Source of the DNA: Paenirhizobium naphthalenivorans
Lineage (GTDB): Bacteria; Pseudomonadota; Alphaproteobacteria; Rhizobiales; Rhizobiaceae
Length of the DNA: 64,000 nt
Direction of reading: 5' to 3'
Assembly (NCBI RefSeq): GCF_007992095.1
Contig: NZ_BJZP01000009.1
Location: forward strand, 62,001 to 126,000
The position numbers and the translations under genes were made by a program. Below the pieces are notes generated by a model. The model was given only the letters and a program-made list of their open reading frames with translations, had not been told where the DNA came from and made no database searches. Of this stretch, positions 1-64,000 are shown one piece after another. Each line of letters opens with the position of its first letter. Within the stretch, counting starts at the first letter, position 1.

Positions 1-58
1 CCGCGCGAAGCTCGACCTGCTGGGTTGGGACGAGACCGACATCTTCGCCCATAGCTGA
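1..58 (+). CDS. C-terminal tail of an unidentified protein (partial)
   Basis: An open frame enters from the left edge and ends in TGA at 56-58, giving the last 18 residues (RAKLDLLGWDETDIFAHS). The stretch looks coding and is followed by a short intergenic region. It is too short to assign to a family. The frame is open from base 2 and the start lies outside the window. It could belong to NAD metabolism, given the nicotinamide phosphoribosyltransferase downstream, but that is only a guess from position. Confidence 0.5.
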   Translation, partial: RAKLDLLGWDETDIFAHS

Positions 59-309
59 TCGCCATGTGGTCAGGCCATCGCCAGAGTCAGGCGGCGCCCG
101 CCCTTGTTCGCTTTCGCTTCGATCTGGACCAGCACCGCACCCGGAATCCGGTGATGCTATATGGCGCCCGCCTGGGTGTGGGGTCGCTGGGTCTTGTGCT
201 GGACGGTGAGAGGGCAGAGGTGCCGCGAAGGCCCATTCGATGCGCTCGCGCAGATTTTGTTAACGTCTCCGGGGCATTCTATCGGTCAACCGAATTGAAG
301 ACCGAAGAC

Positions 310-666
310 ATGAGTGCGGCCATCATGGAAGCATCGACAAAACCTGTAGAGGGTGCGACCCGCACTGCTCTTGCTCCAGCCGACCCCCGGAGTGTTATCG
401 AAGACTCCGCGGCCGGCGACATCTTCAGTCAATGGCTCGGACAGGACGCAACTTCGACACTGCAACTCGCCGGCGATATCCGATGGGACGAGGCGGACGA
501 CCAGGACTTTTCCGGCGAGCCGGAGAAGCGCTACGTTCCCGCCACCTGGCTCGATGCGCTCGGCCATGACCACGCTGAGCAGCCTGCCGACAGTTCAAGC
601 GAGATTTCCGCCGTCAACTCCGACGATAACGGGCTCTATCGCATGTTCAGGAACGTTTCTCCCTGA
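310..666 (+). CDS. Hypothetical protein, 118 aa
   Basis: I do not recognise this gene. The frame is open from about position 64, but I start it at the ATG at 310, because the 5' part (64-309) looks like non-coding leader and the residues after 310 are acidic and polar as in a real soluble protein. There is no signal peptide, membrane segment or known motif. The second half is rich in Asp, Glu and Ser and ends in an aromatic/basic segment (GLYRMFRNVSP). It converges on the nicotinamide phosphoribosyltransferase gene, with 3 bases between the stop codons. A purely regulatory or non-coding role for this stretch cannot be excluded. Confidence 0.45.
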   Translation: MSAAIMEASTKPVEGATRTALAPADPRSVIEDSAAGDIFSQWLGQDATSTLQLAGDIRWDEADDQDFSGEPEKRYVPATWLDALGHDHAEQPADSSSEISAVNSDDNGLYRMFRNVSP

Positions 667-669
667 CGT

Positions 670-2067
670 TTACCGTTGCATGGCCGCGTCGGCTTGGCGT
701 CTGATTTCCTCGAAGCTCCAGTCCTTTATCAAGCGACCATCCTGCCAGACGCACCGCAGCAGATTCTCGCGGCGTCCAATGTCTCCGAGGCGTATGGTGA
801 GGATATCGTTCCCATCGCGGACCACTGCCCGCCTGCCGACATCCAGCGTGCGTTCGTTCGGATTGGCCGGTCGCCGGCCGATATCCTGCCAGGTTCCGTC
901 ATCGTTCTGCATTGCGCTTGAAAGCATGGTAAAGGACAGGGTATCGCGACTGAGCTTCTGCAGCAGCGTTGAGCCGACGCCGAAAGAGATGTTCTCGGCG
1001 GCAAATCCCATGCCCTCGAGCCTGCCGAGGATCATCTGGATATCCTGCAGCGTCACGCCGTCCGACTGGATGACGCGCACATGCTCATCAAGCACCTTGA
1101 AGCCTCGAGCGTTGAGGCGGGTGCCGTAGGCATAGGCGAGTTGAGCGATGACCTGGACCGGGGTGTCGATCGGATCGCCGCTGTCGGGGCGGACAATCAG
1201 TGTGGCGCCGGCGGCGCGCACCCGGGTTTGCAGTGTCTTGCCCCAGACTTCGGCGACGGCATTGTGCAGGTCATAGCTATCTGACACCACCGAGTAGGCC
1301 CCGAAGCGCCCGAAACGGTCGATCATATTGGCAAAGGCCTCGCTCTCGCGAGCCTGACCCCAGGCGGTCATTGTTGTGTGCTCCGAAGCCGGCACCGTGT
1401 GGCCTGCCATCAACGCCCCGTAGGAGCGGCGCGCCTGGAGGATGGCCGGTAGCGAGTCGGACAGGTGGAAGTGCACGAGATGGGCTACGCCGCCGATTGC
1501 AGTCTGTTCGAGGCTCGTCGTGCTGCGGGCGCCGAAATCGCTGACCATGCGCGGCATCAGTTCATCGACCCGATCGGATGTGCGTTCGAGGAAGGGTTGG
1601 ATCGTCTGGCGCAGACGCCATGCAAGCGTTGCCACCGTTGAAGGATACCAGATTGCCCGAAGCAGTGCGGTCTCCATGTAGGAAGTGAGCCATGCCAGTT
1701 GCGGATCGGTATTGACGACCTGCACCACAGGCACGCCCCGGCGCACGGCGATACCCTCCGGCAAGGCTTCGATCCTCAGCGGCAGATGTCCACCGTGGGC
1801 ATTGAGAACATGGAGCCAGCCTGCCCGATCGAAGGGCTGGCCGTGCAATGTCGCGATCTCTTCGGCCTCGTCGATGTCGACCATCGTGATCGGCTGGGTC
1901 AGGTATTCCTTGAGGAACATCTGCAAACCGAAAAACATGACCTCCGGCTTGTAGGAATAGCCGCGGGTGGTCGCGTAGCTGGAGATCGCCCGCACGCCTT
2001 CCGGATATTGCATATAATGCCCGAGCTTGTAGCTGTCGGTGTTCAGAATGGGATTCTGGTGGTTCAT
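670..2067 (-). CDS. nadV: Nicotinamide phosphoribosyltransferase (NAMPT/NadV-like)
   Basis: 465 aa, close to the size of NAMPT/NadV enzymes, which make NMN from nicotinamide and PRPP in the NAD salvage pathway in the cytoplasm. The N-terminus carries the family signature TDSYKLGHYMQYP (residues 10-22) and FGLQ (46-49). SDFGARS at 176-182 matches the NAMPT HDFGYRG segment, whose Asp (Asp177 here) contacts the amide of nicotinamide, so nicotinamide rather than nicotinate is the expected substrate. The phosphohistidine region is HTVPASEH (223-230), and RPDSGDP (293-299) is the PRPP/phosphate-binding stretch. It is often auto-annotated as nicotinate phosphoribosyltransferase. A palindrome lies about 150 nt upstream of the start (2216-2233). 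Confidence 0.85.
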   Translation of the reverse strand: MNHQNPILNTDSYKLGHYMQYPEGVRAISSYATTRGYSYKPEVMFFGLQMFLKEYLTQPITMVDIDEAEEIATLHGQPFDRAGWLHVLNAHGGHLPLRIEALPEGIAVRRGVPVVQVVNTDPQLAWLTSYMETALLRAIWYPSTVATLAWRLRQTIQPFLERTSDRVDELMPRMVSDFGARSTTSLEQTAIGGVAHLVHFHLSDSLPAILQARRSYGALMAGHTVPASEHTTMTAWGQARESEAFANMIDRFGRFGAYSVVSDSYDLHNAVAEVWGKTLQTRVRAAGATLIVRPDSGDPIDTPVQVIAQLAYAYGTRLNARGFKVLDEHVRVIQSDGVTLQDIQMILGRLEGMGFAAENISFGVGSTLLQKLSRDTLSFTMLSSAMQNDDGTWQDIGRRPANPNERTLDVGRRAVVRDGNDILTIRLGDIGRRENLLRCVWQDGRLIKDWSFEEIRRQADAAMQR

Positions 2068-2215
2068 CGTGCAGCGTCCAGGGATTCGTTGGCAGGGCGA
2101 AAGACCCGCCCTAGCGGGAATCGTTTCGGCAATAAGGAGTACGGGAGGCTGCTCCGGGCGGCAAGCTGCGTCACGGCAAATTTGGTTAACATCTTGTTAA
2201 GTCTTGTCCCGCACA

Positions 2216-2233
2216 CTATCGAATCATCGATAG
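2216..2233. promoter_or_regulatory. 18-bp palindrome, candidate operator
   Basis: CTATCGA-ATCA-TCGATAG is a perfect 7-bp inverted repeat with a 4-nt centre. It lies in the 274-bp divergent region between the nicotinamide phosphoribosyltransferase gene (minus) and the 583-aa unknown gene (plus). Its size and symmetry suit a dimeric repressor. I cannot name the regulator. Confidence 0.3.
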
Positions 2234-2341
2234 AGCAGATGCCTTCTTGAGGGCGCCGTCGGCTTCGACGGAAAATCCGGCCGCATGAGCGGTGCGTTAT
2301 TGCCAGTGATTCTTCAGCAATTTTCAGGATAGGGAGCTGCC

Positions 2342-4093
2342 ATGCTGCCTCCGGTCAACACCGCCGCCAATTCGTCCGCCAGCTTTCAGGATCCACGCGC
2401 CGCGCAGGAGGGCGCAGTGATGGCGAATGCCCGCCCGCAGGGCCTGGTTCCGCAGGCCGCGAACGGATTGGAACAGAACGCCGCGATCGCCGGCCGCCTC
2501 GGCATTCTTCTCTTGTCGGGCCAGGAGCGGATGTCCGACAATTTGGCAATTCTGGTTAATCTCTTGGGAAGCCGGCTTGGCATGGAGCGGGCCGAGGGGG
2601 AAAGCCTCAGCGGCTACGCCGGTCGTCTTGTTCAAGCAATCGGCGATCTGTCGCCCCAGACGCGGCAATCGGTGCAGCGTCAGTTGGCGCAGATGTTTGG
2701 TGGACTGCAATTGCACACCCTCATCGAGGCCTTCCGCAATCCGGCTGGACCGGAAGCTGCGACCCTTGCGATTTATCTCGAGCTGTATCGCGCCAAGGAC
2801 AAGGATCTCGTTGCCAGGAGTGTGGTGACATCCTATCGCCAGAACGCGGGCGATCTGCGCCCCGCCTCTGTGCTGTCGAGTGCCTCGCCGGCAATGGCCG
2901 GCAATGGGTTGGGCACATCTGCGGCTCGGTCGCCTGGGCCGGCTCCTCGCGCCGAACTGGCGGCTCCAGAAACGCAAGGGGCGCTTGCCGCCGAGGCCGA
3001 TCTCCGGGGTGATCTACCTGATGACCCATTTGCCTCGGTGGCTAAGGGTAGGCTGCTCAGCTCCCAGGATGAGCGGTCGCGCAAGATATTGAAGATCGCG
3101 GCGGCGCGCGCCCTCCAGACGACAATGTCGTTCAGCGCCGCGCATCCTGTGCAGGGCGAAGCCATACAGGATGCGCGCGCTGGAAGCTTTGTGGCAAGGG
3201 AGGGTTTCGAGCCCTCTCAGGAGCGCCTCTCGAAGCAGGATGCCGCACCGCCGTCCCAGGCGCCGACGGCGGGGAAGAGCGAAGCACCTGCGACTCGTGT
3301 GCCCGCGCCGCCAAGCCTCCCGGCAAAAGTTTCGGTCGAAGCGGCGGCCATCGAGGCGGATACCGGCGACGAGTTCCAGATTCCGTCAGTCCCCAGTTTG
3401 GTGAAGGTGCAGAACGAGGTAGCGCCACAGGCTGCAAGAACGACACAGACGCTCTTTGTGCTGAAAGGCTGGAAAGAGGAGGTTGCGACTGACTCCGGGA
3501 ACCCGCCTCCCGCTTCCGCGACGCTCGAAGATCTCTTTCCCGGTCCGGAACGCCTGCTGCGTCCTTCCGGTCTCGGCCCTGTCGAGGATGAAAAAGGTTC
3601 CGGACCTCCTGCCGCGGCGGCTGATAAGCAACAGGCGCTTGCGGAGCGCGCGCCGTCCTCTGCCGAACACGAGAATGCGGTATTCGACGAGGCGGAAAGT
3701 TCCACGCTGCAAGCCGAAGGCGCCAATGACACCAGGGCCGAAAAGGCTAACCGTCTCGAGGACATTCCCAATTTGGAAAACACGCTCCAGCGGCAGATGC
3801 CCGTGAGCCGCGACGGTGTTCCGCTGCCGCTGGTCAATTACCTCTTCGCTGCAGATGAGGTCGTTGAGGAACAGGAGCTGAAGCACCGGTTCAACGAGGA
3901 GCAGGATGGCGACGGAAACAGCGAGCGTCAGTCCGGTGAAAACGCTGACGACCAGGGTGAGCGCGAGACGCCAGAGCCGGAGGAAACCGAGGCGCTATTG
4001 GGGCACGACGAAGACGACATAACGCCGGGCGAAGCGCGTGGCGAGGGCGAAACCCCAAATGACCTCTATTGGCGAATGGCCGGCTGGGCATGA
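2342..4093 (+). CDS. Hypothetical low-complexity protein, 583 aa
   Basis: I do not recognise a family. The ATG at 2342 follows GGGAGCTGCC, a plausible ribosome binding site. Residues of roughly 45-165 form an ordered, helix-rich region (LGILLLSGQERM, LAQMFGGLQLHTLIEAF, AATLAIYLELYRAKDKDL). The middle of about 165-470 is Ala/Pro/Glu-rich and probably disordered. A short conserved-looking block then appears (SRDGVPLPLVNYLFAADEV), followed by a very acidic tail ending in DLYWRMAGWA. There is no signal peptide or membrane segment. It stands alone, divergent from nadV and convergent with rpsA across a shared terminator. A scaffold or hook-length-control-like role is conceivable from composition only. 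Confidence 0.7.
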   Translation: MLPPVNTAANSSASFQDPRAAQEGAVMANARPQGLVPQAANGLEQNAAIAGRLGILLLSGQERMSDNLAILVNLLGSRLGMERAEGESLSGYAGRLVQAIGDLSPQTRQSVQRQLAQMFGGLQLHTLIEAFRNPAGPEAATLAIYLELYRAKDKDLVARSVVTSYRQNAGDLRPASVLSSASPAMAGNGLGTSAARSPGPAPRAELAAPETQGALAAEADLRGDLPDDPFASVAKGRLLSSQDERSRKILKIAAARALQTTMSFSAAHPVQGEAIQDARAGSFVAREGFEPSQERLSKQDAAPPSQAPTAGKSEAPATRVPAPPSLPAKVSVEAAAIEADTGDEFQIPSVPSLVKVQNEVAPQAARTTQTLFVLKGWKEEVATDSGNPPPASATLEDLFPGPERLLRPSGLGPVEDEKGSGPPAAAADKQQALAERAPSSAEHENAVFDEAESSTLQAEGANDTRAEKANRLEDIPNLENTLQRQMPVSRDGVPLPLVNYLFAADEVVEEQELKHRFNEEQDGDGNSERQSGENADDQGERETPEPEETEALLGHDEDDITPGEARGEGETPNDLYWRMAGWA

Positions 4094-4142
4094 ACGGCCA
4101 ATGATGTTCTGGGTCGCTTGCAGTGTCCCATCTGACAAAATG

Positions 4143-4180
4143 AAAGAGCCCGCCGGTCGATGACCGGCGGGCTCTCTTGT
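4143..4180. terminator. Bidirectional intrinsic terminator between the 583-aa gene and rpsA
   Basis: A 13-bp perfect stem, GAGCCCGCCGGTC (4146-4158) with GACCGGCGGGCTC (4162-4174), has a 3-nt loop. The plus side continues TCTTGTTT and the minus side TTTCA. It serves both the plus gene ending at 4093 and rpsA on minus. Confidence 0.8.
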
Positions 4181-4197
4181 TTCAGTTGGATGAGGGC

Positions 4198-5901
4198 TTA
4201 TTCGCCGCCGCGGTTCTTCAAAGCCGCGCCGAGAATGTCGCCGAGCGAAGCGCCCGAGTCGGACGAACCGAACTGTGCGACGGCTTCCTTCTCTTCAGCG
4301 ATCTCGAGAGCCTTGATCGACAGCATGACCTTGCGATCCTTCTTGGAGAAGTTGGTGATGCGGGCATCAACAACCTGACCGACTGAGAAACGCTCCGGAC
4401 GCTGTTCATCACGGTCACGCGACAGGTCGGCGCGACGGATGAAGGACGTGATGTCCTCATGATTGACCAGCTTCACTTCGATGCCGCCATCATTGATACC
4501 GATGACTTCGCAAGAAACGACAGCGTTCTTGCGCAGGTCACCCGAAGCGGCTGCATCGCCAACGGCATCCTTGCCGAGCTGCTTGATGCCGAGCGAGATG
4601 CGTTCCTTGTCGACGTCCACATCGAGAACGACGGCCTTGACCATGTCGCCCTTGTTGTATTCCTCGATGACCTGTTCGCCCGGACGGTTCCAGTCGAGAT
4701 CCGACAGGTGAACCATGCCGTCGACGTCGCCTTCGAGGCCGATGAACAGGCCGAATTCGGTCTTGTTCTTGACTTCGCCTTCGACTTCAGTGCCAGCCGG
4801 ATGGCTAAAGGCAAATGCCTGCCACGGGTTCTCGAGGGTCTGCTTGAGACCGAGCGAGATACGGCGCTTGGACGGATCGACTTCGAGAACGACCACGTCA
4901 ACATCCTGCGTCGTGGACAGGATCTTACCGGGATGAACGTTCTTCTTGGTCCAGGACATTTCCGAGATGTGGATGAGGCCTTCGATGCCCGGCTCCAGCT
5001 CAACAAATGCACCGTAGTCGGTGATGTTCGTGACCGTACCGGAGATCTTCTTGCCAACCGGGTACTTGGCGGCAATGCCATCCCACGGATCCGACTCGAG
5101 CTGCTTCATGCCGAGCGAGATGCGATGGGTTTCCTGGTTGATGCGGATGATCTGAACCTTGACAGACTGACCGATGGACAGGATTTCCGAAGGATGGTTG
5201 ACGCGACGCCATGCCATGTCGGTGACATGCAGCAGGCCGTCGATGCCGCCGAGGTCAACGAATGCACCGTAATCGGTGATGTTCTTGACGACGCCGTCGA
5301 CAACCTGGCCTTCTTCGAGGTTCTGAACGATTTCAGAACGCTGCTCGGCGCGGGACTCTTCGAGAACCGTACGGCGCGATACCACGATGTTGCCGCGACG
5401 CTTGTCCATCTTGAGGATTTCGAAGGGCTGCGGGTTGTGCATCAGCGGGGTGACGTCGCGGATCGGACGGATGTCGACCTGCGAACGCGGCAGGAAGGCA
5501 ACAGCGCCGTCGAGATCGACGGTGAAGCCACCCTTGACCTGGTTGAAGATGACGCCTTCGACGCGTTCTCCGGCTTCGAACTTGGCTTCGAGCTTGATCC
5601 AGCTTTCTTCGCGGCGAGCCTTTTCGCGCGACAGAACAGCTTCGCCCAGCGCGTTTTCGATGCGCTCGACATAGACTTCAACTTCGTCGCCAACTTTCAG
5701 CTGGCCGTCCTTGGCGCGGGCGCCGAATTCCTTAAGCGCGATGCGGCCTTCGACCTTGAGGCCGACGTCGACGATGGCGACATCCTTCTCGATGGCCGTG
5801 ATGATGCCCTTGGTTACATAGCCTTCTGCCAGATCGGTCTTGGCAAAGGACTCTTCGAGCATTGCTGCGAAATCATCGCGCGAGGGAGTAGAAACAGACA
5901 T
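4198..5901 (-). CDS. rpsA: 30S ribosomal protein S1
   Basis: 567 aa, the usual size of alphaproteobacterial S1. S1 binds mRNA on the small subunit and helps unfold and place messages with weak Shine-Dalgarno sites. Six S1/OB-fold repeats are visible, with recurring cores such as DYGAFVDLGGIDGLLHVTDM and DYGAFVELEPGIEGLIHISEM. I start at MSVSTPSRDDF (5901), preceded by an AGGAGATTTC-like site, not at the upstream in-frame ATG. It lies 157 nt downstream of cmk on the same strand, the standard cmk-rpsA pairing. The long open frame antisense to it is a codon-bias shadow. Confidence 0.97.
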   Translation of the reverse strand: MSVSTPSRDDFAAMLEESFAKTDLAEGYVTKGIITAIEKDVAIVDVGLKVEGRIALKEFGARAKDGQLKVGDEVEVYVERIENALGEAVLSREKARREESWIKLEAKFEAGERVEGVIFNQVKGGFTVDLDGAVAFLPRSQVDIRPIRDVTPLMHNPQPFEILKMDKRRGNIVVSRRTVLEESRAEQRSEIVQNLEEGQVVDGVVKNITDYGAFVDLGGIDGLLHVTDMAWRRVNHPSEILSIGQSVKVQIIRINQETHRISLGMKQLESDPWDGIAAKYPVGKKISGTVTNITDYGAFVELEPGIEGLIHISEMSWTKKNVHPGKILSTTQDVDVVVLEVDPSKRRISLGLKQTLENPWQAFAFSHPAGTEVEGEVKNKTEFGLFIGLEGDVDGMVHLSDLDWNRPGEQVIEEYNKGDMVKAVVLDVDVDKERISLGIKQLGKDAVGDAAASGDLRKNAVVSCEVIGINDGGIEVKLVNHEDITSFIRRADLSRDRDEQRPERFSVGQVVDARITNFSKKDRKVMLSIKALEIAEEKEAVAQFGSSDSGASLGDILGAALKNRGGE

Positions 5902-6058
5902 GAAATCTCCTAAACGCATCCATCAGGACGCGGTATGCGCCGGGGGGGTTCGAGTTGTACAAGGCCGGAAGATCGTCCGCCCTCAAGGGGCTGTCCGGCG
6001 CGGGGACGATCATATCGGCTGGTTTGATCAAGGAAGCCGGAAGACCGGTTTCCGCAGT

Positions 6059-6700
6059 TCAATCTTTCTTCAGGGCAACATCGATCAGGTCGCAGGCCGC
6101 CCGGAATGCCGCGTCTATACTCATTTCCGACGTGTCTAGCAAGTGCGCATCGTCCGCAGGTTTCAAAGGGCTGTCAGCGCGACCCATGTCACGTTCGTCG
6201 CGCTTCTTCACGTCGGAGAATACCTCGTCGAACACCGCGGCTCCGCCGCCGCCGACAATTTCGTCGTAACGGCGCCGAGCGCGCACTTCCGGTGAGGCGG
6301 TGACGTAGAGCTTGATAGTTGCATCCGGGCAGACGACCGTGCCGATGTCGCGTCCGTCGAGGACCGTGCCGGGCTTCTTGGTGGCGAACTTGCGCTGGGC
6401 TGCGACTAGCGCTCGCCGTACGGCCGGCATGACGGCGATTTTCGAGGCGGCCTCGCCGATGTGGTGCTGCGCAAGAACCGAGCGATCGAGGCCGGCAAGC
6501 TCCATCTCGATCGCCATTTTCTCGGCCACGGTCTCGTCGTCGAGTGGCAGGCCAGCATCAAGCAATGCCTTGGCCACCGCTCGATAGGTTAGCCCCGTAT
6601 CGAGATGGTGGAAGCCATAATGCTCTGCGATCAGCCGGGAAAGCGTCCCCTTGCCTGCGGCGGCCGGTCCGTCGATGGCGATGATGAACGGTGAAGTCAT
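6059..6700 (-). CDS. cmk: (d)CMP kinase
   Basis: 213 aa. Phosphorylates CMP and dCMP with ATP for pyrimidine nucleotide recycling. The start [11 protein letters not shown] leads into the P-loop GPAAAGKGT. The family features [26 protein letters not shown] and the LID-region arginines ([10 protein letters not shown]) follow in order. Upstream in-frame codons from 6811 are excluded because they overlap the decayed aroA C-terminus in another frame. In related genomes the order is aroA-cmk-rpsA; here aroA survives only as a relic ending 14 nt before this start. Confidence 0.95.
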
Positions 6701-6714
6701 GCGGCTCTGCTTTC

Positions 6715-6865
6715 CTACATTTCGTTTCGGGCGCCCGGTCCTGCCGTGAGGCTGGTGAGGTCCGGGAAACTGATGGCGATCACGGCTGCCTAGCCAGCCG
6801 TTCCGGGGCACTGAATGTAAGCCCCATGATCGGCGCGCTTATGCGATACGCTTGTCGAGATGCGT
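6715..6865 (-). pseudogene. aroA: Decayed 3' end of aroA (EPSP synthase relic)
   Basis: On the minus strand the 490-bp gap between cmk and the TIGR02300 gene holds a colinear fossil of the class II AroA C-terminus. THLDKRIA (6842-6865) matches the family segment THLDHRIA. IMGL followed by TFSAPERL (6795-6830) matches [34 protein letters not shown] and a stop (6715-6783) match [21 protein letters not shown]. Each gap between blocks is one base shorter than in an intact gene (11 instead of 12 nt, 47 instead of 48 nt), so two frameshifts have accumulated. The comparison sequence (CP4-type AroA) is from memory. A possible N-terminal scrap (PAARPVARREKL) near 6934-6970 is too weak to include. Confidence 0.8.
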
Positions 6866-7190
6866 GTCACAGCCTCGTCGCGCCATAGCGGGGTTCGACA
6901 GGGCTCCGTGCGCCATGCAGGTTATCCTCCCCTAGTCAGCTTTTCCCGGCGCGCCACGGGACGAGCGGCGGGCTAGGCCGCCACGCCATCGGCGCGATTT
7001 TCGGGCTCGTTAACACAAAGCGGAGATACGGTCATCCCTGGTCGGCCAAAAACCCGGCGTTGGCTGCGAAGTTTGCCTTTGACAGAAGAGATTGCAACGA
7101 CTATGGGGACCCGCTATCAGTTTGACCGGGTAGAGACCGGATCGACCGCACGCGCCGGTATATTCTTCAGGACTTCAAGAGGCTTTGACA

Positions 7191-7577
7191 GTGGCGAAAG
7201 CAGAACTTGGCACCAAACGCACCTGCCCTGATACGGGGAAGAAATTCTACGATCTGGGCAAGGATCCGATCGTATCGCCTTACACCGGCAAATCCTGGCC
7301 GCTGTCCTATTTCGAAGAGACCTCGGTCGCTTCGATCATGGAAAAGGCTGAAGAGGAAGAAGTAGCCGAAGTCGATTCCGAGAACAACGAGGTCGAGTTG
7401 GTCTCGCTCGAGGACGCGGATGACAACGGCGGCAACGACGATATTCCGGACATCGGCGACGACGATGTCGAGATCGATGACGACGACGATGACACCTTCC
7501 TCGAAGCTGACGAGGATGATGATGACGACGACATGACCGGCATCATTGGTGTCACCGGCGACGACGACGAAGTTTGA
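7191..7577 (+). CDS. TIGR02300 / FYDLN-like acidic domain protein
   Basis: 128 aa from the GTG at 7191. The first 45 residues carry the family signature LGTKRTCPDTGKKFYDL-KDPIVSPYTGKSWP, including the CP..GKKFYDL and PYTG motifs. The rest is an extremely acidic tail with runs of Asp. The function is unknown; the family is nearly confined to alphaproteobacteria. Normally the motif reads FYDLN, while here it is FYDLG. It normally sits divergent to aroA, and here that neighbour is a relic. An intrinsic terminator follows at 7590, and tRNA-Ala is next. Confidence 0.9.
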   Translation: MAKAELGTKRTCPDTGKKFYDLGKDPIVSPYTGKSWPLSYFEETSVASIMEKAEEEEVAEVDSENNEVELVSLEDADDNGGNDDIPDIGDDDVEIDDDDDDTFLEADEDDDDDDMTGIIGVTGDDDEV

Positions 7578-7589
7578 TCCAACCCTGTC

Positions 7590-7627
7590 AGGCTCGGAAA
7601 GTGAAAAAAACTCCGAGCCTGCATTTT
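7590..7627 (+). terminator. Intrinsic terminator of the TIGR02300 gene
   Basis: Stem AGGCTCGGA (7590-7598) pairs with TCCGAGCCT (7612-7620). The loop is A-rich and the stem is followed by GCATTTTTC. Confidence 0.8.
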
Positions 7628-7631
7628 TCGG

Positions 7632-7660
7632 CTTGCCATCTCCGTAACCCGGAAGTAATA
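7632..7660 (+). promoter_or_regulatory. Candidate sigma-70 promoter of tRNA-Ala
   Basis: CTTGCC (7632-7637), a 17-nt spacer and GTAATA (7655-7660) resemble the rhizobial CTTGAC-N17-CTATAT pattern. They lie about 70 nt upstream of the mature tRNA. Confidence 0.4.
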
Positions 7661-7727
7661 AGCCGCCACCCCAACGGAAGCAGCGCTTCGGTCGGGTTCC
7701 CGGAACCGGCATCGCCGGACCCTTGAT

Positions 7728-7803
<76 letters not shown>

Positions 7804-7965
7804 AATTTCCCAGACATTGATTTTGGTATTCTTTTTTGTGTGTCTCGCACGGCATCGCTTTGACGTTTGACTGCTTTGCAACGGCGTGTTCGGCTAAAAC
7901 AAGTCGGGCTTCTGATCGTCTCGACGTTTGGTGGCGCCCGAAATTCACTCTAGGAAATCCGCAAT

Positions 7966-8275
7966 ATGGATTTATTCGCGCGGTTGAAGACGGCGCCAAT
8001 CGGCATTGCTATCGGGATCATCCTGATCGTGGGGGCGATTGTCGCGCTGGTGTGGAACGAGGGCGATCAAGGCCTATTGGACGCTGACGGAAGGCGCGGG
8101 CCTGGTCGTTTCCATCCTCGGCGTTCTTGCCGATGTGGTGCCTCTGGCCGGATCGTTGGTGCGCTTTGGCACGGGATTGACCGCCCTGATTCTCACGGTG
8201 GCCGTCGGGGCGCTGGGGATCGCTGTCGGCTGGTTCCGCCGTCGATCAGCGGTTCGCGTTGCGCCGTCGCCCTGA
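7966..8275 (+). pseudogene. Collapsed TMEM43-family membrane protein gene
   Basis: The ATG at 7966, preceded by AGGAAATCCGCAAT, opens MDLFARLKTAPIGIAIG and a membrane helix ending ALVWNEG, the N-terminus of TMEM43-like proteins. After NEG (about 8063) the meaningful frame shifts by one: IKAYWTLTEGAGLVV continues the N-terminal region in the next frame. That stretch then joins directly to GVLADVVPLAGSLVRFGTG plus a second helix (TALILTVAVGALGIAVGWF), which is the family's C-terminus. The gene has therefore lost most of its middle (several hundred codons in intact homologues, from memory) and also carries a frameshift. The family relation rests on remembered motifs. Confidence 0.7.
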
Positions 8276-8328
8276 TCTTGCGAGCGCGTGCCTCGTAGCT
8301 TCTTAGTCGAAGTGGCGAAGTGGGCCCG

Positions 8329-8523
8329 TCAATAGAATAGCTCTCCGCGGTCCAGACTTGTCGTCTGGTCGATCTGGAACCAGTCGGTAATGCGCTCGAT
8401 GTCGAGTTCGGTCTCTCCGTTGCGGAGTTGAAGGCGCAGTTTGCCGCCAGAGCGGCCGAGCGGAACGCCGATATAGATGCGGCTGTTACCCGCTTCGTCC
8501 AGAGTATCGATCGCGAAGCGCAT
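8329..8523 (-). CDS. Small hypothetical protein, 64 aa
   Basis: I do not recognise it. The predicted protein is a compact soluble sequence with alternating hydrophobic residues (SRIYIGVPL, KLRLQLRNGETELDIERI), compatible with a small beta-rich fold. There is no signal peptide or helix-turn-helix. CTTATAT lies a few bases upstream of the start on the minus strand and could be a -10 box, which would imply a very short leader. It is divergent from the YdcF-like gene. Codon use looks like that of its neighbours. Its reality rests only on the clean open frame in a gap. Confidence 0.45.
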   Translation of the reverse strand: MRFAIDTLDEAGNSRIYIGVPLGRSGGKLRLQLRNGETELDIERITDWFQIDQTTSLDRGELFY

Positions 8524-8686
8524 AGGGCCCCCAGATATAAGCGCGGAAAGTCTTTGTTTTCGAGTGCTGGAGGCTTAAGGGACCTGCCTTGAGCGAAGCT
8601 GTTGCAGGCGAGAGCCCTATGTCGTCGCGAGAGGGCGTAGGCCCGTTCCGGCGTCGCCGCGAGGGCGCCAAGAAGGAGAAAAAAGC

Positions 8687-9478
8687 ATGTTCCTGATCTC
8701 CAAGCTGTTCTGGGTGGTTGCCCAGCCGTTGTCGCTGGCCTTCCTGGCGGTCCTCTTTGCCCTCGTCGCGCTTGGTGCCGGTCTGCGCCGGTCAGGTGTC
8801 GCGCTTGGGGCCATCGCTTGCGCCATCCTGTTCGTGACGCTCTATACAACAACCGGCTCCTACGTGTTGCAGGGGCTCGAAGCACGCTTCCCCAGACCGG
8901 CCGACGATCCGCAGTCGCTTTCCTGCATGATTGTGCTCGGTGGCTCTTTCGAGACGGAGGTGACGACGACGCGTGGCGGGATCGAGATGAACCAGGCCGC
9001 CGACCGTTTTGTCGAGGCGCTGCGGCTTGCCCGCCGGTTTCCGCAATCGGTCATTCTGGTTTCAGGTGGCGATGGCTCCCTGAGTGGCCGCTATGAGGGT
9101 GATGCTGTTGCGTCCGACCGGTTCTTCACGGTCTTCGGGATTTCGTCCGACCGATTGCTGCGCGAGACGCGGTCGCGCACGACTGCCGAGAATGTCGACA
9201 ACAGCCGGTCGCTGCTGTTGCAGAATGGGTTGCAGAACTGCCTTCTGATCACATCGGCCTTCCACATGCCCCGTGCCGTCGGGCTGTTTCGCTCCGCAGG
9301 TCTTGCGATCGTTCCTTGGCCGACGGATTATCGCACCAGTGGGAAGGTGAGGCTTGCCCTGGATTTCACCCAGCCGACGTTGAACGCTCAGCAGATGGCG
9401 ACAGCTGTGCGCGAGTGGACAGGCCTTGCTGCCTATTACCTGATGGGCCGAATCGGGGCCTTGTATCCGGCGCCCTGA
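8687..9478 (+). CDS. YdcF/ElyC-SanA family (DUF218) membrane protein
   Basis: 263 aa. Two N-terminal hydrophobic segments (residues about 8-30 and 38-55) anchor a periplasmic DUF218 domain. Visible family features are CMIVLGGSF (near 79-87), VILVSGGDGS, the Thr/Glu-rich SRTTAENVDNS, LLITSAFHMPRAV and the C-terminal region WTGLAAYYLMGRIGAL. Members act in cell-envelope biology (ElyC and SanA affect peptidoglycan and lipid carrier use, YdcF binds S-adenosylmethionine). The exact substrate cannot be read from sequence. The start is preceded by AAGGAG. It is a single gene, convergent with the next minus-strand gene 19 nt away. Confidence 0.85.
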   Translation: MFLISKLFWVVAQPLSLAFLAVLFALVALGAGLRRSGVALGAIACAILFVTLYTTTGSYVLQGLEARFPRPADDPQSLSCMIVLGGSFETEVTTTRGGIEMNQAADRFVEALRLARRFPQSVILVSGGDGSLSGRYEGDAVASDRFFTVFGISSDRLLRETRSRTTAENVDNSRSLLLQNGLQNCLLITSAFHMPRAVGLFRSAGLAIVPWPTDYRTSGKVRLALDFTQPTLNAQQMATAVREWTGLAAYYLMGRIGALYPAP

Positions 9479-9497
9479 GTGCGAGCGTACAGGAAGT

Positions 9498-9971
9498 TCA
9501 TTTCTTCGAGATGGTCAGGAACTTAGTGCCTCGCACCCGCACGGTGATCTCACAGATTGCCTCGTCGGTGCGCTCGCAATAGCGAGGATGCATCTGCATC
9601 ACGAAGACCATGTTGCCGAAGCGCTTGATGAAGTCGTAGCCATACATCTTGGCGGTGGCGATCATGAAGTAGCCACCTTCCTTCACCTGAAGATAGAAGT
9701 TGTAAGGGCAGCCGTCGTCGGTGCAGTCGGGTCCGCGCATGCCGTCGCACACGATCTCGCCTTCGTTAACCACGGCGTCGATGATGCCATCATTGTTGAT
9801 GTCCAGCCTCGTGATGAAGTCGGGGCCAAACTTCACGGCATTGCAGCGCTTCTGGAAATGTTCCTTTTCGTATATTTCGGGATCGCTGATAAGCTGCTGC
9901 TGGCCCAGCGCTGCGGAGCTTGCGGTCAACAGAAACGCGATTTGCAGAACGGCAAGAAGCAGGTATTTCAC
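9498..9971 (-). CDS. Hypothetical secreted protein, 157 aa
   Basis: It begins with a clear signal peptide (MKYLLLAVLQIAFLLTASSAALG, likely cleaved before QQ), so the product is probably periplasmic. Six cysteines (in RCNAV, VCDGM, DCTDDGCPYN, RYCER, ICEIT) suggest disulphide bonds. RLDINNDGIIDAVVNEGE resembles an acidic calcium-binding or VCBS-type loop. I cannot name a family. It faces the YdcF-like gene tail to tail and is divergent from the TRIC-type gene. Confidence 0.7.
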   Translation of the reverse strand: MKYLLLAVLQIAFLLTASSAALGQQQLISDPEIYEKEHFQKRCNAVKFGPDFITRLDINNDGIIDAVVNEGEIVCDGMRGPDCTDDGCPYNFYLQVKEGGYFMIATAKMYGYDFIKRFGNMVFVMQMHPRYCERTDEAICEITVRVRGTKFLTISKK

Positions 9972-10080
9972 GGCAGTCGCCCCAGGAAGATGAGTTCTTT
10001 TTCCTCTACCATATGTTTCCGTGCTTGTGCGGCCCTGACGCCGGTATGCTTGCCGAACGCTTTCGCAGGAAGATGCTGAA

Positions 10081-10716
10081 ATGACGCTGCTCGGATTTCT
10101 AGACTATGCGGGAGTTGCCGTCTTCGCGGCGACCGGCGCGCTTTCCGCCTCGCGCAAGGAGCTCGACGTGATCGGTTTCCTCTTTCTCGCCGCCATCACC
10201 GGCATTGGCGGAGGGACCTTGCGCGACTTGGTGCTTGGCAATGTTCCGGTCTTCTGGGTGCGCGATCCCGGCTATATCCTGGTTTGCGCCTTTGTTGGTG
10301 TGCTGGTTTTCTTCACGGCCCATCTCTTCGAGTCGCGCTATCGGCTTTTGATCTGGCTGGATGCTATCGGGCTTTCGGCCTATTGCGTCATGGGCGCGGC
10401 CAAGGGGCTGGCGGCCACCGGTTCGCCGACGGTTGCGATTGTTACGGGCACATTGACCGCTGCTCTCGGCGGGATTCTGCGCGACATCATCGCCGGGGAG
10501 CCCTCGGTGCTCTTGCGTCCGGAGATTTATGTCACGGCGGCGCTTGTCGGAGCTTGTGCCTTCACTGCAGCGACCGCGTTGGGCACGCCGCTCTATGTCG
10601 CATCAATCTTGGGGGCGACGACCGCCTTTGCTATCCGCGGCGGTGCGTTGCGGTTTGGCTGGAGTTTCCCCAGCTACAAATCTCGTCCGGGCCGACCGCC
10701 GCAGGACGTCCTCTAG
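10081..10716 (+). CDS. TRIC-type cation channel family protein (UPF0126/YicG)
   Basis: 211 aa with about seven hydrophobic segments and the duplicated glycine-rich repeat typical of the family: TGALSASRKELD with GIGGGTLRDLVLG in the first half, AAKGL with LGGILRDIIAGEPSVLL in the second. Bacterial homologues of TRIC form trimeric cation-permeable channels in the inner membrane; the ion and physiology here are unknown. A related member is implicated in glycine transport, so substrate assignment is open. It ends 8 nt before the stop of the convergent irr gene. Confidence 0.88.
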   Translation: MTLLGFLDYAGVAVFAATGALSASRKELDVIGFLFLAAITGIGGGTLRDLVLGNVPVFWVRDPGYILVCAFVGVLVFFTAHLFESRYRLLIWLDAIGLSAYCVMGAAKGLAATGSPTVAIVTGTLTAALGGILRDIIAGEPSVLLRPEIYVTAALVGACAFTAATALGTPLYVASILGATTAFAIRGGALRFGWSFPSYKSRPGRPPQDVL

Positions 10717-10724
10717 AAAAGGGC

Positions 10725-11150
10725 TTAAGCCTCATCCTTCTTCGTCCGAAGGCGAATCACAACGTCAACATGGGCAATCTCCATGCCTAGCGGAGGCTCG
10801 GGGAGATTGTCGATAACGATGCTATTGATCGGGATATCGAGAACTTCGTTCTCTCCCTCAATGAAAAAATGGTGATGATCGGACACATTGGTGTCAAAAT
10901 AAGTCTTGGCGCCTTCGACCGCGAGGACCCGGATCAGGCCGGCTTCGGTGAACTGGTGAAGCGTATTGTAAACGGTCGCGAGCGAAACGGGAACCTTGGC
11001 GGCCGTCGCCTCTTCGTGCAGTTCTTCCACAGTCAGGTGACGGTCGCCCTTCGCGAATAACAGGCTCGCCAGCGCGATCCTTTGCCGCGTTGGACGCAGT
11101 CCATGATGCCGCAATTTCAATTCTGTACCGGTGCGATCCTCAACCGTCAT
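10725..11150 (-). CDS. irr: Iron response regulator Irr (Fur family)
   Basis: 141 aa. A winged-helix Fur-type DNA-binding domain (LRPTRQRIALASLL, VSLATVYNTLHQF) is followed by the dimer/metal domain with SDHHHFF, the histidine cluster of Irr proteins. In rhizobia Irr accumulates under low iron, represses heme and iron-storage genes and is destabilised by heme. The context is diagnostic: irr divergent from fabA in Rhizobiales. A short cysteine-type heme regulatory motif (as in Bradyrhizobium) is absent, as in other Rhizobiaceae Irr proteins. The 296-nt region to fabA must hold both promoters. Confidence 0.9.
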   Translation of the reverse strand: MTVEDRTGTELKLRHHGLRPTRQRIALASLLFAKGDRHLTVEELHEEATAAKVPVSLATVYNTLHQFTEAGLIRVLAVEGAKTYFDTNVSDHHHFFIEGENEVLDIPINSIVIDNLPEPPLGMEIAHVDVVIRLRTKKDEA

Positions 11151-11446
11151 GAAGACGCTCTCCGCATTGTCTGACTATGATCATCTGACTTCATAGACTG
11201 ATATAACTTTTGCGCATCACCCTTTCAATAGATTCCACCGGCCGGCGATGGCACAAAGTGCCGAAAAAGCCCCGATCTGCCGGTTTAGGGTCTGGTCCTT
11301 GAGGTGTGCATCCTGTATGCGACGGCGGAAGCCACCCGATGCCAGTGGACCGTGAAGTCAGCGGTGCGGCTATTGTGGGACTTCATTTTATCCCTATCTT
11401 GCTCTAAGGGTCCGTTAACGAGACGCCTAGGGGGGAAAAGAAGAAA

Positions 11447-11962
11447 ATGGCACCAAGACAATCCAGCTATAACTATGAAGAGATACTCGCTTGCGGTCGC
11501 GGCGAGCTGTTCGGTCCTGGCAATGCGCAGCTCCCCCTGCCGCCGATGCTAATGGTCCATCGCATCACGGACATTTCCGAGACGGGTGGCGCCTTCGACA
11601 AGGGTTACATTCGCGCCGAATACGATGTCCGCCCCGACGACTGGTATTTCCCCTGCCACTTCCAGGGCAACCCCATCATGCCCGGCTGTCTCGGCCTTGA
11701 CGGCATGTGGCAACTGACCGGCTTCTTCCTGGGGTGGCTCGGGGAAGAGGGGCGCGGCATGGCCCTGTCGACCGGCGAAGTGAAATTCAAGGGCATGGTC
11801 CGCCCGACCACCAAGCTGCTCGAATACGGTATCGACTTCAAGCGCGTCATGCGCGGCCGCTTGGTTCTCGGCACTGCCGATGGCTGGCTGAAAGCCGATG
11901 GCGAAACCATCTACCAGGCAACTGACCTGCGGGTTGGTCTGTCGAAGGAAAAGACGGCCTGA
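11447..11962 (+). CDS. fabA: 3-hydroxydecanoyl-ACP dehydratase/isomerase
   Basis: 171 aa, the standard size. FabA dehydrates 3-hydroxyacyl-ACPs and isomerises trans-2- to cis-3-decenoyl-ACP, the branch point for unsaturated fatty acids. The hot-dog fold motif [17 protein letters not shown] has the catalytic His and the catalytic Asp (GLDGMWQL), followed by GEVKFKGMV. The ATG at 11447 follows a GGGGAAAAGAAGAAA leader. It is the first gene of fabA-fabB-fabI, with fabB 40 nt downstream. It makes the anaerobic unsaturated-fatty-acid route explicit in this organism. Confidence 0.96.
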
Positions 11963-12001
11963 GAGGCATTGTCCAATCGTTTTTGTAAGAAGGTCTGAGA
12001 A

Positions 12002-13225
12002 ATGAGACGGGTAGTTGTAACGGGACTTGGCATCGTGTCCTCGATCGGCGCCGATGCGGCTGAAGTAACCGCATCGCTGCGTGAGGCGAAGTCGGGCATC
12101 ACCTTTTCTCCCGATTTCGCTGAGCACGGCTTCAGGTGCCAGGTTTGGGGCAAGCCCAGCCTGGACCCGACGGAGCTCGTCGACCGCCGTGCCATGCGCT
12201 TCCTGTCGCAGGGCGGAGCCTGGAATCACGTTGCCATGAAGCAGGCAATCGCCGATGCCGGTCTCGAAGAGGCAGACTACGCCCAGAACGAGCGCGTTGG
12301 CATCATCATGGGTTCCGGCGGTCCCTCAACCAAGCAGATCGTCGATGCGGCCGACATTGTTCGCCAGAACAACAGCCCGAAACGTATCGGTCCGTTCGCC
12401 GTGCCGAAGGCCATGTCGTCAACGGCATCCGCGACGCTTGCAACTTGGTTCAAGCTGCACGGGGTGAACTATTCGATCTCCTCGGCTTGCTCGACCTCTG
12501 CGCATTGCATCGGCAATGCGATGGAGATGATTCAGTGGGGCAAGCAGGATATGATGTTCGCCGGCGGCCACGAGGATCTCGACTGGACCATGTCCGATCT
12601 GTTCGACGCTATGGGTGCCATGTCCTCCAAGCATAACGAAACGCCGTCGACCGCCTCGCGCGCTTATGACGTGTCGCGCGACGGCTTCGTCATCGCCGGC
12701 GGCGCGGGGGTACTGGTGCTTGAGGAGCTGGAACGCGCCAAGGCCCGTGGCGCCAAGATCTACGCCGAGATCGTCGGTTATGGTGCGACCTCGGACGGTT
12801 ATGACATGGTTGCTCCTTCGGGCGAAGGCGCCGTGCGCTGCATGCGCCAAGCGCTGTCAACGGTGACGGGCGAGGTAGACTACATCAATACCCACGGCAC
12901 GTCGACGACGGTTGGAGATTCGAAGGAGATCGGCGCGATCCGCGAAGTCTTCGGCGACAAGATTCCACCTGTACAGTCGACCAAGTCGCTGACGGGCCAC
13001 TCTCTGGGTGCTGCCGGTGTGCAGGAGTCGATCTATGGCCTGTTGATGATGCAGGAGCGCTTCATCGGCGAAAGTGCCCACATTACCGAACTCGACCCGG
13101 AATTTGACGGCGTGCCGATCGTCCGCAAGCGCATCGATGATGCGAAGATCGATACCGTTCTGTCGAACTCGTTCGGCTTCGGTGGAACCAACGCAACCCT
13201 GGTCTTCCAGCGTCACAATGGATAA
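12002..13225 (+). CDS. fabB: 3-oxoacyl-ACP synthase I
   Basis: 407 aa. It elongates fatty acyl-ACPs and is required, with FabA, for cis-unsaturated chains. The thiolase fold has the catalytic Cys in [10 protein letters not shown] and the two active-site histidines in [11 protein letters not shown] and [12 protein letters not shown], with the C-terminal glycine loop [12 protein letters not shown]. The start [14 protein letters not shown] is canonical and follows AGAAGGTCTGAGAA. It ends TAA at 13223-13225, overlapping the start of fabI, which indicates translational coupling. Confidence 0.96.
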
Positions 13226-14036
13226 CGGCATGATCGCCTCTATGCAGGGAAAGCGCGGCCTCATCATGGGCGTCGCGAACAGCCATTCGATCGCCTGGGG
13301 CATTGCCCAGGCGCTGAGCGGGGCAGGTGCGGAACTGGCCTTCACCTATCAGGGCGAAGCGCTCGGAAAGCGCGTGAAGCCGCTGGCGGCAGAGCTCGGA
13401 TCCGACTTCCTCCTGCCTTGCGATGTTGAGGATCTCGCCTCTGTCGACGCGGTCGTCGCCGCGCTCAAGGAACGTTGGGGCAAGCTTGATTTCGTCGTGC
13501 ATGCGATCGGCTTTTCCGACAAAAATGAGCTCAAGGGGCTCTATGCAGACACGACGCGGGATAATTTCAGCCGTACCATGGTGATCTCATGCTTCTCGTT
13601 TACCGAGATTGCCAAGCGCGCAGCCGACTTGATGTCGGAAGGCGGTGCGATGCTGACGTTGACCTATGGCGGTTCCGTGCGTCTCATGCCAAACTATAAC
13701 GTTATGGGTGTCGCCAAGGCCGCTCTGGAGGCGTCTGTGCGCTATCTGGCCGGCGACTACGGCCCGCGCGGCATTCGTGTCAATGCGATCTCTGCGGGTC
13801 CGATCCGCACACTGGCTGGCGCGGGGATTTCAGATGCGCGCGCCATGCTTTCTTGGCAGCAGAAGAACGCGCCGCTACGTCGCACCGTCACGATCGAGGA
13901 TGTCGGTAATTCCGCCCTTTACCTGCTATCCGATCTTGCGCGCGGCGTGACCGGCGAGATCCACTACGTCGATGCTGGCTATAACATCACATCCATGCCG
14001 ACGCTTGACACGCTGCGCAGTTCGGACGTGGAATAA
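13218..14036 (+). CDS. fabI: Enoyl-ACP reductase (NADH)
   Basis: 272 aa from the ATG at 13218, which overlaps the fabB stop by 8 nt. An in-frame ATG at 13230 ([10 protein letters not shown]) is an equally good start. FabI reduces trans-2-enoyl-ACP in the last step of each elongation cycle. The short-chain dehydrogenase features are [18 protein letters not shown] (NADH binding), [15 protein letters not shown], the active-site segment [21 protein letters not shown] (Tyr...Met...Lys) and [11 protein letters not shown]. It is the last gene of the operon. The hairpin at 14059-14091 ends the region. Confidence 0.95.
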
Positions 14037-14055
14037 GCCCTCGACGGAGCAATAA

Positions 14056-14091
14056 AAAATGCCTGGCGCGACCTCATATCACGCCAGGCAT
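14056..14091. terminator. Hairpin between fabI and the LuxR-type gene
   Basis: A 10-bp perfect stem, ATGCCTGGCG (14059-14068) with CGCCAGGCAT (14082-14091). On the minus strand it is followed by a T-run (complement of AATAAAAA), so it is a good terminator for the minus gene. On plus it lacks a U-run and would only be a weak stop for fabI. Confidence 0.7.
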
Positions 14092-14128
14092 GAACACGGA
14101 GTGGTACGCCAGCCGGGTTCTTTCCGGC

Positions 14129-14392
14129 TTACTCCGGTTTTGGGTCTTGCTCCATCGCGATGGAGCCCATCAACATCGCCACGCTGACCGCATGGAACCG
14201 ATTGCGTGCACCGAGCTTTCGTTCTGCGGAATCCAGTGTGCTGTCCACCTCGATCTCTGACAGCAGAAGCAGGCTGCAGATGTCGAGTGGCCGCTTGCCC
14301 TCAGCGACCATCGTCAGACATTTCACTTCCGCCTCGGTCAATTCGACTGTAACGCCCGACGTCTCTTCGCCGGACATTTTTCTATTCGCCAT
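14129..14392 (-). CDS. Small LuxR-type helix-turn-helix regulator, 87 aa
   Basis: A stand-alone GerE/LuxR DNA-binding domain: LTEAEVKCLTMVAEGKRPLDICSLL then a recognition-like helix VDSTLDSAERKLGARNRFHAVSVAMLMG, with no receiver or autoinducer domain. I start at MANRKMSGEET (14392), because the upstream 30 codons have unlike composition and overlap the intergenic region. Free-standing domains of this type are common in rhizobia; their targets are unknown. The terminator at 14056-14091 follows it. Confidence 0.75.
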   Translation of the reverse strand: MANRKMSGEETSGVTVELTEAEVKCLTMVAEGKRPLDICSLLLLSEIEVDSTLDSAERKLGARNRFHAVSVAMLMGSIAMEQDPKPE

Positions 14393-14634
14393 GATGTTCT
14401 GAGGTCGCCGCCACGTTTTGCCAGCAGTCGTTTTTGACCACGGCGTCTGTATCGTTAGCGATATAGGGAAAAGAAACGCCATTGTAATTCGCGGCGGCCG
14501 CCAAAAACTTTACTTTACGGACGGAAGGCGAAAATCTGCACTCGTCAGATTCAATCAACCAGTACTATTCCGAACTGTTTCGAGGGCGATGTCAATAGAC
14601 AGATCGAGATTGCAATTCTACTTCCAGATCGCAT

Positions 14635-15681
14635 TCAGGCACCTCTGCGTCCGCGTAGTTCGCTCGGTGTGCGGCCGAACCAGCGCGTGACCGATCGGGT
14701 GAACGCACTCGGTGCGGAATAGCCAAGGCGATAGCAGATCTCCGAGATCGACAATTCGCTCCCGGTGAGCAGATTGAGGCTCAACTCGCGTCGGAGGTCA
14801 TCGCGGATTTCCGCGAGGCTCGTATTCTCTTCCGCAAGTCGGCGCTGAAAGGTACGTTCGGATATGCCAAAGTGCGGAGAGATGTCGCTCAGCGACGAAT
14901 TTTGTTCCGCCATGCGCAAAATCAGGAACCTGCGTACCTGATCGATGAAGTCTCCCTCTTGATAATCGGCATCCGGTCGCATGGACCGGCACTGGATATC
15001 CATCAACGTGAACAGCCGTGCATCGGCCTTGGGGTTCCTCGTATCGAGAATGCTCAGCGGAATACGCAGGGCATTCTCCCGGCAACCGAAGCGCAGCCTC
15101 TTTGTCAGGTAATCGCGAAAAACCTGCGGGGTCTTTGGTCGGGGTCGTTCAAGGTCTACTTCGACGAGATCGGTATGAAGCCCCACAATATCGCGCAGAC
15201 GCTGCATCGTGAGGGCAACGCCCATGTCAACATATTGGTCGCGTTTTACGATCGCCGGGGCAAAAGACCATGAAAAGCATGCACCACGCCCATCAATGGT
15301 GATGCGCAGATTGCTGGCGTAGGTCGCGTATTGCATATGCAGGGCGAGAAAGCGCACAAATTCGCGCACGGTTGGCGCTGTCATCAGTCCGTAGCCGAAG
15401 GGGCCTGTTGAGCCCGGGACAAAGCGGTCGACACATTTCAGTCCGAATGCCTCGTCGTCTGCCAATAGCGCACAAGCCTCAAGAAGCCGGCAGAGTCGGT
15501 CGAGGCTGATGCGTGCCGTGAGACTCTGAAATATCTCCGGCTCAATCTCTAGCGCGCCGCAAATTGGCACAATATCAATGCCGTAGGACTGCGCATGAGC
15601 AGCGACCGCGGAGGCAACACCCGCAACGGTGGTGAGTTCGTCGGCAATAGATCTATTAGGCATCGAATATATGGCGTCCAA
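14635..15681 (-). CDS. AraC-family transcriptional regulator
   Basis: 348 aa. The N-terminal 200 residues look like the ligand-binding domain of the OruR/ArgR-like AraC subgroup (arabinose_bd type: SLTARISLDRLCRLLE, FGYGLMTAPTVREFVRFL). The C-terminus is a double helix-turn-helix (SLSDISPHFGISERTFQRRLAEEN, LSISEICYRLGYSAPSAFTRSVTRWFGRTP). An alternative start is MPNRSIADEL, 6 codons later. It stands alone on the minus strand with no adjacent obvious target operon, so the inducer is unknown. Confidence 0.85.
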   Translation of the reverse strand: MDAIYSMPNRSIADELTTVAGVASAVAAHAQSYGIDIVPICGALEIEPEIFQSLTARISLDRLCRLLEACALLADDEAFGLKCVDRFVPGSTGPFGYGLMTAPTVREFVRFLALHMQYATYASNLRITIDGRGACFSWSFAPAIVKRDQYVDMGVALTMQRLRDIVGLHTDLVEVDLERPRPKTPQVFRDYLTKRLRFGCRENALRIPLSILDTRNPKADARLFTLMDIQCRSMRPDADYQEGDFIDQVRRFLILRMAEQNSSLSDISPHFGISERTFQRRLAEENTSLAEIRDDLRRELSLNLLTGSELSISEICYRLGYSAPSAFTRSVTRWFGRTPSELRGRRGA

Positions 15682-15799
15682 TGATAAGCCAATGGCGTCA
15701 TAAGCTAAGTCTCATTGCGCTGCTTGTCGAGAGACACGGCGTCCGGAAGACCCGGATGCCGTCAGATCACCAACGATGTCCTATGCTGCTCAGCCAAGC

Positions 15800-16816
15800 C
15801 TACTTCTTGGCCCAGAGCACCTTGAAGCGCGCATTCCGGCAGGTCTCTCCATGCTCGCGGAAGTCCTCGGACAGGATGTTCTCATAGGGCAGGCCCCGAT
15901 TGGCAACGAGCAGCAGTATGCCCCCGCCGCGCAGCGCCTGGCTGGCAGCCTTGATCATCGTCTGACCAAGGCTCGGCTCAGCAGCATGTCCCTGATGGAA
16001 GGGTGGGTTCATGATCACGAGATCGTATTTCTCCTTGGCCGGTTCGCGGGTCAGGTCCTGCCAGAAGAAGCGCGCCGTCAACTGGGGGCAGTTCTCCGCC
16101 AGATTGGTCTTGGCGTATTCCAGTGCCTGGTAATCAGCCTCGAACAGATCGATACGGGCAGTCCGGGGCGAGCGCGTGGCAAGCATGGCCGAAAGATAGC
16201 CCCAGCCCGCTCCGAAGTCGGCGGCATTGCCATCAAAGTTCTCGGGCAGACGGCTTGCCAGAAGCTCGGAGCCATCATCGATACGATCATGCGAAAACAT
16301 GCCAGGGCGTGTGTGGAAACGTCCTTCCACAAGCGTCTCGCGCGCGGCGAGCTTGGCGGCCGCCGGGCCGGCGTCTTCCGGCGTGTTGAACCACAGGGCG
16401 ACGCCGTGGTACTTCGGCATGTGTTCGGCCTCGATGCCGAGGGCAGCGAGGCGCTTGCGCATCGGCTGGACGCCGTCCTCTTTGCCGCCGGCAATTACGA
16501 CCAAGCCACCCGTCTTCACGCGGCTCAATGCCTCGGCGACACGATCGTCGTTCTCGCCGCGGTGCTTGCCGAGCAAGACCAGTGCGCCGTCATAGGCCTC
16601 GCCCTCGACGTGTGACAGGGGCTCGAGCCTTGCGGCCTGCAACCGTAGATATTCTCCCCTATGGCCCTGTACCGGGACGATCGTGGCGCCAAAGGCTTCG
16701 GGAGGGGCGAACCCGGCCTCGGCGCCGAGAAAGAGGAAGCGTTCGCCGGCCGCGGGTGCGGCGACGGTTTCGCTGGCAAAGGGGTGGAACAGGGTCTTCA
16801 GCGTATCGCGGCTCAT
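15800..16816 (-). CDS. rsmC: RsmC-like 16S rRNA guanine-N2 methyltransferase
   Basis: 338 aa with the two-domain layout of RsmC/RlmG: a degenerate N-terminal methyltransferase half and a catalytic C-terminal half. The latter has ADFGAGWGYLSAM (SAM-binding motif I), IDLFEADYQALEYA (acidic ribose-binding loop) and the base-methylation motif IMNPPFHQG (NPPF). RsmC methylates G1207 of 16S rRNA in E. coli; RlmG is the alternative specificity. The pnp terminator sits just upstream of its start, so it needs its own promoter. Confidence 0.82.
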   Translation of the reverse strand: MSRDTLKTLFHPFASETVAAPAAGERFLFLGAEAGFAPPEAFGATIVPVQGHRGEYLRLQAARLEPLSHVEGEAYDGALVLLGKHRGENDDRVAEALSRVKTGGLVVIAGGKEDGVQPMRKRLAALGIEAEHMPKYHGVALWFNTPEDAGPAAAKLAARETLVEGRFHTRPGMFSHDRIDDGSELLASRLPENFDGNAADFGAGWGYLSAMLATRSPRTARIDLFEADYQALEYAKTNLAENCPQLTARFFWQDLTREPAKEKYDLVIMNPPFHQGHAAEPSLGQTMIKAASQALRGGGILLLVANRGLPYENILSEDFREHGETCRNARFKVLWAKK

Positions 16817-16835
16817 GGCAGAGTTCTCCGAGCGA

Positions 16836-16867
16836 ATAAAAAAGGCGCGGAATGGATTCCGCGCCTT
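16836..16867 (-). terminator. Intrinsic terminator of the rimP-pnp operon
   Basis: Perfect 12-bp arms AAGGCGCGGAAT (16842-16853) and ATTCCGCGCCTT (16856-16867). On the minus strand the stem is followed by TTTTTTATTCG. It lies 20 nt beyond the pnp stop. Confidence 0.85.
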
Positions 16868-16888
16868 GGTGCAAAGGTAGGGGGCCGA

Positions 16889-19030
16889 TTATTCGGCGGC
16901 TTCGCCGTCATTCTTCTTTTCGGCGACGATTTCCTTTCCGGTCGTCTGGTCGACGGCCTTCATGGAGAGACGAACCTTGCCGCGCTCGTCGAAGCCCATC
17001 AGCTTGACCCAGACCTTGTCGCCTTCCTTGACGACGTCTGAGGTCTTGGCAACGCGCTCGGAAGCGAGCTGCGAGATGTGCACGAGGCCGTCACGCGAGC
17101 CGAAGAAGTTGACGAAGGCGCCGAAATCAGCGGTCTTTACAACCGTGCCCTCGTAGATGACGCCGACTTCCGGCTCGGCGACGATTGAGTGGATCCATTT
17201 GCGGGCCGCTTCGATTTCCTTGCCGGAAGAGGATGCGATTTTGATCGTGCCATCGTCTTCGATATTGATCTTGGCGCCGGTCTTTTCGACGATTTCGCGG
17301 ATGACCTTACCGCCCGAGCCGATGACTTCGCGGATCTTGTCGACCGGGATGTTCATGACTTCGATGCGCGGAGCAAATTCGCCAAGCTGCGAGCGGCCTT
17401 CGGTGATGGCCTTCGACATCTCGCCGAGGATGTGCTTGCGGCCGCCCTGTGCCTGGCTCAGAGCAACCTTCATGATCTCTTCGGTGATACCGGCGATCTT
17501 GATGTCCATCTGCAACGAAGTGATGCCATCCGAGGTGCCGGCAACCTTGAAGTCCATGTCGCCGAGGTGATCTTCGTCGCCCAAGATGTCCGAGAGAACC
17601 GCGAAACGGTCACCTTCTAGGATCAGGCCCATGGCGATACCCGCAACCGGCTTTGCCAGCGGAACGCCTGCATCCATCAGCGCCAGCGAAGTGCCACAGA
17701 CGGTTGCCATAGAGGACGAGCCGTTCGATTCGGTGATCTCCGATACGACGCGCAGCGTGTAAGGGAACTGTTCCGGAGACGGCAGCATCGGACGAATGGC
17801 GCGCCAAGCGAGCTTACCATGGCCGATTTCGCGGCGGCCCGGGGAGCCCATACGGCCCGTTTCACCGACCGAGTAGGGCGGGAAGTTGTAATGCAGCAGG
17901 AAGCGTTCCTTGTACATGCCGGTCAGGCTGTCGACGTACTGCTCGTCTTCGCCGGTACCGAGCGTAGCGACAACGATCGCCTGGGTTTCGCCACGGGTGA
18001 AGAGCGCCGAACCATGCGTACGCGGCAGGAGGCCGACTTCCGAGACGATCGGACGAACGGTTTCCAGGTCGCGGCCGTCGATGCGGCTTTTGGTGTCGAG
18101 GATGTTCCAGCGGACGATCTTAGCCTGCAAGGTTTTGAAGACCGAGCCGATGATTTCGGCCGTATATTTTGCTTCCTCGCCTTCAGGCTGGAAATGCGCC
18201 TTGACCTTGGCCTTCACGGCGTCGACGGCGGCGTAGCGCGCGGCCTTTTCGGTGATCTTGTAGGCGTCGCGCAGTTCAGCCTCAGCCATGGCCAGCATTT
18301 CGGCTTCGAGCGCGGAATAGTCTTCCGGGGTGAAGTCGCGCGGTTCCTTGGCTGCCACTTCTGCAAGCTTGATGATCGCGTCGATCACCGGCTGGAAGCC
18401 CTTGTGGCCGAACATGACGGCACCGAGCATGATCTCTTCGTTCAGTTCCTTGGCTTCGGATTCCACCATGAGAACAGCGTCCTGGGTGCCGGCAACGACG
18501 AGGTCGAGCACCGACTCATCCATCTCGTCGAGATGCGGGTTCAGAACGTATTCGCCATTGATATAGCCGACGCGAGCGCCACCGACTGGGCCCATGAAGG
18601 GAACGCCGGACAGCGTCAGGGCAGCCGAAGCGGCAACCATAGCCAGAACGTCCGGGTCATTCTCAAGGTCGTGCTGAACGACGGTGACGACGACCTGGGT
18701 GTCGTTCTTGTAGCCGTCCGGGAAGAGCGGGCGGATCGGACGGTCGATCAGGCGGGAAACCAGCGTTTCCTTTTCCGAGGGACGACCTTCGCGCTTGAAA
18801 TAGCCACCCGGGATTTTGCCGGCAGCGTAGGTCTTTTCCTGGTAGTTGACGGTGAGCGGGAAGAAGTCCTGGCCCGGCTTCGGCGACTTGGCCGAAACAA
18901 CGGTGGCGAGGACGACGGTCTCTCCGTAGGTGGCCATGACGGCACCGTCAGCCTGACGGGCAATCTTGCCGGTTTCAAGCTTGAGCGGGCGGCCTGCCCA
19001 TTCGATTTCCACGCTATGGATATCAAACAT
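16889..19030 (-). CDS. pnp: Polyribonucleotide nucleotidyltransferase (PNPase)
   Basis: 713 aa. A 3'-to-5' phosphorolytic exoribonuclease and core of the RNA degradosome. Two RNase PH-like domains (residues about 10-230 and 315-550; GEVVLATVV-type strand near 35, [16 protein letters not shown] and [12 protein letters not shown] in the second) flank an all-helical linker. A KH domain ([18 protein letters not shown]) and an S1 domain ([18 protein letters not shown]) follow. It ends in an acidic tail. It is the last gene of the rimP-nusA-infB-rpsO chain, 374 nt after rpsO, with its own leader. The 454-aa antisense frame is a shadow. Confidence 0.97.
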
Positions 19031-19404
19031 CTATCTTGTCCTTTTCCCACGGTCTGCGGGCCCTTAAGCCGAGGCTCCAAGGGAGCCGTTCGCGACCGCG
19101 GAGATGCTGACGCATCACGGGCAAGACAGCGGGAGGCTTTGAGGGCAGGTGCCTTTGGCGGAGGCGTGGTGTCCTGCGTCTAAGCAAGAGAGATATAGGT
19201 CTCTCAGGCTGGCCGATCTTCATCGGCAAAGCGTCCGGCAATCCTGCCCCATGACAGGTCATCGGTTGGTTTTGGCAGCGCCGGCCCATCCGGTCTGCCA
19301 TGCAGTCGTGGCCATGCAGCAATCCTGCCATTCATGACCATGTGGGACGTCTGTCCCGAAAGAGAGCCGGCGGACCGCCATGATGACGGTCCGCCGGGAG
19401 ATTT
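19031..19404 (-). other. pnp leader / rpsO-pnp intergenic region
   Basis: 374 nt without a supportable gene. It holds the rpsO hairpin at its upstream edge, an extended -10-like CTATAT on minus at 19193-19198 with only a weak -35, and several GC-rich inverted segments. pnp leaders in enterobacteria carry an RNase III site and PNPase autoregulation; a similar role here is inference from position. Confidence 0.4.
19365..19399 (-). terminator. Hairpin after rpsO
   Basis: Perfect 11-bp arms CCGGCGGACCG (19367-19377) and CGGTCCGCCGG (19387-19397). On minus it is followed by CTCTCTTTC rather than a pure U-run, so it may attenuate or protect the 3' end as well as terminate. Confidence 0.6.
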
Positions 19405-19674
19405 TTAGCGGCGAATGCCCAGACGCTCGATGAGCTTGCTGTAGCGGGCTACGTCTTTCTTCTTGACGTAGTCAAGAAGTGAGCGGCGGGTCGAAACCAT
19501 CGTCAGCAGACCACGGCGGGAATGGTTATCCTTTTTGTGGTCTTTGAAGTGCTCGGTGAGGTTGTTGATCCGCTCCGTCAGGATAGCAACCTGGACTTCC
19601 GGCGAACCGGTGTCGCCTTCGACGGTTGCATATTCCTTGATGAGGGCAGCCTTGCGCTCTGCAGTGATCGACAT
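19405..19674 (-). CDS. rpsO: 30S ribosomal protein S15
   Basis: 89 aa, the exact family size. It binds 16S rRNA helices early in 30S assembly and forms a bridge to the large subunit. The canonical start [16 protein letters not shown], the core [35 protein letters not shown] (seen in pieces) and the end LIERLGIRR are intact. The start at 19674 is preceded by an AGGATTTCCG-type site. It sits between truB and pnp in the usual order. Confidence 0.97.
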
Positions 19675-19825
19675 CGGAAATCCTTTCTGAATATCAGGAG
19701 AAAAAGTCGCCATATGCCGGGATGCCGTCCAGCAAAGGCCGTGAAAGCAGACGGCAAGCCGCCATGCTGGCGTGCCTATAGCTCATTCCGCGGTGAAATG
19801 AAAGCGTTGATTGTCCAGGCGCCGA

Positions 19826-20758
19826 TCAGGTGAAAACGCGTCGTGGCCGGAATTCTCCCTCGCCAATCTCACCGATCGCGACAAGCTTACCGAAGCAGGT
19901 GACGAATGCGTCGGCTTCCGCGACAGGCGCATTGCGGCCGCGCAGCAGGATCGGGTTGCCCATTCGCAGGCGGTGTGCCTGGTCTTCGGTTATGGCAACA
20001 TGCGGCAGACTGGACAACGCTTCGCCTGTGTCGATCAGGAATGCGTCCAGAGCGGCGAGTCGATCCTGCTTGTCCTCAATCGCCTCGAGCGCCTTGAGTT
20101 CCGCTAACGGTACCATGGTCTCTTCGGCAAAGGGCGCGACGAAGGTGCGCCGGAGCGAAGAAATGTGGCCGTAGCAGCCCAGCTCCCGGCCGAAATCGCG
20201 CGCCAGAGAACGGACGTAGGTGCCTTTGCCGCACTCGACTTCGAACTCGGCGCGATCGGCATCCGGGCAACCGAGCAAGGTCAGCCGGAAGATCTCGACT
20301 TCGCGGGAAGGGATCTCGACGGTTTCACCTTCGCGAGCTAGGTCATAGGCACGCTCGCCGGCGATCTTGATTGCCGAGAATTGTGGGGGGACCTGCGAGA
20401 TGACGCCGGTATAATTCGGTAGCAGTGCGCGGATATCCTCCTCGCCGGGCCGCTGGTCCGAAGCCTGAGTCACCTCGCCTTCGAGGTCGTCGGTAGAGCG
20501 TTCCTCGCCCCAGGTCACTGTGAACTCGTAGATCTTGCGCCCATCCATGACGTAAGGCACCGTCTTGGTGGCGTCGCCGAGCGCAATCGGCAACATGCCG
20601 GAGGCGAGCGGATCGAGTGTGCCGGCATGGCCGGCCTTCTGGGCGTCGAACAGCCATTTGATTTTGGAAACGGCTTCGGTCGAGCCGAAATCCACCGGCT
20701 TGTCGAGGATCAGCCAGCCGGAAATCGGTCGGCCCTTGGGCTTGCGGGGTTTGGACAT
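19826..20758 (-). CDS. truB: tRNA pseudouridine(55) synthase
   Basis: 310 aa. It makes the universal pseudouridine 55 in the T-loop of tRNAs. The catalytic motif is [15 protein letters not shown], with the catalytic Asp in [19 protein letters not shown] precedes it, and the TruB features [12 protein letters not shown] and [15 protein letters not shown] follow. A short C-terminal PUA-like segment is present. It starts 6 nt after the rbfA stop, so the two genes are coupled within the operon. Confidence 0.95.
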
Positions 20759-20764
20759 GCGTCT

Positions 20765-21178
20765 CTATTCTTGTTCGTCGTCGCTATCGGTGTGGCCGAG
20801 GTCGCGCTGGACCTCCGGCAAACGCAGGAGCGCGTCGATCTTCTTGTAATTGTCGAAACTGGTATCGTCGCGGAACCTGACCTCGGGCATGTATTTCATC
20901 TGTCTGAGTTGGGGGCCGAGCCGTCCACGGATATATTTGGCATTGTGATTCAGCGCATCGATCACCGATTGATGGTCGGAAACGCCCAGCGGCGTGACAT
21001 ATGCGGTGGCGATCTTGAGGTCCGGTGACATGCGAACCTCAGAGATGGAAATCACGGTCTTTTCGATTACCGGATCACGCACTTCGCCGCGCTGGAGCAC
21101 CTGCGTGATCGCGGCTCTCACCTGTTCGCCGACACGCAGCATGCGTTGCGATGGAGCGGAAGAAGTTGGTCTGGTCAT
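20765..21178 (-). CDS. rbfA: 30S ribosome-binding factor A
   Basis: 137 aa. It binds immature 30S subunits during late 16S maturation, notably in the cold. The KH-like fold shows [40 protein letters not shown] and [20 protein letters not shown] in family order. I start at [12 protein letters not shown] (21178). The acidic tail DSDDEQE overlaps no gene. It lies between infB and truB, the standard position. Confidence 0.95.
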
Positions 21179-21251
21179 GTCTTTTCGCCTCAAACGAAGC
21201 GAGCGCCGGATCGTCCGGCGCCCGTATTATTGTCCCGTGCGGGTCGTCGCC

Positions 21252-23903
21252 TTAGAGTGTGCGCGTGATGTGTTCCACGCGGAAGCACTCAATGGTATCG
21301 CCAGCGCGGATGTCTTCGTAGTTCTCGAAGGCCATACCACATTCCTGGCCGACCGGCACTTCGGCGACTTCGTCCTTGAAGCGCTTGAGCGTCTTGAGCT
21401 TGCCTTCGTGGATGACGACGTTGTCGCGCACCAGGCGGACCCCGGCACCACGTTCGACCTTGCCTTCGACGACGCGGCAACCCGCGACCTTCCCGACCTT
21501 CGTGATGTTGAACACCTCGAGGATCTCGGCATTGCCGAGGAAGGTCTCGCGACGTTCCGGCGAGAGAAGCCCCGACATCGCCGCCTTAACGTCATCCACC
21601 AGATCGTAGATGATGTTGTAGTAGCGGATCTCGATGCCGGCGCGCTCGGCCGCCGTGCGGGCCTGGGCGTTGGCACGAACGTTGAAGCCGATGATGGCCG
21701 CATTCGATGCTTCTGCCAGAGTGATGTCCGACTCAGTGATGCCGCCAGCACCCGAATGCACGATGCGAGCACGAACTTCGTCGGTTCCGAGCTTGTCGAG
21801 CGCGCCGGCAATGGCTTCGATCGAGCCTTGCACGTCGCCCTTGATGACCAACGGGAATTCCTTCATTCCGTTGTTCTGAAGCTGGCTCATCATTTGTTCG
21901 AGCGAACCACGCTGACCGGACTGGCGGGCAGCCGCCTTGTCGCGGGCCAGACGCTGACGATATTCGGAAATCTCGCGAGCGCGTGCCTCGTTCTCGACAA
22001 CCGCGAACCTGTCCCCGGCCGCCGGTGTACCGGACAGGCCAAGAACCTCGACTGGCATGGCTGGACCCGCTTCCTTGACGTGCTCGCCCTTGTCGTTGAC
22101 CAGAGCACGAACACGGCCCCACTGATCGCCGGCGACAATGATCTGGCCAGGTTTCAGCGTACCCTTCTGAACGAGAACGGTTGCAACGGCACCACGTCCA
22201 CGGTCAAGCTGGGCCTCGATCACTGTACCTTCAGCCGTCCGCGTCGGGTCGGCCTTGAGGTCGAGAATTTCAGCCTGCAGAAGCACGGCCTCGAGAAGCT
22301 TATCCAGGTTGACCTTGTTCTTGGCCGAAACCTCGACGTCGAGCACTTCGCCGCCCATGGATTCCACGAAGACTTCATGCTGCAGCAACTGCTGGCGCAC
22401 CTTGTCCGGGTTTGCCTCATGCTTGTCGATCTTGTTGATCGCCACGATGATCGGAACACCCGCTGCCTTGGCATGGTTGATCGATTCGATCGTCTGCGGC
22501 ATCACGCTGTCGTCAGCTGCAACCACGAGGATCGCAATGTCGGTCGCCTGGGCGCCACGGGCACGCATCGCGGTAAAGGCGGCGTGGCCGGGGGTGTCGA
22601 TAAAGGTGATCTTATGACCGTTCTGTTCGACCTGATAGGCACCGATATGCTGGGTAATACCCCCGGCTTCCCCGGCGACCACATTGGCTTTGCGGATCGC
22701 ATCAAGCAGCGAGGTCTTGCCGTGGTCTACGTGGCCCATGATGGTGACGACCGGCGGACGCGATACCAGTTCCCCCGCGTCGTCTGCCACGTTGAAGATG
22801 CCTTCTTCGACGTCCGATTCCGAAACGCGCTTGACGGTATGACCGAAGTCTGTGGCGATGATTTCGGCGAGGTCGGCGTCAATGACGTCGCCCGGCTTCA
22901 TCATCTGACCTTCCTTCATCAGGTACTTGATGACGTCAACTGCGCGTTCGGACATGCGCTGCGACAGTTCCTGGATGGTAATGGTCTCCGGCAGGATGAC
23001 CTCGCGCATGACCTTTTCGCGCGTCTCCTGCATCTGGCTGCGGCGGAACTTCTCCTGGCGGCGACGCATCGAAGCGAGCGAACGGCCACGCGAGGCGCCC
23101 TCTTCATCGACATTCGCGGTGGTTACCGTCAGCTTACCGCGGCGGCGTTCTTCTTCAGCCTTCGGGCGCGGCGGTACCTTGGCGGGAGCCGGGATCGCGA
23201 CCTTGCCGCGAGTCGGCGCACCGCGAGGAGCAGCACGCTCTTCCTCCTCGTCGTTGGCCGCTTTGCGACCGCGCACGGCACTCGGCGGCACAGGGGCCGT
23301 CGGAGTGGTAGTCGGGCGAGCTGCGACAGCCGGCTTATCTTCGACGACCGGTGCCTCTTCCTCAGGTTCGGGCTGCGGTTCGGCAGCACGACGGGCCGCC
23401 TCTTCTGCCGCAAGGCGAGCGCGTTCTTCGGCTTCGGCCTGGCGGCGAGCTTCGTCAATGGCGCGCTGCTTGGCTTCCTCGACTTCTCGAGCCTGGGCTT
23501 CGATCAGGGCGCGACGGCGCGCTTCCATTTCGCTAGCCGAAAGGTCATGCAAGACGGCGCCGCGCGGACGTTCCTGGCGAGTGGGCTGTTGCGGTGCCGG
23601 GCGCTGTGGCTGAGTCGTCGGTTGGTGAGTGCGGGTTTGCGGAGCGGGCGCCGCCGGGCGAGCCTGGACAACCGGTGCTGCGGGAGGCTCGGGCGCGCGC
23701 ACAACCACCGGCGCGACCGGCGTTACAATCTTTTCGTCTTCAGGGCGGGTCGTCCGGCGCTTGCGCGTCTCGACCACGACGGCCTTGGTTCGACCTCGAC
23801 CCATATCCTGGCGCACGGTACCCTGGGCCACGCCTGACGGTTTCAGGGTGAGGGTCTTCTTGCCCGGTGCGCTGAGTGTCTTGTCGTCTTTGTTGTCGGT
23901 CAT
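21252..23903 (-). CDS. infB: Translation initiation factor IF-2
   Basis: 883 aa. The GTPase that places initiator tRNA on the ribosome. The start [21 protein letters not shown] is typical of rhizobia. A long Arg/Glu/Ala/Pro-rich, coiled-coil N-terminal region (about 1-300) precedes an IF2N module and the G domain with [12 protein letters not shown] (G1), [12 protein letters not shown] (G2), DTPGHAAF (G3), NKIDK (G4) and a SAKN-type G5 (VSAKNKVN). The beta-barrel and C2 domains complete it. The 947-aa antisense open frame reflects GC codon bias only. Confidence 0.97.
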
Positions 23904-24002
23904 TCCGTTCCGTTCCTTGGACAAGGACGGATGCGGCGCATCAGACCTTGTCGTTCAATTCGTACATTCCGATAATGCGTCCGGCTGAAGCCGGTGAACG
24001 CG

Positions 24003-24692
24003 TCATTGCTTCGGCATGTCAACGACATCCTTTTTCTGGGGCAGCCCGCCTGTGCGGTACTGTTCAAGCACGTTTGCGCGTTTCACTACACCTTCACCGG
24101 CCTGCCCTGCAAGCGCGCAAGCATGGATAAACGCATTCTGGCCCATCAGTTCGTCCATTTCCGCCCCGGTAAGCAGGCGGTAGGAGGGGATTTCCGCCTC
24201 TGTCTCCATTCCGAGGTGCCAAGCCTTGCGTGCCTGGTCTATCTTTCTCACGCCGTCGGTTGCCGCTTCCGTCGAGTGGAAGACGGCAATCGCCTGGCCG
24301 CTGCGCACTGCGGCCTCGACCTTCGCCGATCCGGTAACAAACTGGCCCGCCTTGCGGGCCAGATTCATCATCCCGGCAAGCTGCTGTGCGAGCAATCGAT
24401 CGACGGTCTCGCCAAGATTGGGGTCCGCCTTCACATCGCGCTTCAGCGCCCGGGCAAAGAGCTTCTTCGCCACTGCCTTGTCGACGGCCGCCCTGCTGGG
24501 GGAGACCCAGCAGCCCCGACCGGGAAGCGCACGCTTCAGGTCGGGGACGATGGACCCATCCGGCGCGGCCACGAAGCGGATCAGCGTTTCCGGTGAACCG
24601 CTTTCGCGCGTGGCGATGCACATGCGTCCGTTCACTTCGCCCACGTCGAAATCCTCTTCGTCGTGAGCCGTGTCCGGAGCCGGCTCGCTCAT
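24003..24692 (-). CDS. rnpM: YlxR/L7Ae-like RNA-binding protein
   Basis: 229 aa. The N-terminal half is a YlxR (DUF448) domain (MCIATRESGSPETLIRFVAAPDG, RALPGRGCWVSPSR). The C-terminal half is an L7Ae/L30e-like fold (LLAQQLAGMMNLARKAGQFVTGSAKVEAAVRSGQA). This fusion is usual in alphaproteobacteria. Firmicute YlxR (RnpM) modulates RNase P, so an RNA-binding role is likely, though the target here is unproven. Its ATG overlaps the nusA stop by one base (TGATG), so it is translationally coupled. Confidence 0.9.
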   Translation of the reverse strand: MSEPAPDTAHDEEDFDVGEVNGRMCIATRESGSPETLIRFVAAPDGSIVPDLKRALPGRGCWVSPSRAAVDKAVAKKLFARALKRDVKADPNLGETVDRLLAQQLAGMMNLARKAGQFVTGSAKVEAAVRSGQAIAVFHSTEAATDGVRKIDQARKAWHLGMETEAEIPSYRLLTGAEMDELMGQNAFIHACALAGQAGEGVVKRANVLEQYRTGGLPQKKDVVDMPKQ

Positions 24693-26296
24693 CACGCTTC
24701 CTGCTCGCCTTCGACTTCTTCCTCGGCGACCGTCTCGGTTGCCAAGTCTTCCTCGGTGATCCAGCCGGCCGCAAGGCGGGCCTGAACGATCATGTTCTCG
24801 GCTTCTGCGCGCGAAACTTCGAACTTCGAGAACAGACCCTCGAACTTCTTCGTCTCGCCGTCCTTGCGTTCGCTCCAGCCGACCAGGTCGTCGGCGGCGC
24901 AGCCTGCAAAGTCCTCAATCGTCTTGATGCCGTCTTTGCCGAGCGCGACCAACATCTGCGAGGTCAGGCCGTCGATCTGGCGCAGTTCATCGGACACGCC
25001 GAGTTCGCGGCGCTTGGCATCCATTTCGGCCTCGATCTTTTCCAGATATTCGCGAGCGCGGGTCTGGATTTCCTGAGCCGTGTCCTCGTCGAATCCCTCG
25101 ATCGAGGAGATTTCGTCGAGATCGACATAGGCGACCTCCTCGACCTGGGCAAAGCCCTCCGAAGCGAGTACTTGGCCGACCATTTCGTCGACGTCGAGAG
25201 CATCCATGAACAGGTTGGTGCGCTCGTTGAATTCTTTCTGGCGGCGCTCGGATTCCTCGGCTTCCGTCATGATGTCAATGTCCCAACCGGTCAGCTGCGA
25301 GGCGAGGCGCACGTTCTGACCGCGACGACCGATGGCGAGCGAAAGCTGCTCGTCCGGAACGACGACTTCGATGCGTTCCGCATCCTCATCGAGGACGACC
25401 TTGGCGACTTCGGCCGGCTGAAGGGCGTTGACGATGAAGGAGGCGGGGTCGCTCGACCACGGAATGATGTCGATCTTCTCACCCTGAAGCTCGCCAACGA
25501 CGGCCTGGACGCGACTACCGCGCATACCCACACACGCTCCGACCGGATCGATTGAGGAGTCGTTGGAGATGACGGCGATCTTGGCGCGCGAGCCCGGGTC
25601 ACGGGCAACTGACTTGATCTGGATAATGCCGTCGTAGATTTCCGGAACTTCCATGGTGAACAGCTTCACCATGAACTGCGGGTGGGTACGCGACAGGAAG
25701 ATTTGCGGGCCACGCTGCTCGCGGCGCACGTCGTAGACATAGGCGCGGACACGGTCGCCGTAGCGGAAAGCTTCGCGTGGGATCATCTCGTCGCGACGGA
25801 TGATGCCTTCGCCGCGCCCGAGGTCGACGATGACATTGCCGTATTCGACGCGCTTCACGGTGCCGTTGACGATTTCACCGACGCGGTCCTTGAACTCGTC
25901 GAATTGGCGGTCACGTTCGGCTTCGCGCACTTTCTGCACGATGACTTGCTTGGCCGACTGGGCGGCGATACGGCCGAAATCCATCGGCGGCAGCGGGTCG
26001 GCGATGAAATCACCGATCTTGGCTTCGATATTGCGGTCGCGCGCCAGTTCGAGGGCTATCTGGGTCGAATAGTCCTCGACCTTCTCAACGACTTCCAGCA
26101 GGCGCTGCAGCCGGATCTCACCGGTTTTCGAATTGATGTCGGCGCGGATATTGGTTTCGGAGCCGTAGCGCGAGCGAGCGGCCTTCTGGATGGCATCGGC
26201 CATCGCGGCAAGAACGATTTCGCGGTCGATGACCTTCTCACGGGCGACCGCGTCCGCGATCTGCAAGAGCTCGAGCCGGTTAGCACTGACTGCCAT
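24692..26296 (-). CDS. nusA: Transcription termination/antitermination factor NusA
   Basis: 534 aa. It binds RNA polymerase and controls pausing, termination and rRNA antitermination. I start at MAVSANRLELLQIADAV (26296). The order is N-terminal polymerase-binding domain, S1 domain (VNGTVKRVEYGNVIVDLGRGEG), two KH domains (GACVGMRGSRVQAVVGELQGEKIDII; AIGRRGQNVRLASQLTGWDIDI) and acidic C-terminal helix-hairpin-helix repeats. The latter are the two AR-like units of alphaproteobacterial NusA. It is the second gene of the operon, 58 nt after rimP. Confidence 0.96.
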   Translation of the reverse strand: MAVSANRLELLQIADAVAREKVIDREIVLAAMADAIQKAARSRYGSETNIRADINSKTGEIRLQRLLEVVEKVEDYSTQIALELARDRNIEAKIGDFIADPLPPMDFGRIAAQSAKQVIVQKVREAERDRQFDEFKDRVGEIVNGTVKRVEYGNVIVDLGRGEGIIRRDEMIPREAFRYGDRVRAYVYDVRREQRGPQIFLSRTHPQFMVKLFTMEVPEIYDGIIQIKSVARDPGSRAKIAVISNDSSIDPVGACVGMRGSRVQAVVGELQGEKIDIIPWSSDPASFIVNALQPAEVAKVVLDEDAERIEVVVPDEQLSLAIGRRGQNVRLASQLTGWDIDIMTEAEESERRQKEFNERTNLFMDALDVDEMVGQVLASEGFAQVEEVAYVDLDEISSIEGFDEDTAQEIQTRAREYLEKIEAEMDAKRRELGVSDELRQIDGLTSQMLVALGKDGIKTIEDFAGCAADDLVGWSERKDGETKKFEGLFSKFEVSRAEAENMIVQARLAAGWITEEDLATETVAEEEVEGEQEA

Positions 26297-26354
26297 TGTC
26301 TTAAGTCTCCGTCTTCCTGCCGGGGCCATGGCCCTCGAGGCGGTTAGTCAAACG

Positions 26355-26948
26355 TTATGCTTCGCTGTCTTCGTCATTCTGGTTTGCGGCTTCCGCCCGC
26401 GCCAGCTTGTCGGCCCTGAGCGCATCGCGGATGAGGTCGTCCGTCAAAATCAGCTTCGCTTCGCTCAGCGTGTTGAACGGAATCTTGACCCGCGGCTCCT
26501 CACCGTAGGCGACCTGATCGCGTTCCAGCGTGAAGCCATCGGCATCGACTTCGGTGATCTTGCCGCGGAACCGCTTGCGATTGTCGACCAGAATGGAGGT
26601 CTCGCACTTGACGATATGACCCTGCCACCGTTCGAAATCCGATATACGCACCATCGGGCGATCGATGCCCGGCGAAGACACTTCAAGGTGATAGGCCTTG
26701 TCGACGGGATCCTCGACGTCCAGTACCGGAGAGATCGCCATGGACACTTCTTCGCAATCCACGACGGTCATGGTGCCATCGTTCTTCTCGGCCATGACCT
26801 GCAGTGTCAGGCCATTCTGGTTCATCAGCCGGGCCCGAACCAGCTTGTATCCCATCGCGACCAGAACCGGTTCGATGATCTCGGCGATACGCCGATCAAG
26901 GCCCGTTTCTACGATGATACGCACTTCGCCGGCTTGCGGCGTGGGCAT
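26355..26948 (-). CDS. rimP: Ribosome maturation factor RimP
   Basis: 197 aa. Required for 30S assembly. Family motifs are [36 protein letters not shown] (seen in segments), [19 protein letters not shown] and [14 protein letters not shown], followed by the Sm-like C-terminal domain ([16 protein letters not shown]). The start is set at MPTPQAGEV (26948); a TTG 4 codons earlier (reading SDSMPTPQ) is an alternative. It is the first gene of the operon, with a promoter about 110 nt upstream. Confidence 0.93.
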
Positions 26949-27051
26949 GCTGTCAGACAATCTAATACTCCCGGATAGGTCCGATCGCCAACAAAAAAGA
27001 GCGGGTCCTCGCGGCCCCACCCTTCATCTGTCGATCAAGAATTTAAAGGCT

Positions 27052-27080
27052 ATATACGCGGGTGCCGGTGGAATTGCAAG
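27052..27080 (-). promoter_or_regulatory. Sigma-70 promoter of the rimP-nusA-infB operon
   Basis: On the minus strand CTTGCA (27075-27080), a 17-nt spacer and GTATAT (27052-27057) fit the rhizobial CTTGAC-N17-CTATAT consensus closely. Transcription would start near 27045, about 95 nt ahead of the rimP start. Confidence 0.6.
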
Positions 27081-27205
27081 CTTTTCACACGCAGCTGCAT
27101 GTTTGTGCTCTCAGGTTGGGTGATGTTAGTTCACCAGAAAGACCATTCCTGCCATTGTATAGTCACTCCCGCCAGAGACGAGACCTAAGATAAGGTGTCC
27201 ACGAC

Positions 27206-28834
27206 GTGCCAGAGCGCAGATCCTTCCTGTCCCCATTGAGACATCCGGTTTACCGCAGAATATGGAGCGCCAGCATCGCCTCCAATCTCGGTGGTTTGAT
27301 CCAAGGGGTTGGCGCTGCCTGGATGATGGCGTCGATCTCCCAGTCGGAAAACATGGTGGCGCTGGTGCAGGCCTCCACCACGCTACCGCTCATGCTGTTC
27401 TCGCTGCTTTCTGGGGCGATCGCCGACAATTACGATCGCCGCCGCGTCATGCTGACTGCGCAGGTCTTCATGTTCTGCGCCTCTACTCTGCTCGCGTTGT
27501 TTGCCTATCTCGGCCTGATCACGCCCTGGCTCCTGCTGTTCTTCACCTTCCTGATCGGCAGCGGCACGGCACTCAACAATCCATCGTGGCAGGCCTCCGT
27601 CGGCGACATGGTACCGCGCGATGATCTGGCTGGCGCCGTGTCACTCAACAGTGTCGGTTTCAACATTACTCGTAGCGTCGGCCCGGCGATTGGGGGCATG
27701 ATTGTGGCCGCCGCAGGTGCTGCCGCTGCTTTTGCCGCCAATTCGCTCAGCTATTTTACCCTTGTTTTTGCTCTTTACCGGTGGCGGCCTGACCTGCCGA
27801 AGAGAACCCTGCCGCGCGAGGCGCTCGGCCAGGCGATCGCGGCCGGTCTTCGCTATGTCGCGATGTCGCCCAACCTCGGCAAGGTCCTGTTCCGCGGTTT
27901 CGTCTTCGGTTTTACCGCAAGCGCGGTCATGGCGCTGTTGCCAGTCGTCGCGCGCGATCTGATCGGCGGCGGCGCACTCACCTATGGCATCATGCTCGGT
28001 GCCTTTGGAGCGGGCGCGATTGCGGGCGCGCTGGCCAACTCGCGCCTACGCGAAATGCTGTCCAGTGAGGACATTGTGCGTTGCGCCTTCGCCGGATTTT
28101 CCCTGAGTGCCACGGTGATCGGTATCAGTCCCTATGCGGTGGTAACCAGTCTGGCCCTTGTCGTTGCTGGTGCCTGCTGGGTTCTGGCGCTGTCGTTGTT
28201 CAACACTGTTGTGCAGTTGTCTACGCCGCGCTGGGTGGTCGGACGGGCGCTCTCGCTCTATCAGACCGCGACCTTCGGCGGCATGGCAGGCGGCAGCTGG
28301 ATCTGGGGCCTTGTGGCGGAGAGCCACGGCGTGACGAATGCTTTCTTCGCATCCAGCCTGCTGATGATCGTCGGTGTCGGGATCGGTCTCAGGCTCCCCA
28401 TGCCGCCGTTCGCTTCACTCGACCTTGATCCGCTCAACCGTTTCGCCGAGCCGCCGCTCAGTCTCGATATTCGCCCGCGCAGCGGCCCGATCGTCATCAA
28501 TATCGACTATGAGATCGCTGACGAGGATCTGCCGGAATTCCTGGCGGTCATGGTCGAACGCCGCCGCATCCGCCTTCGCGACGGCGCTCGAAACTGGGCT
28601 TTAATGCGCGACCTTGAAAATCCCGATATCTGGACGGAAACCTATCATACTGCGACCTGGGTCGAATATGTCCGCCATAATCAGCGCCGCACCAAGGCCG
28701 ATGCAGAGACGACGGACAAGCTTCTGGCCCTGCATCGCGGAAAGGAGAAGCCGCGCGTTCATCGGATGATCGAGCGTCAGGCGATCCCGCCAACCGACGA
28801 CGTCTTCCACAAACCACATGTCGAGCCGCATTGA
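27206..28834 (+). CDS. MFS transporter (MFS_3/EntS-type) with C-terminal domain
   Basis: 542 aa from a GTG start. The first about 410 residues form a 12-helix major facilitator domain. Loop motifs are ADNYDRRRVML (between helices 2 and 3) and NSVGFNITRSVGPAIGGM, which place it in the PF05977/EntS-like group of exporters. About 130 hydrophilic residues follow (INIDYEIADEDLPEFLAVM, RDLENPDIWTETYHTATWVEYVRHNQRRT), a tail shared by this bacterial subgroup and resembling an antibiotic-biosynthesis-monooxygenase-like fold. The substrate is unknown. It is a single gene divergent from rimP, convergent with the transglycosylase gene. Confidence 0.85.
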   Translation: MPERRSFLSPLRHPVYRRIWSASIASNLGGLIQGVGAAWMMASISQSENMVALVQASTTLPLMLFSLLSGAIADNYDRRRVMLTAQVFMFCASTLLALFAYLGLITPWLLLFFTFLIGSGTALNNPSWQASVGDMVPRDDLAGAVSLNSVGFNITRSVGPAIGGMIVAAAGAAAAFAANSLSYFTLVFALYRWRPDLPKRTLPREALGQAIAAGLRYVAMSPNLGKVLFRGFVFGFTASAVMALLPVVARDLIGGGALTYGIMLGAFGAGAIAGALANSRLREMLSSEDIVRCAFAGFSLSATVIGISPYAVVTSLALVVAGACWVLALSLFNTVVQLSTPRWVVGRALSLYQTATFGGMAGGSWIWGLVAESHGVTNAFFASSLLMIVGVGIGLRLPMPPFASLDLDPLNRFAEPPLSLDIRPRSGPIVINIDYEIADEDLPEFLAVMVERRRIRLRDGARNWALMRDLENPDIWTETYHTATWVEYVRHNQRRTKADAETTDKLLALHRGKEKPRVHRMIERQAIPPTDDVFHKPHVEPH

Positions 28835-28855
28835 AGAGCCAGGCGACCAGCTACT

Positions 28856-30097
28856 CTAGCGCAGCCTGCTCTTCAGCGATGCATCTGGAAAGCAGGTCGG
28901 TTTGAGGCCGTTCTTCTCCTGCCAGTCGCCGAGCGAACGACGCGTCTTGTAGCCCGGCAGGCCGTCGACATTGCCAACATCATAGCCCTTGGCGACCAGC
29001 GCCTTCTGCATGGCGAGCACATCGGAGCGCAGCATCTTGCCGACATCGCCCCAACTGCCGGTGAACGTGCCACTGCCATAAGCGATGCGGTCAGCCAGAT
29101 TGCCGATAAACAACGCATAGAGGTCGGAATTGTTGTATTCTTTCAAAACGTAGAAATTCGGGCTGACGATGAATTCCGGTCCGTGCGTTCCGGCCGGCAC
29201 CAGCATCATCATCGAGGCGGTAAGCTCGCCGCGAGGAAAGGGCTTGCCGGAAATGCGGTTAATGCCCTGCGCCGCCCAGTCGGAAAGCGGTTTGGCCTGA
29301 TCGGGGCCTTCTTGGGCGCAACTGACGCCATCGGGGATTTTGACCTCGAAGCCCCAGTCGCGCCCCGCTTGCCAGCCACTCTTCTTCAGATAGTTGGCGA
29401 TCGAAGCCAGGCTGTCAGGCACAGAGTTCCAGATGTCGCGATGACCGTCGCCGTCGAAGTCGACGGCATATTTCAGATAGCTGGTCGGCATGAATTGCGG
29501 CTGGCCGAGGGCGCCTGCCCAGGAGCCCTTCATCTGTGCCGCGCCGATATCGCCGCCCTCGATGATGTGCAACGCCGAGATCAATTCGCGGAGGAAGAGG
29601 TCCTTGCGGGTGGACATGAAGGCCTTGGTGGCCAGTACCTCGACCGCCGAATAGGGCAGTTTGGCGCCGCCGAAACCGGATTCGCGTCCCCAGATCGCGA
29701 CGACGATTGAGCCCGGCACGCCGTAAGTCGCCTCGACCTTGCGCAGTGTCGAGGCATAGCGTTCAACGAGGTTGCGCCCGGTGCCGGCCAGTCCCTGCAG
29801 CCGCTTTTCCGAAAAATAGGCACCGGGCGAGGAAAATTCCGCTTGGCTCTGCTTGCGTTCCTTCGGTGGTGCCGTGCCGGGCGGCACCAGATCGGGAAGA
29901 TCCCAGTTCAGCTTGAGCCCTTTCACCGCGACGTCGAAGGCGGGACGGGAAACGCCTGCGGCCTTTGCTTCGGGCCACAGGTCGTTAACAAGCCAGATCT
30001 GGAACTGTTGCTCGACCGTTGCCTTGGAAGGGGCGGCGGTGGCTGGTGCGCTCCACAGGAGGCAGGCTGATACGGCCGATGTGAATATACGGAGCAT
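28856..30097 (-). CDS. MltB-family lytic murein transglycosylase
   Basis: 413 aa. A signal peptide (MLRIFTSAVSACLLWSAPATA) directs it to the periplasm. The SLT_2/MltB catalytic region has the Glu in IWGRESGFGG, then GDIGAAQMKGSWAGALGQPQFMPTSYLKYAVDFDGDGHRDIW, quoted here only as the conserved block at about residues 175-220. The C-terminus is a peptidoglycan-binding domain (ALVAKGYDVGNVDGLPGYKTRRSLGDWQ). The start at MLRIF (30097) is chosen because of the signal peptide. It cleaves glycan strands to 1,6-anhydromuropeptides during wall turnover. Confidence 0.9.
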   Translation of the reverse strand: MLRIFTSAVSACLLWSAPATAAPSKATVEQQFQIWLVNDLWPEAKAAGVSRPAFDVAVKGLKLNWDLPDLVPPGTAPPKERKQSQAEFSSPGAYFSEKRLQGLAGTGRNLVERYASTLRKVEATYGVPGSIVVAIWGRESGFGGAKLPYSAVEVLATKAFMSTRKDLFLRELISALHIIEGGDIGAAQMKGSWAGALGQPQFMPTSYLKYAVDFDGDGHRDIWNSVPDSLASIANYLKKSGWQAGRDWGFEVKIPDGVSCAQEGPDQAKPLSDWAAQGINRISGKPFPRGELTASMMMLVPAGTHGPEFIVSPNFYVLKEYNNSDLYALFIGNLADRIAYGSGTFTGSWGDVGKMLRSDVLAMQKALVAKGYDVGNVDGLPGYKTRRSLGDWQEKNGLKPTCFPDASLKSRLR

Positions 30098-30179
30098 GGC
30101 CCCCTTGAGGGGGAGATGCCTGGCGGGGCACCGAGGGGGTATGCCAGTCATGCCGCGTCTCCCATGTCTGGACAGCGAA

Positions 30180-30785
30180 TCAGATCGCCGTTCTGGCGCG
30201 CAAAGCGGCCGAAAGTGTGCCCTCGTCGAGATAGTCCAGCTCGCCGCCGACCGGCACGCCGTGCGCGAGCCGAGTGATCTTCACATCGAGGCCGGCCAGA
30301 TGATCGGTAATATAGTGTGCTGTGGTTTGTCCCTCGACAGTGGCATTGACGGCGATGATGATCTCGCGAATCCCGCCCTTCGCCACGCGGTCGATCAGTC
30401 CCTTGATGTTGAGATCATCCGGCCCAATGCCGTCGAGCGGAGAGAGCGTGCCGCCGAGAACATGATAGGCGGCGTTCATCGCGCTCGCGCGCTCCAGCGC
30501 CCAGAGATCGGAAACATCCTCGACCACAATGATCACCGATTGGTCGCGCCGGTCATCGGTGCAGACCGTGCAGGGATCAACCGTGTCTACATTGCCGCAA
30601 TGCGAGCAGACCTTCACCTTGTCGAAGGCCTCGCCCATGGCATGCGCCAGCGGCCCCATCAACTGATCTTTCTTCTTGATCAGATGCAGCGCCGCGCGAC
30701 GCGCCGAGCGGGGACCAAGCCCTGGCACCTTGGCCAGAAGCTGGATGAGTTTTTCGATTTCCGGACCGGTGACTCGTTTTGCCAT
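30180..30785 (-). CDS. recR: Recombination mediator RecR
   Basis: 201 aa. It works with RecF and RecO to load RecA on gapped DNA. The order is helix-hairpin-helix ([19 protein letters not shown]), a four-cysteine zinc finger ([16 protein letters not shown]), then a Toprim domain ([29 protein letters not shown]) and a Walker B-like end. It lies 226 nt downstream of ybaB in the conserved dnaX-ybaB-recR order. The 226-nt spacer holds nothing I can support. Confidence 0.96.
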
Positions 30786-31011
30786 TGGCCGCCTCTACCC
30801 CATATCGTCGCGCAAAGGAATCGTCGAAAGGACTACTGTCGCATCACCATGCTCGATTTCATGGCGACCTATGGCAGGAAGCACTACGACGCCGAGCGTA
30901 ACAGCTGTTTCGCCGCACCCATTCATTGGCCGCCTCGGGCTTTCCTGACGGGCTAGCAAAAACGGCCACCCGAGGGCAACCGTTCTCTGTATGCGCCTGA
31001 ACCGGAAAGCC

Positions 31012-31335
31012 TCAGAACGGTAGCTTCATGCCGGGCGGGATCGGCAGGCCGGCGGTGACTTCCTTTGTCTTTTCGGCCATGACAACCTCGGCCTTGTCTT
31101 TGGCATCCTTGTGGGCGGCGACGATCAGATCTTCGAGGATCTCGACATCGTCCTCCTTGAAGAGTGACGGATCGATCTTCAAGCCCCTGAGATCGCCCTT
31201 GCCGGTCATGGTCACGGTGACCAGTCCTCCGCCGGACTTGCCTTCGACTTCGAGCGAGGCGATTTCTGCCTGCATCTTCTCCATCTTGGCCTGCATTTCC
31301 TTGACCTTGCCCATCATACCCATGATGTCACGCAT
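31012..31335 (-). CDS. ybaB: YbaB/EbfC nucleoid-associated protein
   Basis: 107 aa. A small dimeric DNA-binding protein of the YbaB family. The sequence begins [32 protein letters not shown], a Met-rich helix, followed by the sheet [24 protein letters not shown] and the helix [17 protein letters not shown], ending PPGMKLPF. It sits between dnaX and recR as in most bacteria and is probably co-transcribed with dnaX 39 nt upstream. Confidence 0.95.
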
Positions 31336-31374
31336 TGTCGTGTCTCCTTGATGTCTCGGGTAAATTCGGTCTCG

Positions 31375-33252
31375 TCAGAATTCGATGTCGTCGCCGGGCA
31401 GAATGTCACCCTCGGCCGATTCAGCTGCCGCAGGAAGGCTCGGCATATCTTCCTCTACGATCGGCGCGCGGATCCGGACGTCGGTGATCTTCGCTCCCGG
31501 AAAGCGGGAAAGGATTGCCGCAACGTCGGGATCCTGCCGCGCGTCGAGAAGGCGCGCCTCGCGGGTCGAGGCTTCCGTCTCGACCAGCGTCGGCTGTCCC
31601 GTTTCGCGGCTCAGGATGACCATCCAGCGGATCTCGGTCCATTCCTCCAGCCGCTTCTGCAAGTCACTGACCAGCGTCTTCGGCGCTTCCGCCGGCAGGT
31701 TGATCTCCAGCCGCCCGGGCTCGACGCGCACCAGCCGGACGAAGTTGCGCAGCAATGCCCTCAGTTTCGGGTCGCGGTTCCGGGTGCAGAGTTCCGCCAG
31801 CTCTTCGAGCGAATTGATGTGCACCTTAGGTTGTGGCTGGGCCTCGGCTGGTTTCGCCTCCGTGCGGCCGAGCGCCATCGGTGCATTCTCCGGCTGGGGC
31901 ACACTGTGCAAGCGCGCCACCGGCTGGGCGTTGCCAGAAGGTCTGGCCGAGACGTCGGCGGACTGCTGGGCCACGGCTGCCGCGCGATAGGCGGCAGTCG
32001 CACCACCGCCATTGCCGCCGCGTGGCGCTCCGCCAGACTGCGTGCTGTCGGCCCCGGCGGAGAGTTCCAGCAAACGGCGCGCCGCATCCTCGGGTGAGGG
32101 GAGATGCGCGGCATGCGACAGGCGAATGATGACCATCTCGGCGGCGCCGGCAGGCCGTGAGGAATTCTCAGCCTCGGGAATGCCTTTCAACAGCATTTGC
32201 CACATCCGCGAGAGTGTTGAGACCGAAACGCTGTCGGCAAGCTCCGCACCCCGCACCCGCTCGACTTCGCTCAGCGAAGGATCTTGCGACGCGGAGGGAA
32301 TATACTTGAGCCGGGTCACAAGATGAGTGAAATCGGCAAGGTCGGTCAAAACCACGGTTGGATTGGCACCGGCCTCATACTGACTACCGAATTCGGCCAA
32401 AGCGGCCGAGGCATCACCACGAACGATGTGATCAAAGAGATCGACGATGCGGGCACGGTCGGCAAGGCCAAGCATGGCGCGCACGGCTTCCGCCATCACC
32501 ACGCCGCTGCCATGCGCGATCGCCTGATCAAGCAGCGACAACCCGTCGCGCGCCGAGCCTTCGGCCGCCCGGGCGATCATGGCCAGAGCCTCGTCGTCGA
32601 CCGTGATGCCTTCTTTGGCCGAGATCGTCGAGAATAGCCCGACAAGATCGGCGGCGCTGATGCGGCGAAGGTCGAACCGCTGGCAGCGTGAAAGAACGGT
32701 GATCGGAACCTTGCGGATCTCGGTTGTGGCGAAGATGAATTTCACATGCTCGGGCGGCTCTTCGAGCGTTTTCAGCAAACCGTTGAAGGCCTGCGTCGAC
32801 AGCATGTGCACTTCGTCGATGATGTAGACTTTATAACGCGCCGAGACGGGGCGATAGCGCACCTGTTCAATGATCTCGCGGATGTCGTCGATCCCAGTGT
32901 GGGAGGCGGCGTCCATCTCGATCACATCGACATGTCGGCCTTCCATGATCGCCTGGCAATGTTCGCCGGGAATCTGCAGGTCGATCGTCGGTTTGTCGAT
33001 TTCGGGTGTCTTGTAATTAAGTGCGCGCGCCAGAATACGGGCGGTCGTGGTCTTGCCCACCCCGCGCACCCCGGTCAGCATATAGGCCTGCGCGATCCTG
33101 CCCGTCTCGAAGGCGTTGGTGAGCGTTCTCACCATCGGCTCCTGGCCGACCATCAGGTCGGTGAAATCCTTGGGACGGTACTTGCGGGCGAGAACCCGGT
33201 AGCCGGTGGCGCTACCTTCGGAATTCGATGGTGTCGGCTCGAAATCGCTCAT
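31375..33252 (-). CDS. dnaX: DNA polymerase III subunits gamma/tau
   Basis: 625 aa. The clamp-loader ATPase: Walker A GVRGVGKTTTAR (61-72), Walker B IIDEVHML, sensor 1 FATTE and the arginine finger region LSRCQRFDLRRI. Most bacterial DnaX proteins carry a four-cysteine zinc module after Walker A; here the corresponding stretch (about 80-105) keeps only Cys99, which I recall as usual in Rhizobiales. The C-terminal third is tau-like, Ala/Pro-rich, then a conserved domain binding polymerase. The start MSDFEPTPSN follows the SRP RNA gene by 78 nt. Confidence 0.95.
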   Translation of the reverse strand: MSDFEPTPSNSEGSATGYRVLARKYRPKDFTDLMVGQEPMVRTLTNAFETGRIAQAYMLTGVRGVGKTTTARILARALNYKTPEIDKPTIDLQIPGEHCQAIMEGRHVDVIEMDAASHTGIDDIREIIEQVRYRPVSARYKVYIIDEVHMLSTQAFNGLLKTLEEPPEHVKFIFATTEIRKVPITVLSRCQRFDLRRISAADLVGLFSTISAKEGITVDDEALAMIARAAEGSARDGLSLLDQAIAHGSGVVMAEAVRAMLGLADRARIVDLFDHIVRGDASAALAEFGSQYEAGANPTVVLTDLADFTHLVTRLKYIPSASQDPSLSEVERVRGAELADSVSVSTLSRMWQMLLKGIPEAENSSRPAGAAEMVIIRLSHAAHLPSPEDAARRLLELSAGADSTQSGGAPRGGNGGGATAAYRAAAVAQQSADVSARPSGNAQPVARLHSVPQPENAPMALGRTEAKPAEAQPQPKVHINSLEELAELCTRNRDPKLRALLRNFVRLVRVEPGRLEINLPAEAPKTLVSDLQKRLEEWTEIRWMVILSRETGQPTLVETEASTREARLLDARQDPDVAAILSRFPGAKITDVRIRAPIVEEDMPSLPAAAESAEGDILPGDDIEF

Positions 33253-33330
33253 CGCCCTGCCAGCGTCTGTCGAAGACCCGATGCCCGGGCACGGTTTGGC
33301 CCGCGTTGAGGCCGGCCAAATGAAACGGAA

Positions 33331-33434
33331 GGTGGGAGGCTGGCACGATGACCCGTGCCGCGCTCGTTAGGGCTGCTTCCTTCCGGACCTGACCCGGTTG
33401 GCGAGTGGCTCGTCCACCACCAACCTCCCGACCC
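33331..33434 (-). ncRNA. ffs: Signal recognition particle RNA (small, 4.5S-type)
   Basis: On the minus strand the signature GGTCAGGTCCGGAAGGAAGC followed by AGCC is the SRP54/Ffh-binding domain IV. Flanking arms close the long hairpin: GGGTCGGGAGGTTGG at the 5' end with CCAGCCTCCCACC at the 3' end. The length of about 104 nt fits the bacterial short form. It lies immediately upstream of dnaX. Exact ends are estimated from the closing stem. Confidence 0.92.
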
Positions 33435-33516
33435 ACATATCGGCAATTACACGATCAAATGCAAGCCAAGCCCGTAAAAAACTGTTATGAAGTGGAAAAA
33501 CGCAAGGAGGGATGCC

Positions 33517-33927
33517 TTGGACAAATTCGTGCTTGATGAGCGGCTGGCGCGGGACAGCGTGCTTCTGGTCCATCTGGGCCTGTGCGAACTGCGGCTGATA
33601 AACGACTGCCGCTGGCCTTGGCTTGTGCTGGTGCCCAAGCGTCCCGGCGTGTCCGAAGTCTTCGAGTTGACGCCGCTCGATCAGGCCGTGCTGACCTTCG
33701 AACAGAATACTGTTGCCGCTGCCCTCAAATCGGCGACCGGTGCCACCAAGATCAATGTCGCGGCGATCGGCAACATCGTTCGCCAGCTGCATGTCCATGT
33801 CATCGCCCGCATGGAGGGTGATGCCAACTGGCCGGGTCCCGTCTGGGGCCACGGAACCGCCGCTCCCTATGGCGCCGACGAACGACGTGCCCTCCAGCAG
33901 AAGATACTCGAAGCCCTTCACTCATGA
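33517..33927 (+). CDS. HIT-domain protein (probable TTG start)
   Basis: 136 aa from TTG 33517, which has AAGGAGG at 33504-33510 six bases upstream. The in-frame ATG at 33487 has no such site, and its extra ten residues (MKWKNARRDA) are unlike the family's N-terminus. The HIT histidine triad motif is QLHVHVIAR near residue 101. PWLVLVPKRPG and KINVAAIGNIV are typical of the proteobacterial Ap4A-hydrolase-like branch. These enzymes hydrolyse nucleotide phosphate links. Its TGA overlaps the nudC ATG (ATGA), so the two nucleotide-clearing enzymes are coupled. Confidence 0.88.
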   Translation: MDKFVLDERLARDSVLLVHLGLCELRLINDCRWPWLVLVPKRPGVSEVFELTPLDQAVLTFEQNTVAAALKSATGATKINVAAIGNIVRQLHVHVIARMEGDANWPGPVWGHGTAAPYGADERRALQQKILEALHS

Positions 33928-34883
33928 AAAAATCGATTTTTGACTTTGACGGCCCGCATCCAGAACCGAGCGATCTGACCGCTTTTTCCCGAAACGCCCT
34001 TTCTCGCGACAGTGAGCACCGCGACGAGACATCGCTTGAAAAGGCGCTCGCGGTGGAGGGGACCCACATCCTCGCCTTCTGCGACGCCAAGCTGGTCCTG
34101 AAGCACGACGGGCAGGTCCTCGACCCGCTCTTCGCGCCTTATGAACTGGCGGAACTCAGCCCCGACTTCGGCAATGCAGTGTTGCTCGGTTTCCAGACAA
34201 GTGGCGAGCCGAGGATTGCCGTGCCGGTGCAATGCCCGACCGAGGATCTGGCGAGCCATTACAAGCCGGCCGATGCCCGCGCGCTGTTTCGCGACCGGCT
34301 GATCGGCGAGGATCTGGTCGGAGAGGCGGCACAGGCACTCAGCCTTTTGCGGTGGAACGCCGACAACCACTTCTGTGGTCGATGCGGCTCGGCAATGGAG
34401 AGCCGCATCGGTGGGTACAAGCGCGTCTGCACGGCCTGCGGCCACGAGATCTTTCCGCGCACCGATCCGGTGGCGATCATGCTGGCGATCGATGAGAAGC
34501 GCGACCGCTGCCTGCTTGGCCGCAATCACCGCTTCCCCGAGGGCATGTATTCCAGTCTCGCTGGCTTCGTCGAGCCGGGCGAGACGATCGAGAATGCGGT
34601 GCGGCGCGAGACCCGCGAAGAATCGGGCATCGAGATCGGCCGTGTTCGCTATCACGCGTCGCAACCTTGGCCGATGCCACATCAGCTGATGATCGGCTGT
34701 TATGCCGAGGCCGTCTCTTACGACGTCCATGCGGATGAAGCCGAACTTGCCGATTGCCGCTGGTTCGGCCGGGCGGAGGTTGCCGAACTGATTGAGCAGG
34801 GCTCGGTCAAGGGGCTCAGCCTACCGATCGACGGAACGATCGCCCGCCGCCTGATCACCGACTGGCTCGATTGGAAGCGCTGA
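33924..34883 (+). CDS. nudC: NAD(+) diphosphatase (NudC)
   Basis: 319 aa. It hydrolyses NADH/NAD to NMN(H) and AMP, and in E. coli removes NAD caps from RNA. An N-terminal domain is followed by a zinc ribbon (CGRCGSAMESRIGGYKRVCTACG, cysteines near 152, 155, 170 and 173). The Nudix box follows within GFVEPGETIENAVRRETREESGIEIG (G..E..., REtREE.G), then the SQPWPMPHQLM motif specific for NudC (SQPWPFPxS type). It overlaps the HIT gene by 4 nt. Its stop codon forms one end of a hairpin shared with pheA. Confidence 0.95.
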   Translation: MKKSIFDFDGPHPEPSDLTAFSRNALSRDSEHRDETSLEKALAVEGTHILAFCDAKLVLKHDGQVLDPLFAPYELAELSPDFGNAVLLGFQTSGEPRIAVPVQCPTEDLASHYKPADARALFRDRLIGEDLVGEAAQALSLLRWNADNHFCGRCGSAMESRIGGYKRVCTACGHEIFPRTDPVAIMLAIDEKRDRCLLGRNHRFPEGMYSSLAGFVEPGETIENAVRRETREESGIEIGRVRYHASQPWPMPHQLMIGCYAEAVSYDVHADEAELADCRWFGRAEVAELIEQGSVKGLSLPIDGTIARRLITDWLDWKR

Positions 34884-34896
34884 GGCTTCGGCCTCA
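34881..34896. terminator. UUCG hairpin spanning both stop codons of nudC and pheA
   Basis: TGAGGC-TTCG-GCCTCA is a 6-bp stem with a UUCG tetraloop. Its first three bases are the nudC stop and its last three, read on minus, are the pheA stop. Only short T stretches follow, so it may be a 3'-end stabiliser more than a strong terminator. Confidence 0.5.
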
Positions 34897-35760
34897 GAAT
34901 TTGCCGCGCATGGCATGGGCCTTGTAGACGCCGAGGATGTGCACCTTCTCCGAAAAGAAACGCAATTCTTCCAGCGCCCGCTTCACCGGGGCGTCATCCG
35001 GATGTCCTTCAATGTCGGCATAGAATTGCGTCGCGATGAACTTGCCACCAATTTGATAGCTTTCGAGTTTTGTCATGTTGACGCCATTCGTGGCGAAGCC
35101 GCCCATCGCCTTGTAGAGCGCGGCGGGAATGTTGCGCACATTGAAGATGAAGGTTGTGATAAAGACTTCGTCGTCGCTCTGCCGCTTCGGCTCGACCTTA
35201 TCGCGCGACAATATGACGAAGCGGGTAACGTTGTTTTCAGAATCCTCGACATTTTCCGCGAGAATATCGAGACCATAGAGTGGGGCGGCAAGTCGCGGAG
35301 CGAGCGCCGCCATGCTGCGGTCGCCCATTTCCGCCACCAGTTTCGCCGCGCCAGCGGTATCGCCGGCGACGACTGCCTTCCAGCCGTTGCCGCGAATGAT
35401 TTTACGGCACTGACCGAGCGCGTGGATATGGCTGTGGACGGTGCGAATCTCATCCATTTTCACGCCAGGCAGCACCATCAGCTGGAAGCGGATTGGCATG
35501 AAATACTCACCGACTATGTGCAGCCGCGATAGCGGCAGCAGATAGTGGATGTCGGCAACACGGCCTGCCAGCGTGTTTTCGATCGGGATCATCGCCAGAT
35601 CCGCCTCGCCGGTCTCGAGTGCCACGAAGGCATCTTCGAACGTGGGGCAAGGGAGAGGTTCCATCTCCGGGAACATGTCGCGGCACGCCATGTCGGAATT
35701 GGCGCCGAACTCGCCCTGGAAGGCGATTCTGTTGGTCTTCGAGGTCATCGGGCTGTCCAT
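34894..35760 (-). CDS. pheA: Prephenate dehydratase
   Basis: 288 aa, a stand-alone dehydratase without a chorismate mutase domain. It converts prephenate to phenylpyruvate for phenylalanine. The catalytic domain has RIAFQGEFGANSD, the helix CPTFEDAFVALETGEADLAMIPIENT (seen in segments), and the TRF-like catalytic motif NNVTRFVILSRD. A C-terminal ACT domain (FIFNVRNIPAALYKAMGGFATNGVNMTKLESY) provides Phe feedback. The start may also be MTSKTNR, 4 codons in. It lies 4 nt downstream of kdsB, so they form an operon. Confidence 0.95.
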   Translation of the reverse strand: MDSPMTSKTNRIAFQGEFGANSDMACRDMFPEMEPLPCPTFEDAFVALETGEADLAMIPIENTLAGRVADIHYLLPLSRLHIVGEYFMPIRFQLMVLPGVKMDEIRTVHSHIHALGQCRKIIRGNGWKAVVAGDTAGAAKLVAEMGDRSMAALAPRLAAPLYGLDILAENVEDSENNVTRFVILSRDKVEPKRQSDDEVFITTFIFNVRNIPAALYKAMGGFATNGVNMTKLESYQIGGKFIATQFYADIEGHPDDAPVKRALEELRFFSEKVHILGVYKAHAMRGKF

Positions 35761-35764
35761 TCTC

Positions 35765-36520
35765 TTAAGCCGGCGTTGAAGTCAGTGTTTGCCTTGCCTT
35801 CTCAAGATCGGCGGGCGTATCGACACCAAGCGGGATGGAGTTGACGATTTCGACGTCGATACGCATTTCAGCTTCGAGTGCTCGCAGCTGTTCCAGGGAT
35901 TCGCGTCTTTCCAGGGAGGAGGGGGGAAGCTGGACGAAGCGCTCAAGCGCTGCGCGGCGATAGGCGTAAAGACCGATGTGATGGTAGAGCGGTCCCTTGC
36001 CGTGCGGTGCGGTGGCACGTGTGAAATAAAGCGCGCGCAGACGCGTGTCGGAAAGTGGCGAGCCGACGACTTTCACGACATTCGGATTGGTCTTCTCTTC
36101 CTCGTCGGTGATCTCGACAGTCAGCGTGGCAATGTCGACGGCGGGATCGTCGAGCGGGCGTAGCGCCGCACGGATGGTCTCCGGCTCGATCGTCGGCAAG
36201 TCGCCCTGCACGTTGATCACGGTCTCGACCAGGCCGTCAGGATCGGCCTTGGTGAGGGCTTCATGAATGCGGTCCGACCCGGACTGGTGGTCGACGCGGG
36301 TCATCACCACTTCGAAGCCGGCGGCCTTGACCGCATCGAAGACCCGTTGATCATCAACAGCGACGATGATTCGTCCGACATTCGCCTCGCGTGCCCGCTT
36401 GGCCACCTGCACGATCATCGGTAGTCCGCAGATATCGGCAAGCGGCTTGCCGGGCAGGCGGGTCGAGGCCATGCGCGCCGGGATCAGCACGAGGGTCTTA
36501 CCCAATTCGTCGTTATTCAT
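35765..36520 (-). CDS. kdsB: CMP-KDO synthetase
   Basis: 251 aa. It activates 3-deoxy-manno-octulosonate with CTP for lipopolysaccharide inner core. The nucleotidyltransferase signature [16 protein letters not shown] lies at the N-terminus. VAVDDQRV, a metal-binding DLPTIEP region ([12 protein letters not shown]) and [16 protein letters not shown] are all in family order. The start at MNNDELGK (36520) is preferred over an upstream ATG that overlaps a promoter-like area. It is operonic with pheA downstream. Confidence 0.95.
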
Positions 36521-36673
36521 CCTCAGTCCCTTCAAAATGCGCCGGAAAAGTGTCAAAAAGTCCCGAATTGGGGATCACAATCGTGTTGCAACTGTCAAGC
36601 AAAAGACATAGGTTCCGCGCGATTTCAAGATCGTCCGGTCGCTGATCCGCCGGCTGCATGGGAGCGTTTGCAG

Positions 36674-37297
36674 ATGAACTCGTATGTGAACATGGGTGTT
36701 GGTGCTCTTCTTGGCACCGTTTTCGTTCTGATGACCGTATCCATAGCGTCGGAAGGCATTTTCCGTTCGGAGGTTCCGGAGAAGGAAGGCTATGCCATCG
36801 TTGCTGAGGCTTCCTCCGACGCCCAAGCTGGCGCTGACGCCGCTGCTGCCACGGAAACGCCGATTGCCACGCTCCTGGCAAGCGCCGATGCTGCCGCTGG
36901 TCAAACGATCTTCAAGAAGTGCACGAGCTGTCATAACGCCGACAAGGGTGGTGCCAACAAGGTTGGCCCGAATCTTTTCGGCGTTGTTGGGCGTCCGGTC
37001 GCATCGCATGAGGGTTTTGCCTACTCGGCCGGGATGAAGGATTTTTCGCAGGGCAGTTCGGTCACTTGGACCTATGAAAACCTGAACCACTTCCTGACGG
37101 CTCCGAAGAAGTTCATCGCCGGAACGGCCATGGGCTTTGCCGGCCTGAAGAAGGAAGAAGAGCGCGCCAACCTGATTGCCTATCTGCGCACGCTGGCCGA
37201 CACCCCGGTTCCGCTGCCGGCCGCCGATGCCGCCGCTGCTCCGGTTGAGGCTACCCCGACCACTGAAGCCGCACCGGCACCGGCCGCGAACAACTAA
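36674..37297 (+). CDS. cycM: Membrane-anchored cytochrome c (CycM-like)
   Basis: 207 aa. An N-terminal helix ([20 protein letters not shown]) acts as an uncleaved anchor, followed by a flexible Ala-rich linker to about residue 75. The class I cytochrome c domain has the heme motif CTSCH near residue 90, [12 protein letters not shown] and the axial Met in [11 protein letters not shown]. It ends in an Ala/Pro tail. CycM-type proteins carry electrons between the bc1 complex and aa3 oxidase in rhizobia. ATG 36674 is chosen over an in-frame TTG two codons earlier. Confidence 0.92.
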
Positions 37298-37332
37298 GGC
37301 AGGGTCTTTTCCGGCCGGTTTGTGAGACAAAT

Positions 37333-37363
37333 GAAAAATGCCCGGCTTTGCCCGGGCATTTTT
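37333..37363. terminator. Bidirectional terminator between cycM and the AEC transporter
   Basis: GAAAAATGCCCGG-CTTTG-CCCGGGCATTTTTC: a G+C-rich stem (ATGCCCGG with CCGGGCAT) flanked by an A-run on the left and a T-run on the right, good on both strands. Confidence 0.85.
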
Positions 37364-37391
37364 CGTTGAGCGACATATAACTGTGTGCCGG

Positions 37392-38336
37392 CTACTGCAG
37401 GATCCAGGCCCAAAGCGTCACGCTGAGCACCCCGACGGCGGTCGAGAGCGAGATGGCCGAAGCGGCCAGCCCGTGTCCGACACCAAAGCGGTTGGCGATC
37501 AGCCAGGCATTGATGCCGGTCGGGACCGAGGAGGTCAGTACGAGGGCCGCCGTCCAGTCGGCGCTCAATCCCAGGGCCCGGCAGGCAAGCCAGACACAGG
37601 CCGGCATCACGAGCAGTTTTAGGCTCGTGACGACCACCGCAATGCGGACATTGCCGTTGATTCCGTATTTGTTGAGCGCCATGCCGAGCGAAATCAGCGC
37701 GGCCGGCGCCGCCATGGCGGTGATTTGATCCACCACGCTTGCCAAAACGCCGGGAAATTCAAGCCCACTCACATGCACGACAAGACCTGCGGCAAGGCCG
37801 ATGATCAGCGGGTTACGCACTAGATTGGTACCGACTTGGCGCAGTACGTTCACCAGCCCTCGAGCCTCGCCGCCGTTCACCTTGTGCTCGGCGCGCTCCA
37901 TCAGTACCGTTCCGATAACCATCATCAGGGGCAGGTGCACGGCTAGCAAGATCGACACCGCGACGATGCCATCGCTTCCGACGGTACGTTCGACGAGGGG
38001 CAAGCCGATGAAGATGTTGTTGGCAAAGGCGGAGGATACCCCGGCCAGAACCCCCACGCGGGCATCTCGTCCAAAGAAACGCGTTGCCAGAAAATGACCG
38101 AGAGCCCAGGTCACTGCGACGCCGGAGAAGTAAGCGATCCAGAGGCGGAACGGCGAAGCCCCATGGAAGTCGGCATGGGAGATGGTCCTGAAGAGCAGGA
38201 CCGGAACCGCGACCTTGAAGACGAATTCGCCCAAGCCGTCACCAATGTCGGCGTTCAGGATCCGGGTTTTGACGAGCCCCCAGCCAAACAGGATGAGGAT
38301 GAAGATCGGAAAGACGTCTTGGGCAATTTCATACAT
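37392..38336 (-). CDS. AEC-family transporter (auxin efflux carrier-like permease)
   Basis: 314 aa with about ten membrane segments. It starts MYEIAQDVFPIFILILFGWGL, typical of AEC permeases. NIFIGLPL and the C-terminal SSVPTGINAWLIANRFGVG segment (an SxPxG-type crossover motif) support the family. Bacterial AEC members transport malate, malonate or other small carboxylates; the substrate here is unknown. Three small-RNA-like hairpins lie upstream on the same strand, ending in a terminator about 100 nt before this start. Confidence 0.85.
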   Translation of the reverse strand: MYEIAQDVFPIFILILFGWGLVKTRILNADIGDGLGEFVFKVAVPVLLFRTISHADFHGASPFRLWIAYFSGVAVTWALGHFLATRFFGRDARVGVLAGVSSAFANNIFIGLPLVERTVGSDGIVAVSILLAVHLPLMMVIGTVLMERAEHKVNGGEARGLVNVLRQVGTNLVRNPLIIGLAAGLVVHVSGLEFPGVLASVVDQITAMAAPAALISLGMALNKYGINGNVRIAVVVTSLKLLVMPACVWLACRALGLSADWTAALVLTSSVPTGINAWLIANRFGVGHGLAASAISLSTAVGVLSVTLWAWILQ

Positions 38337-38438
38337 GGGCGGAATGGCTCTCAAGGGGGGGCGAGGAGCCGAGATTTACCGTGATGCGGGCTGGACGGCC
38401 AGTACTGATCAGCGTTTGCGAGTACGGTTGTCTGACAA

Positions 38439-38548
38439 GAAAAAAGCGGGGTTTCCCCCGCCTTCCCTCCCGATCTTGCCGGGCCTGAAGCCGCGTCGCC
38501 AGTACATCCGTGGTCGATGCGAGTTCAATCGGGGACGAACATGTCCCC
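38439..38548 (-). ncRNA. Candidate small RNA, copy A of a two-member family
   Basis: Read on minus, hairpin 1 is GGGGAC-ATGTTC-GTCCCC (38531-38548). Hairpin 2 is CGCATCG/CGACGCG (38492-38521) with the 16-nt loop ACCACGGATGTACTGG. The intrinsic terminator is AAGGCGGGG-GAAA-CCCCGCTTTTTT (38439-38464). The same three elements occur in copy B at 52693-52789 with an identical hairpin-2 loop. The 5' end is unknown and no clear promoter is seen. An alternative long pairing extends to about 38577 (GAAGC with GCTTC). An open frame runs through on the same strand but continues past the terminator. Confidence 0.6.
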
Positions 38549-38725
38549 CCGCGGACGGCGATGCCTGTGAGCCGCTTCATGCCGTCTTCACTTGAGGGCT
38601 TTCTAAGGCGTCTGCATGACAAGGGAATGACGTCTTCGGATTTCTTCCCGCGTTGCGGTTTTCGCTTTCCTGCGGAGGAAAAACGGCTATGACCAAAAAA
38701 TAACATTATCGGAGATCCGGAATTT

Positions 38726-39718
38726 ATGAGCAGGTTCGATGTTCTCACCGTCGGTAACGCCATCGTCGACATCATTTCGCGTTGCGAGGATTCCTTTCTC
38801 GTCGACAACGGCATCACCAAGGGAGCAATGAACCTGATTGATGCCGAGCGCGCCGAGACACTCTATGCCCTTATGGGGCCTGCGGTCGAAGCCTCCGGCG
38901 GTAGTGCCGGCAATACGGCAGCCGGCATCGCCAGCCTTGGCGGCAAGGCCGCCTATTTCGGCAAGGTCGCGCAGGATCAGTTGGGCACGATCTTCGCACA
39001 CGACATCCGCGCCCAGGGTGTGCATTACGAGACAAAGCCGGAAGGCACCTTCCCACCGACCGCGCGCAGCATGATTTTCGTCACCGAGGACGGTGAGCGC
39101 TCGATGAACACCTATCTCGGCGCCTGCGTCGAGTTCGGTCCCGAAGACGTCGAACCGGAAATCGTCGCCCAGTCGAAGGTCACCTATTTCGAGGGCTATC
39201 TCTGGGATCCGCCGCGTGCCAAGCAGGCCATTCTCGAATGCGCCCGCATCGCCCACGAGAATGGCCGCGAAATGTCCATGACCCTGTCCGACAGCTTTTG
39301 CGTTGGCCGCTACCGTGACGAATTCCTGGACCTGATGCGCTCCGGTGTCGTCGACATCGTCTTTTCCAACAAGCAGGAAGCCCTTTCGCTCTACGAGACT
39401 GACGACTTCGATTTTGCGCTGGAAAAAATGGCGGGTGACTGCAAGCTCGCTGCGGTGACGATGAGTGACGAAGGGGCGGTGATCCTCAAGGGCAAAGAGC
39501 GTATTCGTGTGGAGGCGACGGTGATCGACGAACTGGTCGACACGACTGGCGCAGGCGATCTGTTCGCTGCCGGTTTCCTCTATGGCTACACCCAAGGGCG
39601 TACGCTCGAAGACTGCGGCCGCATCGGCTGCCTTGCTGCTGGCATCGTCATCCAGCAGATTGGTCCGCGGCCGCTCGGTTCACTGTCCAAGGCGGCACGC
39701 GAAGCCGGGCTTATTTGA
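38726..39718 (+). CDS. PfkB-family adenosine kinase
   Basis: 330 aa. The N-terminal signature LTVGNAIVDII is followed by GGSAGNTAAGIASLGGKAAYFGKV (PfkB box 1) and the C-terminal DTTGAGDLFAAGFLYG with the catalytic Asp (box 2). Overall length and the N-terminal LIDAERAETLYALMGPA-type region match adenosine kinase-like members (adoK), which phosphorylate adenosine to AMP; ribose or other sugars remain possible. The ATG follows GGAGATCCGGAATTT. Its last 8 bases overlap the convergent SH3 gene. Confidence 0.88.
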   Translation: MSRFDVLTVGNAIVDIISRCEDSFLVDNGITKGAMNLIDAERAETLYALMGPAVEASGGSAGNTAAGIASLGGKAAYFGKVAQDQLGTIFAHDIRAQGVHYETKPEGTFPPTARSMIFVTEDGERSMNTYLGACVEFGPEDVEPEIVAQSKVTYFEGYLWDPPRAKQAILECARIAHENGREMSMTLSDSFCVGRYRDEFLDLMRSGVVDIVFSNKQEALSLYETDDFDFALEKMAGDCKLAAVTMSDEGAVILKGKERIRVEATVIDELVDTTGAGDLFAAGFLYGYTQGRTLEDCGRIGCLAAGIVIQQIGPRPLGSLSKAAREAGLI

Positions 39719-40247
39719 AGGCCTCGCCCGGATAGGCGCCCCAGATCTCGCCCTGCGCGACCCAGCCTGTGACGCCGCTGACCTCCGCCCGGCACCAGTT
39801 GCCGGTGCATTCGTCGAGCCGGATCACCACGCCCGGTTCGAGCTTGGCGACCACCTGTGCGGTCGATTGCGAATCGGCGCGCAGGTTCACGTAGACGTTG
39901 TTGCCACGCATCCACGGTGCGGCGATCGCGGTGCGTTCTCCCGAAAGAAGTGTCTGGCTTACCCAACCATCGGTGCCGTCCGCGTCCCGGATGCGTCGCC
40001 AGTTCTCGTATTCTTGGATGATTTCCACCGGTAGGCCGGATTTCAGGTAGAGCCAGGACACCGCATAGTCGGTGCTAGGGCCGATGCGTAGATTGACCCG
40101 CTTGGCTTTCAGGCTGACGAAGCGCGGCAACGGCAGGCCGCTCGATCCCTTGGAGACAGCTTGGGCTTCTGCTATCGGCCCGCCCATCGGCGAAAACCCG
40201 AGGGCGATCGACGCAATGAGGGAGGCACGAAGCACAAAGTGACGCAT
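39711..40247 (-). CDS. Exported bacterial SH3-domain protein, 178 aa
   Basis: A signal peptide (MRHFVLRASLIASIALGF...AEAQA) precedes two SH3b repeats: VNLRIGPSTDYAVSWLYLKSGLPVEII...GWVSQTLL at about 50-105, and VYVNLRADSQSTAQVVAKLEPGVVI...GWVAQGEIWG at about 117-172. SH3b domains often bind peptidoglycan peptides, so a periplasmic wall-associated role is likely. No enzyme domain is attached. Two cysteines (CTGNWC) in the second repeat could form a disulphide. It is divergent from the dehydrogenase gene. Confidence 0.85.
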   Translation of the reverse strand: MRHFVLRASLIASIALGFSPMGGPIAEAQAVSKGSSGLPLPRFVSLKAKRVNLRIGPSTDYAVSWLYLKSGLPVEIIQEYENWRRIRDADGTDGWVSQTLLSGERTAIAAPWMRGNNVYVNLRADSQSTAQVVAKLEPGVVIRLDECTGNWCRAEVSGVTGWVAQGEIWGAYPGEAFK

Positions 40248-40444
40248 GGCGGTTCCGATCGCTCTAAGATTTCAAGGGCGTTTTCGCGGTCCCGACTGCG
40301 ATCTGCCAGGTTCTGCCAGAAAACGGGCACCGACCTGCGAGGTTTTGTTTGTCTTCGCCGACGGGTTTGGTAGAAAATGCCCTGAACGGGGAAATTATCC
40401 CCCGTCTTGGTTAACGACCTCTGAACAAGGCATCGATTCTTCCC

Positions 40445-41449
40445 ATGACGAACAGGAAAAGACCCAAGGTCTACATCACCCGGAAGCTGCCGGACGCCGT
40501 GGAAACCCGCATGTGCGAATTGTTCGAGACTGAGTTGAACGTCGATGACAAGCCGCGCAGCCAACCGGAACTGGTCGCCGCCGTGAAGAGCGCTGAAGTT
40601 CTGGTCCCGACGGTCACCGACCGCATCGATGCCGCCCTGATCGAGCAGGCGGGTCCGCAGCTCAAGTTGATCGCCAGTTTTTCCAACGGCTATGACCATA
40701 TCGACGTCGATGCGGCGGCGAAAAAGGGCATTACCGTCACCAATACACCGAACGTCCTGACCGAGGACACCGCCGACATGACCATGGCATTGATCCTCGC
40801 AGTGCCGCGTCGTCTGGTCGAGGGCGCGCGCATCCTGATGGATCAGCCGGGTGAGTGGAGTGGCTGGTCTCCGACCTGGATGCTTGGGCGCCGCATATGG
40901 GGCAAGCGTATCGGCATCATCGGCATGGGCCGCATCGGCACCGCCGTTGCGCGCCGCGCCAAGGCCTTTGGCCTGTCGATCCATTACCACAACCGCAAGC
41001 GCGTCAATCCGACGACCGAGGACGATCTGGAAGCGACCTATTGGGACAGTCTCGACCAGATGCTCGCCCGCGTTGACATCGTCTCGGTCAACTGCCCGTC
41101 GACGCCAGCGACCTTTCATCTTCTCTCGGCGCGCCGCTTGGCGCTGATGCAGCCGACCAGTTACATCGTCAATACCGCGCGCGGTGACATTATTGACGAG
41201 GATGCGCTGATCCTGTGCCTGCGCGATGGCTCGATCGCCGGCGCCGGTCTCGACGTGTTCGAGAATGAGCCGGCGGTGAATCCGAAGCTGGTCAAGCTGG
41301 CGAATCAAGGCAAGGTCGTGCTCTTGCCACATACCGGCTCGGCGACGATCGAGGGTCGCATCGACATGGGCGACAAGGTGATCATCAACATCCGCACCTA
41401 TTTCGATGGTCACCGTCCGCCGAACCGCGTCTTGCCCAGCCGGACCTGA
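40445..41449 (+). CDS. D-glycerate dehydrogenase / glyoxylate-hydroxypyruvate reductase
   Basis: 334 aa of the D-2-hydroxyacid dehydrogenase family. Visible are SFSNGYDHIDVDAA, the NAD-binding motif GIIGMGRIGTAVARRAKAFG (about 159-178), the catalytic Arg in NTARGDIIDEDAL, Glu in GLDVFENEPAVNP and His in LLPHTGSATIE. It interconverts glyoxylate/glycolate and hydroxypyruvate/D-glycerate with NAD(P)H. The GHSA-like end of formate dehydrogenases is absent. It is a single gene, start ATG 40445. Confidence 0.9.
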   Translation: MTNRKRPKVYITRKLPDAVETRMCELFETELNVDDKPRSQPELVAAVKSAEVLVPTVTDRIDAALIEQAGPQLKLIASFSNGYDHIDVDAAAKKGITVTNTPNVLTEDTADMTMALILAVPRRLVEGARILMDQPGEWSGWSPTWMLGRRIWGKRIGIIGMGRIGTAVARRAKAFGLSIHYHNRKRVNPTTEDDLEATYWDSLDQMLARVDIVSVNCPSTPATFHLLSARRLALMQPTSYIVNTARGDIIDEDALILCLRDGSIAGAGLDVFENEPAVNPKLVKLANQGKVVLLPHTGSATIEGRIDMGDKVIINIRTYFDGHRPPNRVLPSRT

Positions 41450-41473
41450 TTCGGTTGGCGTTCCGGGAACTTT

Positions 41474-41950
41474 TTACACAAGCTCCCGCCGCATCTCGAT
41501 CGATGTGGTCCGATCAAAGCCGGCATGACGGTTTTCCGCGGTCTTGCTAAAACCCCATTGGGCGAACAACTGATGGTTTTCGGTGAGTTCTATTCTCGTT
41601 TCCAGCCGGAGTGTGGATAGACCGAGCTCGCGCGCGACCACTTCGGCTCTGGCGAGCATCATCCGGCCGATCCCCTTGCCTTGCGCCTCGGGCAGCACCG
41701 CGAGCTTGCCGATGTAGAGCATGTTGTCCTCCGGCTTCAGGAAGACGCAGCCGACAAGCTGACCGTTGTCCATCGCGGCGAAGGCGATTTCCAATGCGGC
41801 CTTTTGTCTGAGAGAAACGGGTGTCAGCGCGTGCGCGGAGGAGGGCGGCTCGATCCGCCCGTCCATGGAGGAAAAGGCCGACAGGATGACTGCCAGCAGT
41901 GCGTCATGGCGAGTGAAGTTACCGTCAATCCGGATAAGCTCGACACTCAT
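41474..41950 (-). CDS. GNAT-family N-acetyltransferase
   Basis: 158 aa. One acetyltransferase domain with VGCVFLKPEDNMLYIGKLAVLPEAQGKGIGRMML, where QGKGIG is the acetyl-CoA pyrophosphate-binding motif A, and LRLETRIELTENHQLFAQWGF (motif B). The substrate is unknown. Its ATG overlaps the moeB stop by 4 nt (ATGA type), so it is translated with moeB as a pair. The C-terminus ends before a short terminator-poor region shared with the convergent dehydrogenase. Confidence 0.9.
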   Translation of the reverse strand: MSVELIRIDGNFTRHDALLAVILSAFSSMDGRIEPPSSAHALTPVSLRQKAALEIAFAAMDNGQLVGCVFLKPEDNMLYIGKLAVLPEAQGKGIGRMMLARAEVVARELGLSTLRLETRIELTENHQLFAQWGFSKTAENRHAGFDRTTSIEMRRELV

Positions 41951-42714
41951 GGCGCGGCGGTCGCCTTGCGCCGCTTGTAACGAATGGTGTCGAAGCGGGC
42001 CGAAAGGGCATCATAGAGCAGCAAACGGCCGATCAAAGGCTCTCCAATTCCGGTGATCAGCTTGATCGCCTCCATTGCCATCAGGGTGCCAATCACGCCG
42101 GTCAGCGCGCCGATGATGCCTGCCTCTGAGCAGGCGGGCACCAGGCCGGCCGGCGGCTGTTCGGGAAAAAGATCGCGGTAGCGCGGATTGGGTTCCCCCC
42201 TGTCATTCGCTTCATAGGGCTTCAGCACAGTGAGCGATCCGTCGAAGCGGCCGACAGCACCGGTCACCAGCGGGATCCGACCATGTTCAGCCGCATCGGC
42301 GGCGGCATAGCGCGTGTCGAAATTGTCAGACCCATCGACCAGAAGATCGAAGCCGCCCAGATAGTCCCCGGCGAACCGTGCGTCGAAACGCCCCTCAAAC
42401 CGTAGGACTGTGACATGCGGATTGAGCCGGGCAATGGCTTGCGCGGCACTCCGCGTCTTCTCCTCGCCGATCGTGCCGTTGTCATGGATGACCTGGCGTT
42501 GCAGGTTGGATAACGAGACGCGGTCGTCGTCAACGATGCCGAGTGTGCCGACGCCGGCGGCAGCGAGATACATCAACGCCGGCGCTCCGAGCCCGCCGGC
42601 GCCGATCATCAGGACCCGGGCGGCCTTCAGGCGTTGTTGTCCTTGCCCGCCGATCTCGGGGAGCAGGATATGCCGATGATAACGGGATATTTCTTCGGGG
42701 CTGAGCGGATCCAT
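41947..42714 (-). CDS. moeB: ThiF/MoeB-family adenylyltransferase
   Basis: 255 aa. Family members activate the C-terminus of MoaD or ThiS as an acyl-adenylate for sulfur transfer. RYHRHILLPEIGGQGQQRL, the nucleotide-binding GAGGLGAPALMYLAAAGVG and DDRVSLSNLQRQ with its Arg are present, and a Cys in GLVPACSEAGIIG. The two CxxC zinc motifs of E. coli MoeB are missing: the site reads PRYRDLF, and no CxxC ends the protein. I start at MDPLSPEEISRYH (42714). It lies 41 nt after recF and may be co-transcribed. Confidence 0.88.
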   Translation of the reverse strand: MDPLSPEEISRYHRHILLPEIGGQGQQRLKAARVLMIGAGGLGAPALMYLAAAGVGTLGIVDDDRVSLSNLQRQVIHDNGTIGEEKTRSAAQAIARLNPHVTVLRFEGRFDARFAGDYLGGFDLLVDGSDNFDTRYAAADAAEHGRIPLVTGAVGRFDGSLTVLKPYEANDRGEPNPRYRDLFPEQPPAGLVPACSEAGIIGALTGVIGTLMAMEAIKLITGIGEPLIGRLLLYDALSARFDTIRYKRRKATAAP

Positions 42715-42755
42715 GGGCACAATAATGGCATGGCTGGCTGGGGCGGGAAAGGCCG

Positions 42756-43874
42756 TCAAGCGACAAGCACGCTGTCGCGTACGGTTATGAACTGGGCGCG
42801 CTCGCCGAGCGCCGAAAACATCGACCGGTCCGTGCCAGTCATGAAGGCCTGACCGCCGAGCGCATCGATCCGGTTGAACAGCGCCGCACGCCGGCCTTCG
42901 TCGAAATGCGCAGCGATCTCATCGAGCAGCAGGATTGGCGCATGCCCGGTCATGGTGGCAACCAGTTTGGCATGGGCGAGGATCAGGCCAACGAGCAGAG
43001 CCTTCTGTTCGCCGGTCGAGCAACGTTCCGCCTCGATGTCCTTGTCGGCATGGCGCACCAGAAGATCGGCGCGGTGCGGCCCTTCGAGCGTCCGGCCGGC
43101 GGCCGCATCGCGGTAGCGGCCACTGGCCAGTGCTTCCCCGTAGCGGTCCTCAAGCTCGATCGCTGGCCCTTCCGTTTTGTCGAAAAAGCCTTTCAGCGCC
43201 AGCTGTGCCGAGGGAAAGCTCGAATCGTCCGGGCTTCTGGCCAGGCCGGCGAGTAGCCCCAGCATTTCCCGGCGGGCCAGCGTCATCGCCACGCCAAGGG
43301 CCGCCATCTGTTGCTCGATGCCGGTAAGCCAGGCCGGATCGAAACGGCCTTCCGACAGGAGCCTGTTACGGCTGCGCATGGCGCGCTCGAAATCACTGGC
43401 ACGGCGTCCGTGCGCCGGGTCGAGTGAAAGAACCAGTCGGTCGAGGAAGCGTCGCCGGTCGGCGGCAGGTCCGGTGAAGAGCCCGTCCATCGACGGCGTA
43501 AGCCACAGGATGCGCAGGTGGTCAGTCAGTTCATCGACCGATCTGGTTGGCGTACCGTTGAGGCGCAGCCGGCGCACGACGGTTTCCCCTTCGCCCTCCG
43601 TTCCGGTACCGATTTCGACCACGCCCTCCATTCCTTCGACCTCAGCGAAGATCGAAAAGCCGCCCGTCGCTCCGACGCGAACGACATCGGCAAGAACGGC
43701 ACGGCGAAGGCCTCGCCCGGGCGAGAGGAAGGACACGGCCTCCATCAGATTGGTCTTGCCGGCGCCGTTCTCCCCGGTCAGCACGACATGTCGCCCGTCG
43801 AGCGCGAGTGTCGCGGTCGGATAATTCCGGAAATCCGTGAGTTTCAGCCGGTGGATCGAGGTCTTGTGCGTCAT
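42756..43874 (-). CDS. recF: DNA replication and repair protein RecF
   Basis: 372 aa. An SMC-like ABC ATPase that recruits RecR/RecO to single-strand gaps. It has LKLTDFRNYPTATLAL at the N-terminus and Walker A GENGAGKTNLMEAV. The signature motif is STGEQKALLVGLILAHA, and Walker B is PILLLDEIAAHFDEGRR. The C-terminal MTGTDRSMF is typical. It is not next to dnaN or gyrB here, which is usual in Rhizobiaceae. Start ATG 43874, downstream of a 177-nt gap with no recognisable element. Confidence 0.95.
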   Translation of the reverse strand: MTHKTSIHRLKLTDFRNYPTATLALDGRHVVLTGENGAGKTNLMEAVSFLSPGRGLRRAVLADVVRVGATGGFSIFAEVEGMEGVVEIGTGTEGEGETVVRRLRLNGTPTRSVDELTDHLRILWLTPSMDGLFTGPAADRRRFLDRLVLSLDPAHGRRASDFERAMRSRNRLLSEGRFDPAWLTGIEQQMAALGVAMTLARREMLGLLAGLARSPDDSSFPSAQLALKGFFDKTEGPAIELEDRYGEALASGRYRDAAAGRTLEGPHRADLLVRHADKDIEAERCSTGEQKALLVGLILAHAKLVATMTGHAPILLLDEIAAHFDEGRRAALFNRIDALGGQAFMTGTDRSMFSALGERAQFITVRDSVLVA

Positions 43875-44051
43875 TGTTGTCCGGTCTTGTACCCTCCTGA
43901 GCTAGGCTGAAAGGCCGGCAATGGCAAGGTAGTCCTGCTGTTTTCTCGGGCAAGCGTGGGGCGGTTGGAGCGGCGTGGACGTTCGGACGCATGGACCGGT
44001 ACGGCACGCAGGTGTATCTGGACGTTGACGACGCGAATGCGGGGGTGCGAG

Positions 44052-44339
44052 ATGAATTCAGATCGAGACGAACTGACGCCGGAGGAAGCTCGCCGCGATC
44101 ACTGGGAGATGCTGCGCTTTCTTGCCGGTAATGCGCTGTTTGGCGCGGCGCTCGGCTTGGTCGTCGCTGGCATGCTTATGTGGTTTGACATCGGCGGGCT
44201 CGGCCGTCATCTGGCGCGGGCGCGCAATCCTGTTCTGCCGGCCGCTTTGATTGCTGTTCCGCTGGCGCTGACCTTCGCCGCTGCGGTCACCGCCTCGGCC
44301 ATCATGCTGATGCCTTATAAGAAAAAGAAGCAGCGCTAG
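44052..44339 (+). CDS. Small two-helix membrane protein, 95 aa
   Basis: I do not recognise a named family. I start at MNSDRDELTPEEARRDHWEML (44052). A charged N-terminus is followed by two predicted membrane helices (FLAGNALFGAALGLVVAGMLMWF and AALIAVPLALTFAAAVTASAIML, shown as segments at about 26-48 and 65-88) and a short basic end (KKKKQR), which suggests both termini in the cytoplasm. It lies 84 nt upstream of slyX and may be co-transcribed. Confidence 0.75.
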   Translation: MNSDRDELTPEEARRDHWEMLRFLAGNALFGAALGLVVAGMLMWFDIGGLGRHLARARNPVLPAALIAVPLALTFAAAVTASAIMLMPYKKKKQR

Positions 44340-44422
44340 GCGGGTGTCCATGCGCTTTGCCGCCATTGACCACGCGGCCGGCATCCGTCACAAGCGCCGC
44401 AGCCTTGAAAGGGAGCGAGAGC

Positions 44423-44632
44423 ATGACCGATCAGCAAGACCGCATCCTGCGGCTCGAAGAAACGGTGGCCCATCAGTCTCGGGTCATCGAGGAATTATCC
44501 GACCAGCTCACGCAGCAGTGGAAGGTGGTCGAACAGACGCGTGCCAAGCTCGATCGCTTGACCGAGCGCTTTCTTTCGCTCGAGGAGCAGGCTCTTGAGG
44601 CGCCGGCGATTACCCGGCCGCCCCACTACTGA
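44423..44632 (+). CDS. slyX: SlyX-family protein
   Basis: 69 aa, the usual size. A single coiled coil (ILRLEETVAHQSRVIEELSDQL...KLDRLTERFLSLEEQ) ends in the family's characteristic PPHY. The function is unknown; the name comes from association with the slyD region in E. coli. The start MTDQQDRILRL at 44423 follows GGGAGCGAG. It overlaps the convergent TetR gene by 7 nt at its 3' end. Confidence 0.9.
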   Translation: MTDQQDRILRLEETVAHQSRVIEELSDQLTQQWKVVEQTRAKLDRLTERFLSLEEQALEAPAITRPPHY

Positions 44633-45231
44633 TGCTGACTTTCCGCGGCGACGCCGTCCACCACAGCCGAGACGATCTGCTCGACCTGCTGTCGCGTCAC
44701 TTCTAGCCGGCTGGTGAGCAGCCGGCTCCAGGCGAAGCTGGAAAAGAGTTCGATTACCAGGTCGGGGTCGATGTCATTCCGAACCGTGCCGCGCGCTTGC
44801 CCCCGCCGGAGAATCTCGCCGGTCTGTAGGCATCTCGACAGGACGTAGCTCTGAAGGGCCTCAAGCGCGCCGGCATCGCTCTGAGCTTCGGCGATGATCG
44901 ATCGGAAGATCGCTCCGCCTCCGTCGCGCCAGAAGCCCATGAGCCCAGCGAGAAACTGCACGAGGTCCTCACGTACATCGCCGGTATCGGGATGGGGAAC
45001 GCCATCCTTCTGTCGGTGATAGACATCGAGCAGCAGCGCGGCCTTCGATGGCCACCAGCGGTAGATGGTCGGCTTTCCGGCCTTTGCCCGTTTGGCCACG
45101 GCTTCGATCGAGAAGGCCTGCAGGCCGCCTTCCAGTAGAATGGCCTGGGCCGCCTGGAGAATCGCCTCCTCGCTTGCCGGATTGCGCTGCGATCCAATTG
45201 ATGTTCGTCGCGTGGTTGTCGGCTTTCCCAT
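44626..45231 (-). CDS. TetR-family transcriptional regulator
   Basis: 201 aa. The N-terminal helix-turn-helix shows AQAILLEGGLQAFSIEAVAKRAKAGKPTIYRWWPSKAALLLDVY in pieces, with the tRNA-like recognition helix KPTIYRWWPSK at about 50-60. The C-terminal ligand domain of the TetR_C_33-like type ends near 195. I start at MGKPTTTRRTS (45231). It is divergent from a small membrane protein, and the 104-nt interval contains two near-identical 18-bp palindromic operators. Autoregulation plus control of the neighbour is therefore likely. The inducer is unknown. Confidence 0.9.
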   Translation of the reverse strand: MGKPTTTRRTSIGSQRNPASEEAILQAAQAILLEGGLQAFSIEAVAKRAKAGKPTIYRWWPSKAALLLDVYHRQKDGVPHPDTGDVREDLVQFLAGLMGFWRDGGGAIFRSIIAEAQSDAGALEALQSYVLSRCLQTGEILRRGQARGTVRNDIDPDLVIELFSSFAWSRLLTSRLEVTRQQVEQIVSAVVDGVAAESQHQ

Positions 45232-45278
45232 CCTATGGCCTTCCGTTGCTTCGCGATGCCATAGCACGATTGTCTATT

Positions 45279-45321
45279 GAACGAAACGATCCGTTCCGAT
45301 ATAGAACGAAACGTACCGTTC
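45279..45321. promoter_or_regulatory. Tandem TetR-type operators
   Basis: GAACGAAACGATCCGTTC (45279-45296) and GAACGAAACGTACCGTTC (45304-45321) match at 16 of 18 positions. Each has GAACG...CGTTC dyad symmetry, and their centres are 25 bp apart. They sit between the divergent TetR and small membrane protein genes, and the second ends 14 nt before the ATG at 45336. Confidence 0.75.
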
Positions 45322-45335
45322 TTATGGAGCTTCCC

Positions 45336-45593
45336 ATGTCCGACAATTCCGCCTCCCGCCTCGCCCCCTCCAGGTTTCGGCTGTCCATTCTCATGCTGGC
45401 CGCCATCTACCCCTTTGTCACCGCCATCCTCTATATCCTGATGCCGCTGACCGACGGTTGGCCGATCTGGCAGCGGACCGCAATTCTGGCGCCACTTATG
45501 GTTTTCAGTATCGTCTATGGCATTGCGCCGATGATCCAGCAGCGTTTCGCCTGGTTTATCCTGCGCCAGTCGCGCCCGGTGACCATCGACTGA
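45336..45593 (+). CDS. Small two-helix membrane protein under TetR control, 85 aa
   Basis: I do not recognise a firm family. MSDNSASRLAPSRFRLS is followed by a first helix (ILMLAAIYPFVTAILYILM, about 17-36) and a second (RTAILAPLMVFSIVYGIAPMI, about 47-67), ending in a short hydrophilic tail. An in-frame ATG at 45324 would add four residues but falls next to the operator. Twin TetR operators lie directly upstream, so expression is probably induced by the regulator's ligand. A role in drug or stress response is plausible only by analogy with TetR-controlled membrane genes. Confidence 0.75.
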   Translation: MSDNSASRLAPSRFRLSILMLAAIYPFVTAILYILMPLTDGWPIWQRTAILAPLMVFSIVYGIAPMIQQRFAWFILRQSRPVTID

Positions 45594-45602
45594 GGTCCGA
45601 TC

Positions 45603-45639
45603 AAAAAAAAGCGAGCCGGAGGGGGCCCCTCCGGCTCGC
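45603..45639 (-). terminator. dnaJ terminator (also faces the small membrane gene)
   Basis: A GC-rich perfect stem, GCGAGCCGGAGGG with CCCTCCGGCTCGC, is preceded on plus by eight A residues that become a T-run on minus. It lies about 30 nt past the dnaJ stop and 10 nt past the plus-strand gene's stop. Confidence 0.85.
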
Positions 45640-45668
45640 GTGAACTATTCCGCGCTGTCACGACTGAA

Positions 45669-46811
45669 TCAGTCGCTCAAGGTATCGAAGAAGTCCTTCA
45701 TCCGGGCAAAGAAACCGGTCGACTCCGGGTTATTCTCCTTAGAGGACAACTGGTCGAATTCCTGCAGTAGTTCGCGCTGTCGCTTGGTGAGCTTCTGCGG
45801 CGTCTCGATCTGGATCTGGATGTAGAGATCGCCCATCTGCGTCGAGCGCAGCACAGGCATGCCCTTGCCTTTCAGGCGGAACTGCTTGCCGACCTGGGTG
45901 CCCTCCGGAACCGTCACGCGGGACTTGGCGCCGTCGAGTGTCACCACATCGAATGTGCCGCCAAGAGCCGCGGTCGTCATGGAGATCGGCACGGAGCAAT
46001 AGAGATCCGCACCATCACGCTGGAAGAACTCGTGCGGTGTGACCGACAGGAAGATGTAGAGATCACCCGAGGGTCCCCCCCGCATCCCAGCCTCGCCTTC
46101 GCCCTGCAGGCGAATGCGCGTTCCGTCCTCGATACCGGCCGGAATATTGACCGACAGTGAGCGCTCCTCTGTCACACGCCCCTGACCACTGCACTTGGTG
46201 CAGGGGTCGGAGATCGTCTGGCCACGACCGTGGCAGGTCGGACAGGTGCGCTCGATGGAGAAAAAGCCTTGGGCTGCGCGAATGCGACCAGAGCCCTGGC
46301 AGGTGGCGCAAGTGGTTGGCTTCGTGCCCGGCTTGGCGCCGGTGCCGGTGCAGGCCTCGCAAGTGATCGAGGTCGGAACCCGGATCTGTGCGGTCTTGCC
46401 AGTGAAGGACTCCTCGAGGGAAATCTCCATGTTGTAGCGAAGGTCGGCGCCGCGTTCGCGACCGCCGGTCGAACGGGCCCGGCCGCCACGGCCGCCACCC
46501 ATCATCTCCCCGAAGATATCCTCGAAAATGTCGGAGAATCCGCCGCCAGCAAATCCGCCGCCCGGATTGAAGCCGCCGCCACCTTGCTCGAAGGCTGCAT
46601 GGCCAAAACGGTCATAGGCTGCCCGCTTCTGCGGGTCCTTGAGCATCTCGTAGGCCTCGTTGAGTTCCTTGAACTTCTTTTCTGCTTCCGCGTCTCCGGG
46701 GTTCTTGTCCGGATGGAATTTCATCGCCAGCTTACGAAAGGCGCTCTTCAGCTCCTTTTCGTCGGCGGTCTTCGTGACCCCGAGGGTTTCGTAGAAATCT
46801 GCTTTTACCAT
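45669..46811 (-). CDS. dnaJ: Chaperone DnaJ (Hsp40)
   Basis: 380 aa. Stimulates DnaK ATPase and delivers substrates. The J domain has the HPD motif (FHPDKNPGD), followed by a Gly/Phe-rich region ([25 protein letters not shown] in pieces). Four CxxCxGxG zinc repeats follow: [24 protein letters not shown] and CTKCSGQG. The C-terminal substrate domains close it. It is separated from dnaK by an unusual gene for an exported protein, 4 nt upstream of dnaJ. Confidence 0.97.
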
Positions 46812-46815
46812 GGTT

Positions 46816-47288
46816 TTACAAAGCTCTCAAAGCTCTCTCCACGCTCGCGTGGCTGCCAGTCTTCTTGCCGGCCTGTTTTTCGCAGGCGGACATGTCCTTC
46901 TGGAAGTCCGAAGCCGCAGCGCGGGCGTCTTCGATCAGTAAACGGCGCGGCTCGCCCTTGTTGGCCAAGCCATCCGCGACGGATACAGCAAGATAGGCCA
47001 GTGAATGGGCCGCCATGTCGCAGGAAGTCACGCGGCCGCCATCCTCGCGGCGCTTCAGCGCCGCTTCGATGATCCGGCCGAGTTCACTGCCTGTCTTGGA
47101 AAGCTGCCGGCTGTCGCCCGCACCGATCGCCTTGACGATGGTGGCCTCTGCGGCGCTCACCTTGCGAAAGACCGTTTCCATCTGACCACTATCTTGCGCC
47201 ATAGCGGCGCTTGCGCAGAGGGCCAGCGAAAATACGACTGGCCCGAAGGCCAGCCCTTTGAAGGTAATACGTCGCTCAGGCCGCTGCA

Positions 47289-47289
<1 letters not shown>
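46816..47289 (-). CDS. Exported hypothetical protein lodged between dnaK and dnaJ
   Basis: 157 aa, no family recognised. The N-terminus is a Sec signal peptide ([25 protein letters not shown], cleavage probably AMA-QD), so the product is periplasmic. The mature part is mostly helical ([39 protein letters not shown]) with two cysteines ([17 protein letters not shown]) that could pair. Its ATG overlaps the dnaK stop by one base (TGATG), and it ends 4 nt before dnaJ, so it is translated within the heat-shock operon. I know of no general dnaK-x-dnaJ arrangement with an exported protein. Confidence 0.8.
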
Positions 47290-49202
<1,913 letters not shown>

Positions 49203-49310
49203 GTGATTCTCTCCTTGAAGCAGACTGTCTGAACCCTCGAAAGGCATTCCCTTGACAGCCCCTCGACGTGGATGGTCTGGGATCTCGCGGCCTTAACCGC
49301 GGTTATGTCG

Positions 49311-49342
49311 CGTATATAAGAAGCGGTTTTTCTGACTGCAAG
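49311..49342 (-). promoter_or_regulatory. Sigma-32 (RpoH) heat-shock promoter of dnaK
   Basis: On minus, CTTG (49339-49342), an 18-nt spacer and CTTATATACG (49311-49320) match the alphaproteobacterial RpoH pattern CTTG-N17/18-CYTAT-T--G at every fixed position. The start point would lie near 49305, giving a 100-nt leader. The rest of the 322-nt dnaK-pbp gap shows nothing else I can support. Confidence 0.8.
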
Positions 49343-49524
49343 GCTGGAAACTCGCTGTAATCCAGTAAAAAGAACAGATTGGCTCCGATTGCTCCATCAC
49401 CTCGCGGACAGAAAATGCCCCGTCGGATTCGCACAGACCGGGAGTGGTCAAACCATACGCTGGGCTGCAGCACAAACATGGTTGTTGACCCGCGCCGTTG
49501 CAAGCCGGCAGTGCCGTTTCGGCC

Positions 49525-51786
49525 TCATTGACCCATAATGAGGTCGAGCAGCGTTGTGCGCCGGTTTGCCGGCTGAACCGGAGAGTCCCCGCCGACGTCT
49601 GCGGGCGGAATGGGACCACCCGCCTGAGGCCGATAGGGATCGCCCTGCGGAATCCCCGTTGGTGGCAAGTCCGACTGGCGTGCTGCCGGTGTGCCCGGGG
49701 CCGCCGGATAACGTGTCTCTCCGCCGGAGAACACGTCTGAGAGGATGGTGCCGATCGTCATCGGTTCCGGCTGTGGCTCGATATAGTCGCTGCCGGAGAG
49801 AGGGTCCGGCGTCAGACCGGCATGGGCGGCCGTCATGAAATCGTGCCAGGCCTTGGCGGGCAATCCGCCGCCTGTCACCTTCTTCATTGACTGACCGTCG
49901 TCGTTGCCGAACCACACGCCAGTTGTCAGGTTGCTGGTGTAACCGACAAACAGCGCGTCGCGGAAGGATTGGGTCGTGCCGCTCTTGCCGGCCGCTTCCC
50001 ATCCGGACAGACGGGCTTTCTTGCCGGTGCCATCGGTTATGACGCCCTTCAACATACGGTTCATGTCGGCGATCAGAGGCTCGCCGAGGACACGCGGCGG
50101 TTCCGCGTAGTCGTTCTCGTAAAGAACTTTGCCGTCGGCATTGGAAATCCGGCGAATGATGTGCGGCGTCGCCTTGTAGCCGCCGTTCATGAACGGGGCA
50201 TAGGCGGCGGTCAGTTCAAGCAGGGATACTTCCGAAGTCCCAAGTGCGATCGAAGCGTTGGCCTGCAATTCCGATTCGATGCCGAGCCGGTGGGCGAGCT
50301 TGATAACGTGATCGGGGCCGACCTCCATCACCAGTTGCGCGGCAATGGTATTGAGCGAGTTGGCAAGCGCTTGACTGAGTGTCACGGGGCCGCGGTACTT
50401 CTGGTCATAATTCTCCGGCGTCCACTTGCCGATCCTGACCGGCGCGTCATTGCGGATCGAATCGGGACGAATGCCGTTTTCGAGTGCTGCCGCATAGACG
50501 AACGGCTTGAAGGCCGATCCGGGTTGGCGCTTGGCCTTGACGGCACGGTTGAACTGGCTTTCGGCATAGTCCTTGCCGCCAACGAGGGCGCGGATCGCCC
50601 CGGTGCCATCGATGGAGACAAGTGCGGCTTGCGAAGCGTTGAGCTTTGCGCCGTCGGTATCGAGCGCCTTGACGATCACGGCCTCGGCCTTCTTCTCCAG
50701 CCCCATGTCGATGGTCGTCTCGACGACAAGGTCCTCGCTGATTGTGCCGACGAGGCGCTTCGTCTCCTCGACCACCATGTCGGCGACATATTGACTGGCC
50801 CCGGTCCAGTAGCGCTTGGCCGTTGTCGGCGTCTGGGACATCGCTGTCTTGATCTCGTCGTCCGAGATGTAGCCTTCCTCGCGCATCGCGCCAAGCACGA
50901 CCTGCGCCCGGGCTTCCGCCGCTTGCGGGTCGCGCGCCGGCGACAGCCGCGACGGCGCCTTGAGCAGACCCGCCAGTAGCGCCGCTTCGCCTAGATTCAC
51001 GTCGCGGGCCGACTTGGAGAAGTAGCGCCGTGATGCCGCTTCGACGCCATAGGCGTTGGAACCGAAATAGACGCGGTTGAGATACATCGCCAGGATCTGG
51101 TCCTTGGTGAACTTGTGTTCGAGCCAGAAGGACAGGAGCACTTCTTGGATCTTGCGTTCGATCGTCCGCTCCGGTGAGAGGAACAGGTTCTTGGCCAACT
51201 GCTGCGTCAATGTCGAGCCGCCCTGTACGGTGCGGCGACTGATGAGATTTGTCACCACCGCCCGCGCAAGACCGAGTGGATCCACGCCGAAATGCGAATA
51301 GAAACGTCGGTCCTCAATGGCGATGACAGCCTGCGGGATGAAAGGCGACATGTCCTCGAGCGCCAGCGCCTCGCCACCGGTTGCGCCGCGATTGGCGATC
51401 ACCGTGCCCTCGACGGAGAGAACCTTGAGATTGGGTGGCCGCTCGGGAATCGACCAGGAACTGGCGCTCGGCATGCGCGCGCCGTAATACATCACGATCC
51501 CGCCGACACCGATCGCCCCCCAGATACCAAGCACGATGCACCAGTAGATCACGCGGCCGAGCAGGCCTGTGAGGCCTCTGGCGCGACGTTTGGGCTTGGC
51601 TCCGCCACGACGTTCGCGCGGCGTGGAGGCGGACTTGGGTGACTTCGGTGCCTGTTGTCTGGTGCTTCGGCTCGTGCCCTTGCCACCGATCCGGTCGCCG
51701 GCGTCGAGGCGAATCTCCTCATCGTCGTCGGGCTCGCCCTGAAAGGTCGGCTCGACGCGTTTACGGGATTTGCCTTTTAGTGCCAT
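49525..51786 (-). CDS. Class A penicillin-binding protein (PBP1A family)
   Basis: 753 aa. A basic cytoplasmic N-terminus and one membrane helix (about residues 80-103) precede a GT51 glycosyltransferase domain with EDRRFYSHFGVDPLG and GGSTLTQQLAKN. The transpeptidase domain has the catalytic SAFK tetrad (QPGSAFKPFVYA), the SLN motif (ANSLNT) and KSGT (AGKSGTTQ). It polymerises and cross-links peptidoglycan. A Pro-rich tail ends the protein. It is upstream of dnaK on the same strand but separated by the heat-shock promoter. Confidence 0.93.
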   Translation of the reverse strand: MALKGKSRKRVEPTFQGEPDDDEEIRLDAGDRIGGKGTSRSTRQQAPKSPKSASTPRERRGGAKPKRRARGLTGLLGRVIYWCIVLGIWGAIGVGGIVMYYGARMPSASSWSIPERPPNLKVLSVEGTVIANRGATGGEALALEDMSPFIPQAVIAIEDRRFYSHFGVDPLGLARAVVTNLISRRTVQGGSTLTQQLAKNLFLSPERTIERKIQEVLLSFWLEHKFTKDQILAMYLNRVYFGSNAYGVEAASRRYFSKSARDVNLGEAALLAGLLKAPSRLSPARDPQAAEARAQVVLGAMREEGYISDDEIKTAMSQTPTTAKRYWTGASQYVADMVVEETKRLVGTISEDLVVETTIDMGLEKKAEAVIVKALDTDGAKLNASQAALVSIDGTGAIRALVGGKDYAESQFNRAVKAKRQPGSAFKPFVYAAALENGIRPDSIRNDAPVRIGKWTPENYDQKYRGPVTLSQALANSLNTIAAQLVMEVGPDHVIKLAHRLGIESELQANASIALGTSEVSLLELTAAYAPFMNGGYKATPHIIRRISNADGKVLYENDYAEPPRVLGEPLIADMNRMLKGVITDGTGKKARLSGWEAAGKSGTTQSFRDALFVGYTSNLTTGVWFGNDDGQSMKKVTGGGLPAKAWHDFMTAAHAGLTPDPLSGSDYIEPQPEPMTIGTILSDVFSGGETRYPAAPGTPAARQSDLPPTGIPQGDPYRPQAGGPIPPADVGGDSPVQPANRRTTLLDLIMGQ

Positions 51787-52001
51787 GGCCGGCGATCTTG
51801 CTCCAGAAAACTGTGCGCCTTCGATGCCGGCTTCCTCGGCGTCTCGTTTCGCGCTGTGAATGACAGCCGCATGACGAAAGCGAAGGCGCGGCCGGAGGAC
51901 TGGACTCTAAATGCGGCGATTTAAGGGGGGGTTAAGACGCGGTAAACAATCCCTTGCAGCCGCGGCTTGCGCCAGTCGTTCAAAGAGATCGTTCGTGCGG
52001 T

Positions 52002-52460
52002 CTATTGGCAGAGATCCGCCCATTCGGCGTTCACCAGTTCTGCCATGCGTTGCGGTGCGATATGAACCGCCGAATTGGTAGCGCCTGCGGCAGGCACCAC
52101 CTGGCCGAAGGCCTTCAGCGAGATGTCGCAATAGACCTTGAGGTCGGAAGGCAGGCCGAAGGGGCAGACGCCGCCGACCGGATGGCTGGTCACTTCGACC
52201 ACCTCTTCCGCCCCAAGCATGCGCGGCTTGACGCCGAAACGGTCTTTGAACTTGCGATTGTCGAGCCGCTTGGTGCCGGCAGTGACGACCAGCACGATAG
52301 TGTCGCCGACCCTCAGGCAAATCGTCTTGGCGATCTGGTCGGGTTCGACGCCATGGGCTTCCGCAGCCAATGCGACCGTCGCAGAGCTTGCATCGGTGAC
52401 GATGACGGTGATTTCGGGGGCTTTTTCAGCGAAGAAAGAACGGACGGATTCAAGGCTCAT
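52002..52460 (-). CDS. ybaK: YbaK/EbsC-family aminoacyl-tRNA deacylase-like protein
   Basis: 152 aa, a single YbaK/ProX domain. QIAKTICLRVGDTIVLVVTAGTKRLDNRKFKDRFG and the HPVGGVCPFGLP loop (GGVCPFG) are typical of the editing pocket, with the conserved Lys in AKTICL. E. coli YbaK deacylates Cys-tRNA(Pro); other members edit Ala-tRNA(Pro), so the specificity here is uncertain. It is on the same strand as pbp, 215 nt upstream of it, with a separate promoter likely. Confidence 0.9.
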   Translation of the reverse strand: MSLESVRSFFAEKAPEITVIVTDASSATVALAAEAHGVEPDQIAKTICLRVGDTIVLVVTAGTKRLDNRKFKDRFGVKPRMLGAEEVVEVTSHPVGGVCPFGLPSDLKVYCDISLKAFGQVVPAAGATNSAVHIAPQRMAELVNAEWADLCQ

Positions 52461-52877
52461 GATGCAATTCTAAGCGCATGTCCCGAAGCTGGGCAAGTGC
52501 GAAAAGGAGATGGGCCTTGATATCGCAACCGGGCCTACCCATCTAGGGTCCAACCAGTGCATGCAGCCATTGATTGATGTGTTGCAGCGTTTTGGATCAG
52601 GAATGCGAAGGGAATTAATCATCGGTTAATCACTTCACTTCATTCTAGTGATCATGGGACGCTGGCTGATACCGATAGGTAAAGGCCATGTCCGGAAATG
52701 CGCATTGCTCGTTTCCGCTCCTGACCACGGATGTACTGGCAGGGGCGTCGAAACGGGATAGGAAAGGTCGGGTATCCCCCGGCCTTTTTGCGTTTCTGGG
52801 CCTGAGCGGAGCGCTGCCGTTTCTGGCCTGAACAGGCGAAGCGCGCCGGCTGGCAAGGCGACGCGCCTTCAGTTTTC
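52461..52877. other. 417-bp region between ybaK and the M20 gene
   Basis: No ordinary protein gene is supported. On plus it holds the copy B small RNA (52693-52789). AT-rich sequence around 52610-52660 could hold its promoter, but no clean -35/-10 pair is visible. A 47-codon ATG-led frame (52688-52831) overlaps the RNA and its terminator. Confidence 0.5.
52693..52789 (+). ncRNA. Candidate small RNA, copy B of a two-member family
   Basis: Hairpin 1 is CGGAAA/TTTCCG (52693-52717). Hairpin 2 is CTCCTG/CAGGGG (52718-52745) around the loop ACCACGGATGTACTGG (52724-52739). The terminator is AAGGTCGGG-TATCC-CCCGGCCTTTTT (52764-52789). Compared with copy A, the hairpin-2 segment GACCACGGATGTACTGGC (52723-52740) is identical. 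The stems differ in sequence but still pair, and the terminator has the same 9-bp size and spacing. That pattern of conserved loop and changed stems argues for RNA function. The 5' end is not determined. Confidence 0.62.
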
Positions 52878-54269
52878 TTACGCCGAGGCCAGCGCATCCA
52901 GGATGCGGATCCACGACCGGATGCCTTTATGGAAGGACTTCAGGTCGTATTTCTCGTTTGGCGAGTGAATGCGGTCGTCGGTCAGGCCGAAGCCGACCAG
53001 CAGGGAATCCATGCCGAGCGTTTTCTGGAAATCGCCGACGATCGGGATCGAGCCGCCCATGCCGATGACGACGGCCGGCTTTGGCCATTCGTCCGACAGA
53101 GCGTTCTTCGCCTTGGTCAGGACAGGGGAATCGTAGGACAGCTGGATCGCGGGCGAACCGCCGTGCTCGTGGAAGTCCACCGAGCAGTCGGCCGGGATCT
53201 TGGAGCGTACATAGGCGCGGAAGCTCTCGCGGATCTTCGCCGGGTCCTGCTCGCCGACCAGGCGGAACGAAACCTTGGCCGAGGCTTTGGCGGCGATCAC
53301 GGTCTTGAAGCCTTCGCCGGTATATCCGCCGGTAATACCGTTCACTTCCGCCGTCGGCCGTGCCCAGGTAAGCTCCAGCACCGAGCGGCCTTTTTCGCCC
53401 GAGGGGATCGACAGGCCGACTTCACCAAGGAAGCCTTCTGCCGTACGGCCGAGTGTTTCCCAGGATGCCTTGATATTGGCTGGTGTCTCCTCGACTCCTT
53501 CATAAAAGCCGGGCAGGGTGATGCGGCCGGTCTCGTCATGCAGGCCAGCCAATATCTCGACCAGGATGTGGATCGGATTGGCCGCAGCGCCGCCGAACAG
53601 GCCCGAGTGAAGGTCGCGATCGGCCGCCGTAACGATTATTTCTTCGCCGACCAAGCCGCGTAGTGCCGCCGCAATGGCTGGTGTTTCCGTGTTCCACATG
53701 CTGGTGTCGCAGACCAGCGCATAGTCGGCCTTCAGCTCTTCCGCGTTGGCGGACAGGAATGGCTTGAGCGAGGGCGATCCAGATTCTTCCTCACCCTCGA
53801 ACAGGATACTGACCTTGATCGGCAGGCTGCCATGTACAGCCTTATAGGCGCGGCACGCTTCGACGAAGGTCAAGAGTTGTCCCTTGTCGTCGGATGTGCC
53901 GCGACCGGTGATAACCTTGCGGCCCGGTTCGATCTCCTTGATCGTCGGCGCGAAGGGATCCTCTTCCCAAAGGTTCAGCGGATCGACCGGCTGAACGTCG
54001 TAGTGGCCGTAGAACAAGACGTGCGGCGCGTCGGGTTTTGCCCCGGCGTGGTGGGCGACGACCATCGGATGGCCGGGTGTGTCGCGCATGGAGGCCTCGA
54101 AACCAAGCCCGGTCAACTCGTTGACCAGCCATTCTGCGGCTTTGCGGCACTCGGCCTTGAAGGCCGGATCGGTCGAAATCGAGCGGATCCTGACGAGATC
54201 GAACAGGCGCTCCAGGCTGCCGGGCAAGGTCTGGTCGGCGCGGTCGAGTACGGCGGAAATATCGGTCAT
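52878..54269 (-). CDS. M20-family metallodipeptidase
   Basis: 463 aa. Zinc-dependent peptidase of the M20 (CPG2/ArgE/DapE-like) group. HVLFYGHYDVQPVDP carries the first metal His and catalytic Asp. GRGTSDDKGQL has the bridging Asp, and FEGEEESGSPSL the catalytic and metal Glu. RDLHSGLFGGAAANPIH starts the dimerisation lid. DLKSFHKGI near the end holds the last metal His. The size and motifs fit dipeptidases of the DUG1/carnosinase-like subgroup. Likely cytoplasmic peptide salvage. It stands downstream of MarR on the same strand with a 105-nt gap. Confidence 0.9.
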   Translation of the reverse strand: MTDISAVLDRADQTLPGSLERLFDLVRIRSISTDPAFKAECRKAAEWLVNELTGLGFEASMRDTPGHPMVVAHHAGAKPDAPHVLFYGHYDVQPVDPLNLWEEDPFAPTIKEIEPGRKVITGRGTSDDKGQLLTFVEACRAYKAVHGSLPIKVSILFEGEEESGSPSLKPFLSANAEELKADYALVCDTSMWNTETPAIAAALRGLVGEEIIVTAADRDLHSGLFGGAAANPIHILVEILAGLHDETGRITLPGFYEGVEETPANIKASWETLGRTAEGFLGEVGLSIPSGEKGRSVLELTWARPTAEVNGITGGYTGEGFKTVIAAKASAKVSFRLVGEQDPAKIRESFRAYVRSKIPADCSVDFHEHGGSPAIQLSYDSPVLTKAKNALSDEWPKPAVVIGMGGSIPIVGDFQKTLGMDSLLVGFGLTDDRIHSPNEKYDLKSFHKGIRSWIRILDALASA

Positions 54270-54374
54270 GGCATTTATCCTGCAGATTGCAAATCGTCAG
54301 GACGATAGACCAAAGGCCAGAGCGTTTCGAGGGCGGGCAAAATTAAAATGCGTCAACCGGTCGAGGCGCTGTGG

Positions 54375-54806
54375 TTAGAGCTTGCGGGCGTTTTCGATCG
54401 CCCAGCGCATATATTCGAGCATCAGTTCTTTCTCGAAACGGCGAAATCCGGAGAAAAGCGCCTGATCCGCCTCGTTGGCAGCGGCGAGCGCCTCGTGCTC
54501 GAGATCACGGGCCTTGTCGGTCAGGAAGATGACTTGCGCGCGCCGATCGGAAGGATGCGGGTGGCGCTTGATCAGGCCGTCGCGCTCCATGCGTGACAGT
54601 GTGTTGGCCATGGTCGCCTGTTCGATATCGACCCGCTCGAGAAGCTGTTTCTGAGTGAGCCCTTCTTCGTTCCATAGCTCTATCAACACGGGCAGTTGAC
54701 CGGCCGAAAACCCCAGTTTTGTCGCACGCACCTGAAGAGCGCGGGCAAATCCCTTGGCCAATTGGCCAGCAAGGTAGGTGGCGGAATCAGAACGATTTTG
54801 AGCCAT
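54375..54806 (-). CDS. MarR-family transcriptional regulator
   Basis: 143 aa, one winged-helix domain. LGFSAGQLPVLIELWNEEGLTQKQLLERVDIEQATMANTLSRMERDGLIKRHPHPSDRRAQVIFLT is seen in segments, with the recognition helix at QATMANTLSRME and the wing at HPSDRRAQ. The ligand and targets are unknown. It is the gene flanking the alpha-r7-like RNA, with polA on the other side, as in other rhizobia. Confidence 0.9.
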   Translation of the reverse strand: MAQNRSDSATYLAGQLAKGFARALQVRATKLGFSAGQLPVLIELWNEEGLTQKQLLERVDIEQATMANTLSRMERDGLIKRHPHPSDRRAQVIFLTDKARDLEHEALAAANEADQALFSGFRRFEKELMLEYMRWAIENARKL

Positions 54807-54911
54807 GCCAATGGATAAGCCGGTTCTGATGTGGGCTCAAGAATAAATCGCAGGCGATCCAGTTCCATGGCGGGTCTTTTTGGGGAGGTGGCGGGGAACG
54901 AACAATGATCC

Positions 54912-55050
54912 GGACATAAAGAAGCCGCCATGGCTTGGGGGCGGATACCATGGCGGCTTCGAATGAGGGACAAAGGCCCGGAGAGGGGGATAAGGCCTTT
55001 GTCCAGTCTGAAGCGGCGGGGGACGAGCCTCATTCAGACCGCGGCGTGAT
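54912..55050 (-). ncRNA. Alpha-r7-like small RNA (Smr7C family)
   Basis: Three hairpins in the MarR-polA gap: GTCTGAA/TTCAGAC (55006-55039), GGACAAAGGCC/GGCCTTTGTCC (54968-55004, 11 bp) and GAAGCCGCCATGG/CCATGGCGGCTTC (54921-54960, 13 bp). Read on minus, the last is followed by TTTATG and ends the transcript. Three stem-loops between a MarR gene and polA match what I recall of Smr7C/alpha-r7 in Sinorhizobium meliloti. The strand is inferred from the terminator-like hairpin; ends are approximate. Confidence 0.65.
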
Positions 55051-55200
55051 CAGGCGCCGGTGACTATGAAATGTGTGGTGAAATGCGGCTTTTCAAGGGA
55101 AGGCTGGATTACAAATCTGTAACGTTTGTGTGTTCGGGACGACCGGCCTCAGGCGAACTTTATATGGACGCCCCGGGCGCCCCGCGCTATCCATGCCCAC

Positions 55201-58200
55201 ATGAAAAAAGGCGATCATCTCTTCCTCGTCGACGGCTCGGGTTTCATCTTCCGCGCCTTCCACGCCCTTCCCCCGCTGACCCGTAAGTCGGACGGCCTGC
55301 CGGTCGGTGCTGTCTCTGGCTTCTGCAACATGTTGTGGAAGTTGCTGATGGACGCGCGCGACACGAACGTCGGGGTAACGCCAACCCATTTCGCCGTCAT
55401 TTTCGACTATTCGTCGAAAACCTTCCGCAAGGAGCTCTATCCGCAATACAAGGCCAATCGCTCGGCACCGCCGGAGGAGCTGATCCCGCAATTCGGCCTG
55501 ATCCGTCAAGCGACCCGGGCCTTTAACCTGCCCTGTATCGAAGCAGAAGGCTTCGAGGCGGACGATCTGATCGCCACCTATGCCCGGCAGGCCGAGGCGG
55601 TCGGTGCCGACGTGACGATCATTTCCTCCGACAAGGATCTGATGCAACTCGTAACCCCCATGGTCCACATGTACGACAGCATGAAGGACAAACAGATCGG
55701 CATTCCGGAGGTCGTTGAGAGATGGGGCGTTCCGCCGGAAAAGATGATTGACCTGCAATCGCTGACCGGCGATTCGACCGACAATATTCCCGGCGTTCCG
55801 GGTATCGGTCCGAAGACGGCGGCCCAGCTTCTGCAGGAGTTCGGCGATCTCGATACGCTGCTGGCCCGGGCCGGCGAGATCAAGCAGGTCAAGCGTCGCG
55901 AGAACATCATCGCCAATACCGAATTGGTTCGTCTGTCGCGTCAATTGGTGACGCTGAAGACTGATGTGCCTGTCGACATGCCGCTCGACGCGCTGGTGCT
56001 GGAGAAACAGGATGGGCCGAGGCTGGTCGGTTTCCTGAAGACGATGGAATTCACCACGCTGACCCGCCGCGTCGCCGAAGCCTGCGATTGTGATGCGTCC
56101 GCTATCGATCCGGCGCCGGTCAAGTTCGAATGGGGTGCTGCGGCCCACGGCCCGGATCTCGATTCTGCGACGTCGGCAGATGAAGAGGCATCCGCTCCGC
56201 CGGTAACGGGGGGCGAAACGGGCAAGGCGACCACGATTGCCGCGACCGCAAACGGCGATCCGGCGCCGGCCGATCTTGCTGCCGCACGCGCTGCCGCTTT
56301 CCACGGGCGGAAAATCGACACCACCGCATATTTGACGATTCGCGATCTCGAGGCGCTGAACGCCTGGATTGCCGCGGCCCGCGAGACCGGCCTTGTCGCC
56401 TTCGATACCGAGACCACGTCGATCGATCCGATGCGCGCAGAGCTGGTCGGCTTCTCTTTGGCGATCGCCGACAATGGCCAGAGTACTGGATCGACCGATA
56501 TTCGCGCCGCCTATGTTCCGCTTGCGCACAAGACCGGCCGCGATGATCTGTTCAGCGACGGACTGAAGCTGGCCGAAGGCCAGATCCCTATGCAAGCGGC
56601 GCTTTCGGCGCTGAAGGACCTGCTCGAGGATTCCTCCATCCTCAAGGTCGCTCAGAATCTCAAGTACGACTATCTGATGATGAAGCGCTATGGCATCGTC
56701 ATTCAGGGCTTCGATGACACCATGCTGATGTCTTACGTGCTGGATGCAGGCAAGACGACCCACGGCATGGATGCGCTCTCGGAGCGCCTTCTGGGGCACA
56801 CTCCGATCGCCTACAAGGAGGTCGCCGGCTCCGGCAAGTCATCCGTCACCTTCGACTTTGTCGACATCGACAAGGCAACGGCCTATGCGGCGGAAGACGC
56901 AGATGTCACGCTGCGGCTTTGGATGGTACTCAAGCCCCGCCTTGTGGCGGAAAAGCTGACGCGCATTTATGAGCGGCTGGAACGCCCGCTGGTGCCGGTC
57001 CTGGTCGATATGGAAGAGCGCGGCATTTCCATCGACCGCCAGATCCTGTCGCGCCTCTCCGGCGAGCTTGGCCAGAAGGCTGCCGCCTTCGAGGACGAGA
57101 TTTACGAACTGGCTGGCGAGCGCTTCAATATTGGCTCGCCCAAGCAACTCGGCGACATCCTGTTCGGCAAGATGGGGCTGCCGGGCGGTTCGAAGACCAA
57201 GACCGGCCAGTGGTCGACCTCGGCCCAGGTTCTGGAGGATCTCGCTGCCGAAGGCGCGCCGCTGCCGCGCAAGATCGTCGACTGGCGCCAGCTGACCAAG
57301 CTGAAATCGACGTATACCGATGCGCTCCCCGGCTTCGTCCATCCTGAGACCAAACGGGTCCATACCAGCTATTCGCTGGCTTCGACCACCACCGGGCGTC
57401 TGTCTTCCTCCGAGCCCAATCTTCAGAACATCCCGGTGCGTACCGCCGAAGGCCGCAAGATCCGGACCGCCTTCGTCTCGACGCCCGGCCACAAGCTGTT
57501 GTCGGCTGACTACAGCCAGATCGAACTGCGTGTGCTTGCCCATGTTGCGGAGATCCCACAACTGCGCCAGGCCTTTGCCGACGGCATCGACATCCATGCG
57601 ATGACCGCTTCCGAAATGTTCGGTGTTCCGGTCGAAGGCATGCCCTCCGAAGTACGTCGTCGCGCCAAGGCAATCAATTTCGGTATCATCTACGGGATTT
57701 CAGCTTTCGGGCTTGCCAACCAGCTCGGCATTGAGCGTTCGGAGGCCGGCGATTACATCAAGAAGTATTTCGAGCGCTTCCCGGGCATCAAGGACTACAT
57801 GGAGAGCACCAAGGCCTTTGCCCGTGAGCACGGCTATGTCGAAACCATCTTCGGTCGCCGTGCCCATTACCCGGAGATCAAGTCGTCGAACCCGTCCATG
57901 CGCGCCTTCAATGAGCGCGCAGCAATCAACGCACCGATCCAGGGATCAGCCGCCGATGTCATCCGCCGGGCGATGATCAAAGTCGAGCCGGCGCTTGCCG
58001 CCGCCGGCCTTCGCGAGAAGGCGCGGATGCTCCTGCAGGTCCATGACGAATTGATCTTTGAAGTGGAAGACGATGCCGTGGACGCTGCCATGCCGGTCAT
58101 CGTAAGGACTATGGAACATGCCGCCATGCCGGCCGTATCCATGCGCGTGCCACTCAAGGTTGATGCGCGCGCTGCCGACAATTGGGATGAGGCCCACTAA
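55201..58200 (+). CDS. polA: DNA polymerase I
   Basis: 999 aa, the rhizobial size. The N-terminal 5' nuclease domain has LVDGSGFIFRAFHALPPL and the metal-binding EAEGFEADDLIAT and SSDKDLMQLV. A charged linker (about 300-365) follows. The 3'-5' exonuclease is intact: FDTETTSID, NLKYDYLMM and YAAEDADVTLRLW carry the acidic metal ligands. The polymerase domain has SADYSQIELRVLAH (motif A), RRRAKAINFGIIYGIS (motif B) and QVHDELIFEV (motif C). I start at MKKGDHLFLVDG (55201), not at the upstream frame opening. Confidence 0.97.
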   Translation: MKKGDHLFLVDGSGFIFRAFHALPPLTRKSDGLPVGAVSGFCNMLWKLLMDARDTNVGVTPTHFAVIFDYSSKTFRKELYPQYKANRSAPPEELIPQFGLIRQATRAFNLPCIEAEGFEADDLIATYARQAEAVGADVTIISSDKDLMQLVTPMVHMYDSMKDKQIGIPEVVERWGVPPEKMIDLQSLTGDSTDNIPGVPGIGPKTAAQLLQEFGDLDTLLARAGEIKQVKRRENIIANTELVRLSRQLVTLKTDVPVDMPLDALVLEKQDGPRLVGFLKTMEFTTLTRRVAEACDCDASAIDPAPVKFEWGAAAHGPDLDSATSADEEASAPPVTGGETGKATTIAATANGDPAPADLAAARAAAFHGRKIDTTAYLTIRDLEALNAWIAAARETGLVAFDTETTSIDPMRAELVGFSLAIADNGQSTGSTDIRAAYVPLAHKTGRDDLFSDGLKLAEGQIPMQAALSALKDLLEDSSILKVAQNLKYDYLMMKRYGIVIQGFDDTMLMSYVLDAGKTTHGMDALSERLLGHTPIAYKEVAGSGKSSVTFDFVDIDKATAYAAEDADVTLRLWMVLKPRLVAEKLTRIYERLERPLVPVLVDMEERGISIDRQILSRLSGELGQKAAAFEDEIYELAGERFNIGSPKQLGDILFGKMGLPGGSKTKTGQWSTSAQVLEDLAAEGAPLPRKIVDWRQLTKLKSTYTDALPGFVHPETKRVHTSYSLASTTTGRLSSSEPNLQNIPVRTAEGRKIRTAFVSTPGHKLLSADYSQIELRVLAHVAEIPQLRQAFADGIDIHAMTASEMFGVPVEGMPSEVRRRAKAINFGIIYGISAFGLANQLGIERSEAGDYIKKYFERFPGIKDYMESTKAFAREHGYVETIFGRRAHYPEIKSSNPSMRAFNERAAINAPIQGSAADVIRRAMIKVEPALAAAGLREKARMLLQVHDELIFEVEDDAVDAAMPVIVRTMEHAAMPAVSMRVPLKVDARAADNWDEAH

Positions 58201-58207
58201 GCCGCGT

Positions 58208-59131
58208 TCAGAAGAGTGCGGTCCGCGCCGCGACGTGGTTGCGGATCGTCTGCATCATCAGCGCCAGGGCCGCGCTTGGCTCGACGCCCGCCTGCGTCGT
58301 CAGCCCAACCGCGCCGCGCGTTTCACTCATATCGATGGAAAGCTCGGCCAATCGGCCGCTTTCCAGTTCGTCGACCACGACACCACGCGAGATGAACCAT
58401 ACAGCATTATGCCGCATCACGAAGGCGCGGCCGAAGGAGGCCGAGACGGTTTCGAGCATCTTCGGCAGGTCCGGTATGCCATTCGTCAGCAGTAGCCGGT
58501 CAACGTAGGGCCGGATCACCGAGCCCTTGTTCGGCATCAGAACGGTATAGTTGGCAAGCGCCCCCAGTGTGAAATTGCGTCGCGCCAGAAGCGGATGACC
58601 GGGCGACACGATGATAGCCACCTCCTCGCTGTAGAGCGGCTCGAAGAAGAGCCCGGCCATCCGCTCCGGCGCGGCGAGGCGTCCGACAACGAGATCCAGC
58701 TCGCCAAGGCGCAAAGAATCCAGCAGCACGCGGTTTTCGCCGGTGGCGATTTTTACCTGGCTGCCTGTGCCGCTCGCCAGGAACTCGGCGACCGCGTCCG
58801 GCATGAAGGTCGCCGATGCGGTCGGCAGCGTGCCAATGCTGATTGGTGGCCCTTCCGATTTCATGGCTTGGGCGAGCGAATCCATCCCCCGCTGCACCGA
58901 AGCCAGGCTTTCGGCCGCGTGCTTGAGGAACACCTCGCCAAGGTGCGAAACGCGGATACCCCTTCCTTCCTTCTCTAGTAAAGCCACGCCGAGGATCTCC
59001 TCAAGCTCCCGCATCGTCCGGGTCACCGCCGGCTGGGTGATTGCCAGCGCATCGGCGGCCTTGCCGACGCTCCTCTGGCGTGCGACCTCAAGGAAGGTCT
59101 GCAAGTGTCGGAATTTGATCCTCTGATCCAT
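58208..59131 (-). CDS. pcaQ: LysR-family regulator PcaQ
   Basis: 307 aa. The N-terminal winged helix is FRHLQTFLEVARQRSVGKAADALAITQPAVTRTMRELEEILG in segments. The effector domain includes the KGSVIRPYVDRLLL-type pocket. PcaQ activates the pca operon in response to beta-carboxy-cis,cis-muconate in Agrobacterium and Sinorhizobium. The assignment rests on family likeness plus being divergent from pcaD by 93 nt. I see no exact copy of the ATAACC-N4-GGTTAA PcaQ site (from memory) in that interval. It converges on polA 7 nt from its stop. Confidence 0.88.
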   Translation of the reverse strand: MDQRIKFRHLQTFLEVARQRSVGKAADALAITQPAVTRTMRELEEILGVALLEKEGRGIRVSHLGEVFLKHAAESLASVQRGMDSLAQAMKSEGPPISIGTLPTASATFMPDAVAEFLASGTGSQVKIATGENRVLLDSLRLGELDLVVGRLAAPERMAGLFFEPLYSEEVAIIVSPGHPLLARRNFTLGALANYTVLMPNKGSVIRPYVDRLLLTNGIPDLPKMLETVSASFGRAFVMRHNAVWFISRGVVVDELESGRLAELSIDMSETRGAVGLTTQAGVEPSAALALMMQTIRNHVAARTALF

Positions 59132-59224
59132 AATTCATGCCATTTTTGTTATGCGTTGGAGAAGAAATATCATTTTACCCACCGAAATGCATCGAATAAC
59201 ACTCTACCCAGTGAGGAGAAAATC

Positions 59225-60013
59225 ATGGCTTTCGCCACAATCAACGACATTCCCGTCCACTACGAACTGCTCGGCGAGCCGGATGCGAAGAATCTCGTCG
59301 TATTCTCTAACTCGCTCGGCACCGATTTTCGTATCTGGCTGCCGCTGTTCGATGAGCTTAGCGAGGATATCTCCGTGCTGCTCTATGATAGCCGTGGTCA
59401 CGGCCTGACGGGTGGGGCCGATAAACCCTTCGGCATGGCGGATCTTGTCGATGACCTGATCGCCCTCGTCGAACATGTCGGCATCAAGCGGGCGGTCTTC
59501 TGTGGTCTCTCGGTCGGTGGTCTTATCTGCCAGGGCGTGTGGCAAAAGCGCCCTGACATGGTGAAGAAGCTGGTGCTGTGCGACACGGCGGCGAAGATCG
59601 GCGCGCCGGACGCTTGGAACGCGCGCATCGACGCTATCGCCAAAGACGGACTGGAAAGCATAGCCGACAATGTGATGGAGCGCTGGTTCACTGCGGACTT
59701 CCATCAGGAGCGTGCGGACGATCTCGCCGGTTACCGTTTGATGATGAGTCGCCAAGCCGTGGCCGGCTATTCCTCAACCTGCGCGGCCATTCGCGACACT
59801 GACTTCACCAATGCGCTGGCGACGATTTCCGTGCCTGTTCTCTGCGTGGTGGGTGACCAGGATGGCTCTACCCCGCCCGAGCTGGTCAAGGCGACAGCCA
59901 GCGCGATCCCCGGTGCGCGCTTCGAGACCATCGAGGGCTGCGGCCATATCCCCTGCGTCGAACAACCGGAGCAACTGGCGGCGCTCTTGCAGCCGTTCCT
60001 CAAGAAGGCATGA
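59225..60013 (+). CDS. pcaD: 3-oxoadipate enol-lactonase
   Basis: 262 aa alpha/beta hydrolase. It opens beta-ketoadipate enol-lactone to beta-ketoadipate. The nucleophile elbow is GLSVGG, the oxyanion-region NSLGTDFRIW and the catalytic His lies in EGCGHIPCVEQP, with an Asp in VVGDQDGSTPPE. I start at MAFATINDIPVHYE (59225), preceded by GAGGAGA. It is the first gene of pcaDCHG, 10 nt before pcaC. Confidence 0.94.
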   Translation: MAFATINDIPVHYELLGEPDAKNLVVFSNSLGTDFRIWLPLFDELSEDISVLLYDSRGHGLTGGADKPFGMADLVDDLIALVEHVGIKRAVFCGLSVGGLICQGVWQKRPDMVKKLVLCDTAAKIGAPDAWNARIDAIAKDGLESIADNVMERWFTADFHQERADDLAGYRLMMSRQAVAGYSSTCAAIRDTDFTNALATISVPVLCVVGDQDGSTPPELVKATASAIPGARFETIEGCGHIPCVEQPEQLAALLQPFLKKA

Positions 60014-60022
60014 AGGACTGAG

Positions 60023-60439
60023 ATGAGCGAAACCCCGGAAAAGTCCCCGCGTTATCATCAGGGCATGGCGACTCGCCGCAGCGTGCTGGGCGATAGCTAT
60101 GTGGATCAGGCGCAAAAGTCGAAAACTGCCTTCGACGAGCCATTCCAGGATCTGATTACCGAGGCTGCCTGGGGTCATGTCTGGTCGCGGCCGAACTGGA
60201 CCAAGCGCGAGCGCTCGATGGTTACCATCGCGCTGCTCGCCGCGCTTGGCCACCATGACGAAGTGGCCATGCATGTGCGGGCGACGAAGAATACCGGCGC
60301 GACGCCCGACGACATTATGGAGGCACTGCTGCACGTGGCGATCTATGCCGGTGTGCCCGCGGCGAACCATGCGATCAAGATCGCCAAGAATGCGCTTCGC
60401 GACATAGAGGCGGATACAAAGACGGAGGAAGGAAAATGA
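60023..60439 (+). CDS. pcaC: 4-carboxymuconolactone decarboxylase
   Basis: 138 aa, AhpD-like fold. It decarboxylates gamma-carboxymuconolactone to the enol-lactone used by PcaD. Typical features are [45 protein letters not shown] with its catalytic Glu/His region, and [19 protein letters not shown]. It ends with an acidic tail. The stop overlaps the pcaH start by 4 nt (ATGA), showing operon coupling. Confidence 0.95.
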
Positions 60440-61176
60440 AGAACGTCATGCCCGAAACGGGGGGCTTTTTCCCTCGCGATCGTGATATGCAGCCGCCACC
60501 CTATACGCCTTGGTACAAGACGACCGTGCTGCGTTCGCCGCAGCGCGCGCTGATTTCGCTTGAGGGCACGAAGAGCGAGATCACCGGCCCGGTGTTTGGC
60601 CATGGCATGTTGAACGAGTTCGATAACGACCTGATCGTCAATTACGCCAAGCCGGGCGAGAGCCCGATCGGCCAGCGCATCCTCGTCCATGGTCGTGTTA
60701 TGGATGAACGTGGCAAGGGTGTCGCCGGGGCTCTGGTCGAGTTCTGGCAGGCCAATGCCGGCGGCCGTTACCGGCACAAGAAGGACACCTATCTCGCGGC
60801 CCTGGATCCGAATTTCGGTGGTGTCGGGCGCACGATCGCCGACGAGGATGGCTATTACTGGTTCAAGACGATCAAGCCGGGTCCTTATCCCTGGCCGAAC
60901 GGTGTGAACGACTGGCGCCCGGCGCATATCCACTTCTCGATCTTTGGCCATGGTTTCGCCCAGCGCCTGATCACCCAGATGTATTTCGAAGGCGACCCGC
61001 TGATCTGGCGCTGTCCGATCGTCAAGACGATCCCGGACGAAGAGGCGATCAAACGTCTCATCGCGCCGCTCGACATGAACGCCACCCTGCCGCACGACAT
61101 GCGTGCCTACAAATTCGACATCGTATTGCGTGGCCGTCGCTCGACGTTGTTTGAAAATCGTATGGAGGGCAACTGA
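60436..61176 (+). CDS. pcaH: Protocatechuate 3,4-dioxygenase beta subunit
   Basis: 246 aa. The iron-bearing subunit of the intradiol dioxygenase that cleaves protocatechuate to beta-carboxy-cis,cis-muconate. The intradiol fold shows [26 protein letters not shown] in pieces, with Tyr and His ligands of ferric iron in [11 protein letters not shown] (first Tyr), [16 protein letters not shown] (second Tyr) and [12 protein letters not shown] (HIH, two His). It overlaps pcaC by 4 nt; pcaG follows after a 1-nt gap. Confidence 0.96.
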
Positions 61177-61177
61177 C

Positions 61178-61795
61178 ATGGTTCAATCGCTTGGCTACCT
61201 CAAGGAATCGGCCTCCCAGACTGCAGGTCCCTACGTCCATATTGGCTGCACTCCGAGCTTTACCGGCATCGAAGGTGTCTACGAGAAGGACCTCGGTTCC
61301 GGCCCACTCTACAACGATAAGACCCGGGGCGAGCGCATCACCATTCGCGGTCAGGTCATCGACGGCTCTGGTACACCGCTGAAGGACGCCATGGTCGAGA
61401 TCTGGCAGGCCGATGCAGACGGCTTGTACAACAGCCCGTCGGAAACACGCGGTAAGGCGGATCCGGATTTCCTCGGTTGGGGCCGTTGCCCGGCCGACAT
61501 GGTGAGCGGTGAATTCGTCTTCCAGACGATCAAGCCCGGTCGTGTGCCGTTCACCGATGGCCGGCTGATGGCACCGCATCTCACGGTGTGGATCGTCGCG
61601 CGCGGCATCAATATCGGCCTGCACACCCGCATGTATTTTGCCGACGAGGCCGAGGCCAACGCTGCCGATCCGGTGCTCGCCCGCATCGAGCACAAGGTGC
61701 GTGTGCCGACCCTCATCGCCACCCGCGAGGGGGACGGCTACAGGTTCGACATTCACCTTCAGGGCGAGAACGAAACGGTCTTTTTTGACATCTGA
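61178..61795 (+). CDS. pcaG: Protocatechuate 3,4-dioxygenase alpha subunit
   Basis: 205 aa. Structural partner of PcaH with the same intradiol fold but without a functional iron site. It has KESASQTAGPYVHIGC, GSGTPLKDAMVEIWQADADG, a shared FVFQTIKPGRVP turn and LMAPHLTVWIVARGINIGLHTRMYF. The histidine pair of PcaH is replaced (APHLTVW), as expected for alpha. The start MVQSLGYLKES at 61178 lies directly after the pcaH stop. In relatives pcaB usually follows; here a 92-nt gap leads to pcaI. Confidence 0.95.
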   Translation: MVQSLGYLKESASQTAGPYVHIGCTPSFTGIEGVYEKDLGSGPLYNDKTRGERITIRGQVIDGSGTPLKDAMVEIWQADADGLYNSPSETRGKADPDFLGWGRCPADMVSGEFVFQTIKPGRVPFTDGRLMAPHLTVWIVARGINIGLHTRMYFADEAEANAADPVLARIEHKVRVPTLIATREGDGYRFDIHLQGENETVFFDI

Positions 61796-61887
61796 CGCGA
61801 ACCCGGCGTGCCCTCATCGGCGCGCCGGTCTTTCGGCGGACTTTACTGATCGGCTAGGCTATTGACTGGGCCGGGACGGAGATTTGA

Positions 61888-62595
61888 ATGGACAAGACAA
61901 TCGCAAGCGCGGCCGAAGCCGTCGCCGACATCGGCGATGGCGCGGTCGTGATGATCGGCGGCTTTGGCGGCTCCGGCGCCCCGATCGAGCTGATCCACGC
62001 CCTGATCGATAAGGGCCCCAAGGGGCTTACGGTGATCAACAACAATGCCGGCAATGGCCGTATCGGTATTGCTGCCATGATTGACGCCGGCATGGTCAGG
62101 AAGATGATCTGTTCCTTTCCGCGCTCATCCGATCCGCGCGCCTTCACCGACAGATATCTGGCCGGCGAGATTGAGCTGGAACTCGTGCCCCAGGGAACGC
62201 TCGCCGAGCGCATCCGGGCTGGCGGCGCCGGTATCCCGGCTTTCTATACGCCCACGGCTTATGGCACCGAGCTCGCTGAAGGCAAAGTGATCGCCGAATT
62301 CGATGGCCGTCCCTACGTGCAGGAGCGCTGGCTGAAGGCCGACTTCGCCATCGTCAAGGGCCATCTCGGCGATACGCACGGTAACCTGACCTACAACAAG
62401 GCTGCCCGTAATTTTAATCCGCTGATGTGCATGGCGGCTGCAAAGACCATCGCCCAGGTGTCGAGGCTCGTACCCGCTGGCGGCATCGATCCAGAGCATG
62501 TGATCACGCCGGGCATCTTCGTGAACTCCGTCGTGGAAATTGCAAACCCGCAGCAGGAAGAAGAGCTCATCCGAGCCGGAGTGGCCTACGTATGA
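61888..62595 (+). CDS. pcaI: 3-oxoadipate CoA-transferase subunit A
   Basis: 235 aa. With PcaJ it moves CoA from succinyl-CoA to beta-ketoadipate. The subunit A signature is VVMIGGFGGSGAPIELIHALID, with NNNAGNGRIGI, FPRSSDPRAFTDRYLAGEIELELVPQGTLAERIRAGGAGIPAFYTPT in pieces, and AKTIAQVSRLVPAGGIDPEHVITPGIFVN. It begins a second block (pcaIJF) 92 nt after pcaG. Its stop overlaps the pcaJ ATG by 2 nt (TATGA arrangement). Confidence 0.95.
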   Translation: MDKTIASAAEAVADIGDGAVVMIGGFGGSGAPIELIHALIDKGPKGLTVINNNAGNGRIGIAAMIDAGMVRKMICSFPRSSDPRAFTDRYLAGEIELELVPQGTLAERIRAGGAGIPAFYTPTAYGTELAEGKVIAEFDGRPYVQERWLKADFAIVKGHLGDTHGNLTYNKAARNFNPLMCMAAAKTIAQVSRLVPAGGIDPEHVITPGIFVNSVVEIANPQQEEELIRAGVAYV

Positions 62596-63281
62596 CCGTC
62601 GATACGCGCGAAGACATCAAGCTTTCCAACGCCCAGATCGCCTGGCGCGCCGCTCAGGACATCGCCGACGGCGCCTATGTGAACCTCGGCATCGGCTTTC
62701 CGGAAATGGTCGCCCGCTACCAGCCTCCGGGCCGGCAGGCAATCTTTCACACCGAGAACGGCATCCTCAATTTCGGCGAGGCGCCGCCGGAAGGCGAAGA
62801 GGACTGGGACCTCATCAACGCCGGCAAGAAGGCCGTGACCCTGAAGCCCGGCGCCTCCTTCTTTCATCATGCCGACAGCTTTGCCATGGTCCGAGGCGGT
62901 CACCTCGACGTGGCTATTCTCGGCGCCTATCAGGTCGCGCAGAACGGTGATCTGGCCAATTGGCGAGTCGGTTCCAAGGGTGTGCCGGCCGTCGGCGGTG
63001 CGATGGACCTTGTCCATGGCGCCAAGCAGGTCTTTGTCATCACCGAGCATGTCACCAAGAAAGGTGAGCCCAAGCTCGTTGAAAAATGTGCTTTCCCGCT
63101 GACTGGTGTCGGCTGTATTACGCGCGTCTACACGAGCCACGCCGTCATAGATATTGTTGATGGCCGTTTCGTAGTGCGCGAGAAGCTTGCCGAAATGTCG
63201 ATGGAGGAACTCCAGGCGATGACCGGCGCTCCCTTGCATGTGGACGGCCCGGTCGCCGATCTCGTGGTCCCTGAACTTTGA
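62592..63281 (+). CDS. pcaJ: 3-oxoadipate CoA-transferase subunit B
   Basis: 229 aa. The catalytic subunit: the thioester-forming Glu is in FHTENGILNFG. YVNLGIGFPEMVARY, FHHADSFAMVRGGHLDVAILGAYQV and LTGVGCITRVYTSHAVIDI are in family order. The start MTVDTREDIKL overlaps pcaI, so the two subunits are made in equal amount. pcaF follows 11 nt later. Confidence 0.95.
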   Translation: MTVDTREDIKLSNAQIAWRAAQDIADGAYVNLGIGFPEMVARYQPPGRQAIFHTENGILNFGEAPPEGEEDWDLINAGKKAVTLKPGASFFHHADSFAMVRGGHLDVAILGAYQVAQNGDLANWRVGSKGVPAVGGAMDLVHGAKQVFVITEHVTKKGEPKLVEKCAFPLTGVGCITRVYTSHAVIDIVDGRFVVREKLAEMSMEELQAMTGAPLHVDGPVADLVVPEL

Positions 63282-63292
63282 GGAAGACAGAA

Positions 63293-64000
63293 ATGACCGA
63301 AGCTTTCATTTGCGACTATGTCCGCACCCCGATCGGTCGTTTCGGCGGTTCGTTATCTTCGGTGCGTGCCGACGATCTCGGCGCCATTCCGCTGAAGGCG
63401 CTGATGGCCAGGCATGCCGGACTCGATTTCGAGGCGGTGGAAGACGTAATCTTCGGCTGCGCCAACCAGGCGGGCGAGGATAATCGCAACGTCGCCCGCA
63501 TGTCGCTACTCCTGGCCGGCTTGCCGGTCAGCGTCACGGGCACGACGATCAATCGTCTGTGCGGCTCTGGTATGGATGCCATCATCAGCGCCGCCCGCTC
63601 GGTGAAGTCGGGCGAGGCCGAGCTGATGATCGCCGGCGGCGTCGAAAGCATGTCGCGTGCGCCCTTCGTCATGCCGAAGGCCGAGACAGCCTTTTCCCGC
63701 CATGCCGAGATCTACGATACGACGATCGGTTGGCGCTTCGTCAACCCGTTGATGAAGAAGCAGTACGGCGTCGACAGCATGCCGGAGACCGGCGAAAATG
63801 TTGCCGAGGATTACCGCATCAGCCGCGAGGACCAGGACGCCTTCGCCGTCCGTTCGCAGGCCAAGGCTGCGGCTGCGCAGGAAAACGGACGTCTCGCCAG
63901 GGAAATCACCCCGGTGACAATCCCGCAGCGTAAGGGCGATCCGCTCGTCGTCGATCGGGATGAGCACCCGCGTGCCACGACCATGGAGATCCTGGCCAAG
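63293..64000 (+). CDS. pcaF: 3-oxoadipyl-CoA thiolase (partial)
   Basis: The first 236 codons run to the window edge. The thiolase start MTEAFICDYVRTPIGRFGGSLSS, the nucleophile Cys in INRLCGSGMDAI (near residue 90), AGGVESMSRAPFVMPKAE and MPETGENVAEDYRISREDQD are all present. It cleaves beta-ketoadipyl-CoA to succinyl-CoA and acetyl-CoA, the last step of the pathway. The C-terminal catalytic His and second Cys lie outside the window. Confidence 0.95.
   Translation, partial: MTEAFICDYVRTPIGRFGGSLSSVRADDLGAIPLKALMARHAGLDFEAVEDVIFGCANQAGEDNRNVARMSLLLAGLPVSVTGTTINRLCGSGMDAIISAARSVKSGEAELMIAGGVESMSRAPFVMPKAETAFSRHAEIYDTTIGWRFVNPLMKKQYGVDSMPETGENVAEDYRISREDQDAFAVRSQAKAAAAQENGRLAREITPVTIPQRKGDPLVVDRDEHPRATTMEILAK

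Follow-up and report, generated by a model that had tools for sequence, protein, structure and literature searches.

The window analysed here, a stretch of 64,000 nt from Paenirhizobium naphthalenivorans (contig NZ_BJZP01000009.1), holds two copies of a hairpin RNA element that is real and belongs to an already known family, ar35 in Rfam and SmelB053 in the literature. Judged from the sequence, copy B is an ordinary ar35 member that brings a new regulatory clue, and copy A is a new, divergent member with syntenic relatives. Both are predicted stand-alone RNA genes of the ar35 type, and we tentatively favour, at somewhat less than even confidence, the reading that they act as decoys, drawing a putative RNA-binding factor off the messages of cold-shock (csp) genes. 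New here are the covariation of the stem round a fixed core, with rare double changes within the core helix, and the finding of csp-linked copies beyond the host's order, of copies in viral contigs and of a CtrA-type box on stand-alone copies; of these, the box, the inner variants that preserve pairing and the occurrence in viruses deserve to be followed up.

Two loci of one RNA family

An earlier note on this DNA had described two paralogous small-RNA-like loci sharing an 18-nt segment, and the segment (GACCACGGATGTACTGGC) is indeed exact at 38498-38515 on the minus strand and 52723-52740 on the plus strand, with no third site in the window at up to three mismatches. In 100 shuffles it gave a mean of 0.01 matches, and never two. 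Both copies are intergenic, A between the Mem_trans and PfkB genes and B between the YbaK-like and M20 genes; their features are listed below, where R1 is a covariance model built from 54 hairpins, copies A and B included.

37392..38354, minus strand: transporter gene (PF03547, Mem_trans), downstream neighbour of copy A
38437..38587, minus strand: sub-threshold Rfam ar35 match of copy A (19.2 bits, cut-off 45)
38439..38464, minus strand: copy A terminator-like hairpin and T run (sequence, fold)
38485..38528, minus strand: copy A core hairpin (R1 match, 40.2 bits; predicted fold; training row of R1)
38499..38514, minus strand: copy A fixed 16-nt core ACCACGGATGTACTGG (exact match)
38531..38548, minus strand: copy A small 5′ hairpin GGGGAC/GTCCCC (predicted fold)
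38726..39718, plus strand: PfkB-family kinase gene (PF00294), divergent neighbour of copy A
52002..52460, minus strand: gene for a YbaK-like aminoacyl-tRNA editing domain protein (PF04073), divergent neighbour of copy B
52615..52629, plus strand: copy B CtrA-type box TTAATCATCGGTTAA (TTAA-N7-TTAA), at similar spacing in orthologues of the locus
52681..52794, plus strand: copy B match to Rfam ar35 (RF02346; 55.7 bits, cut-off 45)
52710..52753, plus strand: copy B core hairpin (R1 match, 49.2 bits; predicted fold; training row of R1)
52724..52739, plus strand: copy B fixed 16-nt core (exact match)
52763..52789, plus strand: copy B terminator-like hairpin and T run (sequence, fold)
52878..54269, minus strand: peptidase family M20 gene (PF01546), convergent neighbour of copy B

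In the predicted fold of both copies, a stem of differing sequence leads through a bulged A into an inner CCA/UGG helix and a 9-nt loop, CGGAUGUAC. The two stems do differ and do both pair, as had been claimed; what had been described upon them as a 16-nt loop stands as a shared core but not as an open loop, since the inner helix closes it down to nine nucleotides. The smaller hairpin said to lie just 5′ folds as described in copy A, where no counterpart stands out in the alignment of relatives (judged by eye), but the CGGAAA/TTTCCG pairing of copy B is absent from the predicted fold, in which GTTTCC pairs within the main hairpin. A terminator-like hairpin with a T run lies 3′ of both core hairpins, in line with the note's claim; a simple consensus scan of the window missed the two terminator hairpins. 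Against shuffles, the 50-nt hairpin of copy B folds with a z of -4.17 and that of copy A with a z of -0.49 (53 of 200 shuffles fold equally well), while the predicted whole transcripts reach -5.35 (B) and -2.12 (A).

The hunch that the element might already exist among the alpha-r sRNAs proved right, in that copy B passes the ar35 cut-off. Comparison with the Rfam alpha-r models does not place copy A there, which remains at 19.2 bits (E 0.19, 451 bases against all families), nor any of the five relatives of its locus; the same cut-off was passed by 5 of 18 scanned loci (all with the core and without an upstream csp ORF). Both copies nevertheless fit the features of SmelB053, a GGAUGUA-loop stem-loop followed by a terminator stem-loop. 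The claim of paralogous loci is upheld, with copy A as a divergent relative. The extracts at hand of the 2011 paper on this family (PMC3927594) describe the GGAUGUA loop, the terminator and several copies per genome, and report 33 SmelB053-like 3′-UTRs, of which 29 lie at cold-shock genes. Its authors there propose Hfq-linked regulation for the csp 3′-UTRs, with a suggested role in stability, and interceptor transcripts for the sRNAs, whose function they leave open. Copies A and B thus share with SmelB053/ar35 (alpha-r35) the core hairpin, the terminator, the multicopy habit and the csp 3′-UTR relatives, and differ from it in that copy A lies below the cut-off at a locus of its own; the extracts of the SmelB053 paper (PMC3927594) mention neither a CtrA-type box nor copies in viruses. 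A search of open-licence PubMed Central papers found no later work on the element.

Copies behind cold-shock genes, in other genomes and in viral contigs

The two copies first noted are both real, but the 4.95 Mb draft genome contains five exact copies of the inner 16-mer, with no further site at up to two mismatches. Three of the five sit 19, 20 and 22 nt after csp stop codons; unlike these, A and B are not directly behind one. A PF00313 search of the genome gave ten matches in nine ORFs, and among the eight csp genes examined (L262, the ninth, left out) three carry the exact core, one a three-mismatch variant, ACTACGGATATACCGG, and four are without the element. The lack of the element at half of these genes, and its presence at another only as the variant, count against the decoy reading.

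Beyond this genome, a scan of genome contigs for the 16-mer returned at least 121 matches in at least 119 stretches, nearly all of them, among the matches listed and by record titles, from Hyphomicrobiales; a Firmicute match among those listed (L132) lies inside an ORF and lacks the stem. A csp ORF occurs within 300 nt upstream in 70 of 126 places (our five and the matches listed), at a spacing of 16-37 nt in 57 of these 70. With R1, whose training rows all had exact cores and whose strict filters add to an undercount of distant forms, 40 of 61 genomes of the host family matched at E 1e-5, with up to seven copies each. At E 0.001 it matched 23 of the 101 genomes sampled from the order and 10 of 190 drawn from the class; the 78 sampled genomes of the order in which R1 finds nothing at E 0.001 speak against the decoy reading. 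Eight of the ten genomes from the class draw lie outside the order. In five of them the core is exact and a csp frame ends 23-135 nt before it; no such frame was found in one genome with a single mismatch or in L341, with two, and the eighth match, L340, looks like chance. Because it is the location seen in those five of eight, the csp 3′-UTR is probably an older site than the stand-alone one. The R1 matches at L326, L340 and positions 45436 and 46171 of the window look like chance. In plasmids, copy A had no match and copy B matched 15 records, ten of them from Ensifer.

The listed matches also show some arrangements of their own. Martelella radicis (L077) has a tandem pair of core hairpins behind one csp gene, a Hoeflea MAG (L129) two stand-alone copies about 1.65 kb apart, and R. 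leguminosarum Norway (L086) gctgacc-type repeat units following the element. In L114 and L158 the element comes 27 nt after the stop codon of a PRC-barrel gene, and U-A replaces G-C beside the core.

Stand-alone copies recur in synteny. Among the matches listed, copy A has such relatives at five loci, of which L047, L061 and L098 keep the kinase as well as the transporter neighbour and L041 and L118 keep one of the two; relatives of copy B keep the peptidase neighbour 82-137 nt downstream at nine. Upstream of the copy B orthologues the DNA aligns poorly save round TTAA-N7-TTAA, the box that in the window begins at 52615 and is of the kind looked for upstream of CtrA-regulon members; the consensus given for S. 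meliloti CtrA in the part of PMC3616915 at hand is TAA-N7-TTAAC, with 7-nt spacing. Of 52 stand-alone host copies among the matches listed, 12 have an exact box within 250 nt, where shuffles gave 0.12 on average and never more than 1. The number stands for fewer independent cases as the boxed loci are partly orthologous: the independent ones are the copy B locus, a Mesorhizobium locus behind a GST-domain gene (L017, L070), a Bartonella locus (L128), L022, L041 and L045. The box occurs with 1 of 69 csp-linked copies, namely L024, an orthologue of the copy B locus whose csp ORF is 243 nt upstream, and with none of 48 viral stand-alone or 29 viral csp-linked copies, again among the matches listed. 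By density, 55 loci gave 13 boxes in 13,440 nt, compared with 9 in 55,002 nt of their other non-ORF DNA. A second set of 28 loci, which partly overlaps the first (L364, for example, resembles L129) and whose three boxed flanks are new, has the exact box at 3 of its 11 stand-alone copies and at none of its 17 csp-linked ones. Copy A has no exact CtrA box, and this too weighs against the decoy reading.

Carrying the box, copy B is predicted to be expressed in step with the cell cycle. That the box serves the YbaK-like gene rather than copy B was considered and rejected: in L024, L099 and L122 this gene is 945-1071 nt off, and the box starts 93-106 nt before the 16-mer (with one mismatch in L122). 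In L034 and in the window the YbaK-like gene is closer, and the box could serve both. Elsewhere in the window, exact TTAA-N7-TTAA boxes occur only at 2186 and 51921. The main text of PMC4433202, on CtrA in S. meliloti, makes no mention of sRNA, small RNA, ncRNA, TTAA or cold shock.

Viral contigs carry the element as well, with the 16-mer present in at least 120 stretches of IMG/VR. Among the matches listed, 120 were usable, 101 of them with both innermost flanking pairs and 43 with a csp ORF upstream; IMG/VR contigs can carry the host flank of proviruses, so the csp-linked cases may be host DNA, a further point against the decoy reading. Stand-alone copies in L145, L203, L224 and L248 have a phage primase-polymerase gene within about 2.5 kb, and L199 a terminase gene about 2 kb off. 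The Rfam ar35 cut-off was passed in 9 of 13 viral loci scanned, by L199 with 144.7 bits. On a viral contig of 435,856 bp (L188:510-626) a tRNA-Arg gene, part of a cluster of 11 tRNAs, is followed immediately on its 3′ side by the core hairpin, here with 10 bp of unbroken stem. Named phages (INPHARED), searched with two element queries, gave only weak, chance-like matches.

Changing stems and an apparently structured core

The earlier note had seen changed stems around a fixed segment and had named paired-base covariation as one check, and such covariation is found both in rows unfiltered for pairing and in a filtered alignment, A1. In 118 distinct unfiltered rows (from the matches listed), outer stem pairs -2, -3, -4, -5, -6 and -8 exceed all 1000 shuffles, pair -1 ties the largest shuffle value, pair -7 is within the range (63, largest 65), as are pairs -9 to -12. 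The covariation score of A1 is 0.427 against 0.160 in shuffles. Double changes occur in 8 of its 11 pairs, a figure that shuffles approach (mean 7.1) and that 27 of 500 reach, and which therefore counts against the decoy reading.

Within the core, double changes are rare and keep the pair: A4-U14 becomes G4-C14 in L322, L331 and L332, and C2-G16 becomes U2-A16 in L341. An inner helix pair is broken in L253, L323 and L325, to the detriment of the decoy reading. When csp genes from viral contigs were fetched regardless of motif, 35 of 41 loci had a readable 3′ end, many of these closely related and so not 35 independent events; 32 carry the exact core, one has it at one mismatch and two are without it. 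Because the inner helix changes in pairs and the core barely varies, the core resembles a small site that is structured and would be read as such, and not a free loop.

Possible roles: decoys, seeds or message ends

On the reading we favour, a putative protein would read the fixed core of the hairpin; at csp 3′-UTRs this reader would set mRNA stability or translation in cis, the stand-alone RNAs would titrate the same reader in competition with csp mRNAs, and phage copies would exploit the same factor. Counted in its favour are the copies behind csp genes, the covarying stem round a nearly constant core, the paired changes of the inner helix, the box on stand-alone host copies, the stand-alone viral copies and the lack of excess complementarity to csp mRNAs. 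A reader of the hairpin is favoured because complementarity between loop and csp messages, a small ORF and CsrA all fail as explanations. The earlier note had proposed instead that the loop segment is the seed of base-pairing, trans-acting sRNAs with one or more mRNA targets. Most known trans-acting sRNAs do act by base-pairing, ar35 is filed in Rfam as an sRNA, and a shared seed, too, would show as a constant segment between variable stems; yet this core holds a closed helix and a bulge, the helix changes in pairs, the same element is located in csp 3′-UTRs, and the genome offers no further site on either strand at 14 or more of 16 matches. Loop pairing with csp mRNAs was rejected, as the best duplexes in 68 csp regions are weaker on average than those of 28 of 30 shuffled loops. 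That the RNAs act in trans remains plausible, though by drawing off a factor and not as antisense RNAs, and the seed is the less likely part of the proposal; we regard base-pairing as doubtful.

It is unlikely, in our estimate, that the element is purely a cis-acting module of mRNA 3′ ends, a decay block or terminator helper with no role in trans, whose stand-alone copies are short transcripts or relics. If it did no more than block decay, there would be no need for the core to be fixed, and stand-alone host copies retain a promoter-type box in orthologues that can otherwise hardly be aligned. Such a module would nonetheless account for the constant orientation before a terminator wherever one is seen, for the proximity to csp stop codons and for the copies that follow a GST gene or a PRC-barrel gene, and it accords with the stability role, with Hfq, that the extracts of PMC3927594 suggest for csp 3′-UTRs. 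The reader might also be a cold-shock protein itself, with csp autoregulation through the 3′-UTR and the ar35-type RNAs as Csp sponges, and here the attachment of the element chiefly to csp genes would find its reason. Csp proteins, however, show little sequence preference in binding single strands, none of 67 csp promoters has a CtrA box of the copy B type, and the PRC and GST cases fit poorly, so we hold this to be very unlikely, even though a Csp sponge under the control of CtrA would complete a circuit: in the part of PMC5928217 at hand, CspA5 of S. meliloti raises the translation of ctrA, and a putative CtrA motif lies in the promoter of cspA5. Scarcely credible is a tiny conserved ORF opening at the fixed AUG-UAC-UGG of the core. 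The Rfam ar35 consensus would translate as MYWHWC-stop, but the ORFs that follow the AUG spread in length as in the other two frames, their peptides differ, the AUG is lost in the variants L253 and L286, and covariation is an RNA signal.

The closest analogy to the decoy reading is CsrA with its decoy CsrB. The core loop holds CACGGAUGU, which fits the CsrA site consensus, CANGGANGU, and the logic would be the same, with one site both in messages and in decoy RNAs. CsrB-type sponges carry many GGA sites per RNA; A and B have a single core each, a difference that counts against the decoy reading. CsrA itself was rejected as the reader: it had no match in this genome even at E 10, nor, at E 0.001, in any of 101 genomes from the order, while the controls were positive in 3 of 14. 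For ribosomal RNA as a partner or model, 16S rRNA had no match in the draft assembly. The boldest version of the decoy reading would be a CsrA-like system built on an unrelated protein in alpha-proteobacteria without CsrA, with the GGA-loop hairpin in csp messages as the site, CtrA-fired ar35-type RNAs as decoys and temperate phages bearing decoys of their own; as a whole it is clearly unlikely. Were the decoy reading true, cell-cycle control would be tied to cold-shock messages, and a protein-decoy RNA system would exist in bacteria where, by the extract at hand of an earlier study (PMC2573895), none of the CsrA type was expected. The element offers handles in a 44-nt hairpin, a defined set of csp messages and a predicted regulator, CtrA, and the phage copies suggest a switch worth capturing.

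Other known systems resemble the element in part. The Hfq-bound stem-loops of the E. coli cspA 3′-UTR, as cited in the extracts of PMC3927594, likewise give a csp message a structured 3′ end, with a proposed role in decay, but the core described above is not claimed for E. coli. NfeR1/alpha-r14 RNAs, as extracts of a review present them, occur in several copies in alpha-proteobacteria and combine a fixed loop with stems that are hypervariable; theirs are three hairpins with the anti-Shine-Dalgarno loop motif CCUCCUCCC (PMC3927594), whereas the predicted core loop here is CGGAUGUAC. CcnA of Caulobacter has a different core, a CCCC loop that acts on the ctrA and gcrA 5′-UTRs.

Some smaller observations concern neighbouring genes. 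DNA methyltransferase genes, too, lie near the stand-alone copies of L145, L203, L224 and L248, where the ar35-type RNA appears as a recurring phage gene. The window also contains a tRNA gene at 7728-7800 (plus strand), a bacterial small SRP RNA (Rfam) at 33332-33428 (minus strand) and, 2 kb from copy B, Rfam ar7 (RF02342) at 54919-55062 (minus strand, 107.7 bits), which is likewise found near the element in L095, a relative of the copy B locus.
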